Positions 1 to 64,000 of a DNA stretch of 64,000 nucleotides are shown here, one piece after another; position 1 is the stretch's first letter; the number at the start of each line of letters is the position of its first letter. The stretch lies in contig NZ_VNHU01000001.1 of assembly GCF_008124785.1 (NCBI RefSeq), forward strand, positions 248,001 through 312,000, read 5' to 3'. This DNA comes from Aquimarina intermedia. Lineage in GTDB: Bacteria > Bacteroidota > Bacteroidia > Flavobacteriales > Flavobacteriaceae. The notes beneath the pieces were generated by a model. The model made no database searches. It had not been told where the DNA came from and worked only from the letters and a program-made list of their open reading frames with translations. The translations under genes were made by a program, and so were the position numbers.

Positions 1-1018
1 CCAGTACAGGCTTGGTAAATATTTGTAAAAGATATCCTTCATCATCTCTATCAATGAGAATACCTAATTCCTTTAAAGGTTCAAGTTCTTCGTCGATTTC
101 GCCAACTCTATCCAAAACGGTATCATAGTAACTGGAAGGTACGGTTAAAAAGTCGACTCCTCTTGCCTTTAAAGATGATACTGTTTCAATAATATTATCT
201 GTAGCCAGTGCCATATGTTGCACGCCTGCGCCATTATAAAAATCAATATATTCTTCAATTTGAGATTTTTTGCGGCCTTCAGCAGGTTCATTGATAGGAA
301 ATTTGATTCGACCGTTTCCATTACTCATAACTTTACTCATAAGAGCGGTATATTCGGTAGAAATATCTTTATCATCAAAAGACACTAGTTGCGCAAACCC
401 CATGACTTTGGCGTAAAATTCGCACCATTTATTCATCTCATTCCAACCCACATTTCCTACCATATGATCAATATATTTAAGACCCGTGGATTCGGTTTTA
501 TACGGTTTAGTCCATTTGGTATATCCGGGAAGAAAAACTCCGTTGTAATTCTTGCGTTCAACAAAAATATGCACAGTTTCCCCATAGGTGTGGATTCCCG
601 AGGTTACCACTTTACCATTTTGATCGCTGTCAGTTCTTGGTTCAAAATATGATTTAGCTCCGCGTTTTACTGTTTCTTCATAACTTTTTGTAGCGTCATC
701 AACCCAAAGAGCCACAACTTTAACACCGTCGCCATGGGCATTAATGTGTTGGTTTATTGCGCCATCCGGTTGTAATGGAGAGGTTAGTACCAATCGAATT
801 CTGTCTTGTTGTAATACATAGGAGACACGATCCTTAAGGCCTGTTTCAAGACCTGCATAGGCAATGGGTTCAAATCCCCAGGCTGTTTGATAGTAGTATG
901 CAGCTTGTTTTGCATTGCCTACATATAGTTCTACATAGTCTGTTCCTAATAAGGGTAAAAAATCTTCGGCTTGCGGAATGATTTTCTCTAAATTTTCTGG
1001 TGTTGTATGTGTTGACAT
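1..1018 (-). CDS. hpd: 4-hydroxyphenylpyruvate dioxygenase, C-terminus cut by window edge
   Basis: The reading frame starts at ATG 1018 (MSTHTTPENL) and runs off the left edge after 339 codons with no stop. It is a two-repeat vicinal-oxygen-chelate protein of the HPPD family. Two of the three Fe(II) ligands are visible: His185 in YIDHMVGN and His268 in GVQHMALATD. The third ligand, the Glu of the FFEI motif near the C-terminus, lies beyond the edge. Known role: cytosolic conversion of 4-hydroxyphenylpyruvate to homogentisate in tyrosine degradation. The next enzyme of the pathway, homogentisate dioxygenase, is encoded 197 bp upstream on the same strand, which supports the call and suggests co-regulation. 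Identification is very secure; the true C-terminus is not visible. Confidence 0.95.
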   Translation of the reverse strand, partial: MSTHTTPENLEKIIPQAEDFLPLLGTDYVELYVGNAKQAAYYYQTAWGFEPIAYAGLETGLKDRVSYVLQQDRIRLVLTSPLQPDGAINQHINAHGDGVKVVALWVDDATKSYEETVKRGAKSYFEPRTDSDQNGKVVTSGIHTYGETVHIFVERKNYNGVFLPGYTKWTKPYKTESTGLKYIDHMVGNVGWNEMNKWCEFYAKVMGFAQLVSFDDKDISTEYTALMSKVMSNGNGRIKFPINEPAEGRKKSQIEEYIDFYNGAGVQHMALATDNIIETVSSLKARGVDFLTVPSSYYDTVLDRVGEIDEELEPLKELGILIDRDDEGYLLQIFTKPVL

Positions 1019-1215
1019 GATTGTATTTTAATAGAATTGAAATAATGCTTGATTTTTGTATACTCGCATAGAGTCTTCCTTACCACATGGCTCTTATATG
1101 CGCTGTAATATCTACTCTGAAGTTAAGCATAATTTTGATAGTTTATAGAATTGTGATGTTAAGAAACTTAAGTTTAACTTGTGTTTGTCCAGCTCACACA
1201 GGGATACTACCACCT
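1019..1215. other. hmgA-hpd intergenic region with overlapping short palindromes
   Basis: This 197 bp gap separates hmgA (stop at 1216) from hpd (ATG 1018), both on minus. No ORF or clear terminator is seen. It contains two overlapping small palindromes, TTAAG-AAA-CTTAA (1159-1171) and AAGTT-T-AACTT (1170-1180), which could be a protein-binding site upstream of hpd. No good TAnnTTTG element is seen on minus, so separate transcription of hpd is unproven. Confidence 0.3.
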
Positions 1216-2376
1216 CTAATGTTCGAGCCATGAGGTATGATAATCATCGTCTGCAATTTTCATAGCAGCTTCGGTCACCATAAGAGGTTTAAACGTATCT
1301 ACCATCACCGCAAGTTCATCTGTTTTGGTTTTACCAATACTTCGTTCTACGGCACCGGGGTGTGGACCATGCGGAATACCTGCCGGATGTAATGAAATGT
1401 GCCCCGCATCGATATCATTTCTACTCATAAAATCACCATCAACATAATAGAGAACTTCGTCACTATCAATATTACTGTGATTATATGGTGCGGGGATACT
1501 ATCCGGGTGATAATCATAAAGTCTGGGAACAAATGAGCATACTACAAAGGCATCGGTTTCAAAGGTTTGGTGTACCGGCGGTGGTTGATGAATTCTTCCT
1601 GTAATAGGTTCAAAGTCATGAATGGAAAATGCATAAGGAAAATTATAACCGTCGTACCCGACTACATCAAAAGGATGTGTCGCATAGATCATATCAAAAA
1701 TCTCATCTTGCTTTTTGACTTTTAAAAGAAACTCACCCTTCTCATCATGGGTTTCTAGGGTGTGAGGAGGTCGCAAATCCCTTTCGCAAAAAGGAGAATG
1801 TTCCAATAATTGTCCAAACCAGTTTCTGTATCGTTTAGGAGTATAAATCGGCCTTCTCGATTCTACAATAAATAATCTGTTGTCACTCGTATCAAAGTCC
1901 ATTTGATAGATAGTTCCTCTGGGGACTACGATATAATCTCCATATTTAAAGTCTATGACACCCAAATGGCTGATAAAGCGACCACTTCCTTTGTGTATAA
2001 ACAGTAACTCATCAGCATCAGTGTTTTTGTAAAAATAATCTTTTACTGATTCCTGCGGTGCAGCAAGCGTAATATGTACATCCGCATTGGTAAGTACAAT
2101 TTTTCTACTTTCTAAATAATCCTTTTCAGGTTGTATTTTGAAACCATGGAGACGATAAGACTTTATATTGTTCTTTAAAGCAATTTTGGGAGCCGCATCA
2201 TAGCTTCCCTTAATCTCTTTAACTTGCGTGGGTCTGTGGTTGTGATACAGATTTGTTGACATACCATCAAACCCTATAGTTCCAAATAATTGTTCGTAAT
2301 AAAGAGAGCCATCAGGTTTTTTAAAAATCGTATGGCGTTTTGGTGGGATCTTACCCAGGCTATGATAAAAAGGCAT
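1216..2376 (-). CDS. hmgA: homogentisate 1,2-dioxygenase
   Basis: This 386-residue cupin-type enzyme opens the aromatic ring of homogentisate to maleylacetoacetate using Fe(II), the step after HPPD in tyrosine/phenylalanine degradation. The N-terminus (MPFYHSLGKIPPKRH) and the region YYEQLFGTIGFDG are typical of the family. The metal site can be read near the C-terminal third: the His in PAPYNHSN, the following Glu in DSDEVLYYV and the His in GIPHGPHPG. The start is an unambiguous ATG. It is transcribed toward hpd and is probably the first gene of a two-gene catabolic unit. Later pathway genes (fumarylacetoacetase, isomerase) are not in the window. Confidence 0.96.
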   Translation of the reverse strand: MPFYHSLGKIPPKRHTIFKKPDGSLYYEQLFGTIGFDGMSTNLYHNHRPTQVKEIKGSYDAAPKIALKNNIKSYRLHGFKIQPEKDYLESRKIVLTNADVHITLAAPQESVKDYFYKNTDADELLFIHKGSGRFISHLGVIDFKYGDYIVVPRGTIYQMDFDTSDNRLFIVESRRPIYTPKRYRNWFGQLLEHSPFCERDLRPPHTLETHDEKGEFLLKVKKQDEIFDMIYATHPFDVVGYDGYNFPYAFSIHDFEPITGRIHQPPPVHQTFETDAFVVCSFVPRLYDYHPDSIPAPYNHSNIDSDEVLYYVDGDFMSRNDIDAGHISLHPAGIPHGPHPGAVERSIGKTKTDELAVMVDTFKPLMVTEAAMKIADDDYHTSWLEH

Positions 2377-2555
2377 AATTCAATACTTTAAATAAATAAC
2401 TAAACTTTCTTCTGAAAATAGGGATCAATTAACAGTTCCCTTTATTCAGGATTGCGCTTGATAAGGTAGTGAAGATGTATCAATAAGTTGTGCCAAAAAA
2501 GAGTCATAACATTACAAATGTCGTAAATTTTTTGCTGATTCGTGTCATCAAAGTA

Positions 2556-4841
2556 TTAAAACCAGAAGCCAATGCTAAAAAACCACTCACTTTCACCCAA
2601 CTCAGGAGAATACGAATACTTGACCTGCACGGGTCCGGCAAAGGTTTCTAAACCATACCCGAGAGCATAGCCTGTAAATTCAGGGTTTTCAAACCATTTA
2701 CCTGTGCTAAAAAGTTTTTTTCCTGCATTAGCATAGTTCGCAGCAAGGTTGATATGGTTTTTTGGGAATATTTCGTAATCAACGGTAACGCCTACTTTGG
2801 CAAAACTTTGACCGGTAAATCCTATAAAGTCATACCCATAAAAAGGAATGAAATTATTAATAGTCTTAGCGCCAAATCCTCCCAAAAAGAAATCAAAAGA
2901 ATCAAGATCCGTATTCCCTATTTTAGTACCGGCTTCGGCTTCGGTTTGAACAGAGACGTTGTGACATATGGGAAACGCATATCCGAGTTTAGCTTTGAAT
3001 ATAGAAAACTCATTAAAATTATCGTTATAATCTGAAGAATAGAAGTAGCCGTTCAGATCTGCTGAAAACAAATACCCTTTTGAAGGGAAATATTTGTTGT
3101 CAAAAGAGTCAAACCGTAATGATGAAAAAGCGCCAATATAATCACTATCGTCAAACACGGTTTGGGGGACTAAATTTTCATCTTCACCAAACGTTTCAGT
3201 AAAAATGTTCAGGTTCTTGTATTCTATGCCAAAACCAAGGGAAAAGGCTTGTTTTAAAAGAGTCTGAGCGTATACTTGAGCCGTATAATCTTTATACTCT
3301 ACATCAACATTATTAATACCTATATTAGGTACAACAGTGATATCAGTTAAAAAGCCGTAGGGAATATCTTTTTCAAATTTATTATAGCGAAATTTAAAGC
3401 CATAACTCCAGTAAAAACCCTTATCGACATAGTAATCTACATTATATCTAATATTGTCCCCTAAAGCAAGATCTGCAGATAAAACATCATTATTAAGAAA
3501 TAAACTTTTGCGGGTAACATTTAGTAAAGCAGCTGTTTTATACAGATCATCGTAATGCACTGCTAAGCGAAGTAGCATTTTGTTTTTGCTTTCTTTTACG
3601 TTTACTAATAATCCTTTGCCGGTTTCATTATCGATGAGACGATGACTTACGCGATCAAAATTACCGGTCGCTGATAGGTTATTAATTCCTTCATTAAGTC
3701 TTTGATAGGTTGTAGTAAGCGGTATTTTCATTTTGAGTTTTCCTTTGACGTAGGATCTCGTATAGCGCGTGTTGCCAGAAACAAGCAGACTGTTAATATG
3801 TATGGTGTCTGATGTTTTAGAAATTGGCTGTTTTGTTTTTGTAAGGTTGGTTCTCGGTTGCTGCTGACTCCGAATTTCTTCAAATAATTGCATCGAATTT
3901 TGCGCTGCCTCTTCTCCAACTTTTATAATTTTTTCAGTATCCTGAAAGGACAGAACGGTAAAATCTCCGATAGATGGCTTTATATAGATATCGGTTTTTG
4001 TAATTTTATCCCTCATATCTTTTATGGTTCTAAAATTACTGATTTGTAACATGATATTAGTTACAGAGTTAAGTTGGTTTACAGTCATTAAACTGTCTTG
4101 GACATCCACACCTATGACAATATCAGCACCTCTTTTTTTGATCTCTTCTACCGGATAATTATTTGCAACTCCACCGTCGGTTAGTAACACGCCATCAATT
4201 TCGACAGGGCTAAAAACGGAGGGAAGTGCACTGCTTGCAGAAACAGCTTGTGGTAAATATCCTTTATCCAAAATTACTTGTTCTCCATTTTCAATATTAG
4301 TAGCCACACAGAAAAAAGGAATAGGTAGACTGTCAAAATCACGCACATTGTTTACGTGAGAAGTATATCGAGAGAAAAGGTTATAAAAATTCTGCCCTTT
4401 GGAAAGGCTCTTGGGTAAACCAACTTTAAATTTATCAAAAGGGAGGGTTATGGCGTACTTTTCGGCGTCTTCTCTTTCATAAAAAGTTTTTGCACGACGC
4501 GGGAGATCGTCTTGTATAAGTTCGTTAAAATCTACAGATCTAAAAATTGAGTCTAAGGTCGTTGCGCTATAGCCGGCGGCATATAAAGATCCAATGATGG
4601 CTCCCATGCTCGTACCCCCAATATAATCAATACGCACGCCCGAGTCTTCGATGACCTTTAAAACGCCTATATGTGCTAAACCTTTTGCACCACCGCCACT
4701 TAGTACAATCCCAACTTTAATATCTTTTTGATTAGCAATAGTATCTGTTGAGGTTTGCGCAAGACAGGTAAAGTTTCCTAAATAGCACATGGCAAGGATG
4801 CAAACCGAAAGTACCTTTGATAATGGAGTTGATTGATTCAC
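2556..4841 (-). CDS. patatin-like phospholipase fused to outer-membrane barrel (PlpD/RssA-like)
   Basis: A 761-residue protein. A signal peptide (about residues 1-29, ending CLAQ) precedes a patatin domain of about residues 40-250 with the oxyanion glycine motif GGGAKG (49-54), nucleophile Ser78 in GTSMG and the dyad Asp222 in DGG. A POTRA-like segment follows (about 345-420). The C-terminal third is rich in alternating aromatic beta-strands and ends in Phe (FSIGFWF), as outer-membrane barrels of the BamA/Omp85 superfamily do. Inferred role: surface or periplasmic lipase anchored by its own barrel (type Vd-like). The start is GTG at 4841, which overlaps the uvrC stop by 4 bp (GTGA), so it is probably translationally coupled to uvrC. 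A later Met (residue 18) would remove the signal peptide and is less likely. Confidence 0.88.
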   Translation of the reverse strand: MNQSTPLSKVLSVCILAMCYLGNFTCLAQTSTDTIANQKDIKVGIVLSGGGAKGLAHIGVLKVIEDSGVRIDYIGGTSMGAIIGSLYAAGYSATTLDSIFRSVDFNELIQDDLPRRAKTFYEREDAEKYAITLPFDKFKVGLPKSLSKGQNFYNLFSRYTSHVNNVRDFDSLPIPFFCVATNIENGEQVILDKGYLPQAVSASSALPSVFSPVEIDGVLLTDGGVANNYPVEEIKKRGADIVIGVDVQDSLMTVNQLNSVTNIMLQISNFRTIKDMRDKITKTDIYIKPSIGDFTVLSFQDTEKIIKVGEEAAQNSMQLFEEIRSQQQPRTNLTKTKQPISKTSDTIHINSLLVSGNTRYTRSYVKGKLKMKIPLTTTYQRLNEGINNLSATGNFDRVSHRLIDNETGKGLLVNVKESKNKMLLRLAVHYDDLYKTAALLNVTRKSLFLNNDVLSADLALGDNIRYNVDYYVDKGFYWSYGFKFRYNKFEKDIPYGFLTDITVVPNIGINNVDVEYKDYTAQVYAQTLLKQAFSLGFGIEYKNLNIFTETFGEDENLVPQTVFDDSDYIGAFSSLRFDSFDNKYFPSKGYLFSADLNGYFYSSDYNDNFNEFSIFKAKLGYAFPICHNVSVQTEAEAGTKIGNTDLDSFDFFLGGFGAKTINNFIPFYGYDFIGFTGQSFAKVGVTVDYEIFPKNHINLAANYANAGKKLFSTGKWFENPEFTGYALGYGLETFAGPVQVKYSYSPELGESEWFFSIGFWF

Positions 4842-6643
4842 GTTGGATCCTTTTTAGAAAGATAGTAATTATAAATTTTGGTTGCGCGAGAATTTCCTAC
4901 AATTTGAGCAAGTTCTTGTATAGAGGCTTTTTGTATCCTTTTAACCGACCTAAAAGTCTTTAGTAGCTCAATCACTGTTTTTTCTCCAATTCCCGGTATT
5001 TTATCAAGTTCGGTGTCCAGTGCAGCTTTACTCCTTTTTTGACGGTGAAAGGTAATGCCAAAGCGATGCGCTTCATTACGTAGGTGTTGGATAACTTTGA
5101 GTGTTTCTGATTTTTTATCCAAATATAACGGTATAGAATCTCCCGGATAATAGATCTCTTCAAGGCGTTTAGCAATACCAATAATGGTAATCTTGCCTCG
5201 CAAGTCGAGATCATCTAAGGCTTTTAGTCCAGAGGACAACTGTCCTTTACCACCATCTACGATTACAAGTTGTGGTAACGGCTCTCCTTCTTCTTTTAAA
5301 CGTTTGTAGCGACGATAGACTACTTCTTCCATAGAAGCAAAATCATTAGGGCCATCCACCGTTTTTATATTAAACTTGCGATATTCTTTTTTGCTTGGCT
5401 TTCCGTTTTTAAAAACAACACAAGCAGCGACTGGATTAGAACCTTGAATATTTGAATTATCAAAACATTCTATATGATGTGGCTCTGAGGGCAGTCTCAA
5501 ATCTTTTTTCATTTGAGCCATCAATCTTTTTTCATGACGATCCGGATCAATAATTTTAATTTGCTTAAAACGTTCTTGTCGATAATATTTTGCATTTCTA
5601 ATAGAAAGATCGAGGATTTTTCTTTTGTCCCCTAATTGCGGAACGGTAACTTTAATATGTTCGCCAAGGCTAAGTTTAAAAGGAAGATAAATTTCTTTTG
5701 AATTAGAATTAAAACGTTGTCTAAGCTCAACTACAGCTAGTTCTAGCAGTTCTTTATCGGTTTCATCGAGTTTCTTTTTGATCTCAGTGGTATGAGATCG
5801 AATGATAGAACCATAGGAAAGCTGTAAAAAATTGACGTACCCATAAGCTTCATCCGATATTACAGAGAAAACATCTACGTTACTAATTTTTGGGTTAACT
5901 ACTGTGGATTTTGCTTGGTATTTTTGAAGAACTTCAATCTTTTCTTTTATACGCTGAGCCTCTTCAAACTCCATATTCTCGGCATGCGTATGCATGAGAT
6001 TTTTAAATTGTTGCAAAGAGTCTTTAAAGTTTCCTTTAACAATTTGTCGTATGGCTTCTATATTTTCGTTATATTCATTTTCTTCTTGTAGACCTTCGCA
6101 TGGGCCTTTACAATTACCTAGATGGTATTCCAGACACACCTTGTATTTATCGTTTTGAATTTTTTCTTCAGCTAAATCATAGGAACAGGTTCTGAGCTGG
6201 TATAAATTTTTGATTAATTCGAGTAGCGTGTTTACCGTTTTAAAACTTGTATAGGGACCAAAATATTCGGAACCATCTTTGATTAGATTTCGTGTAGGAA
6301 AAACTCTTGGAAAACGTTCTTTCTTAATACAAATCCATGGATACGTTTTATCGTCCTTGAGCATAACATTAAACCGTGGCTGATGCTTTTTAATCAAATT
6401 GTTCTCTAGTAAGAGTGCATCAGTTTCGGTTTCGACGATAATATGTTTGATAAAACGGATTTTTTTTACTAAAACCCCGATACGATGGCTGTCATGCTTT
6501 TTCGTAAAATAAGAAGAAACTCTTTTTTTTAAATTCTTAGCTTTACCAATATAAAGTAATTTATCATCTTTGTCGTAATATTGATACACCCCAGGATTAC
6601 TTGGCAGGGTTTTTAATTGTATTTCTAGAGGAAGTTGCTGCAT
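4838..6643 (-). CDS. uvrC: excinuclease ABC subunit C
   Basis: UvrC makes the two incisions flanking a lesion in nucleotide excision repair, after UvrB loading. The GIY-YIG nuclease domain is at the N-terminus (NPGVYQYY and LLYIGKAKNLKKRV, about residues 17-45). The UvrB-interacting UVR motif follows near residue 210 (EFEEAQRIKEKIEVL). Then come the RNase H-like endonuclease domain (HHIECFDNSN, VVDGGKGQL) and a C-terminal helix-hairpin-helix pair (IPGIGEKTVIELL). I chose ATG 6643 (MQQLPLEIQ), giving 601 residues; an in-frame GTG two codons upstream (6649) is possible. The stop overlaps the downstream patatin gene by 4 bp. Confidence 0.97.
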   Translation of the reverse strand: MQQLPLEIQLKTLPSNPGVYQYYDKDDKLLYIGKAKNLKKRVSSYFTKKHDSHRIGVLVKKIRFIKHIIVETETDALLLENNLIKKHQPRFNVMLKDDKTYPWICIKKERFPRVFPTRNLIKDGSEYFGPYTSFKTVNTLLELIKNLYQLRTCSYDLAEEKIQNDKYKVCLEYHLGNCKGPCEGLQEENEYNENIEAIRQIVKGNFKDSLQQFKNLMHTHAENMEFEEAQRIKEKIEVLQKYQAKSTVVNPKISNVDVFSVISDEAYGYVNFLQLSYGSIIRSHTTEIKKKLDETDKELLELAVVELRQRFNSNSKEIYLPFKLSLGEHIKVTVPQLGDKRKILDLSIRNAKYYRQERFKQIKIIDPDRHEKRLMAQMKKDLRLPSEPHHIECFDNSNIQGSNPVAACVVFKNGKPSKKEYRKFNIKTVDGPNDFASMEEVVYRRYKRLKEEGEPLPQLVIVDGGKGQLSSGLKALDDLDLRGKITIIGIAKRLEEIYYPGDSIPLYLDKKSETLKVIQHLRNEAHRFGITFHRQKRSKAALDTELDKIPGIGEKTVIELLKTFRSVKRIQKASIQELAQIVGNSRATKIYNYYLSKKDPT

Positions 6644-6767
6644 ATTCACAGTGTAAATTTAAGATATAGTGTCATGTTAAAAGGTGCTCAAAAGGTTTAA
6701 TTTATGTTAAAAAATTAAAGGATTCCGCATAGATTAAAAAAAAAAGGATAAGTTCGAAAAGCACGTT

Positions 6768-6775
6768 TATCTTTG
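6768..6775 (+). promoter_or_regulatory. candidate -7 element upstream of the rim cassette
   Basis: TATCTTTG matches the Bacteroidetes -7 consensus TAnnTTTG exactly. Its end is about 28 bp before the TTG start at 6804. No good TTTG is seen 19-22 bp upstream, so the -33 element is weak or absent. Confidence 0.45.
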
Positions 6776-6803
6776 TGTCATGATAATTTAATTCACCATT
6801 TTT

Positions 6804-7232
6804 TTGGAAGTAAAAAAAAGAATAATAGGAAGAACAGATAAGGCCGATTTCCCACTTTTGGAAATCAATGAAATCGACGTAAAAATCGATACAGGTGCCT
6901 ATACCTCTTCAATTCATTGCAAAGATATAGAAGAGATCGACGAAACGTTACAATGTAGTTTTCTGGATGCCACACATCCAGAGTATAATGGTAAACAGTT
7001 TGTTTTTACAAACTATGATATTACTGCTGTTAAAAGTAGTAATGGGGAAATAGAAGTGCGGTATACTATACGAACTAAAATACGTCTGTTTAATAAAACA
7101 TATCCAATCACACTTACCTTGTCTTCAAGAGATGACATGCGATTTCCGGTTTTACTGGGAAGACGATTTTTGAGCGGAAAATTTTTAGTTGATCCACAAT
7201 TAGAAGATCAATCACATAATAATAAATCATAA
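6804..7232 (+). CDS. retropepsin-like ATP-dependent zinc protease family (RimB-like)
   Basis: A 142-residue protein of the family once called ATP-dependent zinc protease (DUF785/PF05618). It has the aspartic-protease-like signature DTGA at residues 29-32 in [12 protein letters not shown] and a flap-like LGRRFL motif near the C-terminus. In Pseudomonas, a protein of this family (RimB) trims glutamates added to ribosomal protein S6 by RimK. Here rimK follows directly, with the stop and next start sharing one base (TAATG), so a matching role is a reasonable inference. The start is TTG 6804: an in-frame stop at 6789 leaves only this codon or ATT 6798 as options. Coding strand, operon position and motif all agree. 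Confidence 0.85.
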
Positions 7233-8104
7233 TGAACATTAAAATCTTGTCGCGAAGCGCAAACCTTTTTTCAACAGATGCGCTTGTGCAGGCAGCGGTA
7301 AAACGTAAACACACAGTACAGGTAATTGATCCGCTAAATTGCGACATAGTAATTGAGAAAAAAAAACCGGAAATTTATTATAGAGGTAAACGATTAGATC
7401 ACGTTGACGCAGTAATTCCAAGAATTGGCGCTTCCATTACGTTTTATGGTACTGCGGTAGTACGTCAGTTTGAGATGATGAATGTGTTTACTACCGTACA
7501 ATCACAGGCACTGGTGCAGTCAAGAGATAAATTACGTAGTTTACAGATATTGTCAAAAGCGGGTTTAGGCCTGCCTAAAACGGTGTTTACTAACTATTCA
7601 AAAGACGTGTCTGGGGCTATAGAACATGTGGGTGGAGCTCCTTTAATCATAAAACTATTGGAAGGTACTCAAGGATTGGGAGTGGTATTAGCAGATACAC
7701 AAAATGCTGCTGAGTCTGTGATAGAAGCCTTTAATGGATTACAAGCTAGAGTGATTATTCAAGAGTATATTAAAGAAGCTAAGGGCGCTGATATTAGGGC
7801 TTTGGTAATTGATGGACAAGTGGTAGGAGCGATGAAGCGTCAAGGTAAGGACGGTGAATTTAGATCTAATTTACATCGCGGTGGCAGCGCAGAGGTTATT
7901 GCGCTTAGTGAAGAAGAAGAAAATGCTGCTATCAAGGCGGCAAGAGCAATGAAGTTGGGGGTTGCAGGAGTGGATATGTTGCAAAGTGAACGAGGTCCAT
8001 TAATATTAGAGGTAAACTCGTCCCCGGGCTTAGAGGGTATTCAACAAGCCACAGGAAAGGATATTGCAAAATCAATAATCAGATATATCGAACGAAGTAT
8101 ATAA
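7232..8104 (+). CDS. rimK: RimK-family glutamate ligase (ribosomal protein S6 modification)
   Basis: This 290-residue ATP-grasp ligase resembles RimK, which adds glutamates to the C-terminus of ribosomal protein S6. The ATP-grasp features include Lys141 in PLIIKLLEG, the glycine loop GTQG (145-148), the Asp/Arg pair in GADIRALV, and the Mg-binding Glu260 and Asn262 in [13 protein letters not shown]. The ATG overlaps the upstream protease stop by one base. Neighbours (retropepsin-like protease before, M14 amidohydrolase after) are recurrent rimK partners as I recall the family. Its substrate here, S6 or another protein, cannot be told from sequence. Confidence 0.93.
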
Positions 8105-8120
8105 TTTCATTCTTTCTACT

Positions 8121-9101
8121 ATGAAAAAATCAGATGTTCTTAATATCTTAGGTGAGCATATACAATTGGGTGAGAGCCGAACGATTAATTTCAACATAGC
8201 CAATCTTTATACCTCTACAAAAGTTGAAATTCCAATTATAATAGAGCGTTCAAAAAAATCGGGTCCCACTGTTTTAATAACAGCCGGAATTCATGGGGAT
8301 GAGGTAAATGGTGTGGAGATAGTACGACAAATTATTTCTAAAAAAATCAATAAACCCCAGTGCGGTACCATTATTTGTATTCCACTTTTAAACGTTTTTG
8401 GCTTTTTAAATATGGATCGGTTTTTTCCGGACGGACGTGATTTAAATCGGGTTTTTCCCGGATCCAAAAATGGTTCGTTAGCGAGTCAATTTGCCTATCA
8501 GTTTACCAATGAGATTTTGCCCGTTGCAGACTATTGTCTGGATTTTCATACCGGTGGAGGAAGTCGTTTTAATGCAGCTCATATTCGGGTTGATCCTACC
8601 AATGCTGAGTTAATGAAATTGGCGGAAACGTTTAATGCACCTTTTACATTGTTGTCTAAAAACGTTGATGGCTCATTCAGAGCTACCTGCTCAAAAAAAG
8701 GAATTAAAATTTTACTTTTTGAAGGGGGGAAATCCCAAAACAGCAATAAGGATATAGCGAAGGAAGGAGTGATCGGTACAATGAGAATACTAAAACACCT
8801 TGAAATGCTCATGCCGGAGTTTTCAATTCCTAATGCCCGAGCCAAAAGTATAGTTATTAAGAAAAGCTACTGGGTCCGAGCTAAAAATAGTGGCATGCTA
8901 CATATCAAAATTCCTTGTGGTAAACATGTTGAAAAAGGAGAGTTTTTGGCCACAATTACGGATCCATATGGGAAAATGCGCACCGTGGTAAAAGCTCCTA
9001 ATGAGGGGTATATTATTAATGTGAATGAAGCTCCGATAATCCATAAAGGAGATGCGATTTTTCATATAACCACAGCACTATTTGAGGATGCCAATGAATA
9101 A
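8121..9101 (+). CDS. succinylglutamate desuccinylase/aspartoacylase family protein
   Basis: A 326-residue zinc amidohydrolase of the M14-like AstE/AspA family. Zinc ligands are His58 and Glu61 in GIHGDEVNG and His143 in DFHTGGG; the probable catalytic Glu is Glu201 in LLFEGG. The C-terminal domain (about 230-326) is beta-rich and biotinyl-lipoyl-like (HVEKGEFLATI, NEGYIINVN), as in long members of the family. The substrate is unknown. Its position 16 bp after rimK suggests it acts in the same process, perhaps hydrolysing an amide formed or exposed by RimK, but this is inference. ATG start at 8121. Confidence 0.88.
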   Translation: MKKSDVLNILGEHIQLGESRTINFNIANLYTSTKVEIPIIIERSKKSGPTVLITAGIHGDEVNGVEIVRQIISKKINKPQCGTIICIPLLNVFGFLNMDRFFPDGRDLNRVFPGSKNGSLASQFAYQFTNEILPVADYCLDFHTGGGSRFNAAHIRVDPTNAELMKLAETFNAPFTLLSKNVDGSFRATCSKKGIKILLFEGGKSQNSNKDIAKEGVIGTMRILKHLEMLMPEFSIPNARAKSIVIKKSYWVRAKNSGMLHIKIPCGKHVEKGEFLATITDPYGKMRTVVKAPNEGYIINVNEAPIIHKGDAIFHITTALFEDANE

Positions 9102-9660
9102 AAAAGCACTGAGACAGCACTATAAAATATTACGGGCTGATTTGGATAATAGCACCATAGAGTCAAATAGTTTAGCAATTGCTAATCGCATCTTAACAAT
9201 GCCTTTATGGGGCTTTAGTTTCTATCATATTTTTTTGTCAATTGAAGAGCAAAAGGAGGTGGATACAGATTTTATACTACATGTTTTACAGGGGAAAGAT
9301 AAAAATGTAGTGGTTTCTAAAAGTGATTTCACAACGAATCAACTTAGCAACTATCTGCTTACTGATAACACCCGTTTAATAAAGAATGAATATAATATCC
9401 CAGAGCCTGTAGACGGCATACCTATTGCTTCTGATCAAATTGAGGTAGTTTTTATACCCCTGTTAGCCTTTGATACAGTTGGGAATAGAATAGGGTATGG
9501 GAAGGGTTTTTATGATCGATTCTTAGCCAAATGTAATGACAAGGTGATCAAAGTAGGGCTATCTTTTTTTGAAGCAGCACCAGAATTTAGTTTTGTAGAA
9601 TCTACCGATATAAAACTTGATTATTGCGTCACCCCCAATAAAACTTATGTATTCGAGTGA
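9094..9660 (+). CDS. 5-formyltetrahydrofolate cyclo-ligase
   Basis: This enzyme (ATP-dependent, also called 5,10-methenyl-THF synthetase; FAU/YgfA family) recycles 5-formyl-THF to 5,10-methenyl-THF. The family signature is clear: PLLAFDTVGNRIGYGKGFYD, with the glycine-rich GYGKGFYDRFL motif binding ATP phosphate, and an N-terminal basic helix (MNKKALRQHYK). I chose ATG 9094 (188 residues); ATG 9088 and TTG 9082 are in frame upstream, and all overlap the end of the preceding gene, so translation is probably coupled. It is the last gene of the rim cassette operon before a 60 bp gap to the response regulator. Confidence 0.93.
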   Translation: MNKKALRQHYKILRADLDNSTIESNSLAIANRILTMPLWGFSFYHIFLSIEEQKEVDTDFILHVLQGKDKNVVVSKSDFTTNQLSNYLLTDNTRLIKNEYNIPEPVDGIPIASDQIEVVFIPLLAFDTVGNRIGYGKGFYDRFLAKCNDKVIKVGLSFFEAAPEFSFVESTDIKLDYCVTPNKTYVFE

Positions 9661-9720
9661 AATTAGCTTGAATCTGGAGATTCTTTATAGTATATTAGAT
9701 TCTTTAATAGTAATACACTT

Positions 9721-10125
9721 ATGTCCCAAAAATTAGGAAGAATATGCATCATTGATGATGATAAAATTTATGTTAATCTTGTTAGCAAGATAATTAAGAT
9801 GAGAGCGTTATCTGATGAGATCTTAATTTTTAAAAACGGAAAAGAAGCCATTGAGTTTTTTGTTCAGGCACTTCCCGGTAATCAAAAAGAGATATTTCCT
9901 GATGTAATTTTATTGGATTTGAACATGCCCATTATGGATGGATGGGAGTTTTTGCAAGAATTCCAGAAGATCAAAGATCAAATTGTCGAGAGCTATAGTT
10001 TATATGTTGTAAGTTCGTCTATTGATTCTCGCGATGTTGATCGTGCTAAAGCAATCGATTTTGTTAGGGATTATCTCACTAAACCTATCAAAATTAAGGA
10101 TTTTGAAAGAATTCTCAGTAATTAG
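9721..10125 (+). CDS. stand-alone response regulator receiver protein
   Basis: This 134-residue CheY-like receiver has no output domain. The acidic pocket is Asp12-Asp14 (IIDDDK), the phospho-acceptor Asp66 lies in LLDLNMPIMDGWE, switch residues are in YVVSSS (95-100) and the conserved Lys121 is in LTKPIK. Such single-domain regulators are common in Bacteroidetes and usually act through protein contacts or phosphorelay. No histidine kinase is encoded nearby, so its partner is unknown. The stop codon overlaps the stop of lspA on the other strand (TTAG at 10122-10125), leaving no room for a separate terminator. Confidence 0.93.
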   Translation: MSQKLGRICIIDDDKIYVNLVSKIIKMRALSDEILIFKNGKEAIEFFVQALPGNQKEIFPDVILLDLNMPIMDGWEFLQEFQKIKDQIVESYSLYVVSSSIDSRDVDRAKAIDFVRDYLTKPIKIKDFERILSN

Positions 10126-10739
10126 GCTGCTTTACTAAACTCTTTAGGAAATGCTTTTTTATTGAAAATAAGCAGTAAAAACACCCCAATACTTATCGCA
10201 GAGTCTGCAATGTTGAATACAGGATCGAAAAAAGAAAATGGTTGTCCGCCCCATATAGGAATCCATTCTGGCAAGATATCATCATACAGGGTAAATTGAA
10301 TCATATCTACCACCTTACCGTAAAAGAGATCTTCATATCCCCCTGCAACCGGTAAAAATTCTGCAATTTGGATACTTGTACTTTCACTAAATAGAACACC
10401 ATAAAATATGGAATCGATGATATTTCCAAAGGCTCCTGCAAAAATTAATGCAATACAAAATACCAGAATATCCGGGCTTTTTTTACGTACAGAATCGTAT
10501 AGCCAATAACCAATACCGGTTATAGCGACGAGTCTAAAAAGCGTCAATGCAAGTTTTCCGTAAATTCCTGGAAGTTCAAAACCCCAAGCCATACCTTTGT
10601 TCTCCACAAAAACCACTCTAAACCACTCAAAAACTTTTACTTCTTCATATAGGCTAAAATGTGTTTTTATGTAAATTTTAGAGACCTGATCGATCAATAG
10701 GACTAAGAATATTACTAAAATTGATTTTTTTAAGGACAT
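10122..10739 (-). CDS. lspA: lipoprotein signal peptidase
   Basis: LspA (signal peptidase II) is an inner-membrane aspartic protease that removes signal peptides from prolipoproteins after lipid attachment. The 205-residue protein has about four membrane segments and the family motifs DQVSK (17-21), VENKGMAWG (45-53), GAFGNIIDS and the catalytic Asp pair: Asp145 in GKVVDM and Asp179 in FNIADSAIS. It is slightly longer than many LspA proteins because of a loop around residues 115-140, as seen in Bacteroidetes members. It ends the minus-strand run ileS / traR-like / 11416 gene / lspA. Its likely substrates in this window include the lipoproteins at 17943, 24855, 25973, 34515, 40885 and 62262. 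Confidence 0.95.
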   Translation of the reverse strand: MSLKKSILVIFLVLLIDQVSKIYIKTHFSLYEEVKVFEWFRVVFVENKGMAWGFELPGIYGKLALTLFRLVAITGIGYWLYDSVRKKSPDILVFCIALIFAGAFGNIIDSIFYGVLFSESTSIQIAEFLPVAGGYEDLFYGKVVDMIQFTLYDDILPEWIPIWGGQPFSFFDPVFNIADSAISIGVFLLLIFNKKAFPKEFSKAA

Positions 10740-10792
10740 AAGTATAGTTTACAAGATCACCGATCTTATATAAGAGCGACAAAAATAATGTT

Positions 10793-11416
10793 TTATTTTA
10801 TTTTATAGACATTAATATCACCGTTGAGTGATATTAGGTTTATGGAGTGATTTCCCAGCATATTTTCTGTCAAAATATTGCCCGTATTAGTTCTTGTGGT
10901 TAGGGTAGCATTCTTGGTATACAAAGTAATCGCACCAGAAATTGTATGCACATCGGCGTTTCCTTCAAAGTAATTGGCTCTAACAATTCCGGAATTGAGC
11001 TCGGCGAACAGATAGTGTAGTTTGGCATCAATGATACAATTAGCTTGCTTAGATATCAAGTAGATACTTATGTTTTCAGGAACAAAAATTGTCATCTTTG
11101 CAGCACTTATTTTATGTGCAGCGAGCTTATCATTAAGTTTTTCAAGAAAGGGTTGTATATCATCTGATATGTGCAAGGTAGATTTAGTTCTTTTTGATTG
11201 AATGACGAACATGTTTTCATATTCACCTTCTGAAGAATATTTAATTTTAATTTCTTTTCTTGAAGTGTTTAAAATTTCAATCGTAGAAACAAAATCAGTT
11301 TGAATGTACACTGCGCTTATATCGGCACTTGAGAATTTTTTTTCACCACGTCTTTGTCCATAGCTACATGAAAAGGTAAAAAATAAAGTAAGATTAAGTA
11401 AAAGCACATGATTCAT
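10793..11416 (-). CDS. secreted DUF2807-like envelope protein, function unknown
   Basis: A 207-residue protein of unknown role. The start is placed at ATG 11416, since this gives a normal export signal (MNHVLLLNLTLFFTFSCSYG); an in-frame upstream ATG at 11449 would bury the signal. Whether it is cut after the Cys (lipoprotein) or after SYGQ is unclear. The mature part is beta-rich with short repeats in the C-terminal half (GNADVHTISGAITLYTKN, TTRTNTGNILTENM, SLNGDINVYKI), a pattern like the putative adhesin/DUF2807 beta-helix family. It lies between lspA and the TraR/DksA gene; this order is common in Flavobacteriaceae as far as I recall. Confidence 0.6.
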   Translation of the reverse strand: MNHVLLLNLTLFFTFSCSYGQRRGEKKFSSADISAVYIQTDFVSTIEILNTSRKEIKIKYSSEGEYENMFVIQSKRTKSTLHISDDIQPFLEKLNDKLAAHKISAAKMTIFVPENISIYLISKQANCIIDAKLHYLFAELNSGIVRANYFEGNADVHTISGAITLYTKNATLTTRTNTGNILTENMLGNHSINLISLNGDINVYKIK

Positions 11417-11492
11417 TGCGGTAGATATAAAATAAATAATGCTCTCCATTTACAGAAAGCATTACTTATTATTCTCAGGAAAATCTAGTTGC

Positions 11493-11876
11493 CTAGCTCT
11501 GCATATTTTTAGCTTCAATACTCAATGTTGCATGAGGAACAAGCTTTAAGCGTTCCGGATTAATTAGTTTTCCGGTTACTCTACATACTCCGTATGTTTT
11601 GTTTTCTATACGTAACAATGCATTTTTTAAATCTCTAACGAATTTTTCTTGTCTAATGGCTAATTGTGTATTGGCTTCCTTAGACATTGTTTCGCTTCCT
11701 TCTTCAAATGCTTTAAAAGTTGGGGAGGTATCATCCGTACCATTATTACCATCATTTTTATAGGCACTTTGAAGTAGTTCCAGATCTTTATTGGCTTTTT
11801 GCATTTTTTCAAGAATGATTTCCTTGAATTTAGCAAGCTCAGCATCGCTATACCTTACTTTTATATCATCTGCCAT
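11493..11876 (-). CDS. TraR/DksA-family protein with degenerate zinc finger
   Basis: A 127-residue protein with a long N-terminal coiled-coil hairpin (about residues 10-95) and a C-terminal segment YGVCRVTGKLINPERLKLVP that aligns with the zinc-finger part of DksA/TraR. Classical DksA has four cysteines (CxxC...CxxC); here only the Cys in GVCRV remains, so zinc binding by the canonical site is unlikely. DksA binds the RNA polymerase secondary channel and works with ppGpp. Whether this Cys-poor form does so is inference. It lies 4 bp downstream of ileS and is probably co-transcribed with it. Confidence 0.88.
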   Translation of the reverse strand: MADDIKVRYSDAELAKFKEIILEKMQKANKDLELLQSAYKNDGNNGTDDTSPTFKAFEEGSETMSKEANTQLAIRQEKFVRDLKNALLRIENKTYGVCRVTGKLINPERLKLVPHATLSIEAKNMQS

Positions 11877-11880
11877 GTCA

Positions 11881-14800
11881 TTAATTTTTTTTAATTATTA
11901 ATTGGGTTGCAATGTCATCAAACGTTATTTCGGTACCATTTATTATGGTTTCTGAAAATTCGATGGTTTCGGTAAGCGTTTCACTTTTGATATATGCATC
12001 ATTGGTTAAAACTGCTTCCTGAACTTGTTTATTGCTCTCAAACACGATGGTAATCTTATCGGTAACCTCAAGTCCGCTGTCTTTTCGTAAATTTTGTATA
12101 CGATTAACTAACTCCCTAGCAATACCCTCTTTCTTTAGATCTGGTGTTATGGTTACATCCAAAGCCACTGTCAAAGCTCCGGAATTTGCAACAAGCCAAC
12201 CTTCGATGTCTTGAGAACTTATATCAACATCTTCGGATCCTAAAGTAATAATTTTATCTTTAACTTTTATATCATAGCTTCCTGTTTGTTCAAGAATTTT
12301 AATTTTTTCTTGATCAAAACCTTGTATTTCGTTGGCTATCAACTTCATGTCTTTACCAAAACGAGGGCCTAAAGTTTTGAAATTTGGTTTAATCTGTTTT
12401 ACCAAAATACCTGAAGCATCGTCGATAAGCTCTATTTCTTTTACGTTAACTTCACTTTTAATAAGATCAGATATTTCTTGTATTTCTTTTCTCTCAGCTT
12501 CATTAAGTACAGGTATCATGATTCGTTGTAAGGGTTGACGAACCTTGATTTTTTCTTTCTGACGTAAAGAAAGTACCAACGATGAGACGGTTTGCGCTTT
12601 TTGCATTTTGTGCTCTAATGCAACATCTACGTAGGATGCATCATACTCTGGAAACAATGATAAATGAACACTTTCAAAACTTTCTTTTCTTGTAACGGCA
12701 TTTAAGTCTTTATACAAGCGATCCATAAAAAACGGAGCAACCGGTGCACCTAATTTTGCAACGGTAACCATACAGGTGTAGAGTGTTTGATAAGCAGATA
12801 TTTTATCTTTTTGATAATCCCCTTTCCAAAACCTTCTTCTGCTCAATCTTACAAACCAGTTACTTAAATTCTCCTGTACAAAATCTGAAATTGCACGGGT
12901 AGCCTTGGTGGGTTCATATTCGGTATAAAAAGTATCTACATTCTTAATAAGTGTATGCAGTTCGCTTAAAATCCAACGATCAATCTCCGGACGTTCCTGC
13001 AAGGGAATGTCATCTTCGTCATACGTAAACTTATCAATATTGGCATAAAGTGTAAAAAATGAATATGTGTTGTACAGGGTGCCAAAGAACTTACGACGCA
13101 CTTCTGCGATCCCTTCGCTATCAAATTTTAAATTATCCCAAGGGTTCGCGTTGCTAATCATGTACCAACGTGTGGCATCAGGTCCGTAGGTTTTTAACGT
13201 TTCAAAAGGATCTACTGCATTACCAAGACGTTTGGACATTTTTTGTCCGTTTTTGTCAAGAACCAAACCATTGGATACAACATTTTTGTAGGCAACATCA
13301 TCAAAAACCATGGTGGCTATAGCGTGAAGCGTGTAGAACCATCCTCGTGTTTGATCTACTCCCTCAGCAATAAAGTCAGCTTTACGTGCTCCTGATTCTA
13401 CTTTTTCTTTATTTTCAAAAGGATAATGCCATTGTGCATATGGCATAGATCCAGAGTCAAACCATACGTCTATTAAATCACTTTCTCTTTGCATAGGTTT
13501 GCCTGATGGTGACACTAATGTAATTTTATCAACTACATTTTTATGCAGGTCAATGGTATCGTAATTTGCTTCGCTCATGTCGCCGACTTTGAACTCAGCA
13601 AAAATATCTTCAGCAAGAACACCGGCTTTAATTGCTTTGTCCATTTCGCTTTTTAGCTCAGCAACAGAACCTATTATTAACTCTTCTTTTCCATCGTCAG
13701 TTCTCCATATAGGTAGCGGGATTCCCCAAAAACGAGAGCGTGATAGGTTCCAATCATTCGCATTGGCCAACCAATTACCGAAACGACCTTCACCGGTAGC
13801 TTTAGGTTTCCAATTGATACCTAAGTTCAATTCATGCATACGATCCTTAAAATCGGTAACTTTTATAAACCAGGAATCCAAAGGATAGTACAAGATTGGT
13901 TTATCAGTACGCCAGCAATTAGGATAACTATGCACATACTTTTCAACCTTGAAAGCTTTGTTTTCTGTTTTTAATTTAATGGCAATTTCAACATCAACAG
14001 ATTTTTCAGGTGCTTCTCCGTCATCATAGTATTCATTTTTGACGTATTTTCCGCCAAGTTCACCCATTTGACCTATAAAGCGACCTTGCAGATCTACCGT
14101 AGGAACCAAGTTATCATTTTCATCTAATAACAACATCGCCGGAACTTCGGGTACCGCTTGTTTGGCTACTAATGCATCATCGGCTCCAAAGGTTGGTGAG
14201 GTGTGTACTATACCGGTTCCGTCTTCGGTAGTTACAAAATCTCCGGATATAACTCTAAAAGCATTTTCAGGATTATGATAGGGTTGTACATAATCTAATA
14301 ATTGTTCATATCGAACATCAACCAGGTCAGCGCCTTTACATTCGGCAACCACCTGATACGGTATTTTTTTATTTTCTGAAGTGTAGGATTCTAATACTGT
14401 AGCGTCTTCTGCAGCATAGTATTTTCCTGTGAATTGCTTAGCAAGCAAACTTTTGGCAAGCACCACTTGAATTGGCTCAAAAGTGTATTGATTAAAAGTT
14501 TTTACAACAACATAATCAATTTTTGCACCAACAGTTAATGCAGTATTACTCGGTAAGGTCCACGGTGTGGTAGTCCAGGCTAGAAGGTATAAATTATCTT
14601 CCAGTCCAGACAGAGATGCAGGTAATGTTTCTCTGATTACTTTAAATTGTGCTACAACGGTGGTATCCGTCACATCCTGATAGGTTCCCGGTTGATTTAG
14701 TTCATGAGAACTTAATCCCGTTCCTGCCTTTGGAGAATAGGGTTGTATAGTGTATCCCTTATACAGCAATCCTTTTTTATATATTTCGGATAGCAACCAC

Positions 14801-15285
14801 CATACACTCTCCATATATTTGGATTTGTAAGTGACATAAGGATCTTCCATATCCACCCAGTATCCGATCTTTTCAGTCAAATCATTCCAGATATCTGTAT
14901 AGCGCATCACGGCTTTTTTACAAGCCTCATTATATTCTTCTACGGTAATTTTTTTACCAATATCCTCTTTCGTGATACCCAATTCCTTCTCCACGCCAAG
15001 CTCAACAGGGAGGCCATGAGTGTCCCAACCTGCTTTTCTCTTTACCTGAAAACCCTTCTGAGTTTTATAACGACAAAAGATGTCCTTAATGGCACGCGCC
15101 ATGACATGGTGAATACCAGGTAACCCATTGGCAGACGGAGGTCCTTCAAAAAATACAAAAGGAGCTGATTGTTCACGCTCGGAAATGCTCTTTTCAAAAA
15201 TGTTATGTTGTTGCCAAAAATCCAGTATTTCTTCTGCGGTTTTTGGCAAGTCAAGTCCTTTGTATTCAGGAAACTTCGTGCTCAT
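11881..15285 (-). CDS. ileS: isoleucyl-tRNA synthetase, long (type 2) form with GIHH signature
   Basis: This 1134-residue class I synthetase charges tRNA-Ile. The catalytic Rossmann core begins at PPSANGLPGIHH; the editing (CP1) domain follows with GWDTHGLPVE nearby and TTPWTLPSN at its threonine-rich site; then DVWFDSGSMPYAQ, the KMSKR loop (QKMSKRLGN), the anticodon-binding domain and a long C-terminal extension. Length and the GWDTHGLPVE-type core resemble the eukaryote-like IleRS2 group. The usual HxGH motif reads Gly57-Ile58-His59-His60, so its first and third positions are exchanged. IleRS2 enzymes are generally poorly inhibited by mupirocin, and GxHH variants have been described as highly resistant. 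ATG start; upstream of the TraR/DksA gene. Confidence 0.97.
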   Translation of the reverse strand: MSTKFPEYKGLDLPKTAEEILDFWQQHNIFEKSISEREQSAPFVFFEGPPSANGLPGIHHVMARAIKDIFCRYKTQKGFQVKRKAGWDTHGLPVELGVEKELGITKEDIGKKITVEEYNEACKKAVMRYTDIWNDLTEKIGYWVDMEDPYVTYKSKYMESVWWLLSEIYKKGLLYKGYTIQPYSPKAGTGLSSHELNQPGTYQDVTDTTVVAQFKVIRETLPASLSGLEDNLYLLAWTTTPWTLPSNTALTVGAKIDYVVVKTFNQYTFEPIQVVLAKSLLAKQFTGKYYAAEDATVLESYTSENKKIPYQVVAECKGADLVDVRYEQLLDYVQPYHNPENAFRVISGDFVTTEDGTGIVHTSPTFGADDALVAKQAVPEVPAMLLLDENDNLVPTVDLQGRFIGQMGELGGKYVKNEYYDDGEAPEKSVDVEIAIKLKTENKAFKVEKYVHSYPNCWRTDKPILYYPLDSWFIKVTDFKDRMHELNLGINWKPKATGEGRFGNWLANANDWNLSRSRFWGIPLPIWRTDDGKEELIIGSVAELKSEMDKAIKAGVLAEDIFAEFKVGDMSEANYDTIDLHKNVVDKITLVSPSGKPMQRESDLIDVWFDSGSMPYAQWHYPFENKEKVESGARKADFIAEGVDQTRGWFYTLHAIATMVFDDVAYKNVVSNGLVLDKNGQKMSKRLGNAVDPFETLKTYGPDATRWYMISNANPWDNLKFDSEGIAEVRRKFFGTLYNTYSFFTLYANIDKFTYDEDDIPLQERPEIDRWILSELHTLIKNVDTFYTEYEPTKATRAISDFVQENLSNWFVRLSRRRFWKGDYQKDKISAYQTLYTCMVTVAKLGAPVAPFFMDRLYKDLNAVTRKESFESVHLSLFPEYDASYVDVALEHKMQKAQTVSSLVLSLRQKEKIKVRQPLQRIMIPVLNEAERKEIQEISDLIKSEVNVKEIELIDDASGILVKQIKPNFKTLGPRFGKDMKLIANEIQGFDQEKIKILEQTGSYDIKVKDKIITLGSEDVDISSQDIEGWLVANSGALTVALDVTITPDLKKEGIARELVNRIQNLRKDSGLEVTDKITIVFESNKQVQEAVLTNDAYIKSETLTETIEFSETIINGTEITFDDIATQLIIKKN

Positions 15286-15538
15286 GAGGTCGTTCTTTCT
15301 GTTAAGTGTGCGAAAATAAGGATTTTATTGAAAAAAGATAGTGATTTTTAACGGTAAACGTGTTGTGCTATATTTAAAAAGCACACTCATTATATTGTTA
15401 TCTATAATAGAGTATCGCACAACCTAATTGAGTTTTTATTTCAATACAAGAAAATGTTAAGCCAGATGGAAACGTTTTGGGTTTCAAATTCTATTTGTAC
15501 CTTCATCTTAATTTTTGATACCGAATACTATTTTAATT

Positions 15539-16333
15539 ATGAGTGAAACGCTAAAAGTAGCCTTAATTCAATCCAATTTATCATGGGAGCATGCAGGTGA
15601 AAACAGAACTAATTTTGAACAAAAATTAAATAAACTCGCCCAAACTGTTGATTTAGTCGTGCTACCGGAAATGTTTAGTTCCGGTTTTACAATGAATGCC
15701 AGTGCTGTTGCAGAAGGTATGAATGATGCTACAGTACAATGGATGCTACGTATGGCTAAGGCCAAGAACTTTGCATTAATAGGTAGTATAGTCATCAAGG
15801 AAAATGATAACTTTTACAATCGCGCACTCTTTGTGTCTCCAGAGGGATCTATTGAATATTATGACAAACATCAGCTGTTTACGATGGCAGGAGAGGATAA
15901 GTCTTATACTCCGGGAGAAGACAAGGTAGTTATTGAATATAAAGGATGGCGTATTCAACCGCTGATTTGTTACGACCTGAGATTTCCCGTTTGGTCGAGA
16001 AATACCAGTGAGGTGGATGTGTTAATATATATGGCGAACTGGCCTGAAAAGAGAGTGCTTGCATGGGATACATTACTTAAGGCACGTGCCATCGAAAATA
16101 TGACATATTGTATCGGGGTAAATCGTGTGGGGGTTGATGGTAAGGGATATAATTATGTGGGACATTCTGCGGTATATGATGTCTTAGGAAATCCAATTAC
16201 TTCAAATACTCCGGTTGAAAAGGAAACCATATTATATGCAACATTAGATAAAACACATATACAGCAAACAAGAGTTAAATTGCCATTTCTCGTGGATGCA
16301 GATCCTTTTACTATCCTAAAAAAAGATAACTAA
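15539..16333 (+). CDS. nitrilase-superfamily omega-amidase (YafV-like)
   Basis: A 264-residue carbon-nitrogen hydrolase. The catalytic triad reads Glu44 (VVLPEMFSSGF), Lys110 (YYDKHQLF) and Cys144 (PLICYDLRFP). The MFSSGF context and length match omega-amidase/YafV, which hydrolyses alpha-ketoglutaramate or alpha-ketosuccinamate left by glutamine or asparagine transaminases, or repairs deaminated compounds; the exact substrate is inferred. I chose ATG 15539 (MSETLKVALIQ); a TTG 24 bp upstream (15515) is also in frame but adds a non-conserved leader. It converges with the next minus-strand gene with a 4 bp stop-on-stop overlap (CTAA). Confidence 0.9.
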   Translation: MSETLKVALIQSNLSWEHAGENRTNFEQKLNKLAQTVDLVVLPEMFSSGFTMNASAVAEGMNDATVQWMLRMAKAKNFALIGSIVIKENDNFYNRALFVSPEGSIEYYDKHQLFTMAGEDKSYTPGEDKVVIEYKGWRIQPLICYDLRFPVWSRNTSEVDVLIYMANWPEKRVLAWDTLLKARAIENMTYCIGVNRVGVDGKGYNYVGHSAVYDVLGNPITSNTPVEKETILYATLDKTHIQQTRVKLPFLVDADPFTILKKDN

Positions 16334-17943
16334 TCTAGGTTGTCTAGGATAAACGTTTGTCTCAGTTCCCAATTGGCTCTTACATCAATGGTTTTAGGAA
16401 AGTAAATAATTTTTTCGGGTTGTAAGCCTTTAAGAAAGTTACCAGTGTCCCAGCGGTTATTTGCATTTTGATCTAGTACCACGCGAATATTATATTTTCC
16501 CGCTTCCAAATATTCAAAAGTAACAGTGCCTAGTTCGTCGATGCTCTTTTCTGAAACTATTTCGTCCTTATCGTTGGTTAACTGGATAATTACCGGAAAA
16601 GACGAAACGTTCTCCAAATCCAGAAAAATTTTACCGTAATCAGTTATTTTTTTTGTGCTGAAGGTGAAGGATAGACTGTCATTAACATTGTCCATAAAAT
16701 CTTCAATTGCATTTGGTAATACATTGATTGTATAGACTTGATCTTCTTGTTGATCAAATTTGAAGTCCACGGTATTATATAGGGTGTCGATTTGAGTTGT
16801 AAAAGGTACAGGAAGAGAATCACGCATAAACGTGATAAGCGAATCTTCAATCTTACTAATCGGTATGTTTGCAACTAGCTGAAAACTTTCATTGGGAGTT
16901 AATATTGCTGGAGAGGTTGGCGATACAATCAAAGAATCCTTATATTGATCTTTAAAGCGTGTTGTCAATGTATCATTGTAAGCAGCTGAAGCTTTAACTG
17001 CAAATTGTAAGGAGTCAGCCTCAAAGTAAGGACGAAACCAATAATGTATGGTGTCTGTTTTAAGGTCTCTTATCGTTCTGTACTCAAATTCATCAGGTGT
17101 AGCACTGACTATATTTATACGAGTACTGTCTGCTTCTCCTTCATAGGGAAAAACCAAAGAATTTTTTGAACTTTGTTTTGGTTTTAAAAACTTGAATGCC
17201 GGTGTTTCTTTGAACAAATTAATAGAAAATACCTTTGCAGTATCACGAGGAATGGCAATAGTATCGCTATAAAAACCTATTTTATCTTGTTTAGGTTGAT
17301 AGGTGTAGTTAGTAGCAGCATCTTTTAAGGCGATAAGTCTGTACTTACCGGTCTTTAAATTTTCCATCACAAACGCGGTGCTATCCAATGTACTGGACAC
17401 GTATCGAGGCACTGTATTATAAATAATAGAATCCGTATAGCTTTCGTCGATCTTGTATAACGCTATTGTCGTATAAGGATCTGGTGTTCTGGATATGGCA
17501 TTTTTTATGGAGCCTTTTATTTTCAAAGAGTCTAGAAAGTCTCCTGTGCTAAAAACATATTTAAAGAATGGCAACGGATTCCCTTCATTATTGTCCACAA
17601 TACTTTCGCCAAAACTGATACTGTATGTAGTGTTTTCTAAAAGTGTATCAAGAAACTTGATCTTTACAAATTTATTAGCGCCCCCCAACGGTGTTATCGT
17701 TGGTTTAGGATCCATTGGTGGAGAAATAACGATCTGTTGCTGTGGATCTTCAAGTTTGATATACTCATCAAAATAAATTCGAATTTCTTTTTTATCAAAG
17801 TTTGTAGAAAAATTAGGAGGTGTAGCCCGAACAAACTCAGGAGAAATACTATCTTTTTCGCCACCCGTAATTGTACCTTTTTTGGCACATCCAGCAAGTA
17901 ATAAGGAAACGCTTAAAGCGACTAGTAGAACTCCATTTTTCAT
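16330..17943 (-). CDS. Ig-like (SbsA-type) domain lipoprotein
   Basis: A 537-residue predicted lipoprotein with signal peptide and lipobox LLLAGC (Cys19). The start is ATG 17943 (MKNGVLLVAL); an in-frame ATG at 18000 would add 19 residues ahead of the signal. The first domain (KDSISPEFVRATPPNFS... KKEIRIYFDEYIKL) matches the Big_5/SbsA Ig-like domain common in Bacteroidetes lipoproteins. The rest is beta-rich, and the C-terminal part resembles a carboxypeptidase-regulatory or SpaA-like fold (LEAGKYNIRVVLDQNANNRWDTGNF). The role is unknown, likely at the cell envelope. It lies downstream of comF, 61 bp away, on the same strand. Confidence 0.8.
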   Translation of the reverse strand: MKNGVLLVALSVSLLLAGCAKKGTITGGEKDSISPEFVRATPPNFSTNFDKKEIRIYFDEYIKLEDPQQQIVISPPMDPKPTITPLGGANKFVKIKFLDTLLENTTYSISFGESIVDNNEGNPLPFFKYVFSTGDFLDSLKIKGSIKNAISRTPDPYTTIALYKIDESYTDSIIYNTVPRYVSSTLDSTAFVMENLKTGKYRLIALKDAATNYTYQPKQDKIGFYSDTIAIPRDTAKVFSINLFKETPAFKFLKPKQSSKNSLVFPYEGEADSTRINIVSATPDEFEYRTIRDLKTDTIHYWFRPYFEADSLQFAVKASAAYNDTLTTRFKDQYKDSLIVSPTSPAILTPNESFQLVANIPISKIEDSLITFMRDSLPVPFTTQIDTLYNTVDFKFDQQEDQVYTINVLPNAIEDFMDNVNDSLSFTFSTKKITDYGKIFLDLENVSSFPVIIQLTNDKDEIVSEKSIDELGTVTFEYLEAGKYNIRVVLDQNANNRWDTGNFLKGLQPEKIIYFPKTIDVRANWELRQTFILDNLD

Positions 17944-18004
17944 GAATGCTATAACGATTTTGTTTTGATTCACAAAGAAACAACTAATTACTATAAACAA
18001 AAAA

Positions 18005-18685
18005 CTATTCTGTTATAGCCATGGTGGCTATACTAAATTTAATCCCTTCAATACCTTTTAGCTCGTTAATACATGCTTGTAATGTAGCACCTGTCGTTAT
18101 GATATCGTCGACCAGAAGGATGTGTTTTCCTGTCAAAACATCTTGGTTTTGTAAACCAAAGGTTGCTTCAGAGTTTTGCCATCGCATGATTCTTTTTTGT
18201 TTCGATTGTTTGGCCGTATAGTTTTTCTTGATCAGTACATTATCAATATAATGCACTTGGAGTAGCTGGGCTATCTTTTTTCCAAACTCCTCTACTTGAT
18301 TATAACCCCGCTCTTTTAATCTTTTTTTGTGAAGTGGTACCGGAACGACCGCATCAATACCGTCAAAATTTTTGGCATTGAGTAATTGTGATCCAAGCCA
18401 TGCTCCCAGTGTTACGCCTATTTTTTGTTGTCCGCGATACTTTAAATTATGAATTAGATTTTGCACTAAGCCCTCCTTCTCGAACACGAGAAGCGATACA
18501 AAATTTTCAATTTTGATACGATCATAAAATACTTTTTCGATATTTTTCACGTTAACTAGGTGAAAATTCCCTTGAGGTAGGTAATAACGACAAGAAGTGC
18601 ACAATACATGTTCGTTTCTATCTAAGTTGTTATCGCAGGCGGCACAATGCTGAGGATAGAATAAATAAACAAGATCACAAAGCAT
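18005..18685 (-). CDS. comF: ComF family protein (phosphoribosyltransferase-like)
   Basis: A 226-residue protein with an N-terminal four-cysteine zinc motif (Cys14, Cys17, Cys29, Cys32: CAACD...CTSCR) and a C-terminal type I phosphoribosyltransferase fold with the PRPP loop ILLVDDIITTGAT. ComF/GntX proteins are linked to DNA uptake in competent bacteria and to use of external DNA; the enzymatic activity, if any, is unknown. The VPVPLHKKRLKERGYNQ motif is typical of the family. ATG start. Confidence 0.93.
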   Translation of the reverse strand: MLCDLVYLFYPQHCAACDNNLDRNEHVLCTSCRYYLPQGNFHLVNVKNIEKVFYDRIKIENFVSLLVFEKEGLVQNLIHNLKYRGQQKIGVTLGAWLGSQLLNAKNFDGIDAVVPVPLHKKRLKERGYNQVEEFGKKIAQLLQVHYIDNVLIKKNYTAKQSKQKRIMRWQNSEATFGLQNQDVLTGKHILLVDDIITTGATLQACINELKGIEGIKFSIATMAITE

Positions 18686-18767
18686 ATTATAATACGATTA
18701 ACATTAATAATTCGATTTAACTATTATATTTACCTTAAAAGTAACCATCAAAAATTAAAAATTAACT

Positions 18768-19649
18768 ATGACTACTCAAAACAATAACTTAACCCTTAAG
18801 ATTTTAATCGGTGTATTAGCAGCATTGCTATTGATTTTGGCCATTTTTTCTTACAAGTTTTATAATGAAGAAAAGCAGAATAAAGCAATTCTTCAACAGG
18901 AAAAAGATTTAATAGAAAGTGAATTAGGGGAATTAATTACAAAGTATGATAATGCGATTGCCCTTAATGAAGTTATGGATGATCACTTATTGAAGGCAAA
19001 AGAGCGCATCGTGGTGCTATTGGATAGCGTAAAAGATAATGATGCAAATTTAGCTTTGATTTCAAGATATAGAAGAGAGGTTGGTAAGCTAAAGCAAGAA
19101 AGAGAGCGTTTGTTCAAATTGGCAGATAGTTTAACAGCTGCCAACTCACAACTTACAACAGATTTAGATAGTACTTCCACAGCTTTAAATCAAAGAATTA
19201 TATTCTCAGATTCCCTACAGACCCAAAACTCAAAATTAGCTGAAATCGTAGAGCGAGGTTCTGCATTGACAGCTTCTGGTATAAAAGCAGAAGGTGTACG
19301 AGTGCGTAATAGTGGAAAAATAACGAATACCTCACGTGCTAGCAGAGCAGATAAGGTAAGAGTATGTTTTACACTATCACCAAATAAACTGACTGAAAAA
19401 GGAGATAAAGAATTATATGTTCAAGTTATCAATCCTAAAAATAATTTAATCGGAGACAAGATTTCGATCAATTTTGAAGATGCAGTACTAACTTACAGTG
19501 GTCGCAACAAGGTGTTCTATGAAAATGACGCCCTTGATGTATGTGTTCTTGTCAATGCAATGGAAGGTGAGTTAATGGAAGGAAACTACGTGGTAAATGT
19601 TTTCTCTGGACCAAGAATGATTTCAAACACTAAGTTCGAATTGAGATAA
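18768..19649 (+). CDS. membrane-anchored coiled-coil protein, function unknown
   Basis: A 293-residue protein that I do not recognise by name. A single membrane helix (about residues 9-29, LKILIGVLAALLLILAIF) is followed by a long coiled coil (about 33-165, rich in Glu/Lys/Leu heptads) and a beta-rich C-terminal domain (about 195-293; VCFTLSPNKLTEKGDKELYV, DVCVLVNAMEG, NVFSGPRMIS). Topology suggests an inner-membrane anchor with a periplasmic stalk. It is followed by a strong intrinsic terminator, so it is probably a single-gene unit. Homologues in other Flavobacteriaceae are likely but not checked. Confidence 0.7.
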   Translation: MTTQNNNLTLKILIGVLAALLLILAIFSYKFYNEEKQNKAILQQEKDLIESELGELITKYDNAIALNEVMDDHLLKAKERIVVLLDSVKDNDANLALISRYRREVGKLKQERERLFKLADSLTAANSQLTTDLDSTSTALNQRIIFSDSLQTQNSKLAEIVERGSALTASGIKAEGVRVRNSGKITNTSRASRADKVRVCFTLSPNKLTEKGDKELYVQVINPKNNLIGDKISINFEDAVLTYSGRNKVFYENDALDVCVLVNAMEGELMEGNYVVNVFSGPRMISNTKFELR

Positions 19650-19670
19650 TTTTAGAATAAACAACATTTT

Positions 19671-19706
19671 AACCATCATGATTTTTAAAATTATGATGGT
19701 TTTTTT
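19671..19706 (+). terminator. intrinsic terminator after the coiled-coil gene
   Basis: A stem formed by AACCATCAT (19671-19679) and ATGATGGTT (19693-19701) with an A/T-rich loop is followed by a run of Ts. It lies 22 bp after the stop at 19649. Confidence 0.85.
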
Positions 19707-19790
19707 GTGTTTAGTACATTAATCAAACAACTTCCTTATTAAATAACTCAATTCGTTTCTATTTTGTGCAAATTGAATTAATTTTGTCCA

Positions 19791-21326
19791 ATGGCAAATC
19801 AAGAAGATAAATTTAAAAAAGTAATAGCCCATGCAAAAGAGTATGGGTATATTTTTGGTTCTAGTGAAATATATGACGGTTTAAGTGCGGTCTATGATTA
19901 TGGACAAAACGGAGCTGAATTAAAAAAAAATATCAGAGAATATTGGTGGAAAAGTATGGTGTTTATGCACCAAAATATAGTGGGTTTAGACGCTTCAATA
20001 TTTATGCATCCCACCACATGGAAAGCTTCTGGTCATGTAGACGCTTTTACCGATCCACTTATTGATAATAAGGATTCTAAAAAAAGATATCGTGCTGACG
20101 TATTAATTGAGGACTATGCTGAGAAATTAAATATAAAAGCACAAAAGGAGATAGCAAAAGCTAAAAAGAGATTTGGTGATGCTTTTGATGAAGCACAATT
20201 TGCTGCGACCAACCCAAGAGTAGTTAAGTATCTTTCAGAACGTGAGGAAGTACTTAAGCGTATGGGTGCGTCGCTGGAAAAAGAGGATTTAAATGATGTT
20301 AAAGCTTTAATTGAAGAACTTGGAATAGCTGACCCGGATACAGGCTCTAAAAACTGGACCGATGTACGTCAGTTCAATTTAATGTTTGGTACCAAGTTAG
20401 GAGCATCTGCGGATACTGCAACTGATTTATATTTAAGACCCGAAACTGCACAAGGGATTTTTGTTAACTTTTTAAATGTGCAAAAAACCGGACGCATGAA
20501 AATTCCATTCGGAATTGCTCAAACCGGTAAAGCTTTTAGAAATGAAATTGTTGCTCGCCAGTTTATTTTCAGAATGCGAGAATTCGAGCAGATGGAAATG
20601 CAATTCTTTGTGAAGCCAGGTGATGAAATGAAGTGGTATGATTACTGGAAAGAAACTCGGCTCAATTGGCACTTATCCTTAGGGCTTGGTGAAGAAAACT
20701 ACCGCTTTCATGATCATGATAAGTTAGCTCATTACGCCAATGCAGCTGCCGATATAGAATTTAATTTTCCTTTTGGATTCAAAGAATTAGAAGGGATTCA
20801 TTCACGCACAGATTTTGACTTAAAGGCTCATGAAGAGTTTTCGGGCAGGAAACTTCAGTTTTTTGATCCGGAGTTGAAAGAAAGCTATACGCCTTATGTC
20901 GTAGAAACCTCGGTGGGGCTGGACAGAATGTTTTTGGCTGTATTCTCAACCGCTCTACAAGATGAAACATTAGAAGATGGGTCAACCCGAGTGGTGCTTA
21001 AACTGCCGGCAGTAGTGGCGCCTGTAAAAGCAGCAGTGTTACCTTTGGTCAAAAAAGACGGACTTCCAGAAATAGCACAACAGATCATTGATGAACTAAA
21101 ATGGAATTTTAATGTAGTGTATGATGAAAAGGATGCAATTGGACGACGTTATCGTAGACAGGATGCTAATGGAACACCCCTTTGCATTACGGTAGATCAT
21201 GATACGTTGACAGATCAAACAGTTACCATCCGCGATCGCGACACAATGGAACAAAAACGTGTGGCGATCAAAGATTTAAAAACTTTGATCTCTGAACGGG
21301 TTGATATGGAATATTGGCTCAAATAA
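19791..21326 (+). CDS. glyS: glycyl-tRNA synthetase (alpha-2 type)
   Basis: This 511-residue class II synthetase of the single-chain, eukaryote-like type charges tRNA-Gly. Motif 2 (FRNEIVARQFIFRMREFEQME) and motif 3 (ETSVGLDRMFLAV) are present, and the glycine-site signature LRPETAQGIFVNF is exact. The C-terminal anticodon-binding domain is at about 400-511 (APVKAAVLPLVKKD, DAIGRRYRRQDANGTP). The Bacteroidetes use this dimeric enzyme rather than the GlyQ/GlyS tetramer. ATG start. A TAnnTTTG match ends only 4 bp before the ATG, so transcription may start at or very near the start codon, but this is uncertain. Confidence 0.97.
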   Translation: MANQEDKFKKVIAHAKEYGYIFGSSEIYDGLSAVYDYGQNGAELKKNIREYWWKSMVFMHQNIVGLDASIFMHPTTWKASGHVDAFTDPLIDNKDSKKRYRADVLIEDYAEKLNIKAQKEIAKAKKRFGDAFDEAQFAATNPRVVKYLSEREEVLKRMGASLEKEDLNDVKALIEELGIADPDTGSKNWTDVRQFNLMFGTKLGASADTATDLYLRPETAQGIFVNFLNVQKTGRMKIPFGIAQTGKAFRNEIVARQFIFRMREFEQMEMQFFVKPGDEMKWYDYWKETRLNWHLSLGLGEENYRFHDHDKLAHYANAAADIEFNFPFGFKELEGIHSRTDFDLKAHEEFSGRKLQFFDPELKESYTPYVVETSVGLDRMFLAVFSTALQDETLEDGSTRVVLKLPAVVAPVKAAVLPLVKKDGLPEIAQQIIDELKWNFNVVYDEKDAIGRRYRRQDANGTPLCITVDHDTLTDQTVTIRDRDTMEQKRVAIKDLKTLISERVDMEYWLK

Positions 21327-21350
21327 GTAAATAGATTGTATATATTTTAA

Positions 21351-21385
21351 ACAAAAGCTGCGTATTTACGTGGCTTTTGTCTTTT
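21351..21385 (+). terminator. intrinsic terminator after glyS
   Basis: ACAAAAGC (21351-21358) pairs with GCTTTTGT (21373-21380). The inner stem TGCGTA/TACGTG extends this to 14 pairs with two G-U pairs, and the sequence CTTTT follows. It lies 24 bp after the glyS stop. Confidence 0.75.
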
Positions 21386-21530
21386 AAGGATTTGTGCTAT
21401 ATAATAGATGATAGAATTTATTACCCAGTGTATGAATATAATATGTAGTTGAGTTCGCTGTAATTTAAACTTTAGTTGTATTTTTAAATCCAAAAATTTA
21501 TTCGGAACCCTGATATTTAATGATCTACCT

Positions 21531-24527
21531 ATGAAGCTGAGAAAAATTGTCGCAATTATTGTATTCATGCTAAATTTTGTGGCTTATTCACAAAAAACAC
21601 AAACAAGTAACGCGACATTAGTTATAGAAGCTACATATATGAAGGAAATTACACCTTTGGTAGGTAAAGAGCTTATTCCGCAAAAACCAAGAGTAGGTCC
21701 GATAAACCCCAGAAGAGCCAATGTAAATAAGATTGTTCCCGGTAAGGGATACCCCAGAGGTCAAGATAAGTTATTAGTAAAGCAAAAAAGCCTTAGAACA
21801 CTTAGGACGGGCAAAGCTCCCTCTCAGAAATTCACTGTTGCTTCGGCAAATCGAGCTCCTACTGACCCTACAGGAGCCGTTGGTCCCAATCATTATGTGA
21901 GTGCTAAGAATTATTCGTTTGCAATACATGATAAAGTAGGAAATGTGCTGCTACCCTCGACCTCGTTGGAGAATTTATTTCCCGGAGAAGCTTTGGGAGA
22001 CCCCATAGTGTTTTACGATAATTTTGCCGACCGTTTTGTTATAACGCAATTCAGCGATACTCCCAACGGTTTTTTGGTTGCAGTGTCCAAAGGTACCGAT
22101 CCTGTAAATAGTGGATGGTATACGTATCGCTTTACTACGGATAGCTTTCCTGACTACACCAAATTTTCTGTTTGGTCAGATGGCTATTATGTTACAGCGA
22201 ACAAGAGTCAGGGAGCGCAACAAACCAGCGAGGTGGTTTTTGTCATCGAGCGAGATAAGATGGTGGCTGGAGAGCTCAACGCCAGAATGGTGGGATTTCC
22301 ATTACCGGGTGCAAATATAGGAGGGTTTTATAGTCCGGCTGCCTTCAATGCGATCGGACAAACATTGCCACCAAGAGGAGAGGCTAAAATAATCTATTAT
22401 CAGGATGATGAATGGGTAAACGTCAATGAAGATGCATTAAAACTATGGAGCATCAATGTTAATTGGATTCGCCCTGAACTATCTTCGATTACTGAAGCTG
22501 AGGTACTGGATGTGACTTCAGGTCAGATAACACCATTTGATTCTACCTTTGATGGAGGAGCCTCTTTTAGTAATATACCTCAACCGGGAACTGAAGGTCA
22601 GGATATTGATGCGTTACAAGGGGCGGTCATGTATGCAACAAATTACCGAAGATTTTGTAATTATAATGTGGTGACACTTAATTTTGTGGTGGATATCGAT
22701 GATCGTCCTGATTTGGATAATGTTGCCGGAGTTCGATGGTACGAACTACGCCAAAATGGTGACGGACAACCGTGGTATGTGTATCAGGAAGGTACGTATG
22801 CATCTCCAGATGGTAAGAGTGCTTGGTGTGCGAGTATGGCTATGGATGTATATGGAAATATAGGTATGGGATATACAACCATGGGAACTGTCGAAAATGG
22901 TGCTACAGTGGATAGTTATGCCTCATTACGCTATACCGGGAGATTAGATGGAGATCCGTTGGGAAGCATGACCATTGCCGAACAAGACATTGTGATTGGT
23001 ACAGATATACAACGCAATGGAGGAGAACGTTATGGGGATTATTCGCAAATAACTATTGACCCTATAGATGATCAGACATTTTATCATATAGGTGAATATT
23101 TTGAAGCTATCGGTGATAATGCCAGAGATTTTGTAGGTGTTTTCAAAATTGCAAATGTAATAGCTAACGATGTGGGAATAGTAAGTATCCCTGCACCATT
23201 TGCAAAAGCTACCTTTAGCAATGCTGAGAATATTACGGTGGAAATACAAAATTTCGGAACTACTTCACAAAGTAACATTCCTGTTAGCTATACTATCAAT
23301 AATAGTACTCCCGTTAATGAGATTTTTACCGGAACAATCAACCCGGGTGAGACTGCTCTTTTTACATTTGCAGCTGTGGCAGATTTAAGTCAGGATAAAA
23401 GTTTTACTGTTAATGCAGAAACAAATCTGGCGGGGGACGCCGAGGTTGAAAATGATTGTATATCAAAGGTTGTAGAGAATATTTATGCCAATGACTTGGG
23501 AGTGGTTCAGTTAGTTTCACCTATAAGTGGCGGCGGATTAACAACTGATGAGTTTGTTACAATTTCGATCTACAATTACGGTTCGGTTGCACAATCCAAT
23601 TTTCCGGTATTTTATTCTTTTAATAATGGCAGTCGAGTGACAGAGACGTTTACAGAAACGATAGCTCCAGGTACTTCTGAACGATATACGTTTAACAGTT
23701 CGGTAAATATGACAGCGTTTGGCAACTATACCTTTCAAATTGGAACTGCACTTGGGAATGATGAGGATGTGTCTAATGATTCTATCAATGTAAGCGTAGA
23801 GCATAGATTGTGTATGCCAGAGTCTGACTGTCAAAAGTTTGGAGACGGAATAACTTCTTTTGAGCTGGCCAATATTTCTAATGTAGATATCCTCTGTGAT
23901 AATGGGTATGGAGATTTTACTGATCTTGTTATTAAAATGGACCGTTCAAAGGGGAAGTATATTCTTACCTTAAAAGCGGGGTATGCATCAGGAGACCAGG
24001 AACGCTTTTCGTTATGGGTAGATTATAATGATAATAATCTCTATGAGGATGCTGAGTTGATTTTTGACAACGAAATCCTTGAGGAGCAAGACACAGATTT
24101 ATTTTTTAATTTTCCATTAGATCAAAGTAGTACATTAGGAAAGCATTTGATGCGTATACGTGCAGGCGATGTAAAAACTAATAATGGAGCACCCTTAAAT
24201 GAACCATGCGAAGCAATGCAATTTGGAACCACTCATGATTATACTGTAGAGATTGGGGAGAGCAATGGAACCGGTGATGAAATCATCGTTTTTGAGAGAG
24301 AGAAGAATAAGTATATTGTAAGTACAGGAAACCCTGATGATGTTTTGGAAGAAAAAATAATTGTATTTTCAATCACGGGTCAGGTAATACTTATTGATAA
24401 CATGGAGCTTGATGCTAATAACAATTTTATTTTTGATCTGGATTTATCCTATCGTAGTACCGGAATGTATTTTATAAGAATTGGAAATAAAAGGAAAGGA
24501 AGGGCTGTCAAAATTATTGTTCAGTAG
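21531..24527 (+). CDS. secreted CARDB/GEVED-domain protein with T9SS type A sorting domain
   Basis: A 998-residue secreted protein. After a signal peptide (about 1-20, ending VAYSQ) comes a long domain of unknown fold (about 60-540; motifs DPTGAVGPNHYVSAKN and GEALGDPIVFYD suggest a propeller or adhesin-like surface domain). Two CARDB-type repeats (about 545-640 and 654-755, each starting ANDVGIV/ANDLGVV) follow. Then comes a GEVED-like domain (about 820-905, FSLWVDYNDNNLYEDAEL). The C-terminal domain (about 930-998, VFSITGQVIL...GMYFIRIGNKRKGRAVKIIV) is a T9SS type A sorting signal. It should be exported by type IX secretion and attached to the surface or released. Substrate unknown. It overlaps the convergent lipoprotein gene by 14 bp. 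Confidence 0.88.
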   Translation: MKLRKIVAIIVFMLNFVAYSQKTQTSNATLVIEATYMKEITPLVGKELIPQKPRVGPINPRRANVNKIVPGKGYPRGQDKLLVKQKSLRTLRTGKAPSQKFTVASANRAPTDPTGAVGPNHYVSAKNYSFAIHDKVGNVLLPSTSLENLFPGEALGDPIVFYDNFADRFVITQFSDTPNGFLVAVSKGTDPVNSGWYTYRFTTDSFPDYTKFSVWSDGYYVTANKSQGAQQTSEVVFVIERDKMVAGELNARMVGFPLPGANIGGFYSPAAFNAIGQTLPPRGEAKIIYYQDDEWVNVNEDALKLWSINVNWIRPELSSITEAEVLDVTSGQITPFDSTFDGGASFSNIPQPGTEGQDIDALQGAVMYATNYRRFCNYNVVTLNFVVDIDDRPDLDNVAGVRWYELRQNGDGQPWYVYQEGTYASPDGKSAWCASMAMDVYGNIGMGYTTMGTVENGATVDSYASLRYTGRLDGDPLGSMTIAEQDIVIGTDIQRNGGERYGDYSQITIDPIDDQTFYHIGEYFEAIGDNARDFVGVFKIANVIANDVGIVSIPAPFAKATFSNAENITVEIQNFGTTSQSNIPVSYTINNSTPVNEIFTGTINPGETALFTFAAVADLSQDKSFTVNAETNLAGDAEVENDCISKVVENIYANDLGVVQLVSPISGGGLTTDEFVTISIYNYGSVAQSNFPVFYSFNNGSRVTETFTETIAPGTSERYTFNSSVNMTAFGNYTFQIGTALGNDEDVSNDSINVSVEHRLCMPESDCQKFGDGITSFELANISNVDILCDNGYGDFTDLVIKMDRSKGKYILTLKAGYASGDQERFSLWVDYNDNNLYEDAELIFDNEILEEQDTDLFFNFPLDQSSTLGKHLMRIRAGDVKTNNGAPLNEPCEAMQFGTTHDYTVEIGESNGTGDEIIVFEREKNKYIVSTGNPDDVLEEKIIVFSITGQVILIDNMELDANNNFIFDLDLSYRSTGMYFIRIGNKRKGRAVKIIVQ

Positions 24528-24855
24528 CAGATCTATTTTTTAAAGTCTGTATAAGAACCGGGCGCCCTTGATTACATCTGTTTTTCATTTTTAAATTACT
24601 AAAAGTTACCCAAACCTTAGTTGGGATTTCATTTTTTGTAAAGTCCTTCAAGTTTATAGGGTCTAAGGTGTCTTTAAGGCCAGAAACCACTAATAAATAA
24701 GGACATGAGGGATTTCTGGACATTATAATAGTGCCCTTATAACCTTGTCCACTCGAATTATATGCAGCATTTTTAAGCGGTTGATTTTTAGGGAAGCATG
24801 ATAATAAGATGGATGATAGTATTAGGACGATTCCTGGAAAAAGTAATAGCTTCAT
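24514..24855 (-). CDS. small lipoprotein, function unknown
   Basis: A 113-residue protein with a lipoprotein signal peptide (lipobox ILLSC, Cys20). The mature part has two further cysteines (SCPYLLV and NRCNQG), which could form a disulfide. No domain is recognised. The start is ATG 24855, preceded by a candidate -7 element. The 3' end overlaps the T9SS cargo gene by 14 bp on the other strand. Genuine coding is supported by the clean signal peptide and lipobox, but the protein is short and unassigned. Confidence 0.65.
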   Translation of the reverse strand: MKLLLFPGIVLILSSILLSCFPKNQPLKNAAYNSSGQGYKGTIIMSRNPSCPYLLVVSGLKDTLDPINLKDFTKNEIPTKVWVTFSNLKMKNRCNQGRPVLIQTLKNRSATEQ

Positions 24856-25164
24856 ATATGGATTTTAGTAAAGATCTACAAAATTATTCAAGATTGAGGC
24901 ACGTAAGTAGTGTATTTTATTTAAATGGCTGATATGTTATACTATAGTTTGATGAATTACTATTTTATCTAAACACATTTTTTTATCTACTAAAAGCTTC
25001 GTTATTTTGTTGATTAAGTACAATAGAAAGATTACATACTTTGTTTCGATTGAAGTGAAAAAATCAATTTATTACGAGCTACATATTAAATAAGTCGCTT
25101 CTATGGCCTATAGCAAAAGTTTAGGATTAATTTTTTCTAAGAGCGAAACAGTAAACACGAATAG
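24856..25164. other. 309 bp divergent intergenic region
   Basis: This AT-rich gap lies between a minus-strand lipoprotein and the plus-strand exonuclease gene. On minus, TAATTTTG (24879-24886) matches the -7 consensus for the lipoprotein, though no -33 element is evident. No ORF of note, strong hairpin, tRNA-like structure or repeat is seen in the remaining 280 bp. Confidence 0.4.
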
Positions 25165-25938
25165 ATGAAAATAATTTCTTATAATGTAAATGGTATAAGA
25201 GCGGCTATAAATAAAGGGTTTATAGAGTGGTTGATACAGGCGGATCCAGATGTGATATGTCTTCAGGAAATCAAAGCTATGGAGGAGCAATTGGACTTAG
25301 AGCTCTTCAAAGAGGCAGGATACCCGTATCTGTATTGGCACAGTGCACAAAAAAAGGGATATAGCGGTGTCGCGATACTTTCTAAAACAAAACCAGACAA
25401 CGTTACCTATGGCACAGGTATAGAGCACATGGATTTTGAGGGACGTGTCATTAGAGCAGACTTTGATAAAGTTTCAGTAATTAGTCTGTATTTACCTAGC
25501 GGAACAAATGTAGATCGATTGGCCCATAAGTTCATGTTTATGGACGATTTTCAAGAATATATTACCACATTGAAAGAAACGCATCCTCACTTGGTTATTT
25601 GTGGAGACTATAATATTTGTCATAAGGCTATTGACATACATGATCCTGTGCGTAATAAAAATGTGTCGGGATTCTTACCTGTAGAGCGTGAGTGGATTGA
25701 TACTTTCATGTCAAATGGTTTTATAGATTCCTTCAGACATTTTAATAAAGAGCCGCATCAATATTCATGGTGGAGTTATAGAGCTAATGCCCGTAATAAT
25801 AATAAAGGGTGGCGACTTGATTATGGATTAGTCGCACAACCACTCAAAGATGCTTTAAAACGAGCTGTTATTTTATCCGAAGCAAAACATAGCGATCATT
25901 GCCCAATTCTTGTAGAATTAGATCTGAATTATATTTAA
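25165..25938 (+). CDS. xth: exodeoxyribonuclease III
   Basis: This 257-residue AP endonuclease/3'-5' exonuclease of the ExoIII family acts in base excision repair. Active-site motifs are in order: NVNGIRAA (Asn substrate contact), CLQEIKAM (metal-binding Glu), the Tyr/Asp region LPSGTNVD, GDYNICHKAIDIHDP (catalytic Asp and Asn), RLDYGLV and HSDHCPIL (catalytic Asp-His). Length is normal and the start is ATG. It is followed 34 bp later by an OmpA-family gene on the same strand, so the two may be co-transcribed. Confidence 0.96.
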   Translation: MKIISYNVNGIRAAINKGFIEWLIQADPDVICLQEIKAMEEQLDLELFKEAGYPYLYWHSAQKKGYSGVAILSKTKPDNVTYGTGIEHMDFEGRVIRADFDKVSVISLYLPSGTNVDRLAHKFMFMDDFQEYITTLKETHPHLVICGDYNICHKAIDIHDPVRNKNVSGFLPVEREWIDTFMSNGFIDSFRHFNKEPHQYSWWSYRANARNNNKGWRLDYGLVAQPLKDALKRAVILSEAKHSDHCPILVELDLNYI

Positions 25939-25972
25939 ATCATAACCCCAATTATAAAACTACATTTTAATC

Positions 25973-26932
25973 ATGGTACGTAAAATTATAATATTAGCTC
26001 TTATTGCCGGATTTGCCACCTCTTGTGTTTCTTCCAAAGTTCATAAAGATTTAGAAAGTAAATACGCCAGACTTAAAAGAGACAACCGCAAAACCAAAGA
26101 TGATTTAAAATCTCTTCAGAGAGATTTTGACGCTAATCAATTAGCTGCAGAGCAACTCAATGATGCCTACAATAAAACAAGAGCCGAACGTGATGACCTT
26201 AGACAGAAATATGAAACAACTTTGACAAACTACAATGCGTTAAAAGATTCGTATGATGCCTTAGAAAAAAACAGCTCTGAAGCAATGGCCGCTAATAGCA
26301 AGCGTAATCGTGATTTATTAGCACAGTTAGAGCAGAAAGAACAAGCTTTGGCCACAGAGCGTTCAAGACTTGAAAAATTAGAACGTGACTTACAATTAAG
26401 GTCCCAGCGTGTAGATGAATTGGAAGGCTTGATTATGGCACAAGATGCAAAAATGCAAGCTTTAAAAAATGCGATATCTAAAGCTATGCGTAATTTTGAA
26501 GGAAAAGGATTGACCGTAGAGGAACGAAATGGTAAGGTTTATATTTCTATGGAAAATAAACTTCTTTTTGCCTCAGGTAGCTGGTCTATAGGAACACAAG
26601 GTAAGCAAGCTGTAAATCAATTAGGAAAAGTGCTTAGTGAAAATCCTGATATAGCCGTGTTGATCGAAGGTCATACCGATAACGATCCCTATCTAGGTAC
26701 GGGAATTATCAAAGATAACTGGGACTTATCAACCAAACGAGCAACGGCTATTGTGACGTTACTATTGGAGAATAACGCTATTGATCCAAAGAATCTGACC
26801 GCAGCGGGAAGAGGTGAATTTGCACCAATCGCAGATAATAACTCTACTGAAGGCAAGTCTAAAAACAGAAGAATTGAGGTGATCCTTACGCCAAAATTAG
26901 ATGAGATTAGTAAATTGCTTAATAAGATCTAA
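25973..26932 (+). CDS. OmpA family lipoprotein with coiled-coil linker
   Basis: A 319-residue envelope protein. The signal peptide ends in a lipobox (FATSC, Cys18). A long coiled coil (about 25-165) leads to an OmpA-C peptidoglycan-binding domain (about 195-315) with IEGHTDNDPY, NWDLSTKRATAIV and AAGRGEFAPIADN...KNRRIEVIL. The conserved Asp (HTDND) and Arg (KNRRIE) that bind diaminopimelate are present. Inferred role: tethering the outer membrane to the cell wall. A bidirectional terminator follows. Confidence 0.92.
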   Translation: MVRKIIILALIAGFATSCVSSKVHKDLESKYARLKRDNRKTKDDLKSLQRDFDANQLAAEQLNDAYNKTRAERDDLRQKYETTLTNYNALKDSYDALEKNSSEAMAANSKRNRDLLAQLEQKEQALATERSRLEKLERDLQLRSQRVDELEGLIMAQDAKMQALKNAISKAMRNFEGKGLTVEERNGKVYISMENKLLFASGSWSIGTQGKQAVNQLGKVLSENPDIAVLIEGHTDNDPYLGTGIIKDNWDLSTKRATAIVTLLLENNAIDPKNLTAAGRGEFAPIADNNSTEGKSKNRRIEVILTPKLDEISKLLNKI

Positions 26933-26962
26933 GCAAACTTATTATTGAAAGCACTATAAAAT

Positions 26963-26996
26963 AAAAATGCCGCTACGTAGATTCAGCGGCATTTTT
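26963..26996. terminator. bidirectional intrinsic terminator
   Basis: AAAAATGCCGCT (26963-26974) pairs perfectly with AGCGGCATTTTT (26985-26996). It serves the OmpA gene on plus (stop 26932) and the small secreted protein on minus (stop 27018). Confidence 0.9.
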
Positions 26997-27017
26997 AATA
27001 CAACAAAGTTAAAGGTA

Positions 27018-27410
27018 TTACAGACTATTTAGAATACTTTGTACTTCTTTACTGTTATCTTCTTTAAGACTGGTTTTTACTCTATTCAATACTTTTTGAA
27101 ATTTCTCAATAACTTTTTCAGTATCCATTTTGGTAAGAGCAATTTGTCTACCTGTTGAGGTTAATAAGAAATAATCATAAAATTCAACAGGAACAGATTT
27201 ATCTTTCTTCTTTTGAATTGACGTAGTACCAGTTGACTTAACGATTGAGATAACATTTCCGTGAGCAATTACCTTGTCAGTTTCTTTTCCAACTTCTGTT
27301 GCAAGCGAGTATACATCATCAAAGACTTCGTTGAGAACGCTCCAATCTTCTTGAGCTTGAGTGGTTAGTGTGGCGCCTAGCACCATTACAAGTAGAAATA
27401 ATTTTTTCAT
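27018..27410 (-). CDS. small secreted protein, function unknown
   Basis: A 130-residue protein that I do not recognise. The start is placed at ATG 27410 because it gives a standard signal peptide (MKKLFLLVMVLGATLTTQAQ); an in-frame ATG at 27440 would prepend ten residues. The mature part is Lys/Glu-rich and mostly helical towards the end (TEKVIEKFQKVLNRVKTSLKE), with a central beta segment (FYDYFLLTSTGRQIALTKM). Likely periplasmic. It stands alone, bounded by a bidirectional terminator. Confidence 0.65.
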   Translation of the reverse strand: MKKLFLLVMVLGATLTTQAQEDWSVLNEVFDDVYSLATEVGKETDKVIAHGNVISIVKSTGTTSIQKKKDKSVPVEFYDYFLLTSTGRQIALTKMDTEKVIEKFQKVLNRVKTSLKEDNSKEVQSILNSL

Positions 27411-27673
27411 AATGTTTGGGTATATTAATTGATTTATCAAAACTACGTATTTGATATCACGTATTCTAAAACGAAATAAAAAAAACTTTATTGCAAAAAT
27501 GTAGCTTGCAAAATAAGCCTTTAAAATAGCTAATTAATTTTTTAAAATCCAAAAAGCGTACCAAAAAATATTACATGATCTTGTTTTCTAACCTTTAATA
27601 GTTAAGATGAATTTTACAGATTGCAACTTTTTAATTTTTATATTCGAATTTTGTAAATAAGATTAAATCCATT

Positions 27674-28705
27674 ATGAGATATACAACACTTCCCAATACG
27701 AAGATTAAAATTAGTAAGATTTGCCTTGGCTCTATGACTTGGGGACAACAAAACACAGAAGATGAGGGGCATACACAATTGGATTTTGCAATTGATCAAG
27801 GGGTGAATTTTATTGATACAGCTGAGTTGTACTCGGTTCCTGCTACTAGCGAAACGCAGGGTAGCACTGAACGAATTATTGGAACGTGGCTCAAAAAGAG
27901 AAATAAGAGAGAGGATGTGGTGATAGCGTCGAAAATTGTGGGTCCGCGTGATTTTGTAAAACATATTAGAACGGGTGGGTTTACCAAAGCAGCGTTTGAT
28001 GATGCTATCCATAAAAGCTTACAACGCTTACAAACCGATTATATCGATTTATATCAGTTACATTGGCCAGAGAGAAATACTAACTTTTTTGGAGTTTTGG
28101 GATATGAACATGACGAGGAGGAACGATGGAGTGATAATTTTAATGAAATACTACATAATTTAGAAGTTTTTAAAAAAGAAGGAAAGATACGATCTATTGG
28201 TGTGTCGAATGAAACTCCGTACGGAGTAATGCGTTATGTAGAAGAAGCCCGGGCCGGTAAATTCAAGATAAGTACAGTTCAAAATCCCTATAGTCTATTA
28301 AACCGTAAGGATGAGATTGGATTATCAGAAATCCTACTAAGAGAGGATGTTGGTTATTTACCTTATTCTCCCTTGGGTTTTGGCCAACTAACGGGTAAAT
28401 ATTTAGAAGAGATGCCCAAAGATGCCAGAGTAACCTTATTTCCTCAATTCTCAAGATATCACAATGAACGGTCTTTTGAAGCTACACGAGCTTATAATGA
28501 AATAGCCAAGGAAAACGGACTTAGTCTGACTCAAATGGCATTAGCTTTTGTGCAAAGTCAACCTTTTGTAACCAGTATAATTGTTGGAGCCACTAATTTA
28601 CAGCAATTAAAAGAGAATACAGGAAGTGCAACGCTTTCATTATCAGGGAGTATCATTGAGGCAATACAGGAGGTTCACAATGACAATCCAAATCCTGCGC
28701 CTTAG
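27674..28705 (+). CDS. aldo/keto reductase (Tas-like)
   Basis: A 343-residue NADP(H)-dependent TIM-barrel oxidoreductase. The catalytic tetrad is Asp48 and Tyr53 (FIDTAELYSVP), Lys87 (VIASKIVGPR) and His130 (YQLHWPERN). The opening MRYTTLPNTKIKISKICLGSMTWG and the NTNFFG segment match the Tas/YhdN-like subgroup. The substrate is unknown. ATG start; the gene ends 5 bp from the convergent radA stop. Confidence 0.92.
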   Translation: MRYTTLPNTKIKISKICLGSMTWGQQNTEDEGHTQLDFAIDQGVNFIDTAELYSVPATSETQGSTERIIGTWLKKRNKREDVVIASKIVGPRDFVKHIRTGGFTKAAFDDAIHKSLQRLQTDYIDLYQLHWPERNTNFFGVLGYEHDEEERWSDNFNEILHNLEVFKKEGKIRSIGVSNETPYGVMRYVEEARAGKFKISTVQNPYSLLNRKDEIGLSEILLREDVGYLPYSPLGFGQLTGKYLEEMPKDARVTLFPQFSRYHNERSFEATRAYNEIAKENGLSLTQMALAFVQSQPFVTSIIVGATNLQQLKENTGSATLSLSGSIIEAIQEVHNDNPNPAP

Positions 28706-28710
28706 TTTCA

Positions 28711-30072
28711 CTATCCAAACAGATGTGCTGCTATATCCTCAATTTTTGCCACAAGCTGTATGTTGATTTGAGTGTTTTTAAGGGATATTTTGTTGTACTT
28801 AGATACAAAAATGGTGGAGAAGCCCAGTTTTTCTGCTTCTTGGATTCGTTGTTCAACCCGTGTTACCGGACGTATTTCTCCCGCCAAACCTATTTCTGCA
28901 GCAAAACAGTAATTGCTCGGTATCGAGACATCTTCGTTTGAGGATAAAATGGAGGTAACCACGGCCAAATCTATGGCAGGATCATCGATCGAAATACCCC
29001 CGGTGATATTCAAAAACACATCTTTGGCACCAAGTCTAAAGCCGGCTCGTTTTTCCAATACTGCAAGAATCATATTGAGGCGTTTAAGATTGTATCCTGT
29101 AGCGCTTCGCTGTGGCGTTCCGTACACGGCTGTACTCACTAACGCCTGTACTTCGATCATAAACGGACGCATCCCTTCTATCGAAGCTGCAATTGCTGTA
29201 CCGCTAAGTTCTTCATCTTTTTTTGAAATAAGAATTTCACTAGGATTACTAACTTCTCTTAATCCGCTACCCTGCATTTCATAAATCCCAAGCTCTGCGG
29301 TTGACCCAAAACGATTTTTTAAAGCTCGTAAAATGCGGTATACATAATTACGGTCTCCTTCAAACTGTAATACGGTATCCACCATATGCTCCAAGATTTT
29401 TGGTCCTGCGATGGTTCCGTCTTTTGTTATGTGACCTATCAATAGTACGGGCGTAGCTGTCTCTTTGGCAAACTTTATAAGCTCAGCAGTACACTCTCGT
29501 ATCTGAGAGATACTACCAGGACTACTCTCGATATAATCACTATGTAGGGTCTGAATTGAATCGATGATTACTATATCAGGTTCGATAACTTCAATCTGTT
29601 TGAAAATATTTTGAGTCTTAGTCTCTGTGAGAATTAAGCAATTATCAGTTTTTGAAGTGATGCGTTCTGCACGCATTTTTATTTGCTTTTGACTTTCCTC
29701 ACCAGAAACATATAAGGTTTTATATGGTAGTTTTAAACTAATTTGAAGCAGTAACGTACTTTTTCCTATGCCGGGTTCACCGCCCAATAATGTTAAGGAC
29801 CCGGGAACTAATCCTCCGCCCAGTACACGATTTAACTCATTGTCGTCGGTGTTGAATCGCATTTCCTTACTCCCGTCAATTTCTGATACTCGTAAGGGCT
29901 TAGAGGTTCTAGATATTTTAGAGTCGGTAGTTTTCCAATCTTTCTTATTTTCTTTTTGAACGACCTCTTCAACAATGGTATTCCATTCTTTACAAGCAGA
30001 GCATTGGCCTTGCCATTTTGAATATTGGGTGCCGCAATTTTGACAAAAAAAAGTGGTCTTCACTTTACTCAT
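28711..30072 (-). CDS. radA: DNA repair protein RadA
   Basis: RadA (Sms) is a RecA-like helicase that promotes branch migration in recombination and repair. The 453-residue protein has the N-terminal C4 zinc finger (Cys10, Cys13, Cys24, Cys27), Walker A GGEPGIGKST (97-106), the RadA-specific KNRFG motif near residue 255 and a C-terminal Lon-protease-like domain (about 290-453; GGISIDDPAIDLAVV). ATG start. A terminator between it and the esterase gene upstream argues for its own promoter. Confidence 0.97.
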   Translation of the reverse strand: MSKVKTTFFCQNCGTQYSKWQGQCSACKEWNTIVEEVVQKENKKDWKTTDSKISRTSKPLRVSEIDGSKEMRFNTDDNELNRVLGGGLVPGSLTLLGGEPGIGKSTLLLQISLKLPYKTLYVSGEESQKQIKMRAERITSKTDNCLILTETKTQNIFKQIEVIEPDIVIIDSIQTLHSDYIESSPGSISQIRECTAELIKFAKETATPVLLIGHITKDGTIAGPKILEHMVDTVLQFEGDRNYVYRILRALKNRFGSTAELGIYEMQGSGLREVSNPSEILISKKDEELSGTAIAASIEGMRPFMIEVQALVSTAVYGTPQRSATGYNLKRLNMILAVLEKRAGFRLGAKDVFLNITGGISIDDPAIDLAVVTSILSSNEDVSIPSNYCFAAEIGLAGEIRPVTRVEQRIQEAEKLGFSTIFVSKYNKISLKNTQINIQLVAKIEDIAAHLFG

Positions 30073-30136
30073 AGGGTATATTTCTTAAAATTATAAAAGT
30101 AAGATAAACTGAATTAGTTTTTAGAAAATTACAGGT

Positions 30137-30167
30137 TAAAAAAAGGAGGCTCCTTTTTTGAGCCTCC
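30137..30167 (-). terminator. intrinsic terminator of the panC-panD-flippase-esterase run
   Basis: Read on minus, GGAGGCTC (30167-30160) pairs with GAGCCTCC (30152-30145), followed by a run of eight Ts. It lies about 30 bp after the stop of the 30199 gene and separates this run from radA. Confidence 0.9.
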
Positions 30168-30198
30168 CACTAGTTTGTACATAAGGATAGATTTAGCC

Positions 30199-31347
30199 TT
30201 ACCAGCCGAAATCTTCTTTAATCTTATTTACCTTATCTAACATGTAATCTTTGGTCAAAAAGGCAACCTCATTGAGTAGAAAACCATTTTCATAGGCCCT
30301 CATAGCTTTTTTTGGTTCTCCAATTTGTTCATAATGCATTCCCAAAAAATAATGACCAAGCATCGTTTCAGGATGTTCTTTGGTTGCTAATTTACCTAGA
30401 GGTTCAAGCTCATCCCAGTTTTCATTTTTGATCAATGCTGTAGAAACCGCTATAAAATCATTCACACGAATTTGTCTTTTAATACCATAGAGTTTTTCTG
30501 TGGTTTTGTACAAATCAACTAACCACTCAAAAGGAGAGGTTTCCAACGGTAGAATAACTTCCTTATACGTCCTTTTACTAATAGGTCGATACATTTCAAA
30601 AATACTTTCTAACGCTCGCGGTATAGCTCTTCCGACAAGGGTGTAATGAGAGGATTCATTAAAATTGTCAAAGCTATAATTAACTTCGGGGTTTTCTATA
30701 ACACTTAGATTTTCATCCAGAGCGATTAGATTCTTTTTAATGTTATCCGCATCATTAGTTGCAGTAGCTAAGTAATACCAAAGTTCTTGAGAAGACGTTG
30801 TTAATATATTTGAAATACGATCAGCCATTGGCGGAGCTAATTCCGGGCTCAAATTAATATACGCCTGAAAAATTGGATTTTCTTTAAAAAGAAAATAATT
30901 AATAAAATTTGAGGTATAATCATGGCCAACTATAATTTTTAATTCTGCTGTGCGATAGGTTTGGTTGAGATAAGGTAATAGCTCTTGCCCTATAAACTCG
31001 AAAAACTGAGCCCCCTTGTTTACAGGTAAAAATTCAGCTTCATCATAACGACAATCTTCCATTCTAGTTTTATCCTGTACAATTCCCACCACAATTGATT
31101 CTGGCATGTCTTCCCAATAGGAAAAGTAATCAACATTACCTGCCATCGGTTCAAAAAGATAATCTCCGTCGAGAACGATAATCAAGGGGTAAATTTTCTT
31201 TTCGTTCGTATCGTAATTTCTCGGTAGTTGAATTTTTAAATCACGATTTTGATCGAGTTTTATAGAGCGAAAGGTTTCATAAATGACCTGACTATGGACA
31301 GCGGTGCCTATAATCATAAGTAGTAGTAACAGTAGTATCCTTTTCAT
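30199..31347 (-). CDS. esterase-fold alpha/beta hydrolase with degenerate nucleophile motif plus TPR-like tail
   Basis: A 382-residue secreted protein. The start is ATG 31347 (MKRILLLLLLMII); an in-frame ATG at 31371 is possible. A signal peptide ends near AVHSQ. The region of about 20-240 resembles the esterase D/enterochelin-esterase fold (YPLIIVLDGDYLFEP, VGIVQDKTRMEDCRY). The nucleophile elbow, normally GHSxGG, reads GHDYTSNF, with Asp143 in place of Ser, so ordinary serine esterase chemistry is unlikely. The C-terminal part (about 325-375) holds a TPR-like pair (MLGHYFLGMHYEQIGEPKKA). It follows the flippase gene in the panC-panD run. Possible role as a binding or structural protein is inference. 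Confidence 0.75.
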   Translation of the reverse strand: MKRILLLLLLMIIGTAVHSQVIYETFRSIKLDQNRDLKIQLPRNYDTNEKKIYPLIIVLDGDYLFEPMAGNVDYFSYWEDMPESIVVGIVQDKTRMEDCRYDEAEFLPVNKGAQFFEFIGQELLPYLNQTYRTAELKIIVGHDYTSNFINYFLFKENPIFQAYINLSPELAPPMADRISNILTTSSQELWYYLATATNDADNIKKNLIALDENLSVIENPEVNYSFDNFNESSHYTLVGRAIPRALESIFEMYRPISKRTYKEVILPLETSPFEWLVDLYKTTEKLYGIKRQIRVNDFIAVSTALIKNENWDELEPLGKLATKEHPETMLGHYFLGMHYEQIGEPKKAMRAYENGFLLNEVAFLTKDYMLDKVNKIKEDFGW

Positions 31348-31386
31348 AAGTATAGCATAAGGGTTAAGCAAGGAGCAATATATAAA

Positions 31387-32352
31387 TTATTTTGCTTTGT
31401 TTAAAACAGGTAATAATATAAACGATAAACTGCCCAGAAATAGTATCAATAATGTTTGTGATCCCCAAATGATCCATCCAAGTGCCTCTCCTGTCGCTTG
31501 TTGGATGTCAAAAAGAAGTAAAATAGCACCGATAGCAATTGGGTACAGACCGATGCCGCCGTTGGTCACCGTCATTGCAAAAGAGCCTGCCACAAATGTA
31601 GCTAGAATAGCTTGAAACGATAAATTTTCTGTCCCAGACACGGCATATTTTGAAACATAAATCATTAATATATAGAGGATCCATATTGCCAAGGTATGAA
31701 ATAAGAAAGACCATTTTTTCTTCATGCGCAGTACACTTTTGATACCATCCAGTAATCCTTCTGCAAAAGACTTTATTCTGATAAGGAGATTGTGGTTTGC
31801 CTTTTTAAGCAGCTTAAGAACAAGTATTCCAATCAATAATAGCGCTACCAGGACTGCAATTGATGTAAATGGATTAATATTTTTTTTGTCAAAATATGTG
31901 TAAAGCAAATCAAATTGCCATATGAATGCAATTCCTGTTATCAAAAGGAGCATCACAAAATCAACTAAGCGTTCTGATACAATGGTACCAAAGCTCTTTT
32001 CGAATGGAACTTTTTCGTACGTTGTGAGTGTGGCACCTCGCAATATTTCTCCTGATCGTGGCACTCCCATATTGGCTAAATAACCAATCATCACTGCAAA
32101 AAATCGGTTATAAAAAGTAGTACGGGAACCTATGGTATCTAATAAAAATTGCCAACGGTATGCTCGTGATATATGGGATAACATTCCAAGAAATACGGAT
32201 AAAACAACCCATTCTATCTCAGCATTCGTTATTGCTGTCCACAAGATTTGGCGTTCGTCAGGCGTGGCAGAATAAATAGAATACCAAATTAAAAAAACTC
32301 CCAAAGCTAATGGGAGTGTTATTTTTAAAATTTTCTTTAGTTTGGTATTCAA
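31387..32352 (-). CDS. flippase-like LPG-synthase transmembrane family protein
   Basis: A 321-residue integral membrane protein of the UPF0104/lysylphosphatidylglycerol-synthase transmembrane family (AglD/MprF membrane part), with about eight membrane helices and the family signatures SHISRAYRWQFLL, NMGVPRSGEILRG and FAMTVTNGGIGLYPIA. Members are thought to move lipids or lipid-linked sugars, but the substrate here is unknown. The start is TTG 32352, 4 bp after the panD stop; an in-frame stop 12 bp upstream and no internal Met before residue 57 leave little choice. A terminator-like hairpin lies within its first 60 bases of coding sequence. Confidence 0.85.
   Translation of the reverse strand: MNTKLKKILKITLPLALGVFLIWYSIYSATPDERQILWTAITNAEIEWVVLSVFLGMLSHISRAYRWQFLLDTIGSRTTFYNRFFAVMIGYLANMGVPRSGEILRGATLTTYEKVPFEKSFGTIVSERLVDFVMLLLITGIAFIWQFDLLYTYFDKKNINPFTSIAVLVALLLIGILVLKLLKKANHNLLIRIKSFAEGLLDGIKSVLRMKKKWSFLFHTLAIWILYILMIYVSKYAVSGTENLSFQAILATFVAGSFAMTVTNGGIGLYPIAIGAILLLFDIQQATGEALGWIIWGSQTLLILFLGSLSFILLPVLNKAK
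32291..32317 (-). other. terminator-like hairpin inside the 5' end of the flippase gene
   Basis: On minus, ACTCCCA (32317-32311) and TGGGAGT (32303-32297) form a 7 bp stem with a 7-base loop, followed by a run of seven Ts (32297-32291). This has the form of an intrinsic terminator but sits about codons 12-21 of the flippase gene, just after panC-panD. Confidence 0.5.
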
Positions 32353-32356
32353 GGAA

Positions 32357-32707
32357 TTATTTTAATAAATTATTTTCCTCATTAGGAAAAAGAATGGCAG
32401 GTTTGAACTGTTTTGCTTCTTCAATTTCCAGCATAGCGTAGGTTATGAGTATAAGAACATCTCCCTTAGCCACTTTTCTCGCAGCAGCACCATTTAGCGT
32501 AATTTCTCCGCTGTTTCTTGGTCCGGGAATAGCATAGGTTTCCAGGCGTTCACCATTATTATTATTTACGATTTGCACTTTTTCTCCTTCAATGATATTA
32601 GCAGCATCCATAAGGTCTTCATCAATAGTAATACTTCCAATATAGTTTAGATCAGCACCGGTTACTTTAACCCTGTGAATTTTCGATTTTACAACGTGTA
32701 CAAACAT
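32357..32707 (-). CDS. panD: aspartate 1-decarboxylase precursor
   Basis: PanD makes beta-alanine from aspartate for pantothenate and CoA synthesis. It is a pyruvoyl enzyme that self-cleaves at Gly-Ser: here Gly24-Ser25 in [10 protein letters not shown], giving the pyruvoyl group on residue 25. Lys9 and Tyr58-region motifs ([15 protein letters not shown]) are as in the family. The 116-residue length is normal. It is 19 bp downstream of panC, whose product joins beta-alanine to pantoate, so the two form a pathway operon. Confidence 0.97.
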
Positions 32708-32726
32708 GTTACAAAGGTAGTTAATT

Positions 32727-33575
32727 TTAGTTTAAGGCAATATTATCAATAAGTCGAACTTCTCCCGCAAAGACTGCTATAAAAGCTCGATATTTGCAAT
32801 CATTTTTTCTCTCTAAGATAGGTTGCAGTGTGTTGCTATCGGCAATCTGAAAATATTCCAATTTAAAGAAAGCATTATTTTTAAAACGTTCGGCAACCAA
32901 ATCTTTTAATTCATCTACACTTTTTGTGCCAAAATGGCTTTTGACTTCTTGTAAAACACTGTAAATAAGCGATGCATTTTCTTTTTCGACATCTTTTAAA
33001 CGCTTATTTCTGGAACTCATGGCGAGACCGTCTAGGTGTCTGTGAATTGGACACCCTATGATCTTAATAGGTAAGTTTTCAATAGAAACTAATTTGCGAA
33101 CAATCTGTAATTGTTGAAAATCTTTTTCTCCAAAATACGCTCGTGTAGGTGAGGTTATTTGAAACAAATGCTTTAGAACTGTGCCTACACCGTCAAAATG
33201 GCCGGGTCTAAACTCACCTTCCATCACATGTTCTAGTCCGTCAAAATCATAAGAAAGAACACTTTGGTTAACACCGTATACCTCAATCGGTGCCGGAGCG
33301 AAAACGATTAGATTAGGCGATGTGTCTGATAAAAGTTTAAGATCGGAATTTAAAGTACGTGGATATTTTACGAGATCAGAACTGTTATTAAACTGCGTAG
33401 GATTCACAAATATGCTGACAATTACATAGTCATTATTTGCTAAAGCATTTTTCACCAAAGCAATGTGGCCCTCATGCAAAGCCCCCATGGTGGGAACGAA
33501 TCCAATACTTTTTTTTTCTTTTAAAATGCGTGCAACATCTTCTTCTATATCCTGTCTTTTTTCGTGTAACCGCAT
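32727..33575 (-). CDS. panC: pantothenate synthetase (pantoate--beta-alanine ligase)
   Basis: This 282-residue enzyme condenses pantoate and beta-alanine using ATP. Nucleotidyltransferase motifs are seen: [12 protein letters not shown] (His34 and His37 in the HIGH-like motif), [20 protein letters not shown] and the KMSKS-like [11 protein letters not shown] start. First gene of the minus run panC-panD-flippase-esterase. A TATTTTTG -7 element (33599-33606 on minus) lies 24 bp upstream. It is divergent from the half-glycogen-synthase gene. Confidence 0.97.
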
Positions 33576-33598
33576 GAGTTTAATTAGTTAAAGGCGTG

Positions 33599-33606
33599 CA
33601 AAAATA
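33599..33606 (-). promoter_or_regulatory. candidate -7 element for panC
   Basis: On minus the sequence reads TATTTTTG, an exact TAnnTTTG match, 24 bp before the panC ATG. No convincing TTTG is seen at the expected -33 distance. Confidence 0.4.
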
Positions 33607-33685
33607 AGATATTACTGGCAGACTGCATAAAATTTCGTAATTTCGCAAAAATTTATTCGAAGGAGACGATAAAAGTATCGATTAT

Positions 33686-34495
33686 ATGAAAGATAAGAGG
33701 ATATTGTATGTATCATCAGAAGTAATACCTTACCTACCAGAGACAGAAATTTCATCTATGTCTTTTGAAGCACCCAGAATGGTAAATAGTAAAGGCGGTC
33801 AGATCAGGATATTTATGCCTAGATATGGTAACATTAATGAAAGACGGCATCAGTTGCATGAAGTCATACGCTTATCGGGTATGAATTTGGTAATTAATGA
33901 TCTTGATATGCCATTAATCATTAAGGTGGCCTCCATACCAAAGGAACGTATGCAGGTGTATTTTATAGATAATGAAGATTATTTTAAAAGAAAAGCAACC
34001 TTAACAGACGAAGAGGGGAATTTATTTTCTGACAATGATGAACGGGCGATCTTTTTTGCAAAAGGAGTGATTGAAACAGTTAAAAAATTGAATTGGTCTC
34101 CGGATATTATTCATGTGCATGGTTGGTTAGCATCGTTATTGCCTCTGTATCTAAGAAATTACTATGGCAATGAACCGTTATTTAATCAAAGTAAAATAGT
34201 TACTTCGGTTTATGATCATGGTTATAAAGGTACCTTGGATAAAAATATGATGAGTAAGATTAAATTTGACGGAATTGAGGATGAAACGATCGCAAATCTT
34301 GCAAAGCCAACATATTCGAACCTTATGAAAATTGCAATTGATAATTCGGATGCAATAATTGTTGGTTCAGAAGAAATCCCTGAAGATCTGACAAAACATC
34401 TTAAAGCTATTGATCAACCAGTCTTAGCGTATAAAAGACCTGATGAATTTGCTGATGCTTATGAGGATTTTTATAGTAATGTTGTACTAGCTTAG
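33686..34495 (+). CDS. glycogen/starch synthase N-terminal-half-like protein (GT5), likely non-catalytic
   Basis: A 269-residue protein matching only the N-terminal Rossmann half of GT5 glycogen synthases: VSSEVIPYLPE at the start, SKGGQIRIFMPRYGNI, and DIIHVHGWLASLLPLYL. Full GlgA is about 480 residues; the C-terminal nucleotide-sugar-binding half is absent. The KTGGL loop that binds ADP-glucose near the N-terminus is replaced (LPETEISSMS). A catalytic role in glycogen synthesis is therefore doubtful. Homologues divergent from panC are, as I recall, common in Bacteroidetes, suggesting a conserved but different role. The gene ends 19 bp before the DUF4270 gene on the same strand. Confidence 0.78.
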   Translation: MKDKRILYVSSEVIPYLPETEISSMSFEAPRMVNSKGGQIRIFMPRYGNINERRHQLHEVIRLSGMNLVINDLDMPLIIKVASIPKERMQVYFIDNEDYFKRKATLTDEEGNLFSDNDERAIFFAKGVIETVKKLNWSPDIIHVHGWLASLLPLYLRNYYGNEPLFNQSKIVTSVYDHGYKGTLDKNMMSKIKFDGIEDETIANLAKPTYSNLMKIAIDNSDAIIVGSEEIPEDLTKHLKAIDQPVLAYKRPDEFADAYEDFYSNVVLA

Positions 34496-34514
34496 GTCAA
34501 ACATATAAACATAC

Positions 34515-36134
34515 ATGAAATTGAAGAATAAGATAATTGGACTAATTAGTGCTGCAGCTATTGTAACGACATTTACTAGTTGTGATGATGAGTTTAGTGA
34601 GATTGGAAGTGATGTCATCGGGGACGTGAATTTCACAGACGAGGTGTACAGTATGCAGCCTTTGGCGTACACTACAAAATTGGAAAAGGTGCAGACTAGT
34701 GGTCTCCAAGGATATCAATTAGGTGTTTATGATGATCCCGTGTATGGATTGTCAACTTACAGCATATTGTCTCAAATACAACCCACAGTTGATAACCCAA
34801 CATTTGGTCGGAATGCTCAGGTGACATCTGTATATCTGAATTTACCTTATCAAAGTACGGTTATTGGTACCGCTCAAAATAGTGATAACGAAACTCTTAC
34901 TGATTATAAGTTGGACTCTGTTTATGGAAGTATGCCAATTAAGCTGTCGGTTTATAAATCAGACTATTTTTTAAAAGATTTTCAAGTTGATTCAGAAGAT
35001 GGTATGGTTTATTATGACAATGATATAGGTCAAACTCTTGATAGAAACGCTGTAGAAGATTCATTATTAGTAATGGTTGAATCTTTTGAGCCGTCTGGTA
35101 ATGAAGTTACGATAACTGTGCCTGATGGGGATGATGAGGGCACTGCCCCTGATATTTCCAGAGTGAGTCCGAGACTACGTGTCCAGCTTCCTGCTGATTA
35201 TTTTCAACAAACGATCTTAGCCAAAGAAGGAAGTGCGGAGCTTAGTAATGCTAATAATTTCAGAAATTATTTTAGGGGATTGTATCTGAAAGCTGAACCT
35301 AGAAACGGAGCAGGAACATTAATGTATTTTAATATGTCCCAAGCTGATATTACGGTATTGTATTCTTTTGAAGAGTTGGATGCATCAGATTTAGATGGGG
35401 ATGGAGATACTACAGATTATGTCTTAAAGGATAAAGAGTTAAAGTTCCGTTTTTCTAATAACATTATTAATGAGATTGAAAAAACACCAAAATTAGCTAT
35501 ACCTGAAGGTGATAAAGAAACTGGTGATGAAAAATTGTTTGTCAAAGGTGGGAGCGGAGGAATAGCTACCGTTAAATTATTTAATGAGACAATTACGAAG
35601 GAGGATGGAACAACCGTTTCAGAACTTGATTATATAAGAGAGCAACAATGGTTAATTAATGAAGCTAGTTTAAAACTTTATGTTGATCAATCCATCGTCA
35701 ACGGCGGTGAGTCTGAGCCCGAAAGATTATATGTTTTTAATTTGGAAACAGGAAATGTTTTAGCAGATTATGGATTTGATTTGAGTCTAAATCTTAATAA
35801 CGATGAAGATCCAGTCAACTCTCTATTAAATCACTTAGGTAGGATAAGCAGAGGGAGTGATAATGCGGGAGACTACTATAAGATAAATTTAACACAGCAT
35901 CTTATTAGAGTTTTAGAGGGTTTAGATGAAAACTCACCTATTGGTATTTCGGTTTCACAGAATGTTAACATCACCAATAGAGTTAAAGCTTTACCTTCGT
36001 CCGGCGCTGAAGACTTTAGAATTCCATTCACTTCTGTGGTGGCTCATGAGGGAACGGTTATATATGGGAATACCACTGCCGTTCCAGAAGAGAAGCAGTT
36101 AAAGCTTGAAATTCTATATACAAAAGCGCGCTAA
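34515..36134 (+). CDS. DUF4270 family lipoprotein
   Basis: A 539-residue lipoprotein (signal peptide with lipobox TFTSC, Cys23; mature CDDEFSEIGSDVIGD). The start IGSDVIGD, the DDPVYGLSTYSILSQI segment and the beta-rich body match DUF4270, a family largely confined to Bacteroidetes. No enzymatic motif is visible. Acidic mature N-terminus is consistent with the Bacteroidetes lipoprotein export signal for surface display. It lies between the GT5-like gene and glmS (27 bp gap), an order I recall from other flavobacteria. Confidence 0.85.
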   Translation: MKLKNKIIGLISAAAIVTTFTSCDDEFSEIGSDVIGDVNFTDEVYSMQPLAYTTKLEKVQTSGLQGYQLGVYDDPVYGLSTYSILSQIQPTVDNPTFGRNAQVTSVYLNLPYQSTVIGTAQNSDNETLTDYKLDSVYGSMPIKLSVYKSDYFLKDFQVDSEDGMVYYDNDIGQTLDRNAVEDSLLVMVESFEPSGNEVTITVPDGDDEGTAPDISRVSPRLRVQLPADYFQQTILAKEGSAELSNANNFRNYFRGLYLKAEPRNGAGTLMYFNMSQADITVLYSFEELDASDLDGDGDTTDYVLKDKELKFRFSNNIINEIEKTPKLAIPEGDKETGDEKLFVKGGSGGIATVKLFNETITKEDGTTVSELDYIREQQWLINEASLKLYVDQSIVNGGESEPERLYVFNLETGNVLADYGFDLSLNLNNDEDPVNSLLNHLGRISRGSDNAGDYYKINLTQHLIRVLEGLDENSPIGISVSQNVNITNRVKALPSSGAEDFRIPFTSVVAHEGTVIYGNTTAVPEEKQLKLEILYTKAR

Positions 36135-36161
36135 ACAACTAATCAATAAATTGCGTTATAC

Positions 36162-38009
36162 ATGTGTGGAATAGTAGGATACATTGGGCATAGAGAGGCT
36201 TACCCCATTATTTTAAAAGGATTAAAAAGGTTAGAATACCGTGGATATGATTCTGCCGGTATTGCTTTATATGATGGGAATGAAATAAAACTATCCAAAA
36301 CTCAAGGCAAAGTTGCGGATCTGGAACAAAAATTAGAACAAGAAATTTCTACGACTGGATCAATCGGAATTGGTCACACACGATGGGCAACTCACGGAGT
36401 TCCTAACGATGTCAATTCTCATCCACATTATTCTAATTCTGGTGATTTAGTAATCATCCATAATGGGATTATTGAAAATTATGAGTCTCTCAAAAAAGAG
36501 CTTTCTAATCGAGGCTATACATTTAAGTCTGATACGGATACTGAGGTACTGGTAAATTTGATCGAAGATGTAAAGAAAAATGACAATGTAAAGCTTGGTA
36601 AGGCTGTTCAGAAAGCACTGAATCAAACGGTGGGTGCTTATGCTATTGCAGTTTTCGATAGAAATAAACCTGATGAAATCGTAGTTGCGAGACTAGGAAG
36701 TCCGCTAGCGATAGGTGTGGGAGAAGACGAGTTTTTTATTGCTTCAGATGCTTCTCCGTTTATTGAATATACCAACAATGCTATTTATCTTGAAGATGGT
36801 GAGATGGCAATTGTACGTCGGAATAAGGAAGTTAAGGTAAGAAAGATTAAAGACGACAGCCTTGTAGATCCTTATCTACAGGAACTACAGATAAATCTTG
36901 AGCAGATTGAAAAAGGGGGGTATGACCACTTTATGCTGAAGGAAATTTATGAACAGCCTAATGCAATCAGCGACACCTATAGAGGACGTATGCGTGTTGC
37001 AGAAGGAATCATTAAAATGGCTGGAATAGACGATAATTTAGCGAAGCTATTAAATGCTAAACGTATTGTAATCGTAGCTTGTGGTACATCTTGGCACGCA
37101 GGATTGGTAGCAGAATATATTTTTGAAGAATTGGTTCGTTTGCCTGTAGAGGTTGAATATGCATCAGAGTTTAGATACAGGAACCCTGTTATTCATCAGG
37201 ATGATGTGGTAATCGCCATCTCTCAAAGTGGTGAGACAGCGGATACCATGGCTGCTATAAAATTAGCTAAAGAAAAAGGAGCTTTTGTTTTTGGAGTTTG
37301 TAATGTTGTTGGTTCTTCAATATCCAGAGAGACACATGCGGGAGCTTATACACATGCAGGACCAGAAATCGGGGTGGCCTCAACAAAGGCATTCACCACT
37401 CAAATAACTGTTCTTTCTCTAATCGCTTTGAAGCTTTCCGAACGTAAGGGAACAATTTCTAACAGTGATTTTCATTACTACCTTCAAGAGCTTGAGCGCA
37501 TTCCTGAAAAGGTCAAACACGCGTTAGAATCTAATGATCATGTAAAGTTCATTGCGGATACCTATAAAGATGCTAAAAACTTTTTATATCTAGGAAGAGG
37601 CTTTAATTTTCCAGTAGCTTTAGAAGGAGCACTTAAACTTAAAGAGATTTCTTATATTCATGCAGAGGGGTATCCAGCGGCAGAAATGAAGCACGGTCCT
37701 ATAGCCTTAATCGATGAGCAGATGCCTGTATTAGTCATTGCTACTAAAAAAGGCCATTATGAAAAGGTTGTTAGTAATATTCAGGAAATTAAATCTAGAA
37801 AAGGTAAGATTATAGCTATTGTAACCGAAGGTGATGAAACAGTTAGAGATTTGGCGGATCATGTAATAGAAGTACCAGAAACGGAGGAGTTCTTATCTCC
37901 GCTTTTAACAACAATACCGTTACAGTTGTTGTCTTATCACATTGCAGTGATGTTGGATAAAAACGTGGATCAACCTAGAAATTTAGCTAAATCAGTAACA
38001 GTAGAATAG
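36162..38009 (+). CDS. glmS: glucosamine-6-phosphate synthase (isomerizing)
   Basis: GlmS makes glucosamine-6-phosphate from fructose-6-phosphate and glutamine, the entry to UDP-GlcNAc, peptidoglycan and LPS synthesis. The 615-residue protein has the N-terminal Ntn glutaminase (catalytic Cys2 in MCGIVGYIG; RLEYRGYDSAG; GHTRWATHG) and two SIS sugar-isomerase domains (ACGTSWHAG, ISQSGETADT, STKAFTTQ, GRGFNFPVALEGALKLKE). It ends in the usual LAKSVTVE motif. ATG start at 36162. No ribozyme-like structure is seen in the 27 bp upstream gap. Confidence 0.98.
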   Translation: MCGIVGYIGHREAYPIILKGLKRLEYRGYDSAGIALYDGNEIKLSKTQGKVADLEQKLEQEISTTGSIGIGHTRWATHGVPNDVNSHPHYSNSGDLVIIHNGIIENYESLKKELSNRGYTFKSDTDTEVLVNLIEDVKKNDNVKLGKAVQKALNQTVGAYAIAVFDRNKPDEIVVARLGSPLAIGVGEDEFFIASDASPFIEYTNNAIYLEDGEMAIVRRNKEVKVRKIKDDSLVDPYLQELQINLEQIEKGGYDHFMLKEIYEQPNAISDTYRGRMRVAEGIIKMAGIDDNLAKLLNAKRIVIVACGTSWHAGLVAEYIFEELVRLPVEVEYASEFRYRNPVIHQDDVVIAISQSGETADTMAAIKLAKEKGAFVFGVCNVVGSSISRETHAGAYTHAGPEIGVASTKAFTTQITVLSLIALKLSERKGTISNSDFHYYLQELERIPEKVKHALESNDHVKFIADTYKDAKNFLYLGRGFNFPVALEGALKLKEISYIHAEGYPAAEMKHGPIALIDEQMPVLVIATKKGHYEKVVSNIQEIKSRKGKIIAIVTEGDETVRDLADHVIEVPETEEFLSPLLTTIPLQLLSYHIAVMLDKNVDQPRNLAKSVTVE

Positions 38010-38100
38010 TTTTGTTGTTAAAATCATAGTTTTTTAACTTTTTTTCAAACGAAACCTAAAAAAACGTATATTGTTCTCATAACTTAAATCATTTTGGGGT

Positions 38101-40860
38101 ATGAGAACATTTTCGTTTATGCTTTTCCTTTGTCTAGGAATTGCTGCGTCATCACAAACAACTATTTCAGGGAAAATTGTCGACGAGAGTAATCAACCAG
38201 TACCTGGTGCTAATGTCTCGGTTGTCGGTGCATCAGTAGGCACTGTGGCCGATTTTGACGGGTTATTTTCACTTACCATTGAACAAGAGCTGCCTTTTAC
38301 TATTGAGATCAGTAGTGTGGGGTTCGATACCGCTGATAGAGTTATTACGGGTCCTGTTACAGATCTTATAATTGTTTTAAAGGAGGGAACAGAGCTGGAT
38401 GAAGTGGTAATTTCAGCATCCAGGACCCCTGAGCGTATTTTTGAATCACCGGTAAGTGTCGAACGCTTCGGAATTAAGGAAATAAAAAATACTCCAGCTG
38501 CTGACTTTTACGGAGGCCTGGAGAATCTTAAGGGGGTTGATGTCAATACCAATAGTCTTACGTTTAAATCAATAAATACCAGAGGATTTGCGACCTTCGC
38601 TAATACTCGATTTGTACAGCTTGTGGATGGTATGGATAATACCGCGCCGGCATTAAATTTTGTGCTTGGTAATTTATTGGGGATGACAGAGCTGGATGTA
38701 AATAGTGTAGAGTTATTGCCCGGAGCTTCCTCTGCTTTATATGGTGCAAATGCATTTAACGGTATCCTTTTTATGACGAGTAAAAATCCTTTTGATCATC
38801 AAGGGATTAGCGCATATTTTAAAGGAGGACTTACTTCACAAGAAGCGGCTGGAGATAATGAGTATTATGACTATGGTATTCGTGTAGCACATGCATTTTC
38901 AGATAAATTTGCAGCTAAGGCTAATTTCTCTTATTTGAGAGGAACAGATTGGTACGCAACCAATACGATTAATGTTTTGGATCCGTCAACAGATCGATCA
39001 GACCCAAACTATGATGGACTCAATGTGTATGGTGATGAAGTGAGTACAAATATACGTGGCGTAGGAGTAGCACTGGTCTCTGCTGGAATTCTTCCGGCTG
39101 GTGCAGAGAACTTACTTCCTAATGAAGATGTCAGCAGAACCGGTTACGAAGAACAGGCATTGAACGATTATAAGGCTGAAAGTGTAAAATTTGATGCAGC
39201 TATGCATTATCGTCCTTTTGCTAATGATTTCGAAATTATTTACCAAGGTAAAATAGGTAAAGGAACAACTATTTATCAAGGAGCAAACCGTTATTCGATT
39301 AGAAATTTTTTCTTACAGCAGCATAAAATCGAAGTCAAGAACAACAACTTTTTTGTACGCGCATACCTAACCGATGAAGATGCAGGAGACTCTTACGATG
39401 TTAGATTTACTGGGATTAATATTAATCGGAAATGGAAAGATGACCAGACCTGGTTTGGCGAATATGCCGGCGCGTATGTACAAGCTACCTTAGCTGGGCA
39501 ATTGCCCGAAAATGCCCATGCGCTAGCGAGACAAACTGCCGATACAGGTAGATTAGTACCTGGAACTCTGGCATTTCAACAAACGTTTCAGGAGGTTACG
39601 AGGGATCCCGACTTGTCTTCCGGGTCTCAGTTTAGAGATGCAACGCAACTTCGCCATGCTGATGTTAACTACAATTTTTCTCATATTACAAGTGAGATTG
39701 CTGATATTCAAGTTGGAGGTTCTTTTAGAGAGTATAAGTTAAATTCTTTTGGAACCATCTTCACAGATTTTGATGGTCCTATTCGGTATTCAGAGTACGG
39801 AGCATATTTGCAGATTCAGAAAAAACTTTTAGAAGAACGTTTAAAACTTACCGGCTCTTTACGTTATGACAAATCAGAATTATTTGACGGAAATTTATCT
39901 CCGCGATTATCTGTCGGGTATACCCTTGGAGCTGATAAGAACCATAATCTAAGGGCTTCTGTGCAAACAGGGTTCAGAAACCCGACCACGCAAGATTTGT
40001 ATATTGGTTTAGATGTAGGGCGTGCAGTTTTGGTAGGTTCGGCGCCAGACAATCTAGATCGTGATCGTCGAACGTATGATTTGAGTGGCAATGGGGCAGC
40101 GGTAACAGGTAATCAAACCGTTACGGTTACAGGTCGAGAGGCTTATGAAAATTCATTCTCTGCAAGCTCGGTAATCAATGGAGCACCGGTGCAATCGGAA
40201 GCAGCTCTTGTACAGCCAGAAAAAATTACTGCTTTCGAAGTAGGGTATCGTGGTAAGATCAGCCGGTTTGTAATAGATTTAAGTGCGTATTATAATAAGT
40301 ATAGTGATTTTATTTCTACAGAAAATGTAATAGTGCCATTGTATGGAGAGGTTGGTGACGATGGGTTGTCATTATTGGCTCTTCAAAATGGAGATGCACA
40401 GGTGTATCAGGCGTATACAAATTCTGCTGTGGATATCAACTCATTGGGAGCTATAATCGGGGTCAATACAAAAATATTCGGAGAGTTTGATTTAGGAGTG
40501 AATTATACCTATGCAGAACAAGATTTTGATAAAGAAAAAGACGCTGATTTCCGAACTAATTTTAATACGCCAAAGCATAAGGTGAAAGCTTCATTCGGGC
40601 ATACAAACCTGTTTACTAATTTTGGATTTAATACAAGCTATCGCTGGAGTGATAGTTATTTTTGGGAAGCATCTTTTGGAGATGGAGATATACCATCATT
40701 TTCGGTATTTGACGCCCAGATCAATTATAAAATCCCAAAACTGAAGACTACTCTCAAACTCGGTGGAACAAATATAGGAGGTGATGAGTATTTTACGGCT
40801 TTTGGTACCGGATATATTGGTTCTCAGTATTATCTGGGGCTTACCATCAACAACCTTTAG
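38101..40860 (+). CDS. TonB-dependent receptor with carboxypeptidase-like N-terminal domain
   Basis: A 919-residue outer-membrane receptor. A signal peptide (about 1-19, IAASSQ) leads to a CarboxypepD_reg-like domain (about 20-100; ISGKIVDESNQPVPGANVSVVG). The plug domain follows (about 110-230; DEVVISASRTPERIFESPVSVE, GASSALYGANAFNG), then a 22-strand-type barrel ending YIGSQYYLGLTINNL. The substrate is unknown; no SusD partner is present, but an SGNH-hydrolase lipoprotein follows 24 bp later on the same strand and is likely co-transcribed. Energy would come from TonB-ExbBD, not encoded here. ATG start. Confidence 0.93.
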   Translation: MRTFSFMLFLCLGIAASSQTTISGKIVDESNQPVPGANVSVVGASVGTVADFDGLFSLTIEQELPFTIEISSVGFDTADRVITGPVTDLIIVLKEGTELDEVVISASRTPERIFESPVSVERFGIKEIKNTPAADFYGGLENLKGVDVNTNSLTFKSINTRGFATFANTRFVQLVDGMDNTAPALNFVLGNLLGMTELDVNSVELLPGASSALYGANAFNGILFMTSKNPFDHQGISAYFKGGLTSQEAAGDNEYYDYGIRVAHAFSDKFAAKANFSYLRGTDWYATNTINVLDPSTDRSDPNYDGLNVYGDEVSTNIRGVGVALVSAGILPAGAENLLPNEDVSRTGYEEQALNDYKAESVKFDAAMHYRPFANDFEIIYQGKIGKGTTIYQGANRYSIRNFFLQQHKIEVKNNNFFVRAYLTDEDAGDSYDVRFTGININRKWKDDQTWFGEYAGAYVQATLAGQLPENAHALARQTADTGRLVPGTLAFQQTFQEVTRDPDLSSGSQFRDATQLRHADVNYNFSHITSEIADIQVGGSFREYKLNSFGTIFTDFDGPIRYSEYGAYLQIQKKLLEERLKLTGSLRYDKSELFDGNLSPRLSVGYTLGADKNHNLRASVQTGFRNPTTQDLYIGLDVGRAVLVGSAPDNLDRDRRTYDLSGNGAAVTGNQTVTVTGREAYENSFSASSVINGAPVQSEAALVQPEKITAFEVGYRGKISRFVIDLSAYYNKYSDFISTENVIVPLYGEVGDDGLSLLALQNGDAQVYQAYTNSAVDINSLGAIIGVNTKIFGEFDLGVNYTYAEQDFDKEKDADFRTNFNTPKHKVKASFGHTNLFTNFGFNTSYRWSDSYFWEASFGDGDIPSFSVFDAQINYKIPKLKTTLKLGGTNIGGDEYFTAFGTGYIGSQYYLGLTINNL

Positions 40861-40884
40861 AAATTTTAATTTAAAGCATTCGAT

Positions 40885-42351
40885 ATGAACATTCAAACTA
40901 AATGGATAATCGCACTGTTTGCAGTGTGTTGCTCGCTAGCTTGTGAGTCTGACGATGATACTTCTGAAAGTACAGAAAAAGAAATTATTGTATCCGGTAC
41001 AGCTGATTTTTCAACCTATGTAGCTCTGGGAAATTCATTGGCTGCAGGGTATACTGATGGCGCTTTATTTAAGGCAGGACAGGACCATTCATTGCCCAAT
41101 ATATTATCGGGACAGTTTGCTTTAGCTGGCGGCGGTAAATTTACGCAGCCAATAACTAATGATAATATTGGTGGTATCACTTTGGGTGGAAATATAATTG
41201 GATCACCAAGATTGTATTTTTATTCAGATCCTAATCCTGAACCGCCCAACGAATCGGGACCCCGAGTTCTGGATGCTATACCAACAACTGAAGTATCGAC
41301 CTTAGTTACGGGACCATTCAATAATTTGGGAGTTCCGGGAGCAAAAAGTTATCATCTGCTGGCTGAAGGTTATGGAAATGTTTCTGGCGTAGCAACCGGT
41401 CAGGCCAATCCATATTTCGCCAGAATGGCTTCATCTTCTAATGCGTCTGTTTTAGGAGACGCATTAGTTCAAAACCCTACCTTTTTTACTTTGTGGATAG
41501 GTAATAATGATGTTTTGGGTTATGCGCTTTCTGGAGGAGATGATTCAGATGCGATTACAGATATTACATTGTTTACGCAAGCGTATACAGGGTTGGTAAA
41601 CGGATTGACAGAAAACGGAGCTTCAGGGGTACTCTACTCTATTCCTAATATAACTACAATACCGCATTTCACTACGGTTCCTTATAATCCCGTACCGATG
41701 GATGAAGCAACTGCGACTCAGGTTAATCAAGGCTATGCGAATTACAACGGCGGATTGATACAAGTCGAAGGTTTGGGAGCAATTTCTGCCGAAGAAAGAG
41801 TCGCTAGAACTATAGTTTTTAAGGAAGGAACTAATGCAGTGGTTATTGTTGATGAAGATCTAACAGATTTATCAGCTTATGGATTGCCTAAGTATCGTCA
41901 AGCTACAAAAGAGGATTTATTAATCTTACCCAGTTCATCTTTTATTGGAACAGCAGTGGATAACGATCCTACTATGATTAACGGAGTTTCGGTGCCATTA
42001 GAAGATAAATGGGTATTAGTTGCTAGCGAACAACAAAATATAGCTGACGCTACCATGCAATTTAATGCTGTGATAAAGGGGGCAGTTGACCAAAATGATC
42101 TTGCTTTTGTAGATGCAGCTGGTTTATTAGAAGAAATTGATAATGGTGGAATTACTTTCGATAATTTTGAGTTACAAAGTAATTTAGTTTTTGGAGGTGC
42201 TTTTTCATTGGATGGAGTCCATCCAACGGCGAGAGGGTATGCATATCTGGCTAATAAAACCTTAGAGGTAATTAATACCAAGTACGGGGCAAATCTTCCA
42301 CTGGTGAAAGCTGTTGATTATCCATTGTTTTATTCTGAAAAATTGCGCTAA
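40885..42351 (+). CDS. SGNH/GDSL-type esterase lipoprotein
   Basis: A 488-residue lipoprotein (lipobox SLAC, Cys20, followed by acidic ESDDD). SGNH-hydrolase blocks are visible: block I YVALGNSLAAGY (Ser51, with Asn replacing the Asp of GDSL), a block III-like WIGNNDVLGY and block V DGVHPTARGY (catalytic Asp and His). A surface esterase or lipase acting with the preceding TonB receptor is inferred: the hydrolase could release a ligand that the receptor imports. The substrate is unknown. It ends 3 bp before the convergent hydroxylase gene. Confidence 0.87.
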   Translation: MNIQTKWIIALFAVCCSLACESDDDTSESTEKEIIVSGTADFSTYVALGNSLAAGYTDGALFKAGQDHSLPNILSGQFALAGGGKFTQPITNDNIGGITLGGNIIGSPRLYFYSDPNPEPPNESGPRVLDAIPTTEVSTLVTGPFNNLGVPGAKSYHLLAEGYGNVSGVATGQANPYFARMASSSNASVLGDALVQNPTFFTLWIGNNDVLGYALSGGDDSDAITDITLFTQAYTGLVNGLTENGASGVLYSIPNITTIPHFTTVPYNPVPMDEATATQVNQGYANYNGGLIQVEGLGAISAEERVARTIVFKEGTNAVVIVDEDLTDLSAYGLPKYRQATKEDLLILPSSSFIGTAVDNDPTMINGVSVPLEDKWVLVASEQQNIADATMQFNAVIKGAVDQNDLAFVDAAGLLEEIDNGGITFDNFELQSNLVFGGAFSLDGVHPTARGYAYLANKTLEVINTKYGANLPLVKAVDYPLFYSEKLR

Positions 42352-42354
42352 CCT

Positions 42355-43641
42355 TTATGCAGATTTAGATACCCTTTCTAGGGAAGGTACGTTTTGTTTT
42401 CTTTCGATAAAATGAAAATAACAAGTTAGAAATAAGGATAGACCTATATATAATGCAATAATATAGGTGGTGTACGGTAGATATGTATCAATACCAAACC
42501 AACTGCCCCCTCTCTGGATAATTAGCAGGGAACCGATACTAGCTTTTATGAATTCTGAATATACCGCAACGATATGGCGATCCATTAAGGAAGTATAAGC
42601 AAAAATTGAAACCATGAGAAATATGGCGTAATTTACGATTTCGAGCAAAGTTAAGTTGGCTACACTAATAAGGAGGTAATACATTAATAAAACGGTCATA
42701 AGCAATTGAAACCAAGACCATAACTTGAGAAATAGAGAACTCTCGGTTGAATATTTTTTGCGAGTGTAAGGATCTGTAGTATATAGCAAGGGATGTTTTT
42801 TGATCATATCTTGAGGTCGCCATCCTGTGGGCATGAACCATATACGCACTTTATCCCATACCCGTTTGGTGCGCCATGCATCTTTTAAAATTTGCCAAAA
42901 ATGTATGTAATTAATTAATATTGGGTTCCATGTGTTAACAGGCTTTTTCACACCGTAGACAGGTGGCTTTTCAGGAAGTTCTTCTTGAAAAGTGCCGAAA
43001 AGTTTATCCCATAGTATGAAGATTTCTGAGTAGTTTTTGTCCAAATATTCATCATTTATCGCGTGGTGTACGCGATGATGCGATGGGGTTACCAAGATAT
43101 ATTCCAAGATTCCCATTTTTTTAATGAGTCGGGTGTGATACCAGAATTGGGCAAAAAAATGAACAGGCGCTACAAAAGCTACAACTTCGGCAGGAACACC
43201 TAGCAATGCCAAAGGTATATACAGAAAGAAATAGATTGAAAAAATGGCTGATATGTTTTGACGTAAGGCACAGGCCAAATTAAATTCTTCGCTACTATGA
43301 TGAATAATATGACGATTCCAAAATACATTTATGGTATGGTTGAAGCGATGGGACCAATACCCTGCAAAATCTAACCCGATAAAAGTTAGTGCATAGACTG
43401 CTATGGTAGATTTGATTTCAAGCAGCGCTATATGATTCACCATCCAGTCATAACTAATAATAACGACGGCTAAACCCATTAAAGTTTTTAAGGTATTAGT
43501 AATACCAGAGCTGATACTGGAAATTGTGTCCAGAGGTTGATTAACCTGTATTCTTTTTAATCGACTTACAGCGTATTCTATCAGAATTAACACAATAAAA
43601 CCAGGGATCGCATAGCTCAATGCGGTTGCATACGTTTCCAT
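42355..43641 (-). CDS. sterol desaturase / fatty acid hydroxylase family membrane protein
   Basis: A 428-residue di-iron membrane enzyme. The histidine clusters are HRFNH (98-102), HIIHH (111-115) and HHRVHH (188-193), with further His in FFAQFWYHT. N-terminal and mid membrane helices frame this core, and a hydrophobic C-terminal region (about 310-415) adds perhaps four more helices beyond the usual length of the family. The substrate could be a fatty acid, ether lipid or carotenoid; sequence does not decide. ATG start. Single gene, divergent from atpD. Confidence 0.88.
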   Translation of the reverse strand: METYATALSYAIPGFIVLILIEYAVSRLKRIQVNQPLDTISSISSGITNTLKTLMGLAVVIISYDWMVNHIALLEIKSTIAVYALTFIGLDFAGYWSHRFNHTINVFWNRHIIHHSSEEFNLACALRQNISAIFSIYFFLYIPLALLGVPAEVVAFVAPVHFFAQFWYHTRLIKKMGILEYILVTPSHHRVHHAINDEYLDKNYSEIFILWDKLFGTFQEELPEKPPVYGVKKPVNTWNPILINYIHFWQILKDAWRTKRVWDKVRIWFMPTGWRPQDMIKKHPLLYTTDPYTRKKYSTESSLFLKLWSWFQLLMTVLLMYYLLISVANLTLLEIVNYAIFLMVSIFAYTSLMDRHIVAVYSEFIKASIGSLLIIQRGGSWFGIDTYLPYTTYIIALYIGLSLFLTCYFHFIERKQNVPSLERVSKSA

Positions 43642-43815
43642 AAAAAAAGTTTAACTAAAAATACATAAAGTATTTGAGAACCTAAAGCTGAACATAATGT
43701 TTTAATAATCAGAAAATAATAGTGTTTGTGTTGAAATTCTGCGTAGGTTTTTGTGCACCAAAGTTTAACTTTTAAAAAACAGAAAAAAAGCAGTTATTTT
43801 TTTTATTTAAAAGAC

Positions 43816-43823
43816 TATATTTG
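43816..43823 (+). promoter_or_regulatory. candidate -7 element for atpD
   Basis: TATATTTG matches TAnnTTTG exactly, about 85 bp before the atpD ATG. At the -33 distance only a weak GTTA is present. The predicted leader contains a palindrome, ATTCAATTGAAT (43843-43854). Confidence 0.5.
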
Positions 43824-43890
43824 CAGCCTGAAAAAAGCTCGTATTCAATTGAATTGAATATAAGTGGTTTTCAAGATAGTTAAATACTAA

Positions 43891-45417
<1,527 letters not shown>

Positions 45418-45420
45418 TTT

Positions 45421-45500
45421 AATACAGAATTAAGAATACAGAATTAAGAATGTCTTACATCTCTATTTATTCTGAATTTATAATTCATAATTCATAATTG
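45421..45500. repeat. short tandem repeats between atpD and atpC
   Basis: AATACAGAATTAAG occurs twice in perfect tandem (45421-45434, 45435-45448). Further on, ATAATTC occurs twice followed by ATAATT (45480-45499). The two arrays are loosely inverted relative to each other (CAGAATTAAGAA versus TTCTGAATTTA). The element fills almost the whole gap between the two genes. Confidence 0.7.
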
Positions 45501-45505
45501 AACAT

Positions 45506-45784
45506 ATGTATTTAGAAATAGTAACTCCAGAGGCTGTATTATTTAGTGGTGAAGTAACTTCGGTTGCAGTGCCGGGTGTCGAAGGTGAGTTTCAAATGTT
45601 AAATAATCATGCACCCATAGTTTCGCTATTAGGCAAGGGAAAAGTGAAAATATATGGTAATATTGCTTTAGAAGATGAAGTAGCTTCTAAGTTTTCAAAG
45701 GATCCTAATGGAGCTACTGTACTAGCTATTACTTCGGGTACTGTGGAAATGAACGATAATAAAGTGATAGTATTAGCTGATTAA
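45506..45784 (+). CDS. atpC: F0F1 ATP synthase subunit epsilon, short form
   Basis: A 92-residue epsilon subunit of the F1 central stalk. The N-terminal beta-sandwich is complete (MYLEIVTPEAVLFSGEVTSV, VPGVEGEFQMLNNHAPIVS, LAITSGTVEMNDNKVIVLAD). The C-terminal helical domain found in most bacterial epsilon subunits (about 135 residues), which can inhibit ATP hydrolysis, is missing. This short form is, as I recall, usual in Bacteroidetes. ATG start; terminator 27 bp after the stop. Confidence 0.96.
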   Translation: MYLEIVTPEAVLFSGEVTSVAVPGVEGEFQMLNNHAPIVSLLGKGKVKIYGNIALEDEVASKFSKDPNGATVLAITSGTVEMNDNKVIVLAD

Positions 45785-45810
45785 TTAGCTTTAGCATCTT
45801 ATAATTTTGG

Positions 45811-45845
45811 AAAAGGTCTCAAGCAAATTGTTTGAGACCTTTTTT
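45811..45845. terminator. bidirectional intrinsic terminator after atpC
   Basis: AAAAGGTCTCAA (45811-45822) pairs with TTGAGACCTTTT (45832-45843), T-rich on both strands. It serves atpC on plus and the GNAT gene on minus (stop 45857). Confidence 0.9.
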
Positions 45846-45856
45846 AGTTTAGATAA

Positions 45857-46408
45857 TTACCATTTCCATTCAACGATTTCCCATGTTGTATTCGACACTT
45901 TATGACTTAATAATGTTTCAAATCCTACAGCATGATGTGCATTAAGGGAACGTTTATTATTAGATGAAATCTCAGTAATTAGTACCACATATTTTTTCCG
46001 ATAGCATTCCTGCATTTTGTAATATAAGCCTTTAAATATCCCTTGCTTGCGATACGCTTTGTCAATACAGACCTGACCCATAACCAAGTAGGTGCGGTCA
46101 TTTTTGATTGCTCGATCAATACAAGTAAACATGGGTTTAAGCTCCTCGATTTCGTTTTTAAGCTCTGTAGACATGGATAGTGCGTAACCCACTACTTTGC
46201 CACGATGTTTTGCAATAACATGAGGTTCTATCAAATTCATTTTCTTAAGCACTTCAAATGTATGATGAACCATAACAAAACCTTCTTTACTAATCTCCTC
46301 TGCAGAAATATTTTTGGCCAAATTCTGATTTTGTAATCTTAGAATTTCCCGTAATTCTGTGTCGGTCTCTGCAAGTGTATACCTTATTTCAAAAGGCTTG
46401 CTATTCAT
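45857..46408 (-). CDS. GNAT family N-acetyltransferase
   Basis: A 183-residue GNAT protein. The acetyl-CoA-binding motif A is seen as VCIDKAYRKQGIFKGLYYKM (pyrophosphate loop around YRKQGIFKG), followed by the beta5/alpha4 region LITEISSNNKRSLNAHHAVGFE. The substrate is unknown. ATG start; its first 8 bases overlap the end of the upstream M61 peptidase gene, so the two are probably translated in a coupled way. Confidence 0.88.
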   Translation of the reverse strand: MNSKPFEIRYTLAETDTELREILRLQNQNLAKNISAEEISKEGFVMVHHTFEVLKKMNLIEPHVIAKHRGKVVGYALSMSTELKNEIEELKPMFTCIDRAIKNDRTYLVMGQVCIDKAYRKQGIFKGLYYKMQECYRKKYVVLITEISSNNKRSLNAHHAVGFETLLSHKVSNTTWEIVEWKW

Positions 46409-48194
46409 TTTTTAACCAATCGTTTCGTTTTTTAAGTGCTTCTTTATTTGCCTGCTCATCCAAAATGATCGCTGTCACAGGATTTTGTTCCAAGTGGAGT
46501 GTCGTTTGCTTCTTTTTACCTAATCGTTCGTAATTGATACGTATAGAATCGCCTGTCTTATACGGAGTAAGAATATTGTCCAACTCTTTTTTATTTCTGA
46601 TCGTATCATTGTCGATAGTACGTATCACATCCCCTTTTTCCAGCCCCGCTCGATAAGCGGGACTATTTTTAATGACGTAGTCTGATAATTTAGCCTGTTC
46701 CTTGTTAAATTTTACTGTTAAGCCACTATACGGTAAGTCTTCGTTTTCTAATTTGATCCCGACTTTTTCAAACAATGTTTTATAATCCGGTCTTTTAGAG
46801 TCGTAAATAAAATCATTAAAAAAATGGCTTGCAAATGCTTTTCCTGTATAGGAGGCTAGAGCATCCTTCAAATTTTTAACTGTATAAGGTGTTTGAGATT
46901 TACCGTAACTGTTCCAGACCAGTTTCATATAATCGTCCAAGTTGAGTGCCGGATCCATAGTTCTTAAAGAAAGATCCAGTGCCAGTCCCAACATACTACC
47001 ATACGAATAATAGGATATGAAAGTATTTCCACGATTAACGGGATCTACCGATTTTGCTGCATCTACGAAGGGGGCTTGAAAACTCATCTCAATTGGGCTA
47101 AAAAAGTCACGGCCCGGTGAATTCCAGACATAGTTGTAGGACTTACTAAGTCCTTCTACATAATCTTTAGTACTCATCAAGCCGGCTCTACATAGAATCA
47201 AATTGGTATAATAACTAGTAAAACCTTCAGCAAACCAAAGCTCACCAGACATATTGGCTTCTTCAAAATTAAAAGGTTCCAAAGATTTGGGTCGAATACG
47301 TTCAACATTCCATGCATGAAAAAATTCGTGAGAGACGGTACCAATATTTTTTTCCATACCGCCATCAGCTAAACTTCTACTGTTGGTAAGGATCGTAGAA
47401 TTGCGATGTTCCATACCATCTCCTGATGCTTGAGAAATATAACAGGCTATAAATGTGTATTCGTTATAATCGAAATCTGGATAACTCCCAAATACTTCTT
47501 TTTGCTCAGGAACAATTTTTTTTATTTTTTCAAAATAGGTGTCTGCGTCTTCTTGTGTGCCATTATGATGTAATGCGAGTTTAATGGTGTATTCTTTACC
47601 TTCCGCCGGTACTTTGAACGCTCTTAGCATATAATTACTTATTTCTATGGGACTATCCATGAAATATTGCAAATTTGGTGCTGTAAATGTTGAATCGTTC
47701 ACTTTTTTAAGTTGTGTAGCAACTTTCCATTCTAAATCTTTTCTAACTTTTACCTGTAATTGACTAGGGGTGTCTTTATAGCTTGGGGCGTATAAAAATG
47801 TAGCAGGGGTATTTAAGTGTGCGTGGCTCTCGTCAATTTGAGAATAGGTTCCGTCAGCACGATCCGCAAATAAAGTGTATGATATTTTTACCGTACCATC
47901 GTGATTTGTGATATTCCACTGATGTGGATTCGGTCTCGTATAATTTAACTTTTCACCAGAGCCGTTCTCTACCTTCACGTCGTATACATTCTTAGCAAAT
48001 TCGTGCAAGGCGTAGCGACCCGGTGATGTTCTGCTCATTCTAACGGCAAGTGTATCCTGGCTAATATCCGTAAAGACAGCTTCTATGGTTGCTTCATGAT
48101 GTACCGCATTTTCAAACGAAATGGTGTATGCTGTATGTTGTGAAAAGAGTGAAGTAAGGGAAAAGAAAACTGTAAAATGCGCAAGTATTTTCAT
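46401..48194 (-). CDS. M61 family metallopeptidase with PDZ domain
   Basis: A 597-residue secreted peptidase of the glycyl-aminopeptidase-like M61 family. The zinc motif HEFFH (His289, Glu290, His293) lies in GTVSHEFFHAWNVERIRP, and the downstream glutamate is in ELWFAEGFTSYY. A C-terminal PDZ domain is at about 480-570 (NSPAYRAGLEKGDVIRTID). The start is ATG 48194 (MKILAHFTVFFSLTSLFSQ), which begins at a signal peptide; an in-frame ATG at 48248 would place 18 residues ahead of it. Likely periplasmic. It precedes and overlaps the GNAT gene. Confidence 0.92.
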   Translation of the reverse strand: MKILAHFTVFFSLTSLFSQHTAYTISFENAVHHEATIEAVFTDISQDTLAVRMSRTSPGRYALHEFAKNVYDVKVENGSGEKLNYTRPNPHQWNITNHDGTVKISYTLFADRADGTYSQIDESHAHLNTPATFLYAPSYKDTPSQLQVKVRKDLEWKVATQLKKVNDSTFTAPNLQYFMDSPIEISNYMLRAFKVPAEGKEYTIKLALHHNGTQEDADTYFEKIKKIVPEQKEVFGSYPDFDYNEYTFIACYISQASGDGMEHRNSTILTNSRSLADGGMEKNIGTVSHEFFHAWNVERIRPKSLEPFNFEEANMSGELWFAEGFTSYYTNLILCRAGLMSTKDYVEGLSKSYNYVWNSPGRDFFSPIEMSFQAPFVDAAKSVDPVNRGNTFISYYSYGSMLGLALDLSLRTMDPALNLDDYMKLVWNSYGKSQTPYTVKNLKDALASYTGKAFASHFFNDFIYDSKRPDYKTLFEKVGIKLENEDLPYSGLTVKFNKEQAKLSDYVIKNSPAYRAGLEKGDVIRTIDNDTIRNKKELDNILTPYKTGDSIRINYERLGKKKQTTLHLEQNPVTAIILDEQANKEALKKRNDWLKNE

Positions 48195-48505
48195 TTTTTC
48201 GAATTGAGATAAGGATGTATTCTCAAATATAGGTATTATTGAACTCATCTTGACTTTTTCTATTTCCTAAAAAATTACTGAAATTCCCCCCATATTTCGT
48301 TACTTTTCTTATCTATAGCGCTGCTATAGCTTTCATAAAGTGTCTCATCTTGTCAAATTTTAACTCATTTTCGGTTAAACATAAAAATCAAGATGAGTTC
48401 CATTAAAATGTGTAAACGTGCTCAAAAGGATTTCATTAATTTTGTTATATATCAATTGATCGCTTTTGAATTTATTAATCGATTTTAAAACATACGCTAG
48501 GTATA
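48195..48505. promoter_or_regulatory. 311 bp divergent control region upstream of bioF with palindrome and triple motif
   Basis: This region separates the M61 gene (minus) from bioF (plus). It contains a 13 bp sequence GAACTCATCTTGA (48241-48253) whose exact inverted copy is at 48388-48400, plus a third partial copy CTCATCTTG at 48344-48352. A separate palindrome, CTATAGC-GCT-GCTATAG, is at 48313-48329. No ORF is seen. Spacing and symmetry suggest binding sites for a regulator of one or both genes. Confidence 0.55.
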
Positions 48506-49681
48506 ATGAAGTTTCCGGATCGCTTAACGATAAAACTTACTAAAAGAGAGGCAGAAAATACACTTCGTACAATTACTGTCTCAGAAGGCAAAGTGGATTT
48601 TTCTTCAAATGATTATTTAGGCTATGCTAAATCAAAAGCCATACACGATCAAGTAACTCTTGAGTTACAAGCACAAGATGGGACGATTAATGGTGCTACA
48701 GGTTCGAGATTAATAACCGGTTCTTCGCTGCAAACTGAGACTCTAGAAGATAATCTTGCAAAGTATCATGAAGCAGACTCGGCCTTGCTTTATAATTCTG
48801 GCTATGATGCTAATATTGGTTTCTTCTCAGCAGTTCCTCAGCGTGGTGATGTAATTATATATGACGAGTTGATACATGCTTCTATACGAGATGGTATGCA
48901 GATGAGCTTGGCCAAAGCTTATAAATACACACATAACGATTTGAATAGTTTAGAGCAAAAGATCATTGCAGCTAAACAATCAAAACCAGAGGCAACTGCG
49001 ATTTATGTAGTAACCGAGTCGGTATTTTCAATGGATGGTGACACACCTGATTTAAAAGAATTCGTTGCTTTGTGTTTCAAGTATCAAGTATATCCAATTA
49101 TCGATGAGGCGCATGCTGTCGGGGTTTTTGGGAACTACGGCGCAGGATTAGTGCAAGAATTCGGACTGCAAGACAAGGTGTTTGCACGTATTACAACGTT
49201 TGGCAAAGCCGTAGGAGCCCATGGCGCTATAGTTTTAGGGAGTGCACAGCTTAGAACTTTTTTGATTAATTTTTCACGAAGCTTTATTTATACTACGGGA
49301 CTGCCGCCACATTCGATAGCAACTATCGCTACGGCTTATCACTTTTTGAGACAAGGGAATGAACAGCAGCTTTTAAAAAAGAATATTCAATTTTTTAAGC
49401 AACAAATTCAGGTAGAAGGTATTCAACACTTGTTTATTGTCAGCGATTCAGCGATTCAATGCTGTTTGCTACAAGGAAATGAAAAAGTAAAGGCTATTGC
49501 AAAAAAAATACAAAATCAAGGATATGATGTGCGGGCGATTCTGTCCCCCACGGTTCCGGCAGGTGCAGAACGCTTGCGTTTTTGCATACATTCTTATAAT
49601 TCTAAAGACGAAATCACTAATGTTTTAAACTTGTTAGCTACTTTTGTCCGAGAATACGCAATGCAAGATCATGACAACTAA
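48506..49681 (+). CDS. bioF: 8-amino-7-oxononanoate synthase
   Basis: A 391-residue PLP enzyme of the alpha-oxoamine synthase family. It joins pimeloyl-thioester and alanine in the first step of biotin ring assembly. Signatures: FSSNDYLGYA, GATGSRLITG, IIDEAHAVGVFG (Asp200, His203 at the PLP ring) and the Schiff-base Lys234 in TTFGKAVGAHG. ATG start. First gene of bioF-bioD-bioA; bioD begins 11 bp before its end. Confidence 0.94.
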   Translation: MKFPDRLTIKLTKREAENTLRTITVSEGKVDFSSNDYLGYAKSKAIHDQVTLELQAQDGTINGATGSRLITGSSLQTETLEDNLAKYHEADSALLYNSGYDANIGFFSAVPQRGDVIIYDELIHASIRDGMQMSLAKAYKYTHNDLNSLEQKIIAAKQSKPEATAIYVVTESVFSMDGDTPDLKEFVALCFKYQVYPIIDEAHAVGVFGNYGAGLVQEFGLQDKVFARITTFGKAVGAHGAIVLGSAQLRTFLINFSRSFIYTTGLPPHSIATIATAYHFLRQGNEQQLLKKNIQFFKQQIQVEGIQHLFIVSDSAIQCCLLQGNEKVKAIAKKIQNQGYDVRAILSPTVPAGAERLRFCIHSYNSKDEITNVLNLLATFVREYAMQDHDN

Positions 49682-50312
49682 AAAGAGTAATACACCTAAA
49701 CGAATTTTTATTACCGGAATTGGTACCGAAGTAGGAAAGACTATTACTTCTGCCATTGTGGTTGAAGCACTTCAGGCAGATTATTTCAAACCTATACAAG
49801 CAGGAGATTTGGACTATGGCGATGCTGATAAGGTAAGAGCATTAGTTGCTAACAAAAAATCGACATTTCACTCTAATAGTTATGCGCTTCAAACACCTAT
49901 GAGTCCGCATGCAGCTGCAGAAAAGGAAGGGGTTACAATTGAAAGTGCAAATATTATTTTTCCAAAAACGGATAACGCCCTAGTGGTGGAAGGAGCTGGA
50001 GGATTACTCGTTCCACTTAACGATACAGAAACCATTTTAGATCTCATACCTAAAGAGTATACAGTTATTGTCGTATCTAGACACTATCTGGGGAGTATCA
50101 ATCATACCCTTATGACCTTAAAACTTCTGGAACAACTTGGATTTAATATTGCTTTAATTTACAGTGGAGCGCCACACCCTACTACAGAAGCGATCATTCA
50201 GAAGATGAGTAAGGTGAAAGTGGTCGGAAGAATCGATGAAGAACCTTATTTCGACCAGCGTGTGATAGCAGAATATGCTGAGCTTTTTAGACATGAATTA
50301 CAAGCACTATAA
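49671..50312 (+). CDS. bioD: dethiobiotin synthetase
   Basis: This 213-residue ATP-dependent enzyme closes the ureido ring of dethiobiotin from diaminopelargonic acid and CO2. The P-loop is GIGTEVGKT (16-24). Other family motifs are PHAAAEKEG, the VEGAGGLLVPL glycine-rich segment and VVVSRHYLGSINHTLMT. I chose ATG 49671 (MTTKKSNTPKRIF), which overlaps bioF by 11 bp; an in-frame TTG at 49644 is less likely. The bioA start follows 27 bp later. Confidence 0.95.
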   Translation: MTTKKSNTPKRIFITGIGTEVGKTITSAIVVEALQADYFKPIQAGDLDYGDADKVRALVANKKSTFHSNSYALQTPMSPHAAAEKEGVTIESANIIFPKTDNALVVEGAGGLLVPLNDTETILDLIPKEYTVIVVSRHYLGSINHTLMTLKLLEQLGFNIALIYSGAPHPTTEAIIQKMSKVKVVGRIDEEPYFDQRVIAEYAELFRHELQAL

Positions 50313-50339
50313 AACTGTAGGTGGTTTAAATTGACTATT

Positions 50340-51608
50340 ATGAGTACACTTCAAGAAAGAGATAAAAAGCATTTATGGCATCCATTAACGCAACATCAAA
50401 TACATCCTGAGGCATTGCCTATTGTCAAGGCTAAAGGAGCTGTGCTATATGATGATGAAGGAAAGTCTTATATCGACGGAATTTCATCTTGGTACACTGC
50501 AATGTATGGACATTGTAATCCCTATATTTTGGAGAAGGTGAAGCAACAAATGGAGACATTGGATCAAATCGTATTTGCCGGCTTCACACATGGTCCGGCG
50601 ATCGAACTTTCTGAAGCTTTAATTGATATTTTACCGGATAATCAGCAGAAAATTTTCTTTTCTGACAATGGATCCACAGCCAATGAGGTTGCTATTAAAA
50701 TGGCCTTGCAATATTTTTTTAATCGGGGAGAAAAACGCAATACGATTATTGCCTTCGAAGATGGGTTTCATGGAGATACCTTTGGAGCTATGTCAGCTTC
50801 TGGGCTCTCTGTATACAATGGTCCTTTTGAAGAATTTTTTATCGACGTTAAACGGGTTGCAGTACCTACCGATAAAAATATCTCTGAAGTTTTAGCGTCT
50901 TTGAAAACTATCATAACAGAAAATGAGGTGGCAGCCTTCATTTACGAACCATTAGTTCAGGGGGCTAATGCTATGACAATGTTTGAAGCAGAACATTTGG
51001 ATCAGTTGTTAAGAGTTTGCAGAGAACATGGAGTATTACTAATTGCAGATGAAGTAATGACTGGATTTGGTAAAACCGGAAAGCATTTTGCTTCAGAATA
51101 TATGCAAGTGCAGCCGGATCTTATCTCCTTATCAAAAGCACTAACGGCAGGTTTTGTACCGATGGCCGTTACGAGTTGTACGCAAGCGATCTATGATGCT
51201 TTTTTGGATAATAGCATTGGGAAAGCTTTTTTTCATGCACATACGTATTCTGCAAATCCAATAGCATGCTCAGTAGCATTAGCAGGAATCATCTTATTAC
51301 AATCTGACGAAATTCAGCAGGGTATTGAGCATATTACCGCTAGACATCGTGAATTTGACCAAAAAATAAAGGAACACCCCAGAGTTCGGTCGACACGACA
51401 AATGGGCGTGATCTATGCCTTAGATTTAGAAATTGAAATGGATCGCTATGGCAAGCAACGCTATGAAATTTTTAACCATTTTATGGATCAGGGTGTGGCG
51501 CTAAGACCACTTGGCAATACGATCTACGTCTTGCCGCCTTATGTTACTACTGATGAACAACTGAACAAAGTATATGGAAGTATTTTGAAGTTGTTGGACA
51601 AACTTTAA
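50340..51608 (+). CDS. bioA: adenosylmethionine--8-amino-7-oxononanoate transaminase
   Basis: This 422-residue class III aminotransferase makes 7,8-diaminopelargonate using S-adenosylmethionine as amino donor. Signatures: HLWHPLTQH near the N-terminus, SDNGSTANEVAIKMA, FEDGFHGDTFGAMS, LLIADEVMTGFGKTG and the PLP Lys266 in SLSKALTAG. I chose ATG 50340 (MSTLQERDKKHLWHP); a TTG three codons upstream (50331) is in frame. Its TAA overlaps the stop of the minus-strand coa1-like gene (TTAA, 51605-51608). Confidence 0.96.
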   Translation: MSTLQERDKKHLWHPLTQHQIHPEALPIVKAKGAVLYDDEGKSYIDGISSWYTAMYGHCNPYILEKVKQQMETLDQIVFAGFTHGPAIELSEALIDILPDNQQKIFFSDNGSTANEVAIKMALQYFFNRGEKRNTIIAFEDGFHGDTFGAMSASGLSVYNGPFEEFFIDVKRVAVPTDKNISEVLASLKTIITENEVAAFIYEPLVQGANAMTMFEAEHLDQLLRVCREHGVLLIADEVMTGFGKTGKHFASEYMQVQPDLISLSKALTAGFVPMAVTSCTQAIYDAFLDNSIGKAFFHAHTYSANPIACSVALAGIILLQSDEIQQGIEHITARHREFDQKIKEHPRVRSTRQMGVIYALDLEIEMDRYGKQRYEIFNHFMDQGVALRPLGNTIYVLPPYVTTDEQLNKVYGSILKLLDKL

Positions 51609-52045
51609 AAAATTGAGTTTTGTTGTTCAAAACCGAGCAAATCAATCTGCTCGTCGGTGCCATCGATAATTACATAGATTTCAGAATAGTTCCAGTGATC
51701 CTCCTGTTTCGTGCCAACTACATAGAGTCGGGCTTTTCCTTTGGGTCCTTTAATAGGTATGCTGATATCAGCAGTACCTCTATCATTTTCTAAGGATAAT
51801 GAACCTTGCATGATACCATCTTTTTCTATAGGTTCTCCCAGAATTCCGACAATGTATTGATCTTGTCGAACTCGTTCTAGACCCGATTCATAGGGATCAG
51901 AAGAAGTCACCATTTTACTAACTCCGAAAACTAAAGAGCCCAAAAAAAGAATTACTAATAAGATAATAGTCAGGCATCCGCCAAGGGGAACTACCCATCC
52001 CCAATTTCTGCCAAACCAACTTTTGTGCTCTGTAGTGTGCTCCAT
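51605..52045 (-). CDS. Coa1-like (cytochrome c oxidase assembly factor 1) family membrane protein
   Basis: A 146-residue protein with one membrane helix (about residues 17-42, WVVPLGGCLTIILLVILFLG) and a periplasmic alpha/beta domain with IVGILGEPIEKDGIMQG, RGTADISIPIKGPKGKARLYV and WNYSEIYVII, the hallmarks of the Coa1/TIM21-like fold. In mitochondria Coa1 helps mature cytochrome oxidase; the bacterial role is not established. It sits between bioA and the ketoacyl synthase gene on the opposite strand. ATG start. Confidence 0.82.
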   Translation of the reverse strand: MEHTTEHKSWFGRNWGWVVPLGGCLTIILLVILFLGSLVFGVSKMVTSSDPYESGLERVRQDQYIVGILGEPIEKDGIMQGSLSLENDRGTADISIPIKGPKGKARLYVVGTKQEDHWNYSEIYVIIDGTDEQIDLLGFEQQNSIF

Positions 52046-52081
52046 AATCTTATAAAAATAGCATATGTGTTTCTGGTTATT

Positions 52082-52103
52082 GTTCTTAACAAACGTTAAG
52101 AAC
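52082..52103. promoter_or_regulatory. perfect palindrome upstream of the ketoacyl synthase promoter
   Basis: GTTCTTAAC (52082-52090) and GTTAAGAAC (52095-52103) are perfect inverted arms around AAAC. The site lies 20 bp upstream of the -33 element of the ketoacyl synthase promoter and 37 bp upstream of the divergent coa1-like gene. It has no T-run and looks like an operator rather than a terminator. Confidence 0.55.
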
Positions 52104-52123
52104 GGATAAAATACTGTATAGCC

Positions 52124-52155
52124 TTTGAACAGAACATTCCAATCCAGTACATTTG
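52124..52155 (+). promoter_or_regulatory. Bacteroidetes-type promoter of the ketoacyl synthase gene
   Basis: TTTG (52124-52127), a 20 bp spacer and TACATTTG (52148-52155) match the consensus -33/-7 pair exactly. Transcription would start near 52160, only about 12 bases before the TTG start codon at 52172. Confidence 0.75.
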
Positions 52156-52171
52156 TTCAAAAATAGAAAAA

Positions 52172-53332
52172 TTGATCGAACCTATCTCTATAACCGGTAT
52201 GGCATCTGTATCGCCTTTGGGTATGAACCAAAATGAAATATGGGAGGCGTACACTAAGGACCAACATAAAATTACTTCGAGAAAATATGTGAGTACTGCT
52301 GCTATAGTTGCAGAACTACCTCGTCATGCGGCGGATCAGATAGCAGTCTTACGCAACAGTACGGCGAATTATCAAGCGTTGGACAACTCGGTTCTTTACG
52401 GACTGTTGGCAGCACGCAATGCTTTTAAAATGGCAGGTTGGGATAAAAATTCGCATTTTGGAATCAATGTAGGCTCTTCGCGTGGAGCCACCTCGCTTTT
52501 TGAAAAGTATCATGAAGAATTTTTAGCCAAGGGAAAATCTTCAACATTAAGTTCGCCAACTACTACTTTAGGTAATATTTCGTCCTGGATTGCACATGAT
52601 TTACAGAGTCAAGGCCCAGAAATTAGTCATTCGATCACCTGTTCTACAGCTTTACACGCCTTGCTCAATGGAGTAGCCTGGATTCAATCAGGTCTAACTG
52701 ATAAGTTTTTGGTAGGAGGAAGCGAAGCGCCGTTAACGGCTTTTACTATTGAACAAATGAAGGCCTTAAAAATATATGCCGCAGATACGAATGCGGACTA
52801 CCCTTGTCAAGCTATGAACCTAAATAAAAAGCAAAATTCGATGTTTTTGGGAGAGGGTGCAGGAGTTATTTGTATGGAGAAGGGCGTACAGAATAATGCG
52901 ATAGCTCTGGTCACAGGAATCGGTTTTGCAACAGAACCATTACAACATAACATATCCATTTCAACTGAAGCTGATTGTTTTCAAAAATCAATGAAAATGG
53001 CACTTCAGGGCATGGATGCTTCCGATATAGATGTCGTTGTAATGCACGCTCCGGGAACCATTAAAGGAGATCAATCTGAGTATAATGCGATAAAGAAAGT
53101 TTTCGGAAGTCAAATGCCTGCTTTAACTACGAACAAGTGGAAAATCGGACATACCTTTGGCGCTAGCGGAATTTTAAGTTTAGAATTTGCTATATTGATG
53201 CTTGTAAATCAGAAGTTTATTAATATTCCATTTGTGACCTCAGATGGAGCACCGCAAAATTTACGAAGGATACTCGTGAACGCTGTAGGTTTTGGTGGAA
53301 ATGCTGTTTCGGTTGTTATTGAGCAACGTTAG
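52172..53332 (+). CDS. beta-ketoacyl-ACP synthase in the biotin locus
   Basis: A 386-residue KAS I/II-type condensing enzyme with the full Cys-His-His triad: Cys157 (HSITCSTALHALL), His292 (VVMHAPGTIKGD) and His327 (KIGHTFGASG). The N-terminus EPISITGMASVSPLG is standard for the family and requires the TTG start at 52172, which fits the promoter just upstream. Length is slightly below FabF (about 410). Its place between bioA and bioB suggests a role in making the pimeloyl chain, rather than housekeeping fatty acid synthesis; that is inference. The next gene follows 18 bp later. Confidence 0.88.
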   Translation: MIEPISITGMASVSPLGMNQNEIWEAYTKDQHKITSRKYVSTAAIVAELPRHAADQIAVLRNSTANYQALDNSVLYGLLAARNAFKMAGWDKNSHFGINVGSSRGATSLFEKYHEEFLAKGKSSTLSSPTTTLGNISSWIAHDLQSQGPEISHSITCSTALHALLNGVAWIQSGLTDKFLVGGSEAPLTAFTIEQMKALKIYAADTNADYPCQAMNLNKKQNSMFLGEGAGVICMEKGVQNNAIALVTGIGFATEPLQHNISISTEADCFQKSMKMALQGMDASDIDVVVMHAPGTIKGDQSEYNAIKKVFGSQMPALTTNKWKIGHTFGASGILSLEFAILMLVNQKFINIPFVTSDGAPQNLRRILVNAVGFGGNAVSVVIEQR

Positions 53333-53350
53333 AAATACTAATGAATTAAA

Positions 53351-54322
53351 ATGAAAAACACAAAACACATAATTTGGGGCTTAGTAGGGTTAGTTTTTGG
53401 GATGCATGCACAACAAAAAATCCATGATGATTTTGAACCGCAATTGTTTACCATTAATGGGTACAATATAAATATTGAAACAAGAGGAAGTGGGGGTCCT
53501 ATTGTTTTTATAGCCGGTGGTCCCGGGGATTCACACGATTATTTACAAGGAAATTTTGGATCCTATTATAAAAGTAATCAAGTAGTTTTTTTTGATGGAT
53601 TAGGCAGAGGTTTGTCTGATGATGCAAAAGATGCGAAGGAATACTCTGTAGCTAATGATGTTGAAATACTGGAAGAGATACGCAAAGTATTGGATCTTGA
53701 GCAATGGTCGGTTGTAGGCCATTCCTATGGAACTATTGTTGCTCAGGCCTATGCCATTAAATACCCAAAAAAGGTCTCAAAAATGATCTTGATTAGTGGT
53801 TTTCACAGTGGTTTAATGTGGCAAGCCAACTGCGACAGTTATAACCAATATGCAAAGACACATTTTCCTCAAAAATGGAAAACTATAGATTCTTTACGCA
53901 AAAAAGGGTTTATTTCTAGAGATAGTCTTTTTTCTAAAGTTTATGGAAGTCTTCCCGTAAAGTATGTGTACTATCACAATACTAAATTAAAACAACCTAT
54001 GCCGAAGAAAGTAAAGCGCTCGTGGAACGCTGAGGTGTATTATGGAATAGTTGGTGATGATGCTGATTTTCACGTAACCGGAAGTATGGGAGCTATTGAT
54101 TTTAGAAAACAATTGTCGCAGATTAAAACACCTACCTTGGTCGTAGCGGGACGTTACGATGGGGTTTCTACACCAGAGTTTGCCATGCAGTATAAGCATT
54201 ATATGCCACAGGCAGAATTTGTAATGTTTGAGAACAGTGGACACAATCCTTATTTAGAGGAGCCAGAGAAATTTTTCAAGTTGTTTGATGAATTTCTCGA
54301 AATTAAAGAAAAAGATAAATAA
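53351..54322 (+). CDS. secreted alpha/beta hydrolase (proline-iminopeptidase-like)
   Basis: A 323-residue alpha/beta hydrolase. It has an apparent signal peptide (about 1-20, GLVFGMHAQ). Motifs: the oxyanion HGGPG-like segment AGGPGDSH (55-62), nucleophile Ser125 in VVGHSYGTIVAQ, the acid in VVAGRYDGVSTP and the catalytic His in NSGHNPYLEEP. The GGPG motif and overall plan match the S33/proline iminopeptidase group. Although it lies in the biotin locus, the signal peptide argues against a cytosolic BioH-like role. Probably co-transcribed with the ketoacyl synthase gene. Confidence 0.85.
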   Translation: MKNTKHIIWGLVGLVFGMHAQQKIHDDFEPQLFTINGYNINIETRGSGGPIVFIAGGPGDSHDYLQGNFGSYYKSNQVVFFDGLGRGLSDDAKDAKEYSVANDVEILEEIRKVLDLEQWSVVGHSYGTIVAQAYAIKYPKKVSKMILISGFHSGLMWQANCDSYNQYAKTHFPQKWKTIDSLRKKGFISRDSLFSKVYGSLPVKYVYYHNTKLKQPMPKKVKRSWNAEVYYGIVGDDADFHVTGSMGAIDFRKQLSQIKTPTLVVAGRYDGVSTPEFAMQYKHYMPQAEFVMFENSGHNPYLEEPEKFFKLFDEFLEIKEKDK

Positions 54323-54375
54323 TTTAAAGCTATATCCAGTAATTCCCAAGAAACAACTATTGATCTTTAATTAAA

Positions 54376-54409
54376 TTTGATAAAGTACCAAGGGATTTTA
54401 CTATTTTTG
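54376..54409 (+). promoter_or_regulatory. candidate bioB promoter
   Basis: TTTG (54376-54379), a 22 bp spacer and TATTTTTG (54402-54409) closely match the Bacteroidetes promoter, with a spacer slightly longer than usual. It ends 22 bp before the bioB ATG. Confidence 0.55.
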
Positions 54410-54431
54410 AAAATTCACATACTGTTGATTT

Positions 54432-55535
54432 ATGAGCGATACAAGACACGATTGGACATCACAAGAAATACTTGATATTTATAATAAGCCCTTAATGGAG
54501 TTGCTTTACGAAGCAGCAACTGTACACCGGTTGCACCACGACCCAAATACGGTTCAGGTATCCACATTGTTATCTATAAAAACGGGAGGCTGTCCTGAAG
54601 ATTGTGGGTATTGTCCGCAAGCGGCAAGATACCACACAGACCTTGAAGGCAATGACTTAATGAGTGTACAGCAAGTTAAAGCACAAGCTTTGCGTGCAAA
54701 ATCGTCTGGAAGCTCCAGAGTTTGCATGGGTGCTGCATGGCGAAATGTAAAAGACGGACCAGAATTCGAAAATGTGTTAGAAATGGTGCGAACTATTAAT
54801 AAACTCGACATGGAGGTTTGTTGTACTTTAGGGATGCTTACCGAAAATCAGGCGCAACGTCTAGCAGAAGCCGGGTTGTATGCTTATAATCATAACCTTG
54901 ATACTTCGGAAGAATATTATAAAGAGGTAATCTCTACTCGAGGATTTGAAGATCGGTTACAAACCATCGATAATGTACGTAAGACAAACGTAACCGTTTG
55001 TAGTGGTGGTATTATTGGTATGGGGGAAGAAACAAAAGATCGTGCGGGGATGTTGGTAGCGTTAACCAAATTGAATCCTCAGCCGGAATCAGTTCCTATT
55101 AATGCATTAGTTGCGGTAGAAGGGACACCGCTTGAGGAGCAAAAACCTGTTTCTATATGGGATATGATTCGAATGGTAGCAACCACTCGAATTGTTATGC
55201 CTAGAACGCAAGTGCGCTTATCAGCAGGTAGAACGGATATGAGTAGAGAAGGGCAAGCAATGTGCTTTTTTGCAGGAGCAAATTCAATTTTTGCAGGAGA
55301 TAAATTACTAACGACGCCAAATCCTGATGTTAGTGAGGATATGGAGATGTTCAAGATGTTAGGCTTAAATCCGCAACAACCATTTGTAAAAAAATCGCAG
55401 CCAGAAACTGTTGAAGCTGAGGATTCAGTTTTTCAGGCAAAGGGAGAAAAACCTAAATGGTCTAGACCTGGACATAAAATTGAGCGTAATGAATTAGCCA
55501 AGGAAAAAGGTAAAGATGTTGTACTTGACAAATAG
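54432..55535 (+). CDS. bioB: biotin synthase
   Basis: This 367-residue radical-SAM enzyme inserts sulfur into dethiobiotin. The [4Fe-4S] motif is Cys54-Cys58-Cys61 in GGCPEDCGYCPQ. Further ligands to the auxiliary cluster are in SRVCMGAAW and MEVCCTLGML, and the conserved NHNLDTSEEYY, TVCSGGIIGMGE and RLSAGRTDMSREGQA segments are present. A basic tail after about residue 340 (WSRPGHKIERNELAKEKGKD) extends past the core. ATG start with its own likely promoter. Last biosynthetic gene of the biotin locus. Confidence 0.97.
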   Translation: MSDTRHDWTSQEILDIYNKPLMELLYEAATVHRLHHDPNTVQVSTLLSIKTGGCPEDCGYCPQAARYHTDLEGNDLMSVQQVKAQALRAKSSGSSRVCMGAAWRNVKDGPEFENVLEMVRTINKLDMEVCCTLGMLTENQAQRLAEAGLYAYNHNLDTSEEYYKEVISTRGFEDRLQTIDNVRKTNVTVCSGGIIGMGEETKDRAGMLVALTKLNPQPESVPINALVAVEGTPLEEQKPVSIWDMIRMVATTRIVMPRTQVRLSAGRTDMSREGQAMCFFAGANSIFAGDKLLTTPNPDVSEDMEMFKMLGLNPQQPFVKKSQPETVEAEDSVFQAKGEKPKWSRPGHKIERNELAKEKGKDVVLDK

Positions 55536-55575
55536 GATTGGATAATTTTCTTTTGGATAAAAACAAGGTAAGTCG

Positions 55576-56448
55576 GTGGGCTTAGATTTAAAACAGATAC
55601 CAAGAGTTGCTAAGATCAGCAAAACTGATTTTATGGCTATCTATGTTTCAAAACAACAGCCGGTTGTCATCGAAAAATTGATTGAGGACTGGCCTGCTTA
55701 CAAAAAATGGAACTTAGCGTATATAGCAAAGATAGCTGGCGATAAAACTGTGCCGCTGTATGATGATCGCCCGATTAGTTCTGAGCTTAAGTTTAATGAG
55801 CCTCATGCTCAGATGAAAATGCGAGACTATATTGAGTTGTTGAAGGAGAAGCCAACGAACTACCGCATATTTTTATATAACCTGTTAAAGGAGACTCCGC
55901 CGCTACAACAGGACTATTCTTATCCGAAAGTGGGATTAAAATTCTTAAAAAAATTTCCCTTTTTGTTTTTTGGAGGACAAGGTTCAAAAGTTTTTATGCA
56001 TTATGATATTGATTATGCAAACATCTTGCATTTTCATTTTCATGGAGAAAAACAGTGTATACTTTTTCCTCCTTCTGAAACTAAATATTTGTATAAAGTA
56101 CCGCATGCGCTGATTTCACATCAACAGATTGATTATACAAATCCTGATTTTGATCGTTGGCCAGCTCTTAAGCATGCTAAGGGTTTTGTTACTAATTTAA
56201 AGCATGGTGAAACCTTGTATATGCCTGAGGGGTATTGGCATCAAATGACCTATTTGACTCCTGGGTTTTCCATGAGTATTCGTGCATTGCCATTTAATTG
56301 GATACACTTAACACGAGGTTTTTATAACTTTTTTATCATGCGACATCTTGACAATTTTATGCGCAAGAAAAAAGGACAGCGATGGATTAATTATAAGAAT
56401 GAAGAAGCTATTAAGCGAACTAATAAACGCAACCGGATTAAGGGTTGA
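55576..56448 (+). CDS. JmjC-like cupin protein
   Basis: A 290-residue cupin of the JmjC-hydroxylase-like type. The Fe(II) triad can be read as His142-x-Asp144 (MHYDIDYANILHFH) and His222 (MPEGYWHQMTY). The N-terminal PVVIEKLIEDWPAYKKW is typical of JmjC/FIH-like proteins. A 2-oxoglutarate-dependent hydroxylase acting on a protein or small molecule is inferred. The start is GTG 55576; an in-frame stop at 55558 leaves no upstream choice. It may be co-transcribed with bioB (40 bp gap). The 3' end overlaps the convergent recX by 11 bp. Confidence 0.82.
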   Translation: MGLDLKQIPRVAKISKTDFMAIYVSKQQPVVIEKLIEDWPAYKKWNLAYIAKIAGDKTVPLYDDRPISSELKFNEPHAQMKMRDYIELLKEKPTNYRIFLYNLLKETPPLQQDYSYPKVGLKFLKKFPFLFFGGQGSKVFMHYDIDYANILHFHFHGEKQCILFPPSETKYLYKVPHALISHQQIDYTNPDFDRWPALKHAKGFVTNLKHGETLYMPEGYWHQMTYLTPGFSMSIRALPFNWIHLTRGFYNFFIMRHLDNFMRKKKGQRWINYKNEEAIKRTNKRNRIKG

Positions 56449-56917
56449 GTTCTTTTACTTTTTCAAAAATCAAATTAGATTCCCAGCCACGATATTGCAA
56501 ATAAGCGATCAATTTCTTTCTGCGTTTATGCACATTTGTTTCTGATATCAAGGAGTTCTTCTTTTCTGCCAACTGATGAAAAGTGCTGAGATATTCTTCG
56601 ATATCAATCTCATTCAGAGCGCTCTTAATTAAAAAAGCAGAGATATTTCTCTGTTTTAGCTCTTGCGTAATTCGTTGTTTCCCCCATTTTTTGATGGAGT
56701 GTTTGCCTCTGGCAAAACTTTTGGCAAAACGTTCTTCATTGAGGAAATTATGTTCGATAAGGTGAAGAATGATTTTCTCTTTTGCCTCAGGAATTAATTT
56801 CATGCTGTACAATTTGTCTTCAACTTCCTTGTGACATCGATCTTGATACGCACAATAATGTTCCATTTTGCGCAATGCTTCGGTAAGTGTGACGGATTGT
56901 TGAGGTTTGTAATGCAT
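56438..56917 (-). CDS. recX: regulatory protein RecX
   Basis: A 159-residue RecX, which binds RecA filaments and limits their activity. It is built of tandem three-helix repeats; motifs ALRKMEHYCAYQDRCHKEVEDKL split over repeats, HNFLNEERFAKSFARGKHS, KKWGKQRITQELKQRNI and YLQYRGWESNLIFE are typical. recA is not nearby. ATG start. Its 3' end overlaps the cupin gene. Confidence 0.9.
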   Translation of the reverse strand: MHYKPQQSVTLTEALRKMEHYCAYQDRCHKEVEDKLYSMKLIPEAKEKIILHLIEHNFLNEERFAKSFARGKHSIKKWGKQRITQELKQRNISAFLIKSALNEIDIEEYLSTFHQLAEKKNSLISETNVHKRRKKLIAYLQYRGWESNLIFEKVKELNP

Positions 56918-56985
56918 AGATCAAAGATAGGAAACTATACTTTTTAAAAAATAAATTTCAATTTCACTTGAGAAAAAAGTGTCAA

Positions 56986-57021
56986 CAAAAAAGCCCGATT
57001 TAATTTAATAAATCGGGCTTT
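56986..57021 (-). terminator. intrinsic terminator of the RNase G gene
   Basis: Read on minus, AAAGCCCGATTTA (57021-57009) pairs with TAAATCGGGCTTT around an AT loop, followed by a T-run. It begins 6 bp after the stop at 57027. Confidence 0.9.
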
Positions 57022-57026
57022 GAGTT

Positions 57027-58565
57027 TTATCCTATCACATTACCATCTTTGTCATGGAAATGATATTCTAAATATGTGTAAGCATCTCTAGGTATAATCT
57101 TTACCCATCGTTTATGGTCTAAAAACCATTTTGATCGGGTAGATGGAAAACCTTTTGTTAAAAAAGCAGCGATAAAAGGATGCGCACTAAGCGTTATCTT
57201 TTTCTTATCTTTTTTAATAATTCTTTCTAAATCCACCTTAATTTTGTCTAACAAAACTATTGGCGCCTCAATTTCGCCGTTTCCTCCGTTAGGATTATCC
57301 TCACGGGTTTTGATATTCATCTCTGGTCTAACACGTTGTCTTGTGATTTGAATAAGACCAAATTTACTAGGTGGTAAAATTTTATGTTTTGCTCTATCAT
57401 CTTTCATCTCTTCGCGAAGATGATTAAAAAGCGTTCTGCGATTATCCGCATTGTTCATGTCTATAAAGTCAACTACAATAATACCGCCCATATCTCTTAG
57501 GCGTAGTTGTCTTGCAACTTCAGTAGCACTAATGAGATTTACTTCAAGAGCTGTGTCTTCTTGATTTTTTGCTTTATTAGAACGATTTCCGCTATTTACG
57601 TCAATAACATGCATGGCTTCAGTATGTTCAATAACCAAGTAAGCTCCTTTGCTCATGGATACTGTTTGTCCGAAGCTTGTTTTTATTTGCCTTTCAATAC
57701 CGTATTTTTCATAAATAGGGGTATTGGATTGATGTAATTTAACGATAGATTCTTTTTTTGGTGCAATTTCGTGCACATAATCTTTGATCTGATTGTAGAG
57801 TACTTCATCATCCACGCATATTGAAGTAAATGAATCATTAAATACATCTCTCAAAATTGAGGATGCTCTATTCATTTCTCCAAGTACTTTGGTAGGATGC
57901 GGAGCTCTATGTAACTTTTTGGACATGGTCTCCCAGCGTTCAATCAGATTTTGTAAATCTTTGTCTAGTTCTGCGACTTTTTTACCTTCGGCTACCGTAC
58001 GAACAATAATCCCAAAACCTTTGGGCTTAATGCTTTTTACGAGTCGTTTAAGACGTTCTTTTTCTTTTGAGGATTCAATTTTCTGAGAAATTGACACTCG
58101 ATTAGAAAAAGGAACTAACACTATGTATCTACCGGCAATTGATAGCTCTGAGCTTATCCTTGGGCCTTTTGTAGAAATAGGTTCTTTTACGATCTGTACT
58201 AATAGCGATTGATTTGATTTGAGAACATCGGTGATAACACCGTTTTTATCAATATCATTGTCTATAGGAAAATCTTTTAAAGAATAATCCTTTAGTTTAC
58301 CTGTGCTTACACGTTTGATAAATTTCAATAAAGTCGATACTTGAGGTCCTAGGTCATGATAGTGCAAGAATGCATCTTTCTCATACCCCACATTAACAAA
58401 TGCGGCGTTTAAACCAGGAACAGCTTTTCGTATTTTGGCAATAAATATATCACCAACTGCAAAATTGCTGTCATCTTCTTCTTTGTGAAATTCAACAAGT
58501 TTTCCATCTTTTAATAAGGCAAAATCTGTAGATGAACCAGATCTAATGATCAATTCTTTGTTCAC
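57027..58565 (-). CDS. rng: ribonuclease E/G family endoribonuclease
   Basis: A 512-residue Rne/Rng-type endoribonuclease for rRNA maturation and RNA decay. An N-terminal S1 RNA-binding domain (about 30-120; FAVGDIFIAKIRKAVPGLNA, VNVGYEKDAFLH) precedes the catalytic DNase I-like domain with the Mg-binding aspartates in MHVIDVNSGN and GIIVVDFIDMNN, and the RPEMNIKTRE segment. The length fits RNase G rather than RNase E (no long C-terminal scaffold). I prefer GTG 58565 (MNKELIIRSGS) because the family begins this way; GTG 58586 seven codons upstream is also open. Upstream lie a 29-residue basic protein gene and HU. Confidence 0.94.
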   Translation of the reverse strand: MNKELIIRSGSSTDFALLKDGKLVEFHKEEDDSNFAVGDIFIAKIRKAVPGLNAAFVNVGYEKDAFLHYHDLGPQVSTLLKFIKRVSTGKLKDYSLKDFPIDNDIDKNGVITDVLKSNQSLLVQIVKEPISTKGPRISSELSIAGRYIVLVPFSNRVSISQKIESSKEKERLKRLVKSIKPKGFGIIVRTVAEGKKVAELDKDLQNLIERWETMSKKLHRAPHPTKVLGEMNRASSILRDVFNDSFTSICVDDEVLYNQIKDYVHEIAPKKESIVKLHQSNTPIYEKYGIERQIKTSFGQTVSMSKGAYLVIEHTEAMHVIDVNSGNRSNKAKNQEDTALEVNLISATEVARQLRLRDMGGIIVVDFIDMNNADNRRTLFNHLREEMKDDRAKHKILPPSKFGLIQITRQRVRPEMNIKTREDNPNGGNGEIEAPIVLLDKIKVDLERIIKKDKKKITLSAHPFIAAFLTKGFPSTRSKWFLDHKRWVKIIPRDAYTYLEYHFHDKDGNVIG

Positions 58566-58707
58566 TCTGATAAGATTTTTATCCACCTCGAATGTATCGA
58601 GACAGATGGATTAAACAAAATTTTCACAGGAATTTCTAAATTCCATTAAAATAAAGAGGCTGTAAGGTAGTCAAACAATCACTTTATTTTGATTTCAATG
58701 AACTGCT

Positions 58708-58740
58708 AAAAAGAAAAAGTAGTTAGAAACTACTTTTTCT
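58708..58740 (-). terminator. hairpin overlapping the stop codon of the 29-residue basic protein gene
   Basis: AGAAAAAGTAGTT (58712-58724) and AACTACTTTTTCT (58728-58740) form a perfect 13 bp stem with a 3-base loop. Read on minus it is followed by about five Ts. The stem includes the last codons and the TAG of the small gene. Confidence 0.7.
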
Positions 58741-58819
58741 TGTGTCGGTTAGCTCTTCTTCTCTTTTTACGCTTGTGCGTAGCTACCTTATGTCTTTTAC
58801 GTTTTTTACCACTTGGCAT
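58730..58819 (-). CDS. 29-residue highly basic protein, probable ribosome-associated peptide
   Basis: ATG 58819 to TAG 58730 encodes 29 residues beginning MPSGKKRKRHKVATHKRKKR, followed by RRANRHKKK. Twenty of the 29 residues are Lys, Arg or His; there are no acidic residues. It lies 26 bp downstream of HU on the same strand and upstream of RNase G, and ends in a hairpin. Near-identical short peptides next to RNase G are, as I recall, widespread in Bacteroidetes, and the composition resembles small ribosomal proteins (bTHX, bL34-like). A ribosomal role, possibly the Bacteroidetes-specific subunit protein described from Flavobacterium ribosomes, is inference. Confidence 0.8.
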   Translation of the reverse strand: MPSGKKRKRHKVATHKRKKRRRANRHKKK

Positions 58820-58845
58820 AGTGTATAATATTTATTGATTATTAA

Positions 58846-59136
58846 TTACTTAACTTCTACATTAGTTTTTACACCTTCGACAAACACTTTTGCCGGTTTG
58901 AATGCTGGTATATTGTGTGCCGGAATTTTGATTGTAGTATTCTTAGAAATATTACGACCGGTTTTTTCAGCTCTGGTTTTGATAATAAAACTTCCGAATC
59001 CTCTTAAGTATACATTATCTCCACTTTCCAAAGAGCTTTTTACTTCTTCCATAAATGTTTCAACAGTTGCCTGTACATCACCTTTTTCAATTCCTAGCTT
59101 CTCTGAAATTTTTGCTACGATATCTGCTTTAGTCAT
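58846..59136 (-). CDS. HU family DNA-binding protein
   Basis: A 96-residue HU/IHF-type histone-like protein. The N-terminal helices (MTKADIVAKISEKLGIEKGDVQATV) and the beta-arm signature GFGSFIIKTRAEKTGRNISKNTTIKIPA, read in parts, are diagnostic; the arm Pro at its tip (IPAHNIPAFKP) is present. It binds and bends DNA as a dimer. ATG start with a good promoter 41 bp upstream. The 29-residue basic gene follows. Confidence 0.95.
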   Translation of the reverse strand: MTKADIVAKISEKLGIEKGDVQATVETFMEEVKSSLESGDNVYLRGFGSFIIKTRAEKTGRNISKNTTIKIPAHNIPAFKPAKVFVEGVKTNVEVK

Positions 59137-59176
59137 TATTATACCTATTTAGGGGTTTTTTAAATTTTCAAGGGGG

Positions 59177-59209
59177 CAAATATAAGAATTTAAATTCCAA
59201 AAAATCAAT
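59177..59209 (-). promoter_or_regulatory. promoter of the HU gene
   Basis: Read on minus: ATTG (59209-59206), a 21 bp spacer and TATATTTG (59184-59177), matching the Bacteroidetes -33/-7 pattern. It lies 40 bp before the HU ATG. Confidence 0.65.
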
Positions 59210-59267
59210 ACTTAAGATTAAATTATCGCCTTTAAAGAATTAATTTAGCAAATTGTAAATAACAAGA

Positions 59268-60320
59268 ATGAAATTCTCTAAAAAACTAATAATCTGGTAC
59301 TTAGAACATCAGCGGAATATGCCTTGGAGACAAACAAAGGATCCGTATAGCATTTGGTTGAGTGAAATAATACTACAACAGACACGAGTAAGTCAGGGTT
59401 TACCGTATTATTTGGCATTTAAAACCGCGTTTCCCACTGTTTTTGAGTTAGCTGCTGCCACAGAAGAAGAGGTGCTCAAATTGTGGCAAGGACTTGGATA
59501 TTATTCTAGGGCAAGAAATCTGCACTATACTGCACAATACATTGTCAGAGAACTTAATGGAGTATTTCCTAAGACTTACGACCAATTACTTAAACTTAAA
59601 GGTGTTGGTGATTATACTGCCAGTGCCATTGCTTCTATTTGTTATAATGAAGTTGTTCCAGTGATAGATGGGAATGTATACCGAGTTTTGTCTAGAGTAT
59701 TTGGGTTAGATACTCCTATTAATAGTTCCCCGGCGTTAAAAGAATATAAAAGTTTGGCATCACAGCTAATTGATGTATCTCGGCCAGCCACTTTTAATCA
59801 GGCTATGATGGAGTTTGGAGCGATACAATGCAAGCCACAAAGCCCCGACTGTACCATTTGTCCTTTTGCTGACAGATGCTTTGCATTACAACACGCTAAG
59901 GTTTCAGAATTACCGGTAAAACTTAAGAAAACAAAAATTAAAAAGCGATACTTTAATTATTTTGTCGTTAGATTACCGGATAATACACTTTTAATACAAC
60001 AGCGCAAAAATGTCGGAATCTGGGAGGGTCTTTACGAATTTCCTTTAATAGAATCAAACAAACTCATGGAGCCTGAAGCATTAGAGAAAGAAGAAGCGTT
60101 TTCTCATTTAGTGAGAAACAAATCTTTTTCACTAACCAGATATAAAGAGGCGCCTATTGTTCATAAGTTATCGCATCAACATCTGTATACTAGATTTTAT
60201 GTGTTAGACATCTGTGAAGCACCTAATTTAAAGGTGGATCAGTCCTTGATTCCTGTTGCAACTATTCGGGATTATCCGGTCCCTGTTCTAATTGGTAATT
60301 TTATAGAATCGTTTTTTTAG
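59268..60320 (+). CDS. mutY: A/G-specific adenine glycosylase
   Basis: MutY removes adenine mispaired with 8-oxoguanine. The 350-residue protein has the helix-hairpin-helix LKGVGDYTASAIAS, catalytic Glu33 (WLSEIILQQTR) and Asp134 (PVIDGNVYRVLSR), and the [4Fe-4S] loop Cys188-x6-Cys195-x2-Cys198-x5-Cys204. The C-terminal NUDIX-like domain (about 225-350) that recognises 8-oxoG is present (NVGIWEGLYEFPLIE, HKLSHQHLYTRF). ATG start. Followed by ssb, gldE and gldD, a gene order known in gliding flavobacteria. Confidence 0.97.
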   Translation: MKFSKKLIIWYLEHQRNMPWRQTKDPYSIWLSEIILQQTRVSQGLPYYLAFKTAFPTVFELAAATEEEVLKLWQGLGYYSRARNLHYTAQYIVRELNGVFPKTYDQLLKLKGVGDYTASAIASICYNEVVPVIDGNVYRVLSRVFGLDTPINSSPALKEYKSLASQLIDVSRPATFNQAMMEFGAIQCKPQSPDCTICPFADRCFALQHAKVSELPVKLKKTKIKKRYFNYFVVRLPDNTLLIQQRKNVGIWEGLYEFPLIESNKLMEPEALEKEEAFSHLVRNKSFSLTRYKEAPIVHKLSHQHLYTRFYVLDICEAPNLKVDQSLIPVATIRDYPVPVLIGNFIESFF

Positions 60321-60365
60321 GTATTACGCTTTTTTAGTACATTTACTATTGCTAATATTGAACCT

Positions 60366-60383
60366 TAGTTATATTGATAACTA
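60366..60383. other. weak hairpin between mutY and ssb
   Basis: TAGTTAT and ATAACTA form a 7 bp stem around ATTG. It is AT-only except one pair, and a T-run follows after 12 bases. It might be a weak terminator of mutY or a chance palindrome. Confidence 0.25.
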
Positions 60384-60449
60384 TCTAAAGCTATATTTTT
60401 TTAGTTTTAGTGAATAATACCTAGTATACCTAGGAGCTAAAACATAATT

Positions 60450-60908
60450 ATGTCTGGAACACTTAATAAGGTAATGCTGATCGGTCACACCGGAGATGAA
60501 GTTAAAATGCACTATTTTGAAGGAGGTAACTGTGTTGGCAGGTTTCCGTTAGCTACCAATGATTCTTATGTAAATAAGGCTACCGGAGAGCGTGTTAATA
60601 CTACCGAATGGCATAATATTGTTGTTCGCAATAAAGCTGCAGAAATCTGTGAAAAATACCTGGCAAAGGGAGATAAAGTCTACATAGAAGGGAGATTAAA
60701 AACACGCAAATGGCAAGATGAACAAGGAAAAGACAGGTATAGTACAGAAATACAATGTACTGAGTTTACTTTTTTAACCCCTAAGGCGGATAGTCCGGGA
60801 GTTTCTGGTGAACAAAAACCGAACCCTACCAATAGTTCTGTTGACACAGGCAATGCTCAAAAAACGGAACCTCAGATCGGAACAGAAGACGATGACCTTC
60901 CGTTCTAA
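60450..60908 (+). CDS. ssb: single-stranded DNA-binding protein
   Basis: A 152-residue SSB. The OB fold is at about 1-108 (LNKVMLIGHTGDEVK, WHNIVVRNKAAEICEKYL, KGDKVYIEGRLKTRKW). A Ser/Thr/Asn/Gln-rich linker leads to the acidic tail EDDDLPF that recruits repair and replication proteins. ATG start. It lies between mutY and gldE. Confidence 0.97.
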   Translation: MSGTLNKVMLIGHTGDEVKMHYFEGGNCVGRFPLATNDSYVNKATGERVNTTEWHNIVVRNKAAEICEKYLAKGDKVYIEGRLKTRKWQDEQGKDRYSTEIQCTEFTFLTPKADSPGVSGEQKPNPTNSSVDTGNAQKTEPQIGTEDDDLPF

Positions 60909-60931
60909 ATGTTTAATTAAACCCCAATACT

Positions 60932-62275
60932 TTGGACCCTGATCCTGAAGCCTTATTTATACCGTTCTTATTTATTGATGCGTGGCAAACGATCAATATT
61001 CTTATATTATTAATTCTGCTGGTTTTTTCAGCACTTATTAGCGGGAGTGAGGTAGCGCTATTTTCACTCACACCATCTGATCTTAGAGAAGAAGAAAAAG
61101 TTCCAGAGAAAGATTTAAAAATTCTCCTTCGCTTACTGAGCAAACCAAAAAAATTGCTTGCTACGATCCTTGTAGCAAACAACTTTATAAATATTGCTAT
61201 TGTACTGCTCTTTGATAGCTTAGGCGAAATTTATCTTAAGGATATAGATTACTTACTTTTTGACTATGTGAACCTTCGATTTTTGATAGAGGTTGTGGTA
61301 GTTACCTTTATGATTTTGCTATTTGGTGAGATTCTACCTAAGATCTATGCGAGCAGAAATAAAATAAAGTTCTCCCGAGTCATGGCTAGGCCACTGCGAG
61401 TGTTGGATTGGTTATTGTCACCTCTAAGTTCTCCAATGCGACAAATAACCATTGGAATACATGAACGATTGGGAAAACAAAAATCCAATCTGAGTGTTGA
61501 TCAATTATCACAGGCTCTTGAACTTACATCAGATACGGACACCACTTCAGAAGAAAAGAAAATTCTGGAGGGTATTGTGAATTTCGGGAACACGGATACT
61601 AAGCAGGTAATGAGACCCCGCATGGATGTATTCGCACTAAATCAAGCAGCCGAATTTGAAGAGATCATTCCTGAAATCATAAAAAATGGGTATTCACGTA
61701 TTCCTATCTATAATGAAAGTATCGATCAGGTTACTGGTATTTTATATGTGAAAGATTTGTTACCTTATATTAATGAAAAGAAATTTGATTGGAATACCTT
61801 ATTGCGAGAACCCTATTTTGTTCCAGAAAATAAAAAGTTGGACGACTTGCTAAATGATTTCAAAAATAAAAAAAATCATTTGGCGATAGTTGTGGATGAA
61901 TATGGAGGAACCAGTGGTTTGATTTCATTAGAAGATATAATAGAAGAGATTGTAGGTGATATCAGTGACGAATTTGATGACGAAGATCTTGTGTTCTCCA
62001 AATTGGATGATAAAAATTATGTATTTGAGGGTAGAACAGCCTTAAAGGATTTCTATAAAGTTTTGAAATTAGATGATTCCTCGGTGTTTGAATCCCGTAA
62101 AGGTGACGCTGAAACCATAGCTGGATTTTTACTTGAAATTTCAGGAAATTTTCCTGAAAAAAATGAAATACTCACGGTCGAAAATTATGATTTTATAATT
62201 GAATCGCTGGATAATAAAAGAATCAAACAAGTCAAGCTGACAATAAATGATGCGAGAAATGATGAAGCTGAATAA
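60932..62275 (+). CDS. gldE: gliding motility-associated protein GldE (CNNM/CBS membrane protein)
   Basis: A 447-residue membrane protein. The N-terminal DUF21/CNNM domain has about three to four membrane helices (INILILLILLVFSALISGSEVALF; LIEVVVVTFMILLFGEILPKIYA). Two CBS motifs follow (about 205-330; MRPRMDVFALNQ, GYSRIPIYNESIDQVTGILYVKDLLP, NHLAIVVDEYGGTSGLISLEDIIEEIVG), then a CorC/HlyC transporter-associated domain. It resembles GldE of Flavobacterium johnsoniae, which aids gliding together with GldD. The gene pair order ssb-gldE-gldD supports this. The start is TTG 60932: an in-frame stop at 60914 and no nearby Met leave no other good choice. Confidence 0.93.
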   Translation: MDPDPEALFIPFLFIDAWQTINILILLILLVFSALISGSEVALFSLTPSDLREEEKVPEKDLKILLRLLSKPKKLLATILVANNFINIAIVLLFDSLGEIYLKDIDYLLFDYVNLRFLIEVVVVTFMILLFGEILPKIYASRNKIKFSRVMARPLRVLDWLLSPLSSPMRQITIGIHERLGKQKSNLSVDQLSQALELTSDTDTTSEEKKILEGIVNFGNTDTKQVMRPRMDVFALNQAAEFEEIIPEIIKNGYSRIPIYNESIDQVTGILYVKDLLPYINEKKFDWNTLLREPYFVPENKKLDDLLNDFKNKKNHLAIVVDEYGGTSGLISLEDIIEEIVGDISDEFDDEDLVFSKLDDKNYVFEGRTALKDFYKVLKLDDSSVFESRKGDAETIAGFLLEISGNFPEKNEILTVENYDFIIESLDNKRIKQVKLTINDARNDEAE

Positions 62276-62834
62276 TGCAATCTTATTTTTAGTAGGAATT
62301 TTATGTATGTCATGCGGAGGAGAAACATTTCCTAAGCCAAAAGCTATGTTACGTCTGCAATATCCAGAACCGATATATGTTCAGGCGGATACACCCTGTT
62401 TTTATATCTTTGAAATTAACGAATTGGCCAAGCTAAAACCAGTTAATAAGCATAACAAATGTTGGTACAACCTTGAGTATCCCCAATTACATGCCAAAGT
62501 ATATGTTTCATATTATCCCATTAAAAATAATTTAGACTCGTTGCTAAGAGATGCGCAAAACCTTACCCAGGAGCATGTTGTAAAAGCAGATGGGATAGCA
62601 CAAAAGCCCTACGTAAATGATAAACAAAAAGTCTACGGGATGTTTTATGAGGTTACCGGTAATGCGGCTTCACAAGCTCAATTTTATGTTACCGATAGTG
62701 TGAATCATTTTATAACGGGATCAGCATATTTTGATGTCCGGCCTAATTATGATTCTATTCTCCCTGCAGCGAATTATTTGCAAAATGACATTCAACATCT
62801 CATGGAGTCCATCAAGTGGAAAACTAAAGATTGA
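62262..62834 (+). CDS. gldD: gliding motility lipoprotein GldD
   Basis: A lipoprotein of 190 residues if started at ATG 62262 (MKLNNAILFLVGILCMSCG, lipobox LCMSC). In-frame ATGs at 62247, 62250 and 62259 also exist, all overlapping the end of gldE, so translation is coupled. GldD is required for gliding and for type IX secretion-dependent motility in Flavobacterium. The mature body (PKAMLRLQYPEPIYVQADTP, NKCWYNLEYPQLHAKVYVSY) matches GldD. It should sit in the periplasm anchored to a membrane. Confidence 0.93.
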   Translation: MKLNNAILFLVGILCMSCGGETFPKPKAMLRLQYPEPIYVQADTPCFYIFEINELAKLKPVNKHNKCWYNLEYPQLHAKVYVSYYPIKNNLDSLLRDAQNLTQEHVVKADGIAQKPYVNDKQKVYGMFYEVTGNAASQAQFYVTDSVNHFITGSAYFDVRPNYDSILPAANYLQNDIQHLMESIKWKTKD

Positions 62835-62901
62835 TTTTTTTTAAGTAATTATGTCCAATTTGATATTAATTTAATCACTTTTGCAACTGAAAATTTTCGG
62901 T

Positions 62902-63789
62902 ATGCAAAATACTTCATCAAAATGGCTTTATTTGGCAGTGCTTTCTCTTGTTTGGGGAAGCTCTTTTATTTTAATCAAAAAATCTCTACTTGGACTTTCT
63001 CCTTTGCAACTGGGTGCCTTAAGAACGCTTTTTGCTGCAGTTTTTCTTTTTTTAATAGGTTTTAAGAGTATAAAAACTATTAAAAAAGAGGAATGGAAAT
63101 GGGTAGCAATTTCAGCGTTTGCCGGTACTTTTATTCCGGCATTTTTGTTTGCTTATGCCGAGACCGAAATAGACAGTGCTATTGCTTCAATTCTTAATTC
63201 TACTACACCCCTGGTTACTCTTGTTTTGGGAATAGTTGTTTTCTCAATCGGATCTAACAGAAATCAAATTATCGGAGTGATAGTTGGTTTTTTAGGTTGC
63301 TTAGCTTTGATATGGGAAGGCGCCGTAGTAAATCCGAATCAAAATTACTGGTATGCGTTATTAGTCATATGCGCTTCTTTCTGTTATGCTGCTAATGTCA
63401 ATATTATCAAACGTTACATGCAAAATATATCGCCCATGGCAATCGCTAATGGGAACTTCATAATTTTAGTCATCCCTTCCCTGATAGTGCTTTATTTTTC
63501 AGGATTTTTCGATAGTGCTGTAATTCAACAAGAAAAAGTGCAGATCAGTTTGATGTATGTTGGTGTGTTGGCAGTGGTGGGAACAGGCGTGGCAAAAGTT
63601 TTGTTCAATAAATTAGTGCAGATAAGCACTCCTGTATTTGCTACATCGGTTACCTATACGATTCCGATAGTAGCTTTGTTATGGGGTTTGATGGATGGTG
63701 AAAAGTTTACTTTTTATCAAGGGATTGCTGCATGCGTAATTATATTTGGCGTGTATCTTTCTAATAAAAGAAAAAAGGTTCGCTCTTAA
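62902..63789 (+). CDS. EamA family (DMT superfamily) transporter
   Basis: A 295-residue inner-membrane protein with about ten helices arranged as two EamA repeats (LVWGSSFILIKKSLLGLSPLQLGALR in the first; CASFCYAANVNIIKRYMQNISPMAIA in the second, read in parts). Members export amino acids or metabolites; the substrate is unknown. I chose ATG 62902 (MQNTSSKWLYL); an in-frame TTG at 62881 adds seven residues. The stop codon lies in the loop of a bidirectional terminator. Confidence 0.92.
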   Translation: MQNTSSKWLYLAVLSLVWGSSFILIKKSLLGLSPLQLGALRTLFAAVFLFLIGFKSIKTIKKEEWKWVAISAFAGTFIPAFLFAYAETEIDSAIASILNSTTPLVTLVLGIVVFSIGSNRNQIIGVIVGFLGCLALIWEGAVVNPNQNYWYALLVICASFCYAANVNIIKRYMQNISPMAIANGNFIILVIPSLIVLYFSGFFDSAVIQQEKVQISLMYVGVLAVVGTGVAKVLFNKLVQISTPVFATSVTYTIPIVALLWGLMDGEKFTFYQGIAACVIIFGVYLSNKRKKVRS

Positions 63790-63803
63790 TTGAGCGAACC
63801 TTT
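63774..63803. terminator. bidirectional terminator after the EamA gene
   Basis: AAAGGTTCGCTC (63774-63785) pairs perfectly with GAGCGAACCTTT (63792-63803) around TTAATT. The A-run before it makes it T-tailed on minus as well, so it can serve the minus-strand gene ending at 63827. The EamA stop codon is inside it. Confidence 0.88.
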
Positions 63804-63826
63804 GATAATTTGTGGCAGTAAGAAAA

Positions 63827-64000
63827 CTATTTAAAGTCTTCGTCTGATACATTTTTGTTTAACTGGATTTCTTTTACTTTAAAATCAATATTTTGTGGAC
63901 CTAAAGATTGAGAAATTGAGAAAGGAAATTTAATACCTTCAACCTCTTTATAATCATCATAGGTGACTGCGATTTCAATCTTTGTACCTGCTTGATCTCT
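63827..64000 (-). CDS. C-terminal fragment of a minus-strand gene, possibly M16 peptidase-associated
   Basis: The last 57 codons of a gene entering from the right edge, ending TAG at 63829-63827. The visible sequence includes VTYDDYKEVEGIKFPFSIS and QSLGPQNIDFKVKEIQLNKN, ending VSDEDFK. This resembles the beta-rich tail (outer-membrane lipoprotein-sorting-like) at the C-terminus of Bacteroidetes insulinase-family (M16) peptidases or related secreted proteins. No catalytic region is visible, so the product name is tentative while the coding frame is clear. Confidence 0.6.
   Translation of the reverse strand, partial: RDQAGTKIEIAVTYDDYKEVEGIKFPFSISQSLGPQNIDFKVKEIQLNKNVSDEDFK

Follow-up and report, generated by a model that had tools for sequence, protein, structure and literature searches.

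A short gene between HU and RNase G genes of Aquimarina intermedia almost certainly encodes the known ribosomal protein bS22

Introduction

What is the function of a 29-residue, strongly basic protein whose gene is lodged between those for the DNA-binding protein HU and an RNase E/G family ribonuclease? The locus lies in the window, the whole 64,000-nucleotide stretch of Aquimarina intermedia DNA that was analysed. The original prediction, made from the sequence itself, proposed that the peptide acts on nucleic acids or the ribosome and might be a lineage-specific ribosomal protein. The analysis leaves very little doubt that the gene encodes ribosomal protein bS22, for which a role in a small-subunit pocket and in a bridge between the subunits is proposed; bS22 is already a known protein, and a real gene for it is an ordinary finding. 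The features discussed below are:

58730-58819, minus strand: bS22 gene, 29 aa, ATG start, TAG stop
58846-59136, minus strand: gene for an HU family DNA-binding protein, 96 aa, upstream neighbour (Pfam PF00216, E 7.9e-28)
57027-58586, minus strand: gene for an RNase E/G family ribonuclease, downstream beyond the hairpin (TIGR00757, 410 bits, above the cut-off; PF10150, E 2e-100)
58711-58741, minus strand: perfect 14-bp stem (loop of 3 nt) that takes in the stop codon and the three Lys codons before it; T-rich sequence follows
59268-60320: mutY, divergent, upstream of HU
59177-59208, minus strand: TTG-N21-TATATTTG upstream of HU, a weak motif that resembles a promoter consensus

Identity of the gene product

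The product of the gene is MPSGKKRKRHKVATHKRKKRRRANRHKKK. It contains ten Lys, seven Arg and three His residues and neither Asp nor Glu; the 20 basic residues of 29, the lack of acidic ones and the clear ATG start were all read correctly in the original prediction. A sequence search of the PDB at E<=10 returned three chains only, all ribosomal or of the same family: 7jil_5, identical in 28 of 29 residues (residues 1-29, E 4.2e-11); 9i5v_10, an "AURKAIP1/COX24 domain-containing protein" (E 2.7e-8); and 8fmw_V, "30S ribosomal protein bS22" (residues 1-28, E 2.1e-6). A profile built from 16 sequences recovered the same chains (E 6e-15, 6e-13 and 1e-11, respectively) and no other. Flavobacterial ribosome structures had been suggested as one place to look for the peptide, and the near-identical chain is indeed found in 7jil, which we take to be the F. 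johnsoniae ribosome. The matches to 7jil_5 and 8fmw_V, chains deposited as S22/bS22, run the full length of the protein, whose 29 residues, 59% Lys/Arg (17/29), fit the definition of bS22 as a chain of about 28-35 residues, with a Lys/Arg share of some 55-65% and without a separate domain; its relatives are 29-35 aa long.

The PDB table gives 7jil_5 two molecule names, "30S ribosomal protein S22" and "50S ribosomal protein L38". The second is probably a labelling slip, because sections of PMC10618245 treat F. johnsoniae bS22 (30S) and bL38 (50S) as different proteins. The same sequence is also present in 9oz9, 9ozn, 9ozz and 9p0e, and depositors have used both names, S22 and L38.

Family models recognize this protein poorly. 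Scans of Pfam and NCBIfam with the window's peptide gave no model at E<=1. The COX24_C domain (PF08213) of mS38, its mitochondrial counterpart, gave no match to the window's copy, nor was there a match in its own genome at E<=10; at E<=10, six of the 16 relatives gave matches below the gathering cut-off (best E 0.063), and NCBIfam produced a weak, unrelated match in two of the 16. Because these COX24_C tests fail, the tie between the window's bS22 and mS38 rests on structure and literature. The original prediction was right to propose a ribosomal protein, given the 28 identical residues in 7jil_5; its suggestion that the protein is lineage-specific is unsupported, because spirochaetes (the Borrelia chain 8fmw_V) and actinobacteria also have bS22.

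Proposed role on the ribosome

What would such a small protein do on the ribosome? In Borrelia, bS22 lies in a pocket formed by 16S helices h2, h27, h44 and h45 and contacts H68 of the 23S rRNA, as described in part of PMC10618245; C. acnes bS22, in the relevant section of PMC10085706, sits between h27, h44 and h45 and contacts H67, forming an extra intersubunit bridge. For F. johnsoniae bS22, too, the h27/h44/h45 pocket is the known binding site. Mitochondrial mS38 occupies a similar site, where it touches h44; when mS38 is lost, the initiation of translation is affected for some messages (PMC6582356). By homology with these proteins, the window's bS22 most likely has the same binding site and bridging role. 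It would fold as a bent helix in the small-subunit pocket (h2, h27, h44, h45), where its Lys and Arg side chains would neutralize the rRNA backbone; it would also (i) steady upper h44 near the decoding centre and (ii) add a bridge to 23S H67/H68.

Could bS22 have a second activity away from the ribosome, such as the antibacterial one reported for the free Cutibacterium acnes protein? In its free form, the C. acnes protein is reported to inhibit both the growth of bacteria and protein synthesis in cell-free systems (PMC10085706). For the window's protein we consider this very unlikely: the window shows no sign of export, the 29 residues include no signal peptide, and inhibition in vitro is common among free basic peptides.

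Gene neighbourhood

The bS22 gene begins 26 nt after the HU stop codon, and the two genes would be co-transcribed into an mRNA ending at the hairpin over the bS22 stop codon. The TTG-N21-TATATTTG motif upstream of HU resembles the Bacteroidota promoter consensus; it is not used as evidence here because it occurs at chance frequency in the window (seven matches on the plus strand and three on the minus strand, against a mononucleotide-shuffle mean of 5.15 per strand).

The gene order MutY (divergent)-HU-bS22-RNase G extends well beyond this genome: of 42 loci from the same family, order and class, 41 have HU upstream on the bS22 strand and all 42 have RNase G downstream. Of 23 loci from other classes, searched by tblastn at a limit of 1e-3 over flanks of about 1.5 kb, 11 have HU upstream and none has RNase G nearby, so the HU link is older than the RNase G link or more widely kept. 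The linkage that the original prediction invoked is a real gene order across the class; it fails outside the class and is not needed to infer function.

This conserved order is also what favours a different reading, in which the product is a nucleoid-associated or general RNA-binding peptide that works with HU or RNase G and has no place on the ribosome. The peptide persists in the 23 loci from outside the class, whose flanks of about 1.5 kb hold RNase G in none and HU upstream in 11, and a near-identical chain has been solved in ribosomes; the PDB match largely refutes the non-ribosomal reading, which we regard as highly improbable.

Conservation of the protein and the hairpin over its stop codon

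A bS22 match at E<=0.001 was found in 288 of 296 genomes sampled from the phylum. The open reading frame is thus confirmed as a real gene rather than a chance one, and the conservation across Bacteroidetes that the original prediction proposed to look for is there: the peptide is far from confined to this genome. The start codon is ATG in 64 of 65 loci, the window's included, and GTG in the other. Among 32 copies from the same family and order (30 from the phylum search or the window, plus L040 and L041), all 27 codon columns vary, whereas 22 of the 27 residue columns are invariant. Compared with the window's copy, the other 64 loci differ at a mean proportion of 0.81 of synonymous and 0.11 of non-synonymous sites; the latter value is an overestimate, because a path from one Arg codon to another is scored as non-synonymous also when the two proteins are identical. 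Across the bS22 profile, M1, P2, G4, K6, R9, K11, H15, K16, R17, K18, K19, R22, R25, H26 and K27 are invariant. The protein is under purifying selection phylum-wide. One candidate locus, L031 in genome G199 (E 0.065, with an internal stop), falls within high-GC sequence that holds a 699-aa ORF and was rejected as spurious.

What, then, is the hairpin at the end of the gene? Its arms (58728-58741 and 58711-58724) pair perfectly and cover the stop codon, as predicted, over 14 bp rather than the 13 originally counted. The region folds at -19.5 kcal/mol, against a mean of -8.8 for shuffled sequences (z -4.3), and none of 200 shuffles did as well. The stem is probably an intrinsic terminator of the bS22 mRNA. 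It is not listed by the terminator scan, which missed it because the scan requires at least three G-C pairs and the stem is A/T-rich. A stem over the stop is present in 21 of the 65 loci, all of them among the 26 from the same family, and in none of the remaining 39; the carriers are L001, L003, L004, L007, L016-L030, L040 and L041. In three further loci of the family (L008, L010 and L012), a long stem begins at or just past the stop. This distribution suggests a terminator that borrows the lysine codons, a family-level feature rather than part of the protein's function. The notion that the ORF is spurious, its apparent conservation due to a terminator that is itself conserved or to lysine codons of low complexity, draws on the AAA/AAG-rich codons and on the overlap of the stem with the 3' end of the gene, but is refuted to the point of being negligible by the varying codons and constant residues described above and by a peptide conserved in 65 of 65 loci, far more than carry the stem.

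Absences in Fodinibius and the Salinibacter family

Known and nearly universal in the phylum, the bS22 gene has little importance beyond annotation, where it is easily missed: it has no Pfam or NCBIfam match here, and it was missed in Borrelia. Its absences would be of modest importance, because a single genus, Fodinibius, would offer natural ribosomes with and without bS22 and so a test of its role.

The eight sampled genomes without a match belong to three genera: three to g97, three to g77 and two to g49. The g49 absences may be assembly gaps, these genomes being fragmented (310 and 450 contigs). In g77, the genus Fodinibius, the bS22 gene of three retaining genomes sits between HU and a convergent gene of 216 aa. 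The three genomes that lack it keep both flanks (HU 91-95% and the neighbour 71-79% identical), and bS22 was not found between them. Across loci with the convergent neighbour, bS22 is present in 15 of 16 and missing in Fodinibius halophilus (L088). Fodinibius loci without bS22 between HU and the convergent gene are L075, L076 and L077 (HU at 1501-1794) and L088; overall, 7 of 12 Fodinibius genomes are without the gene. In the Salinibacter family, to which g97 belongs, 24 of 27 genomes have no match, Salinibacter ruber DSM 13855 (G147) among them, and the three genomes of genus g148 keep bS22; among high-quality genomes, 13 of 14 are without a match. A profile search at E<=10 of 16 lacking genomes gave only partial matches, in 4 of the 16 (E 0.59-0.79), against E 5e-14 to 7e-14 in four retaining control genomes. 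Mapped onto a 29-row RNase G tree, in which some branches are long and parts are unsure, the pattern of absence takes three changes, at least two of them required by branches with good support.

Why would these ribosomes do without bS22? Salinibacter is salt-loving. The hypersaline habitat of Fodinibius suggests that it, too, is a salt-loving genus (part of PMC9909488). Tentatively, and with more doubt than conviction, we raise the idea that salt-loving members of the phylum (the Salinibacter family and part of Fodinibius) can dispense with bS22 and have lost it repeatedly, possibly through high ionic strength: in or around the cell, it might make a small electrostatic clamp on rRNA unneeded or unable to bind. 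The salt cause is a guess, because protein acidity, taken as a proxy, fits Salinibacter and not Fodinibius. In the Salinibacter family, the acid-minus-basic fraction of RNase G ranges from +0.006 to +0.050 in nine of nine lacking genomes (loci L121-L123, L125, L127 and L129-L132) and is -0.034 and -0.045 in two retaining ones; in Fodinibius, RNase G of the seven lacking genomes (-0.039 to -0.007) is not more acidic than that of the five retaining ones (-0.025 to -0.014). Among the papers listed from the limited literature searched, none dealt with bS22 gene loss, be it in Salinibacter, Fodinibius or halophiles. If the idea holds, the bS22 pocket of these ribosomes would contain nothing, or its place would be taken by ions, by changes in the rRNA or by another protein.

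Comparison with known systems

The closest known counterpart is F. johnsoniae bS22 (7jil chain 5), which shares with the window's protein 28 of 29 residues, the start and the basic make-up; it differs in having Ala in place of R21 and one extra C-terminal residue. Borrelia burgdorferi bS22 (8fmw chain V) also matches over its full length and, as reported in part of PMC10618245, occupies the same 30S pocket, but it is more diverged from the window's protein, and its gene starts with GUG. The bS22 proteins solved in Mycobacterium and Cutibacterium ribosomes share the site and the basic composition (PMC10085706 and PMC6582356), with 37% identity between the C. acnes and F. johnsoniae proteins (PMC10085706); no mycobacterial chain matched at E<=10 in either the PDB sequence search or the profile search. 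Further afield, two proteins hold analogous positions, as set out in part of PMC10618245: mitochondrial mS38 (AURKAIP1/COX24), a bent basic helix, and eukaryotic eL41, a straight one.
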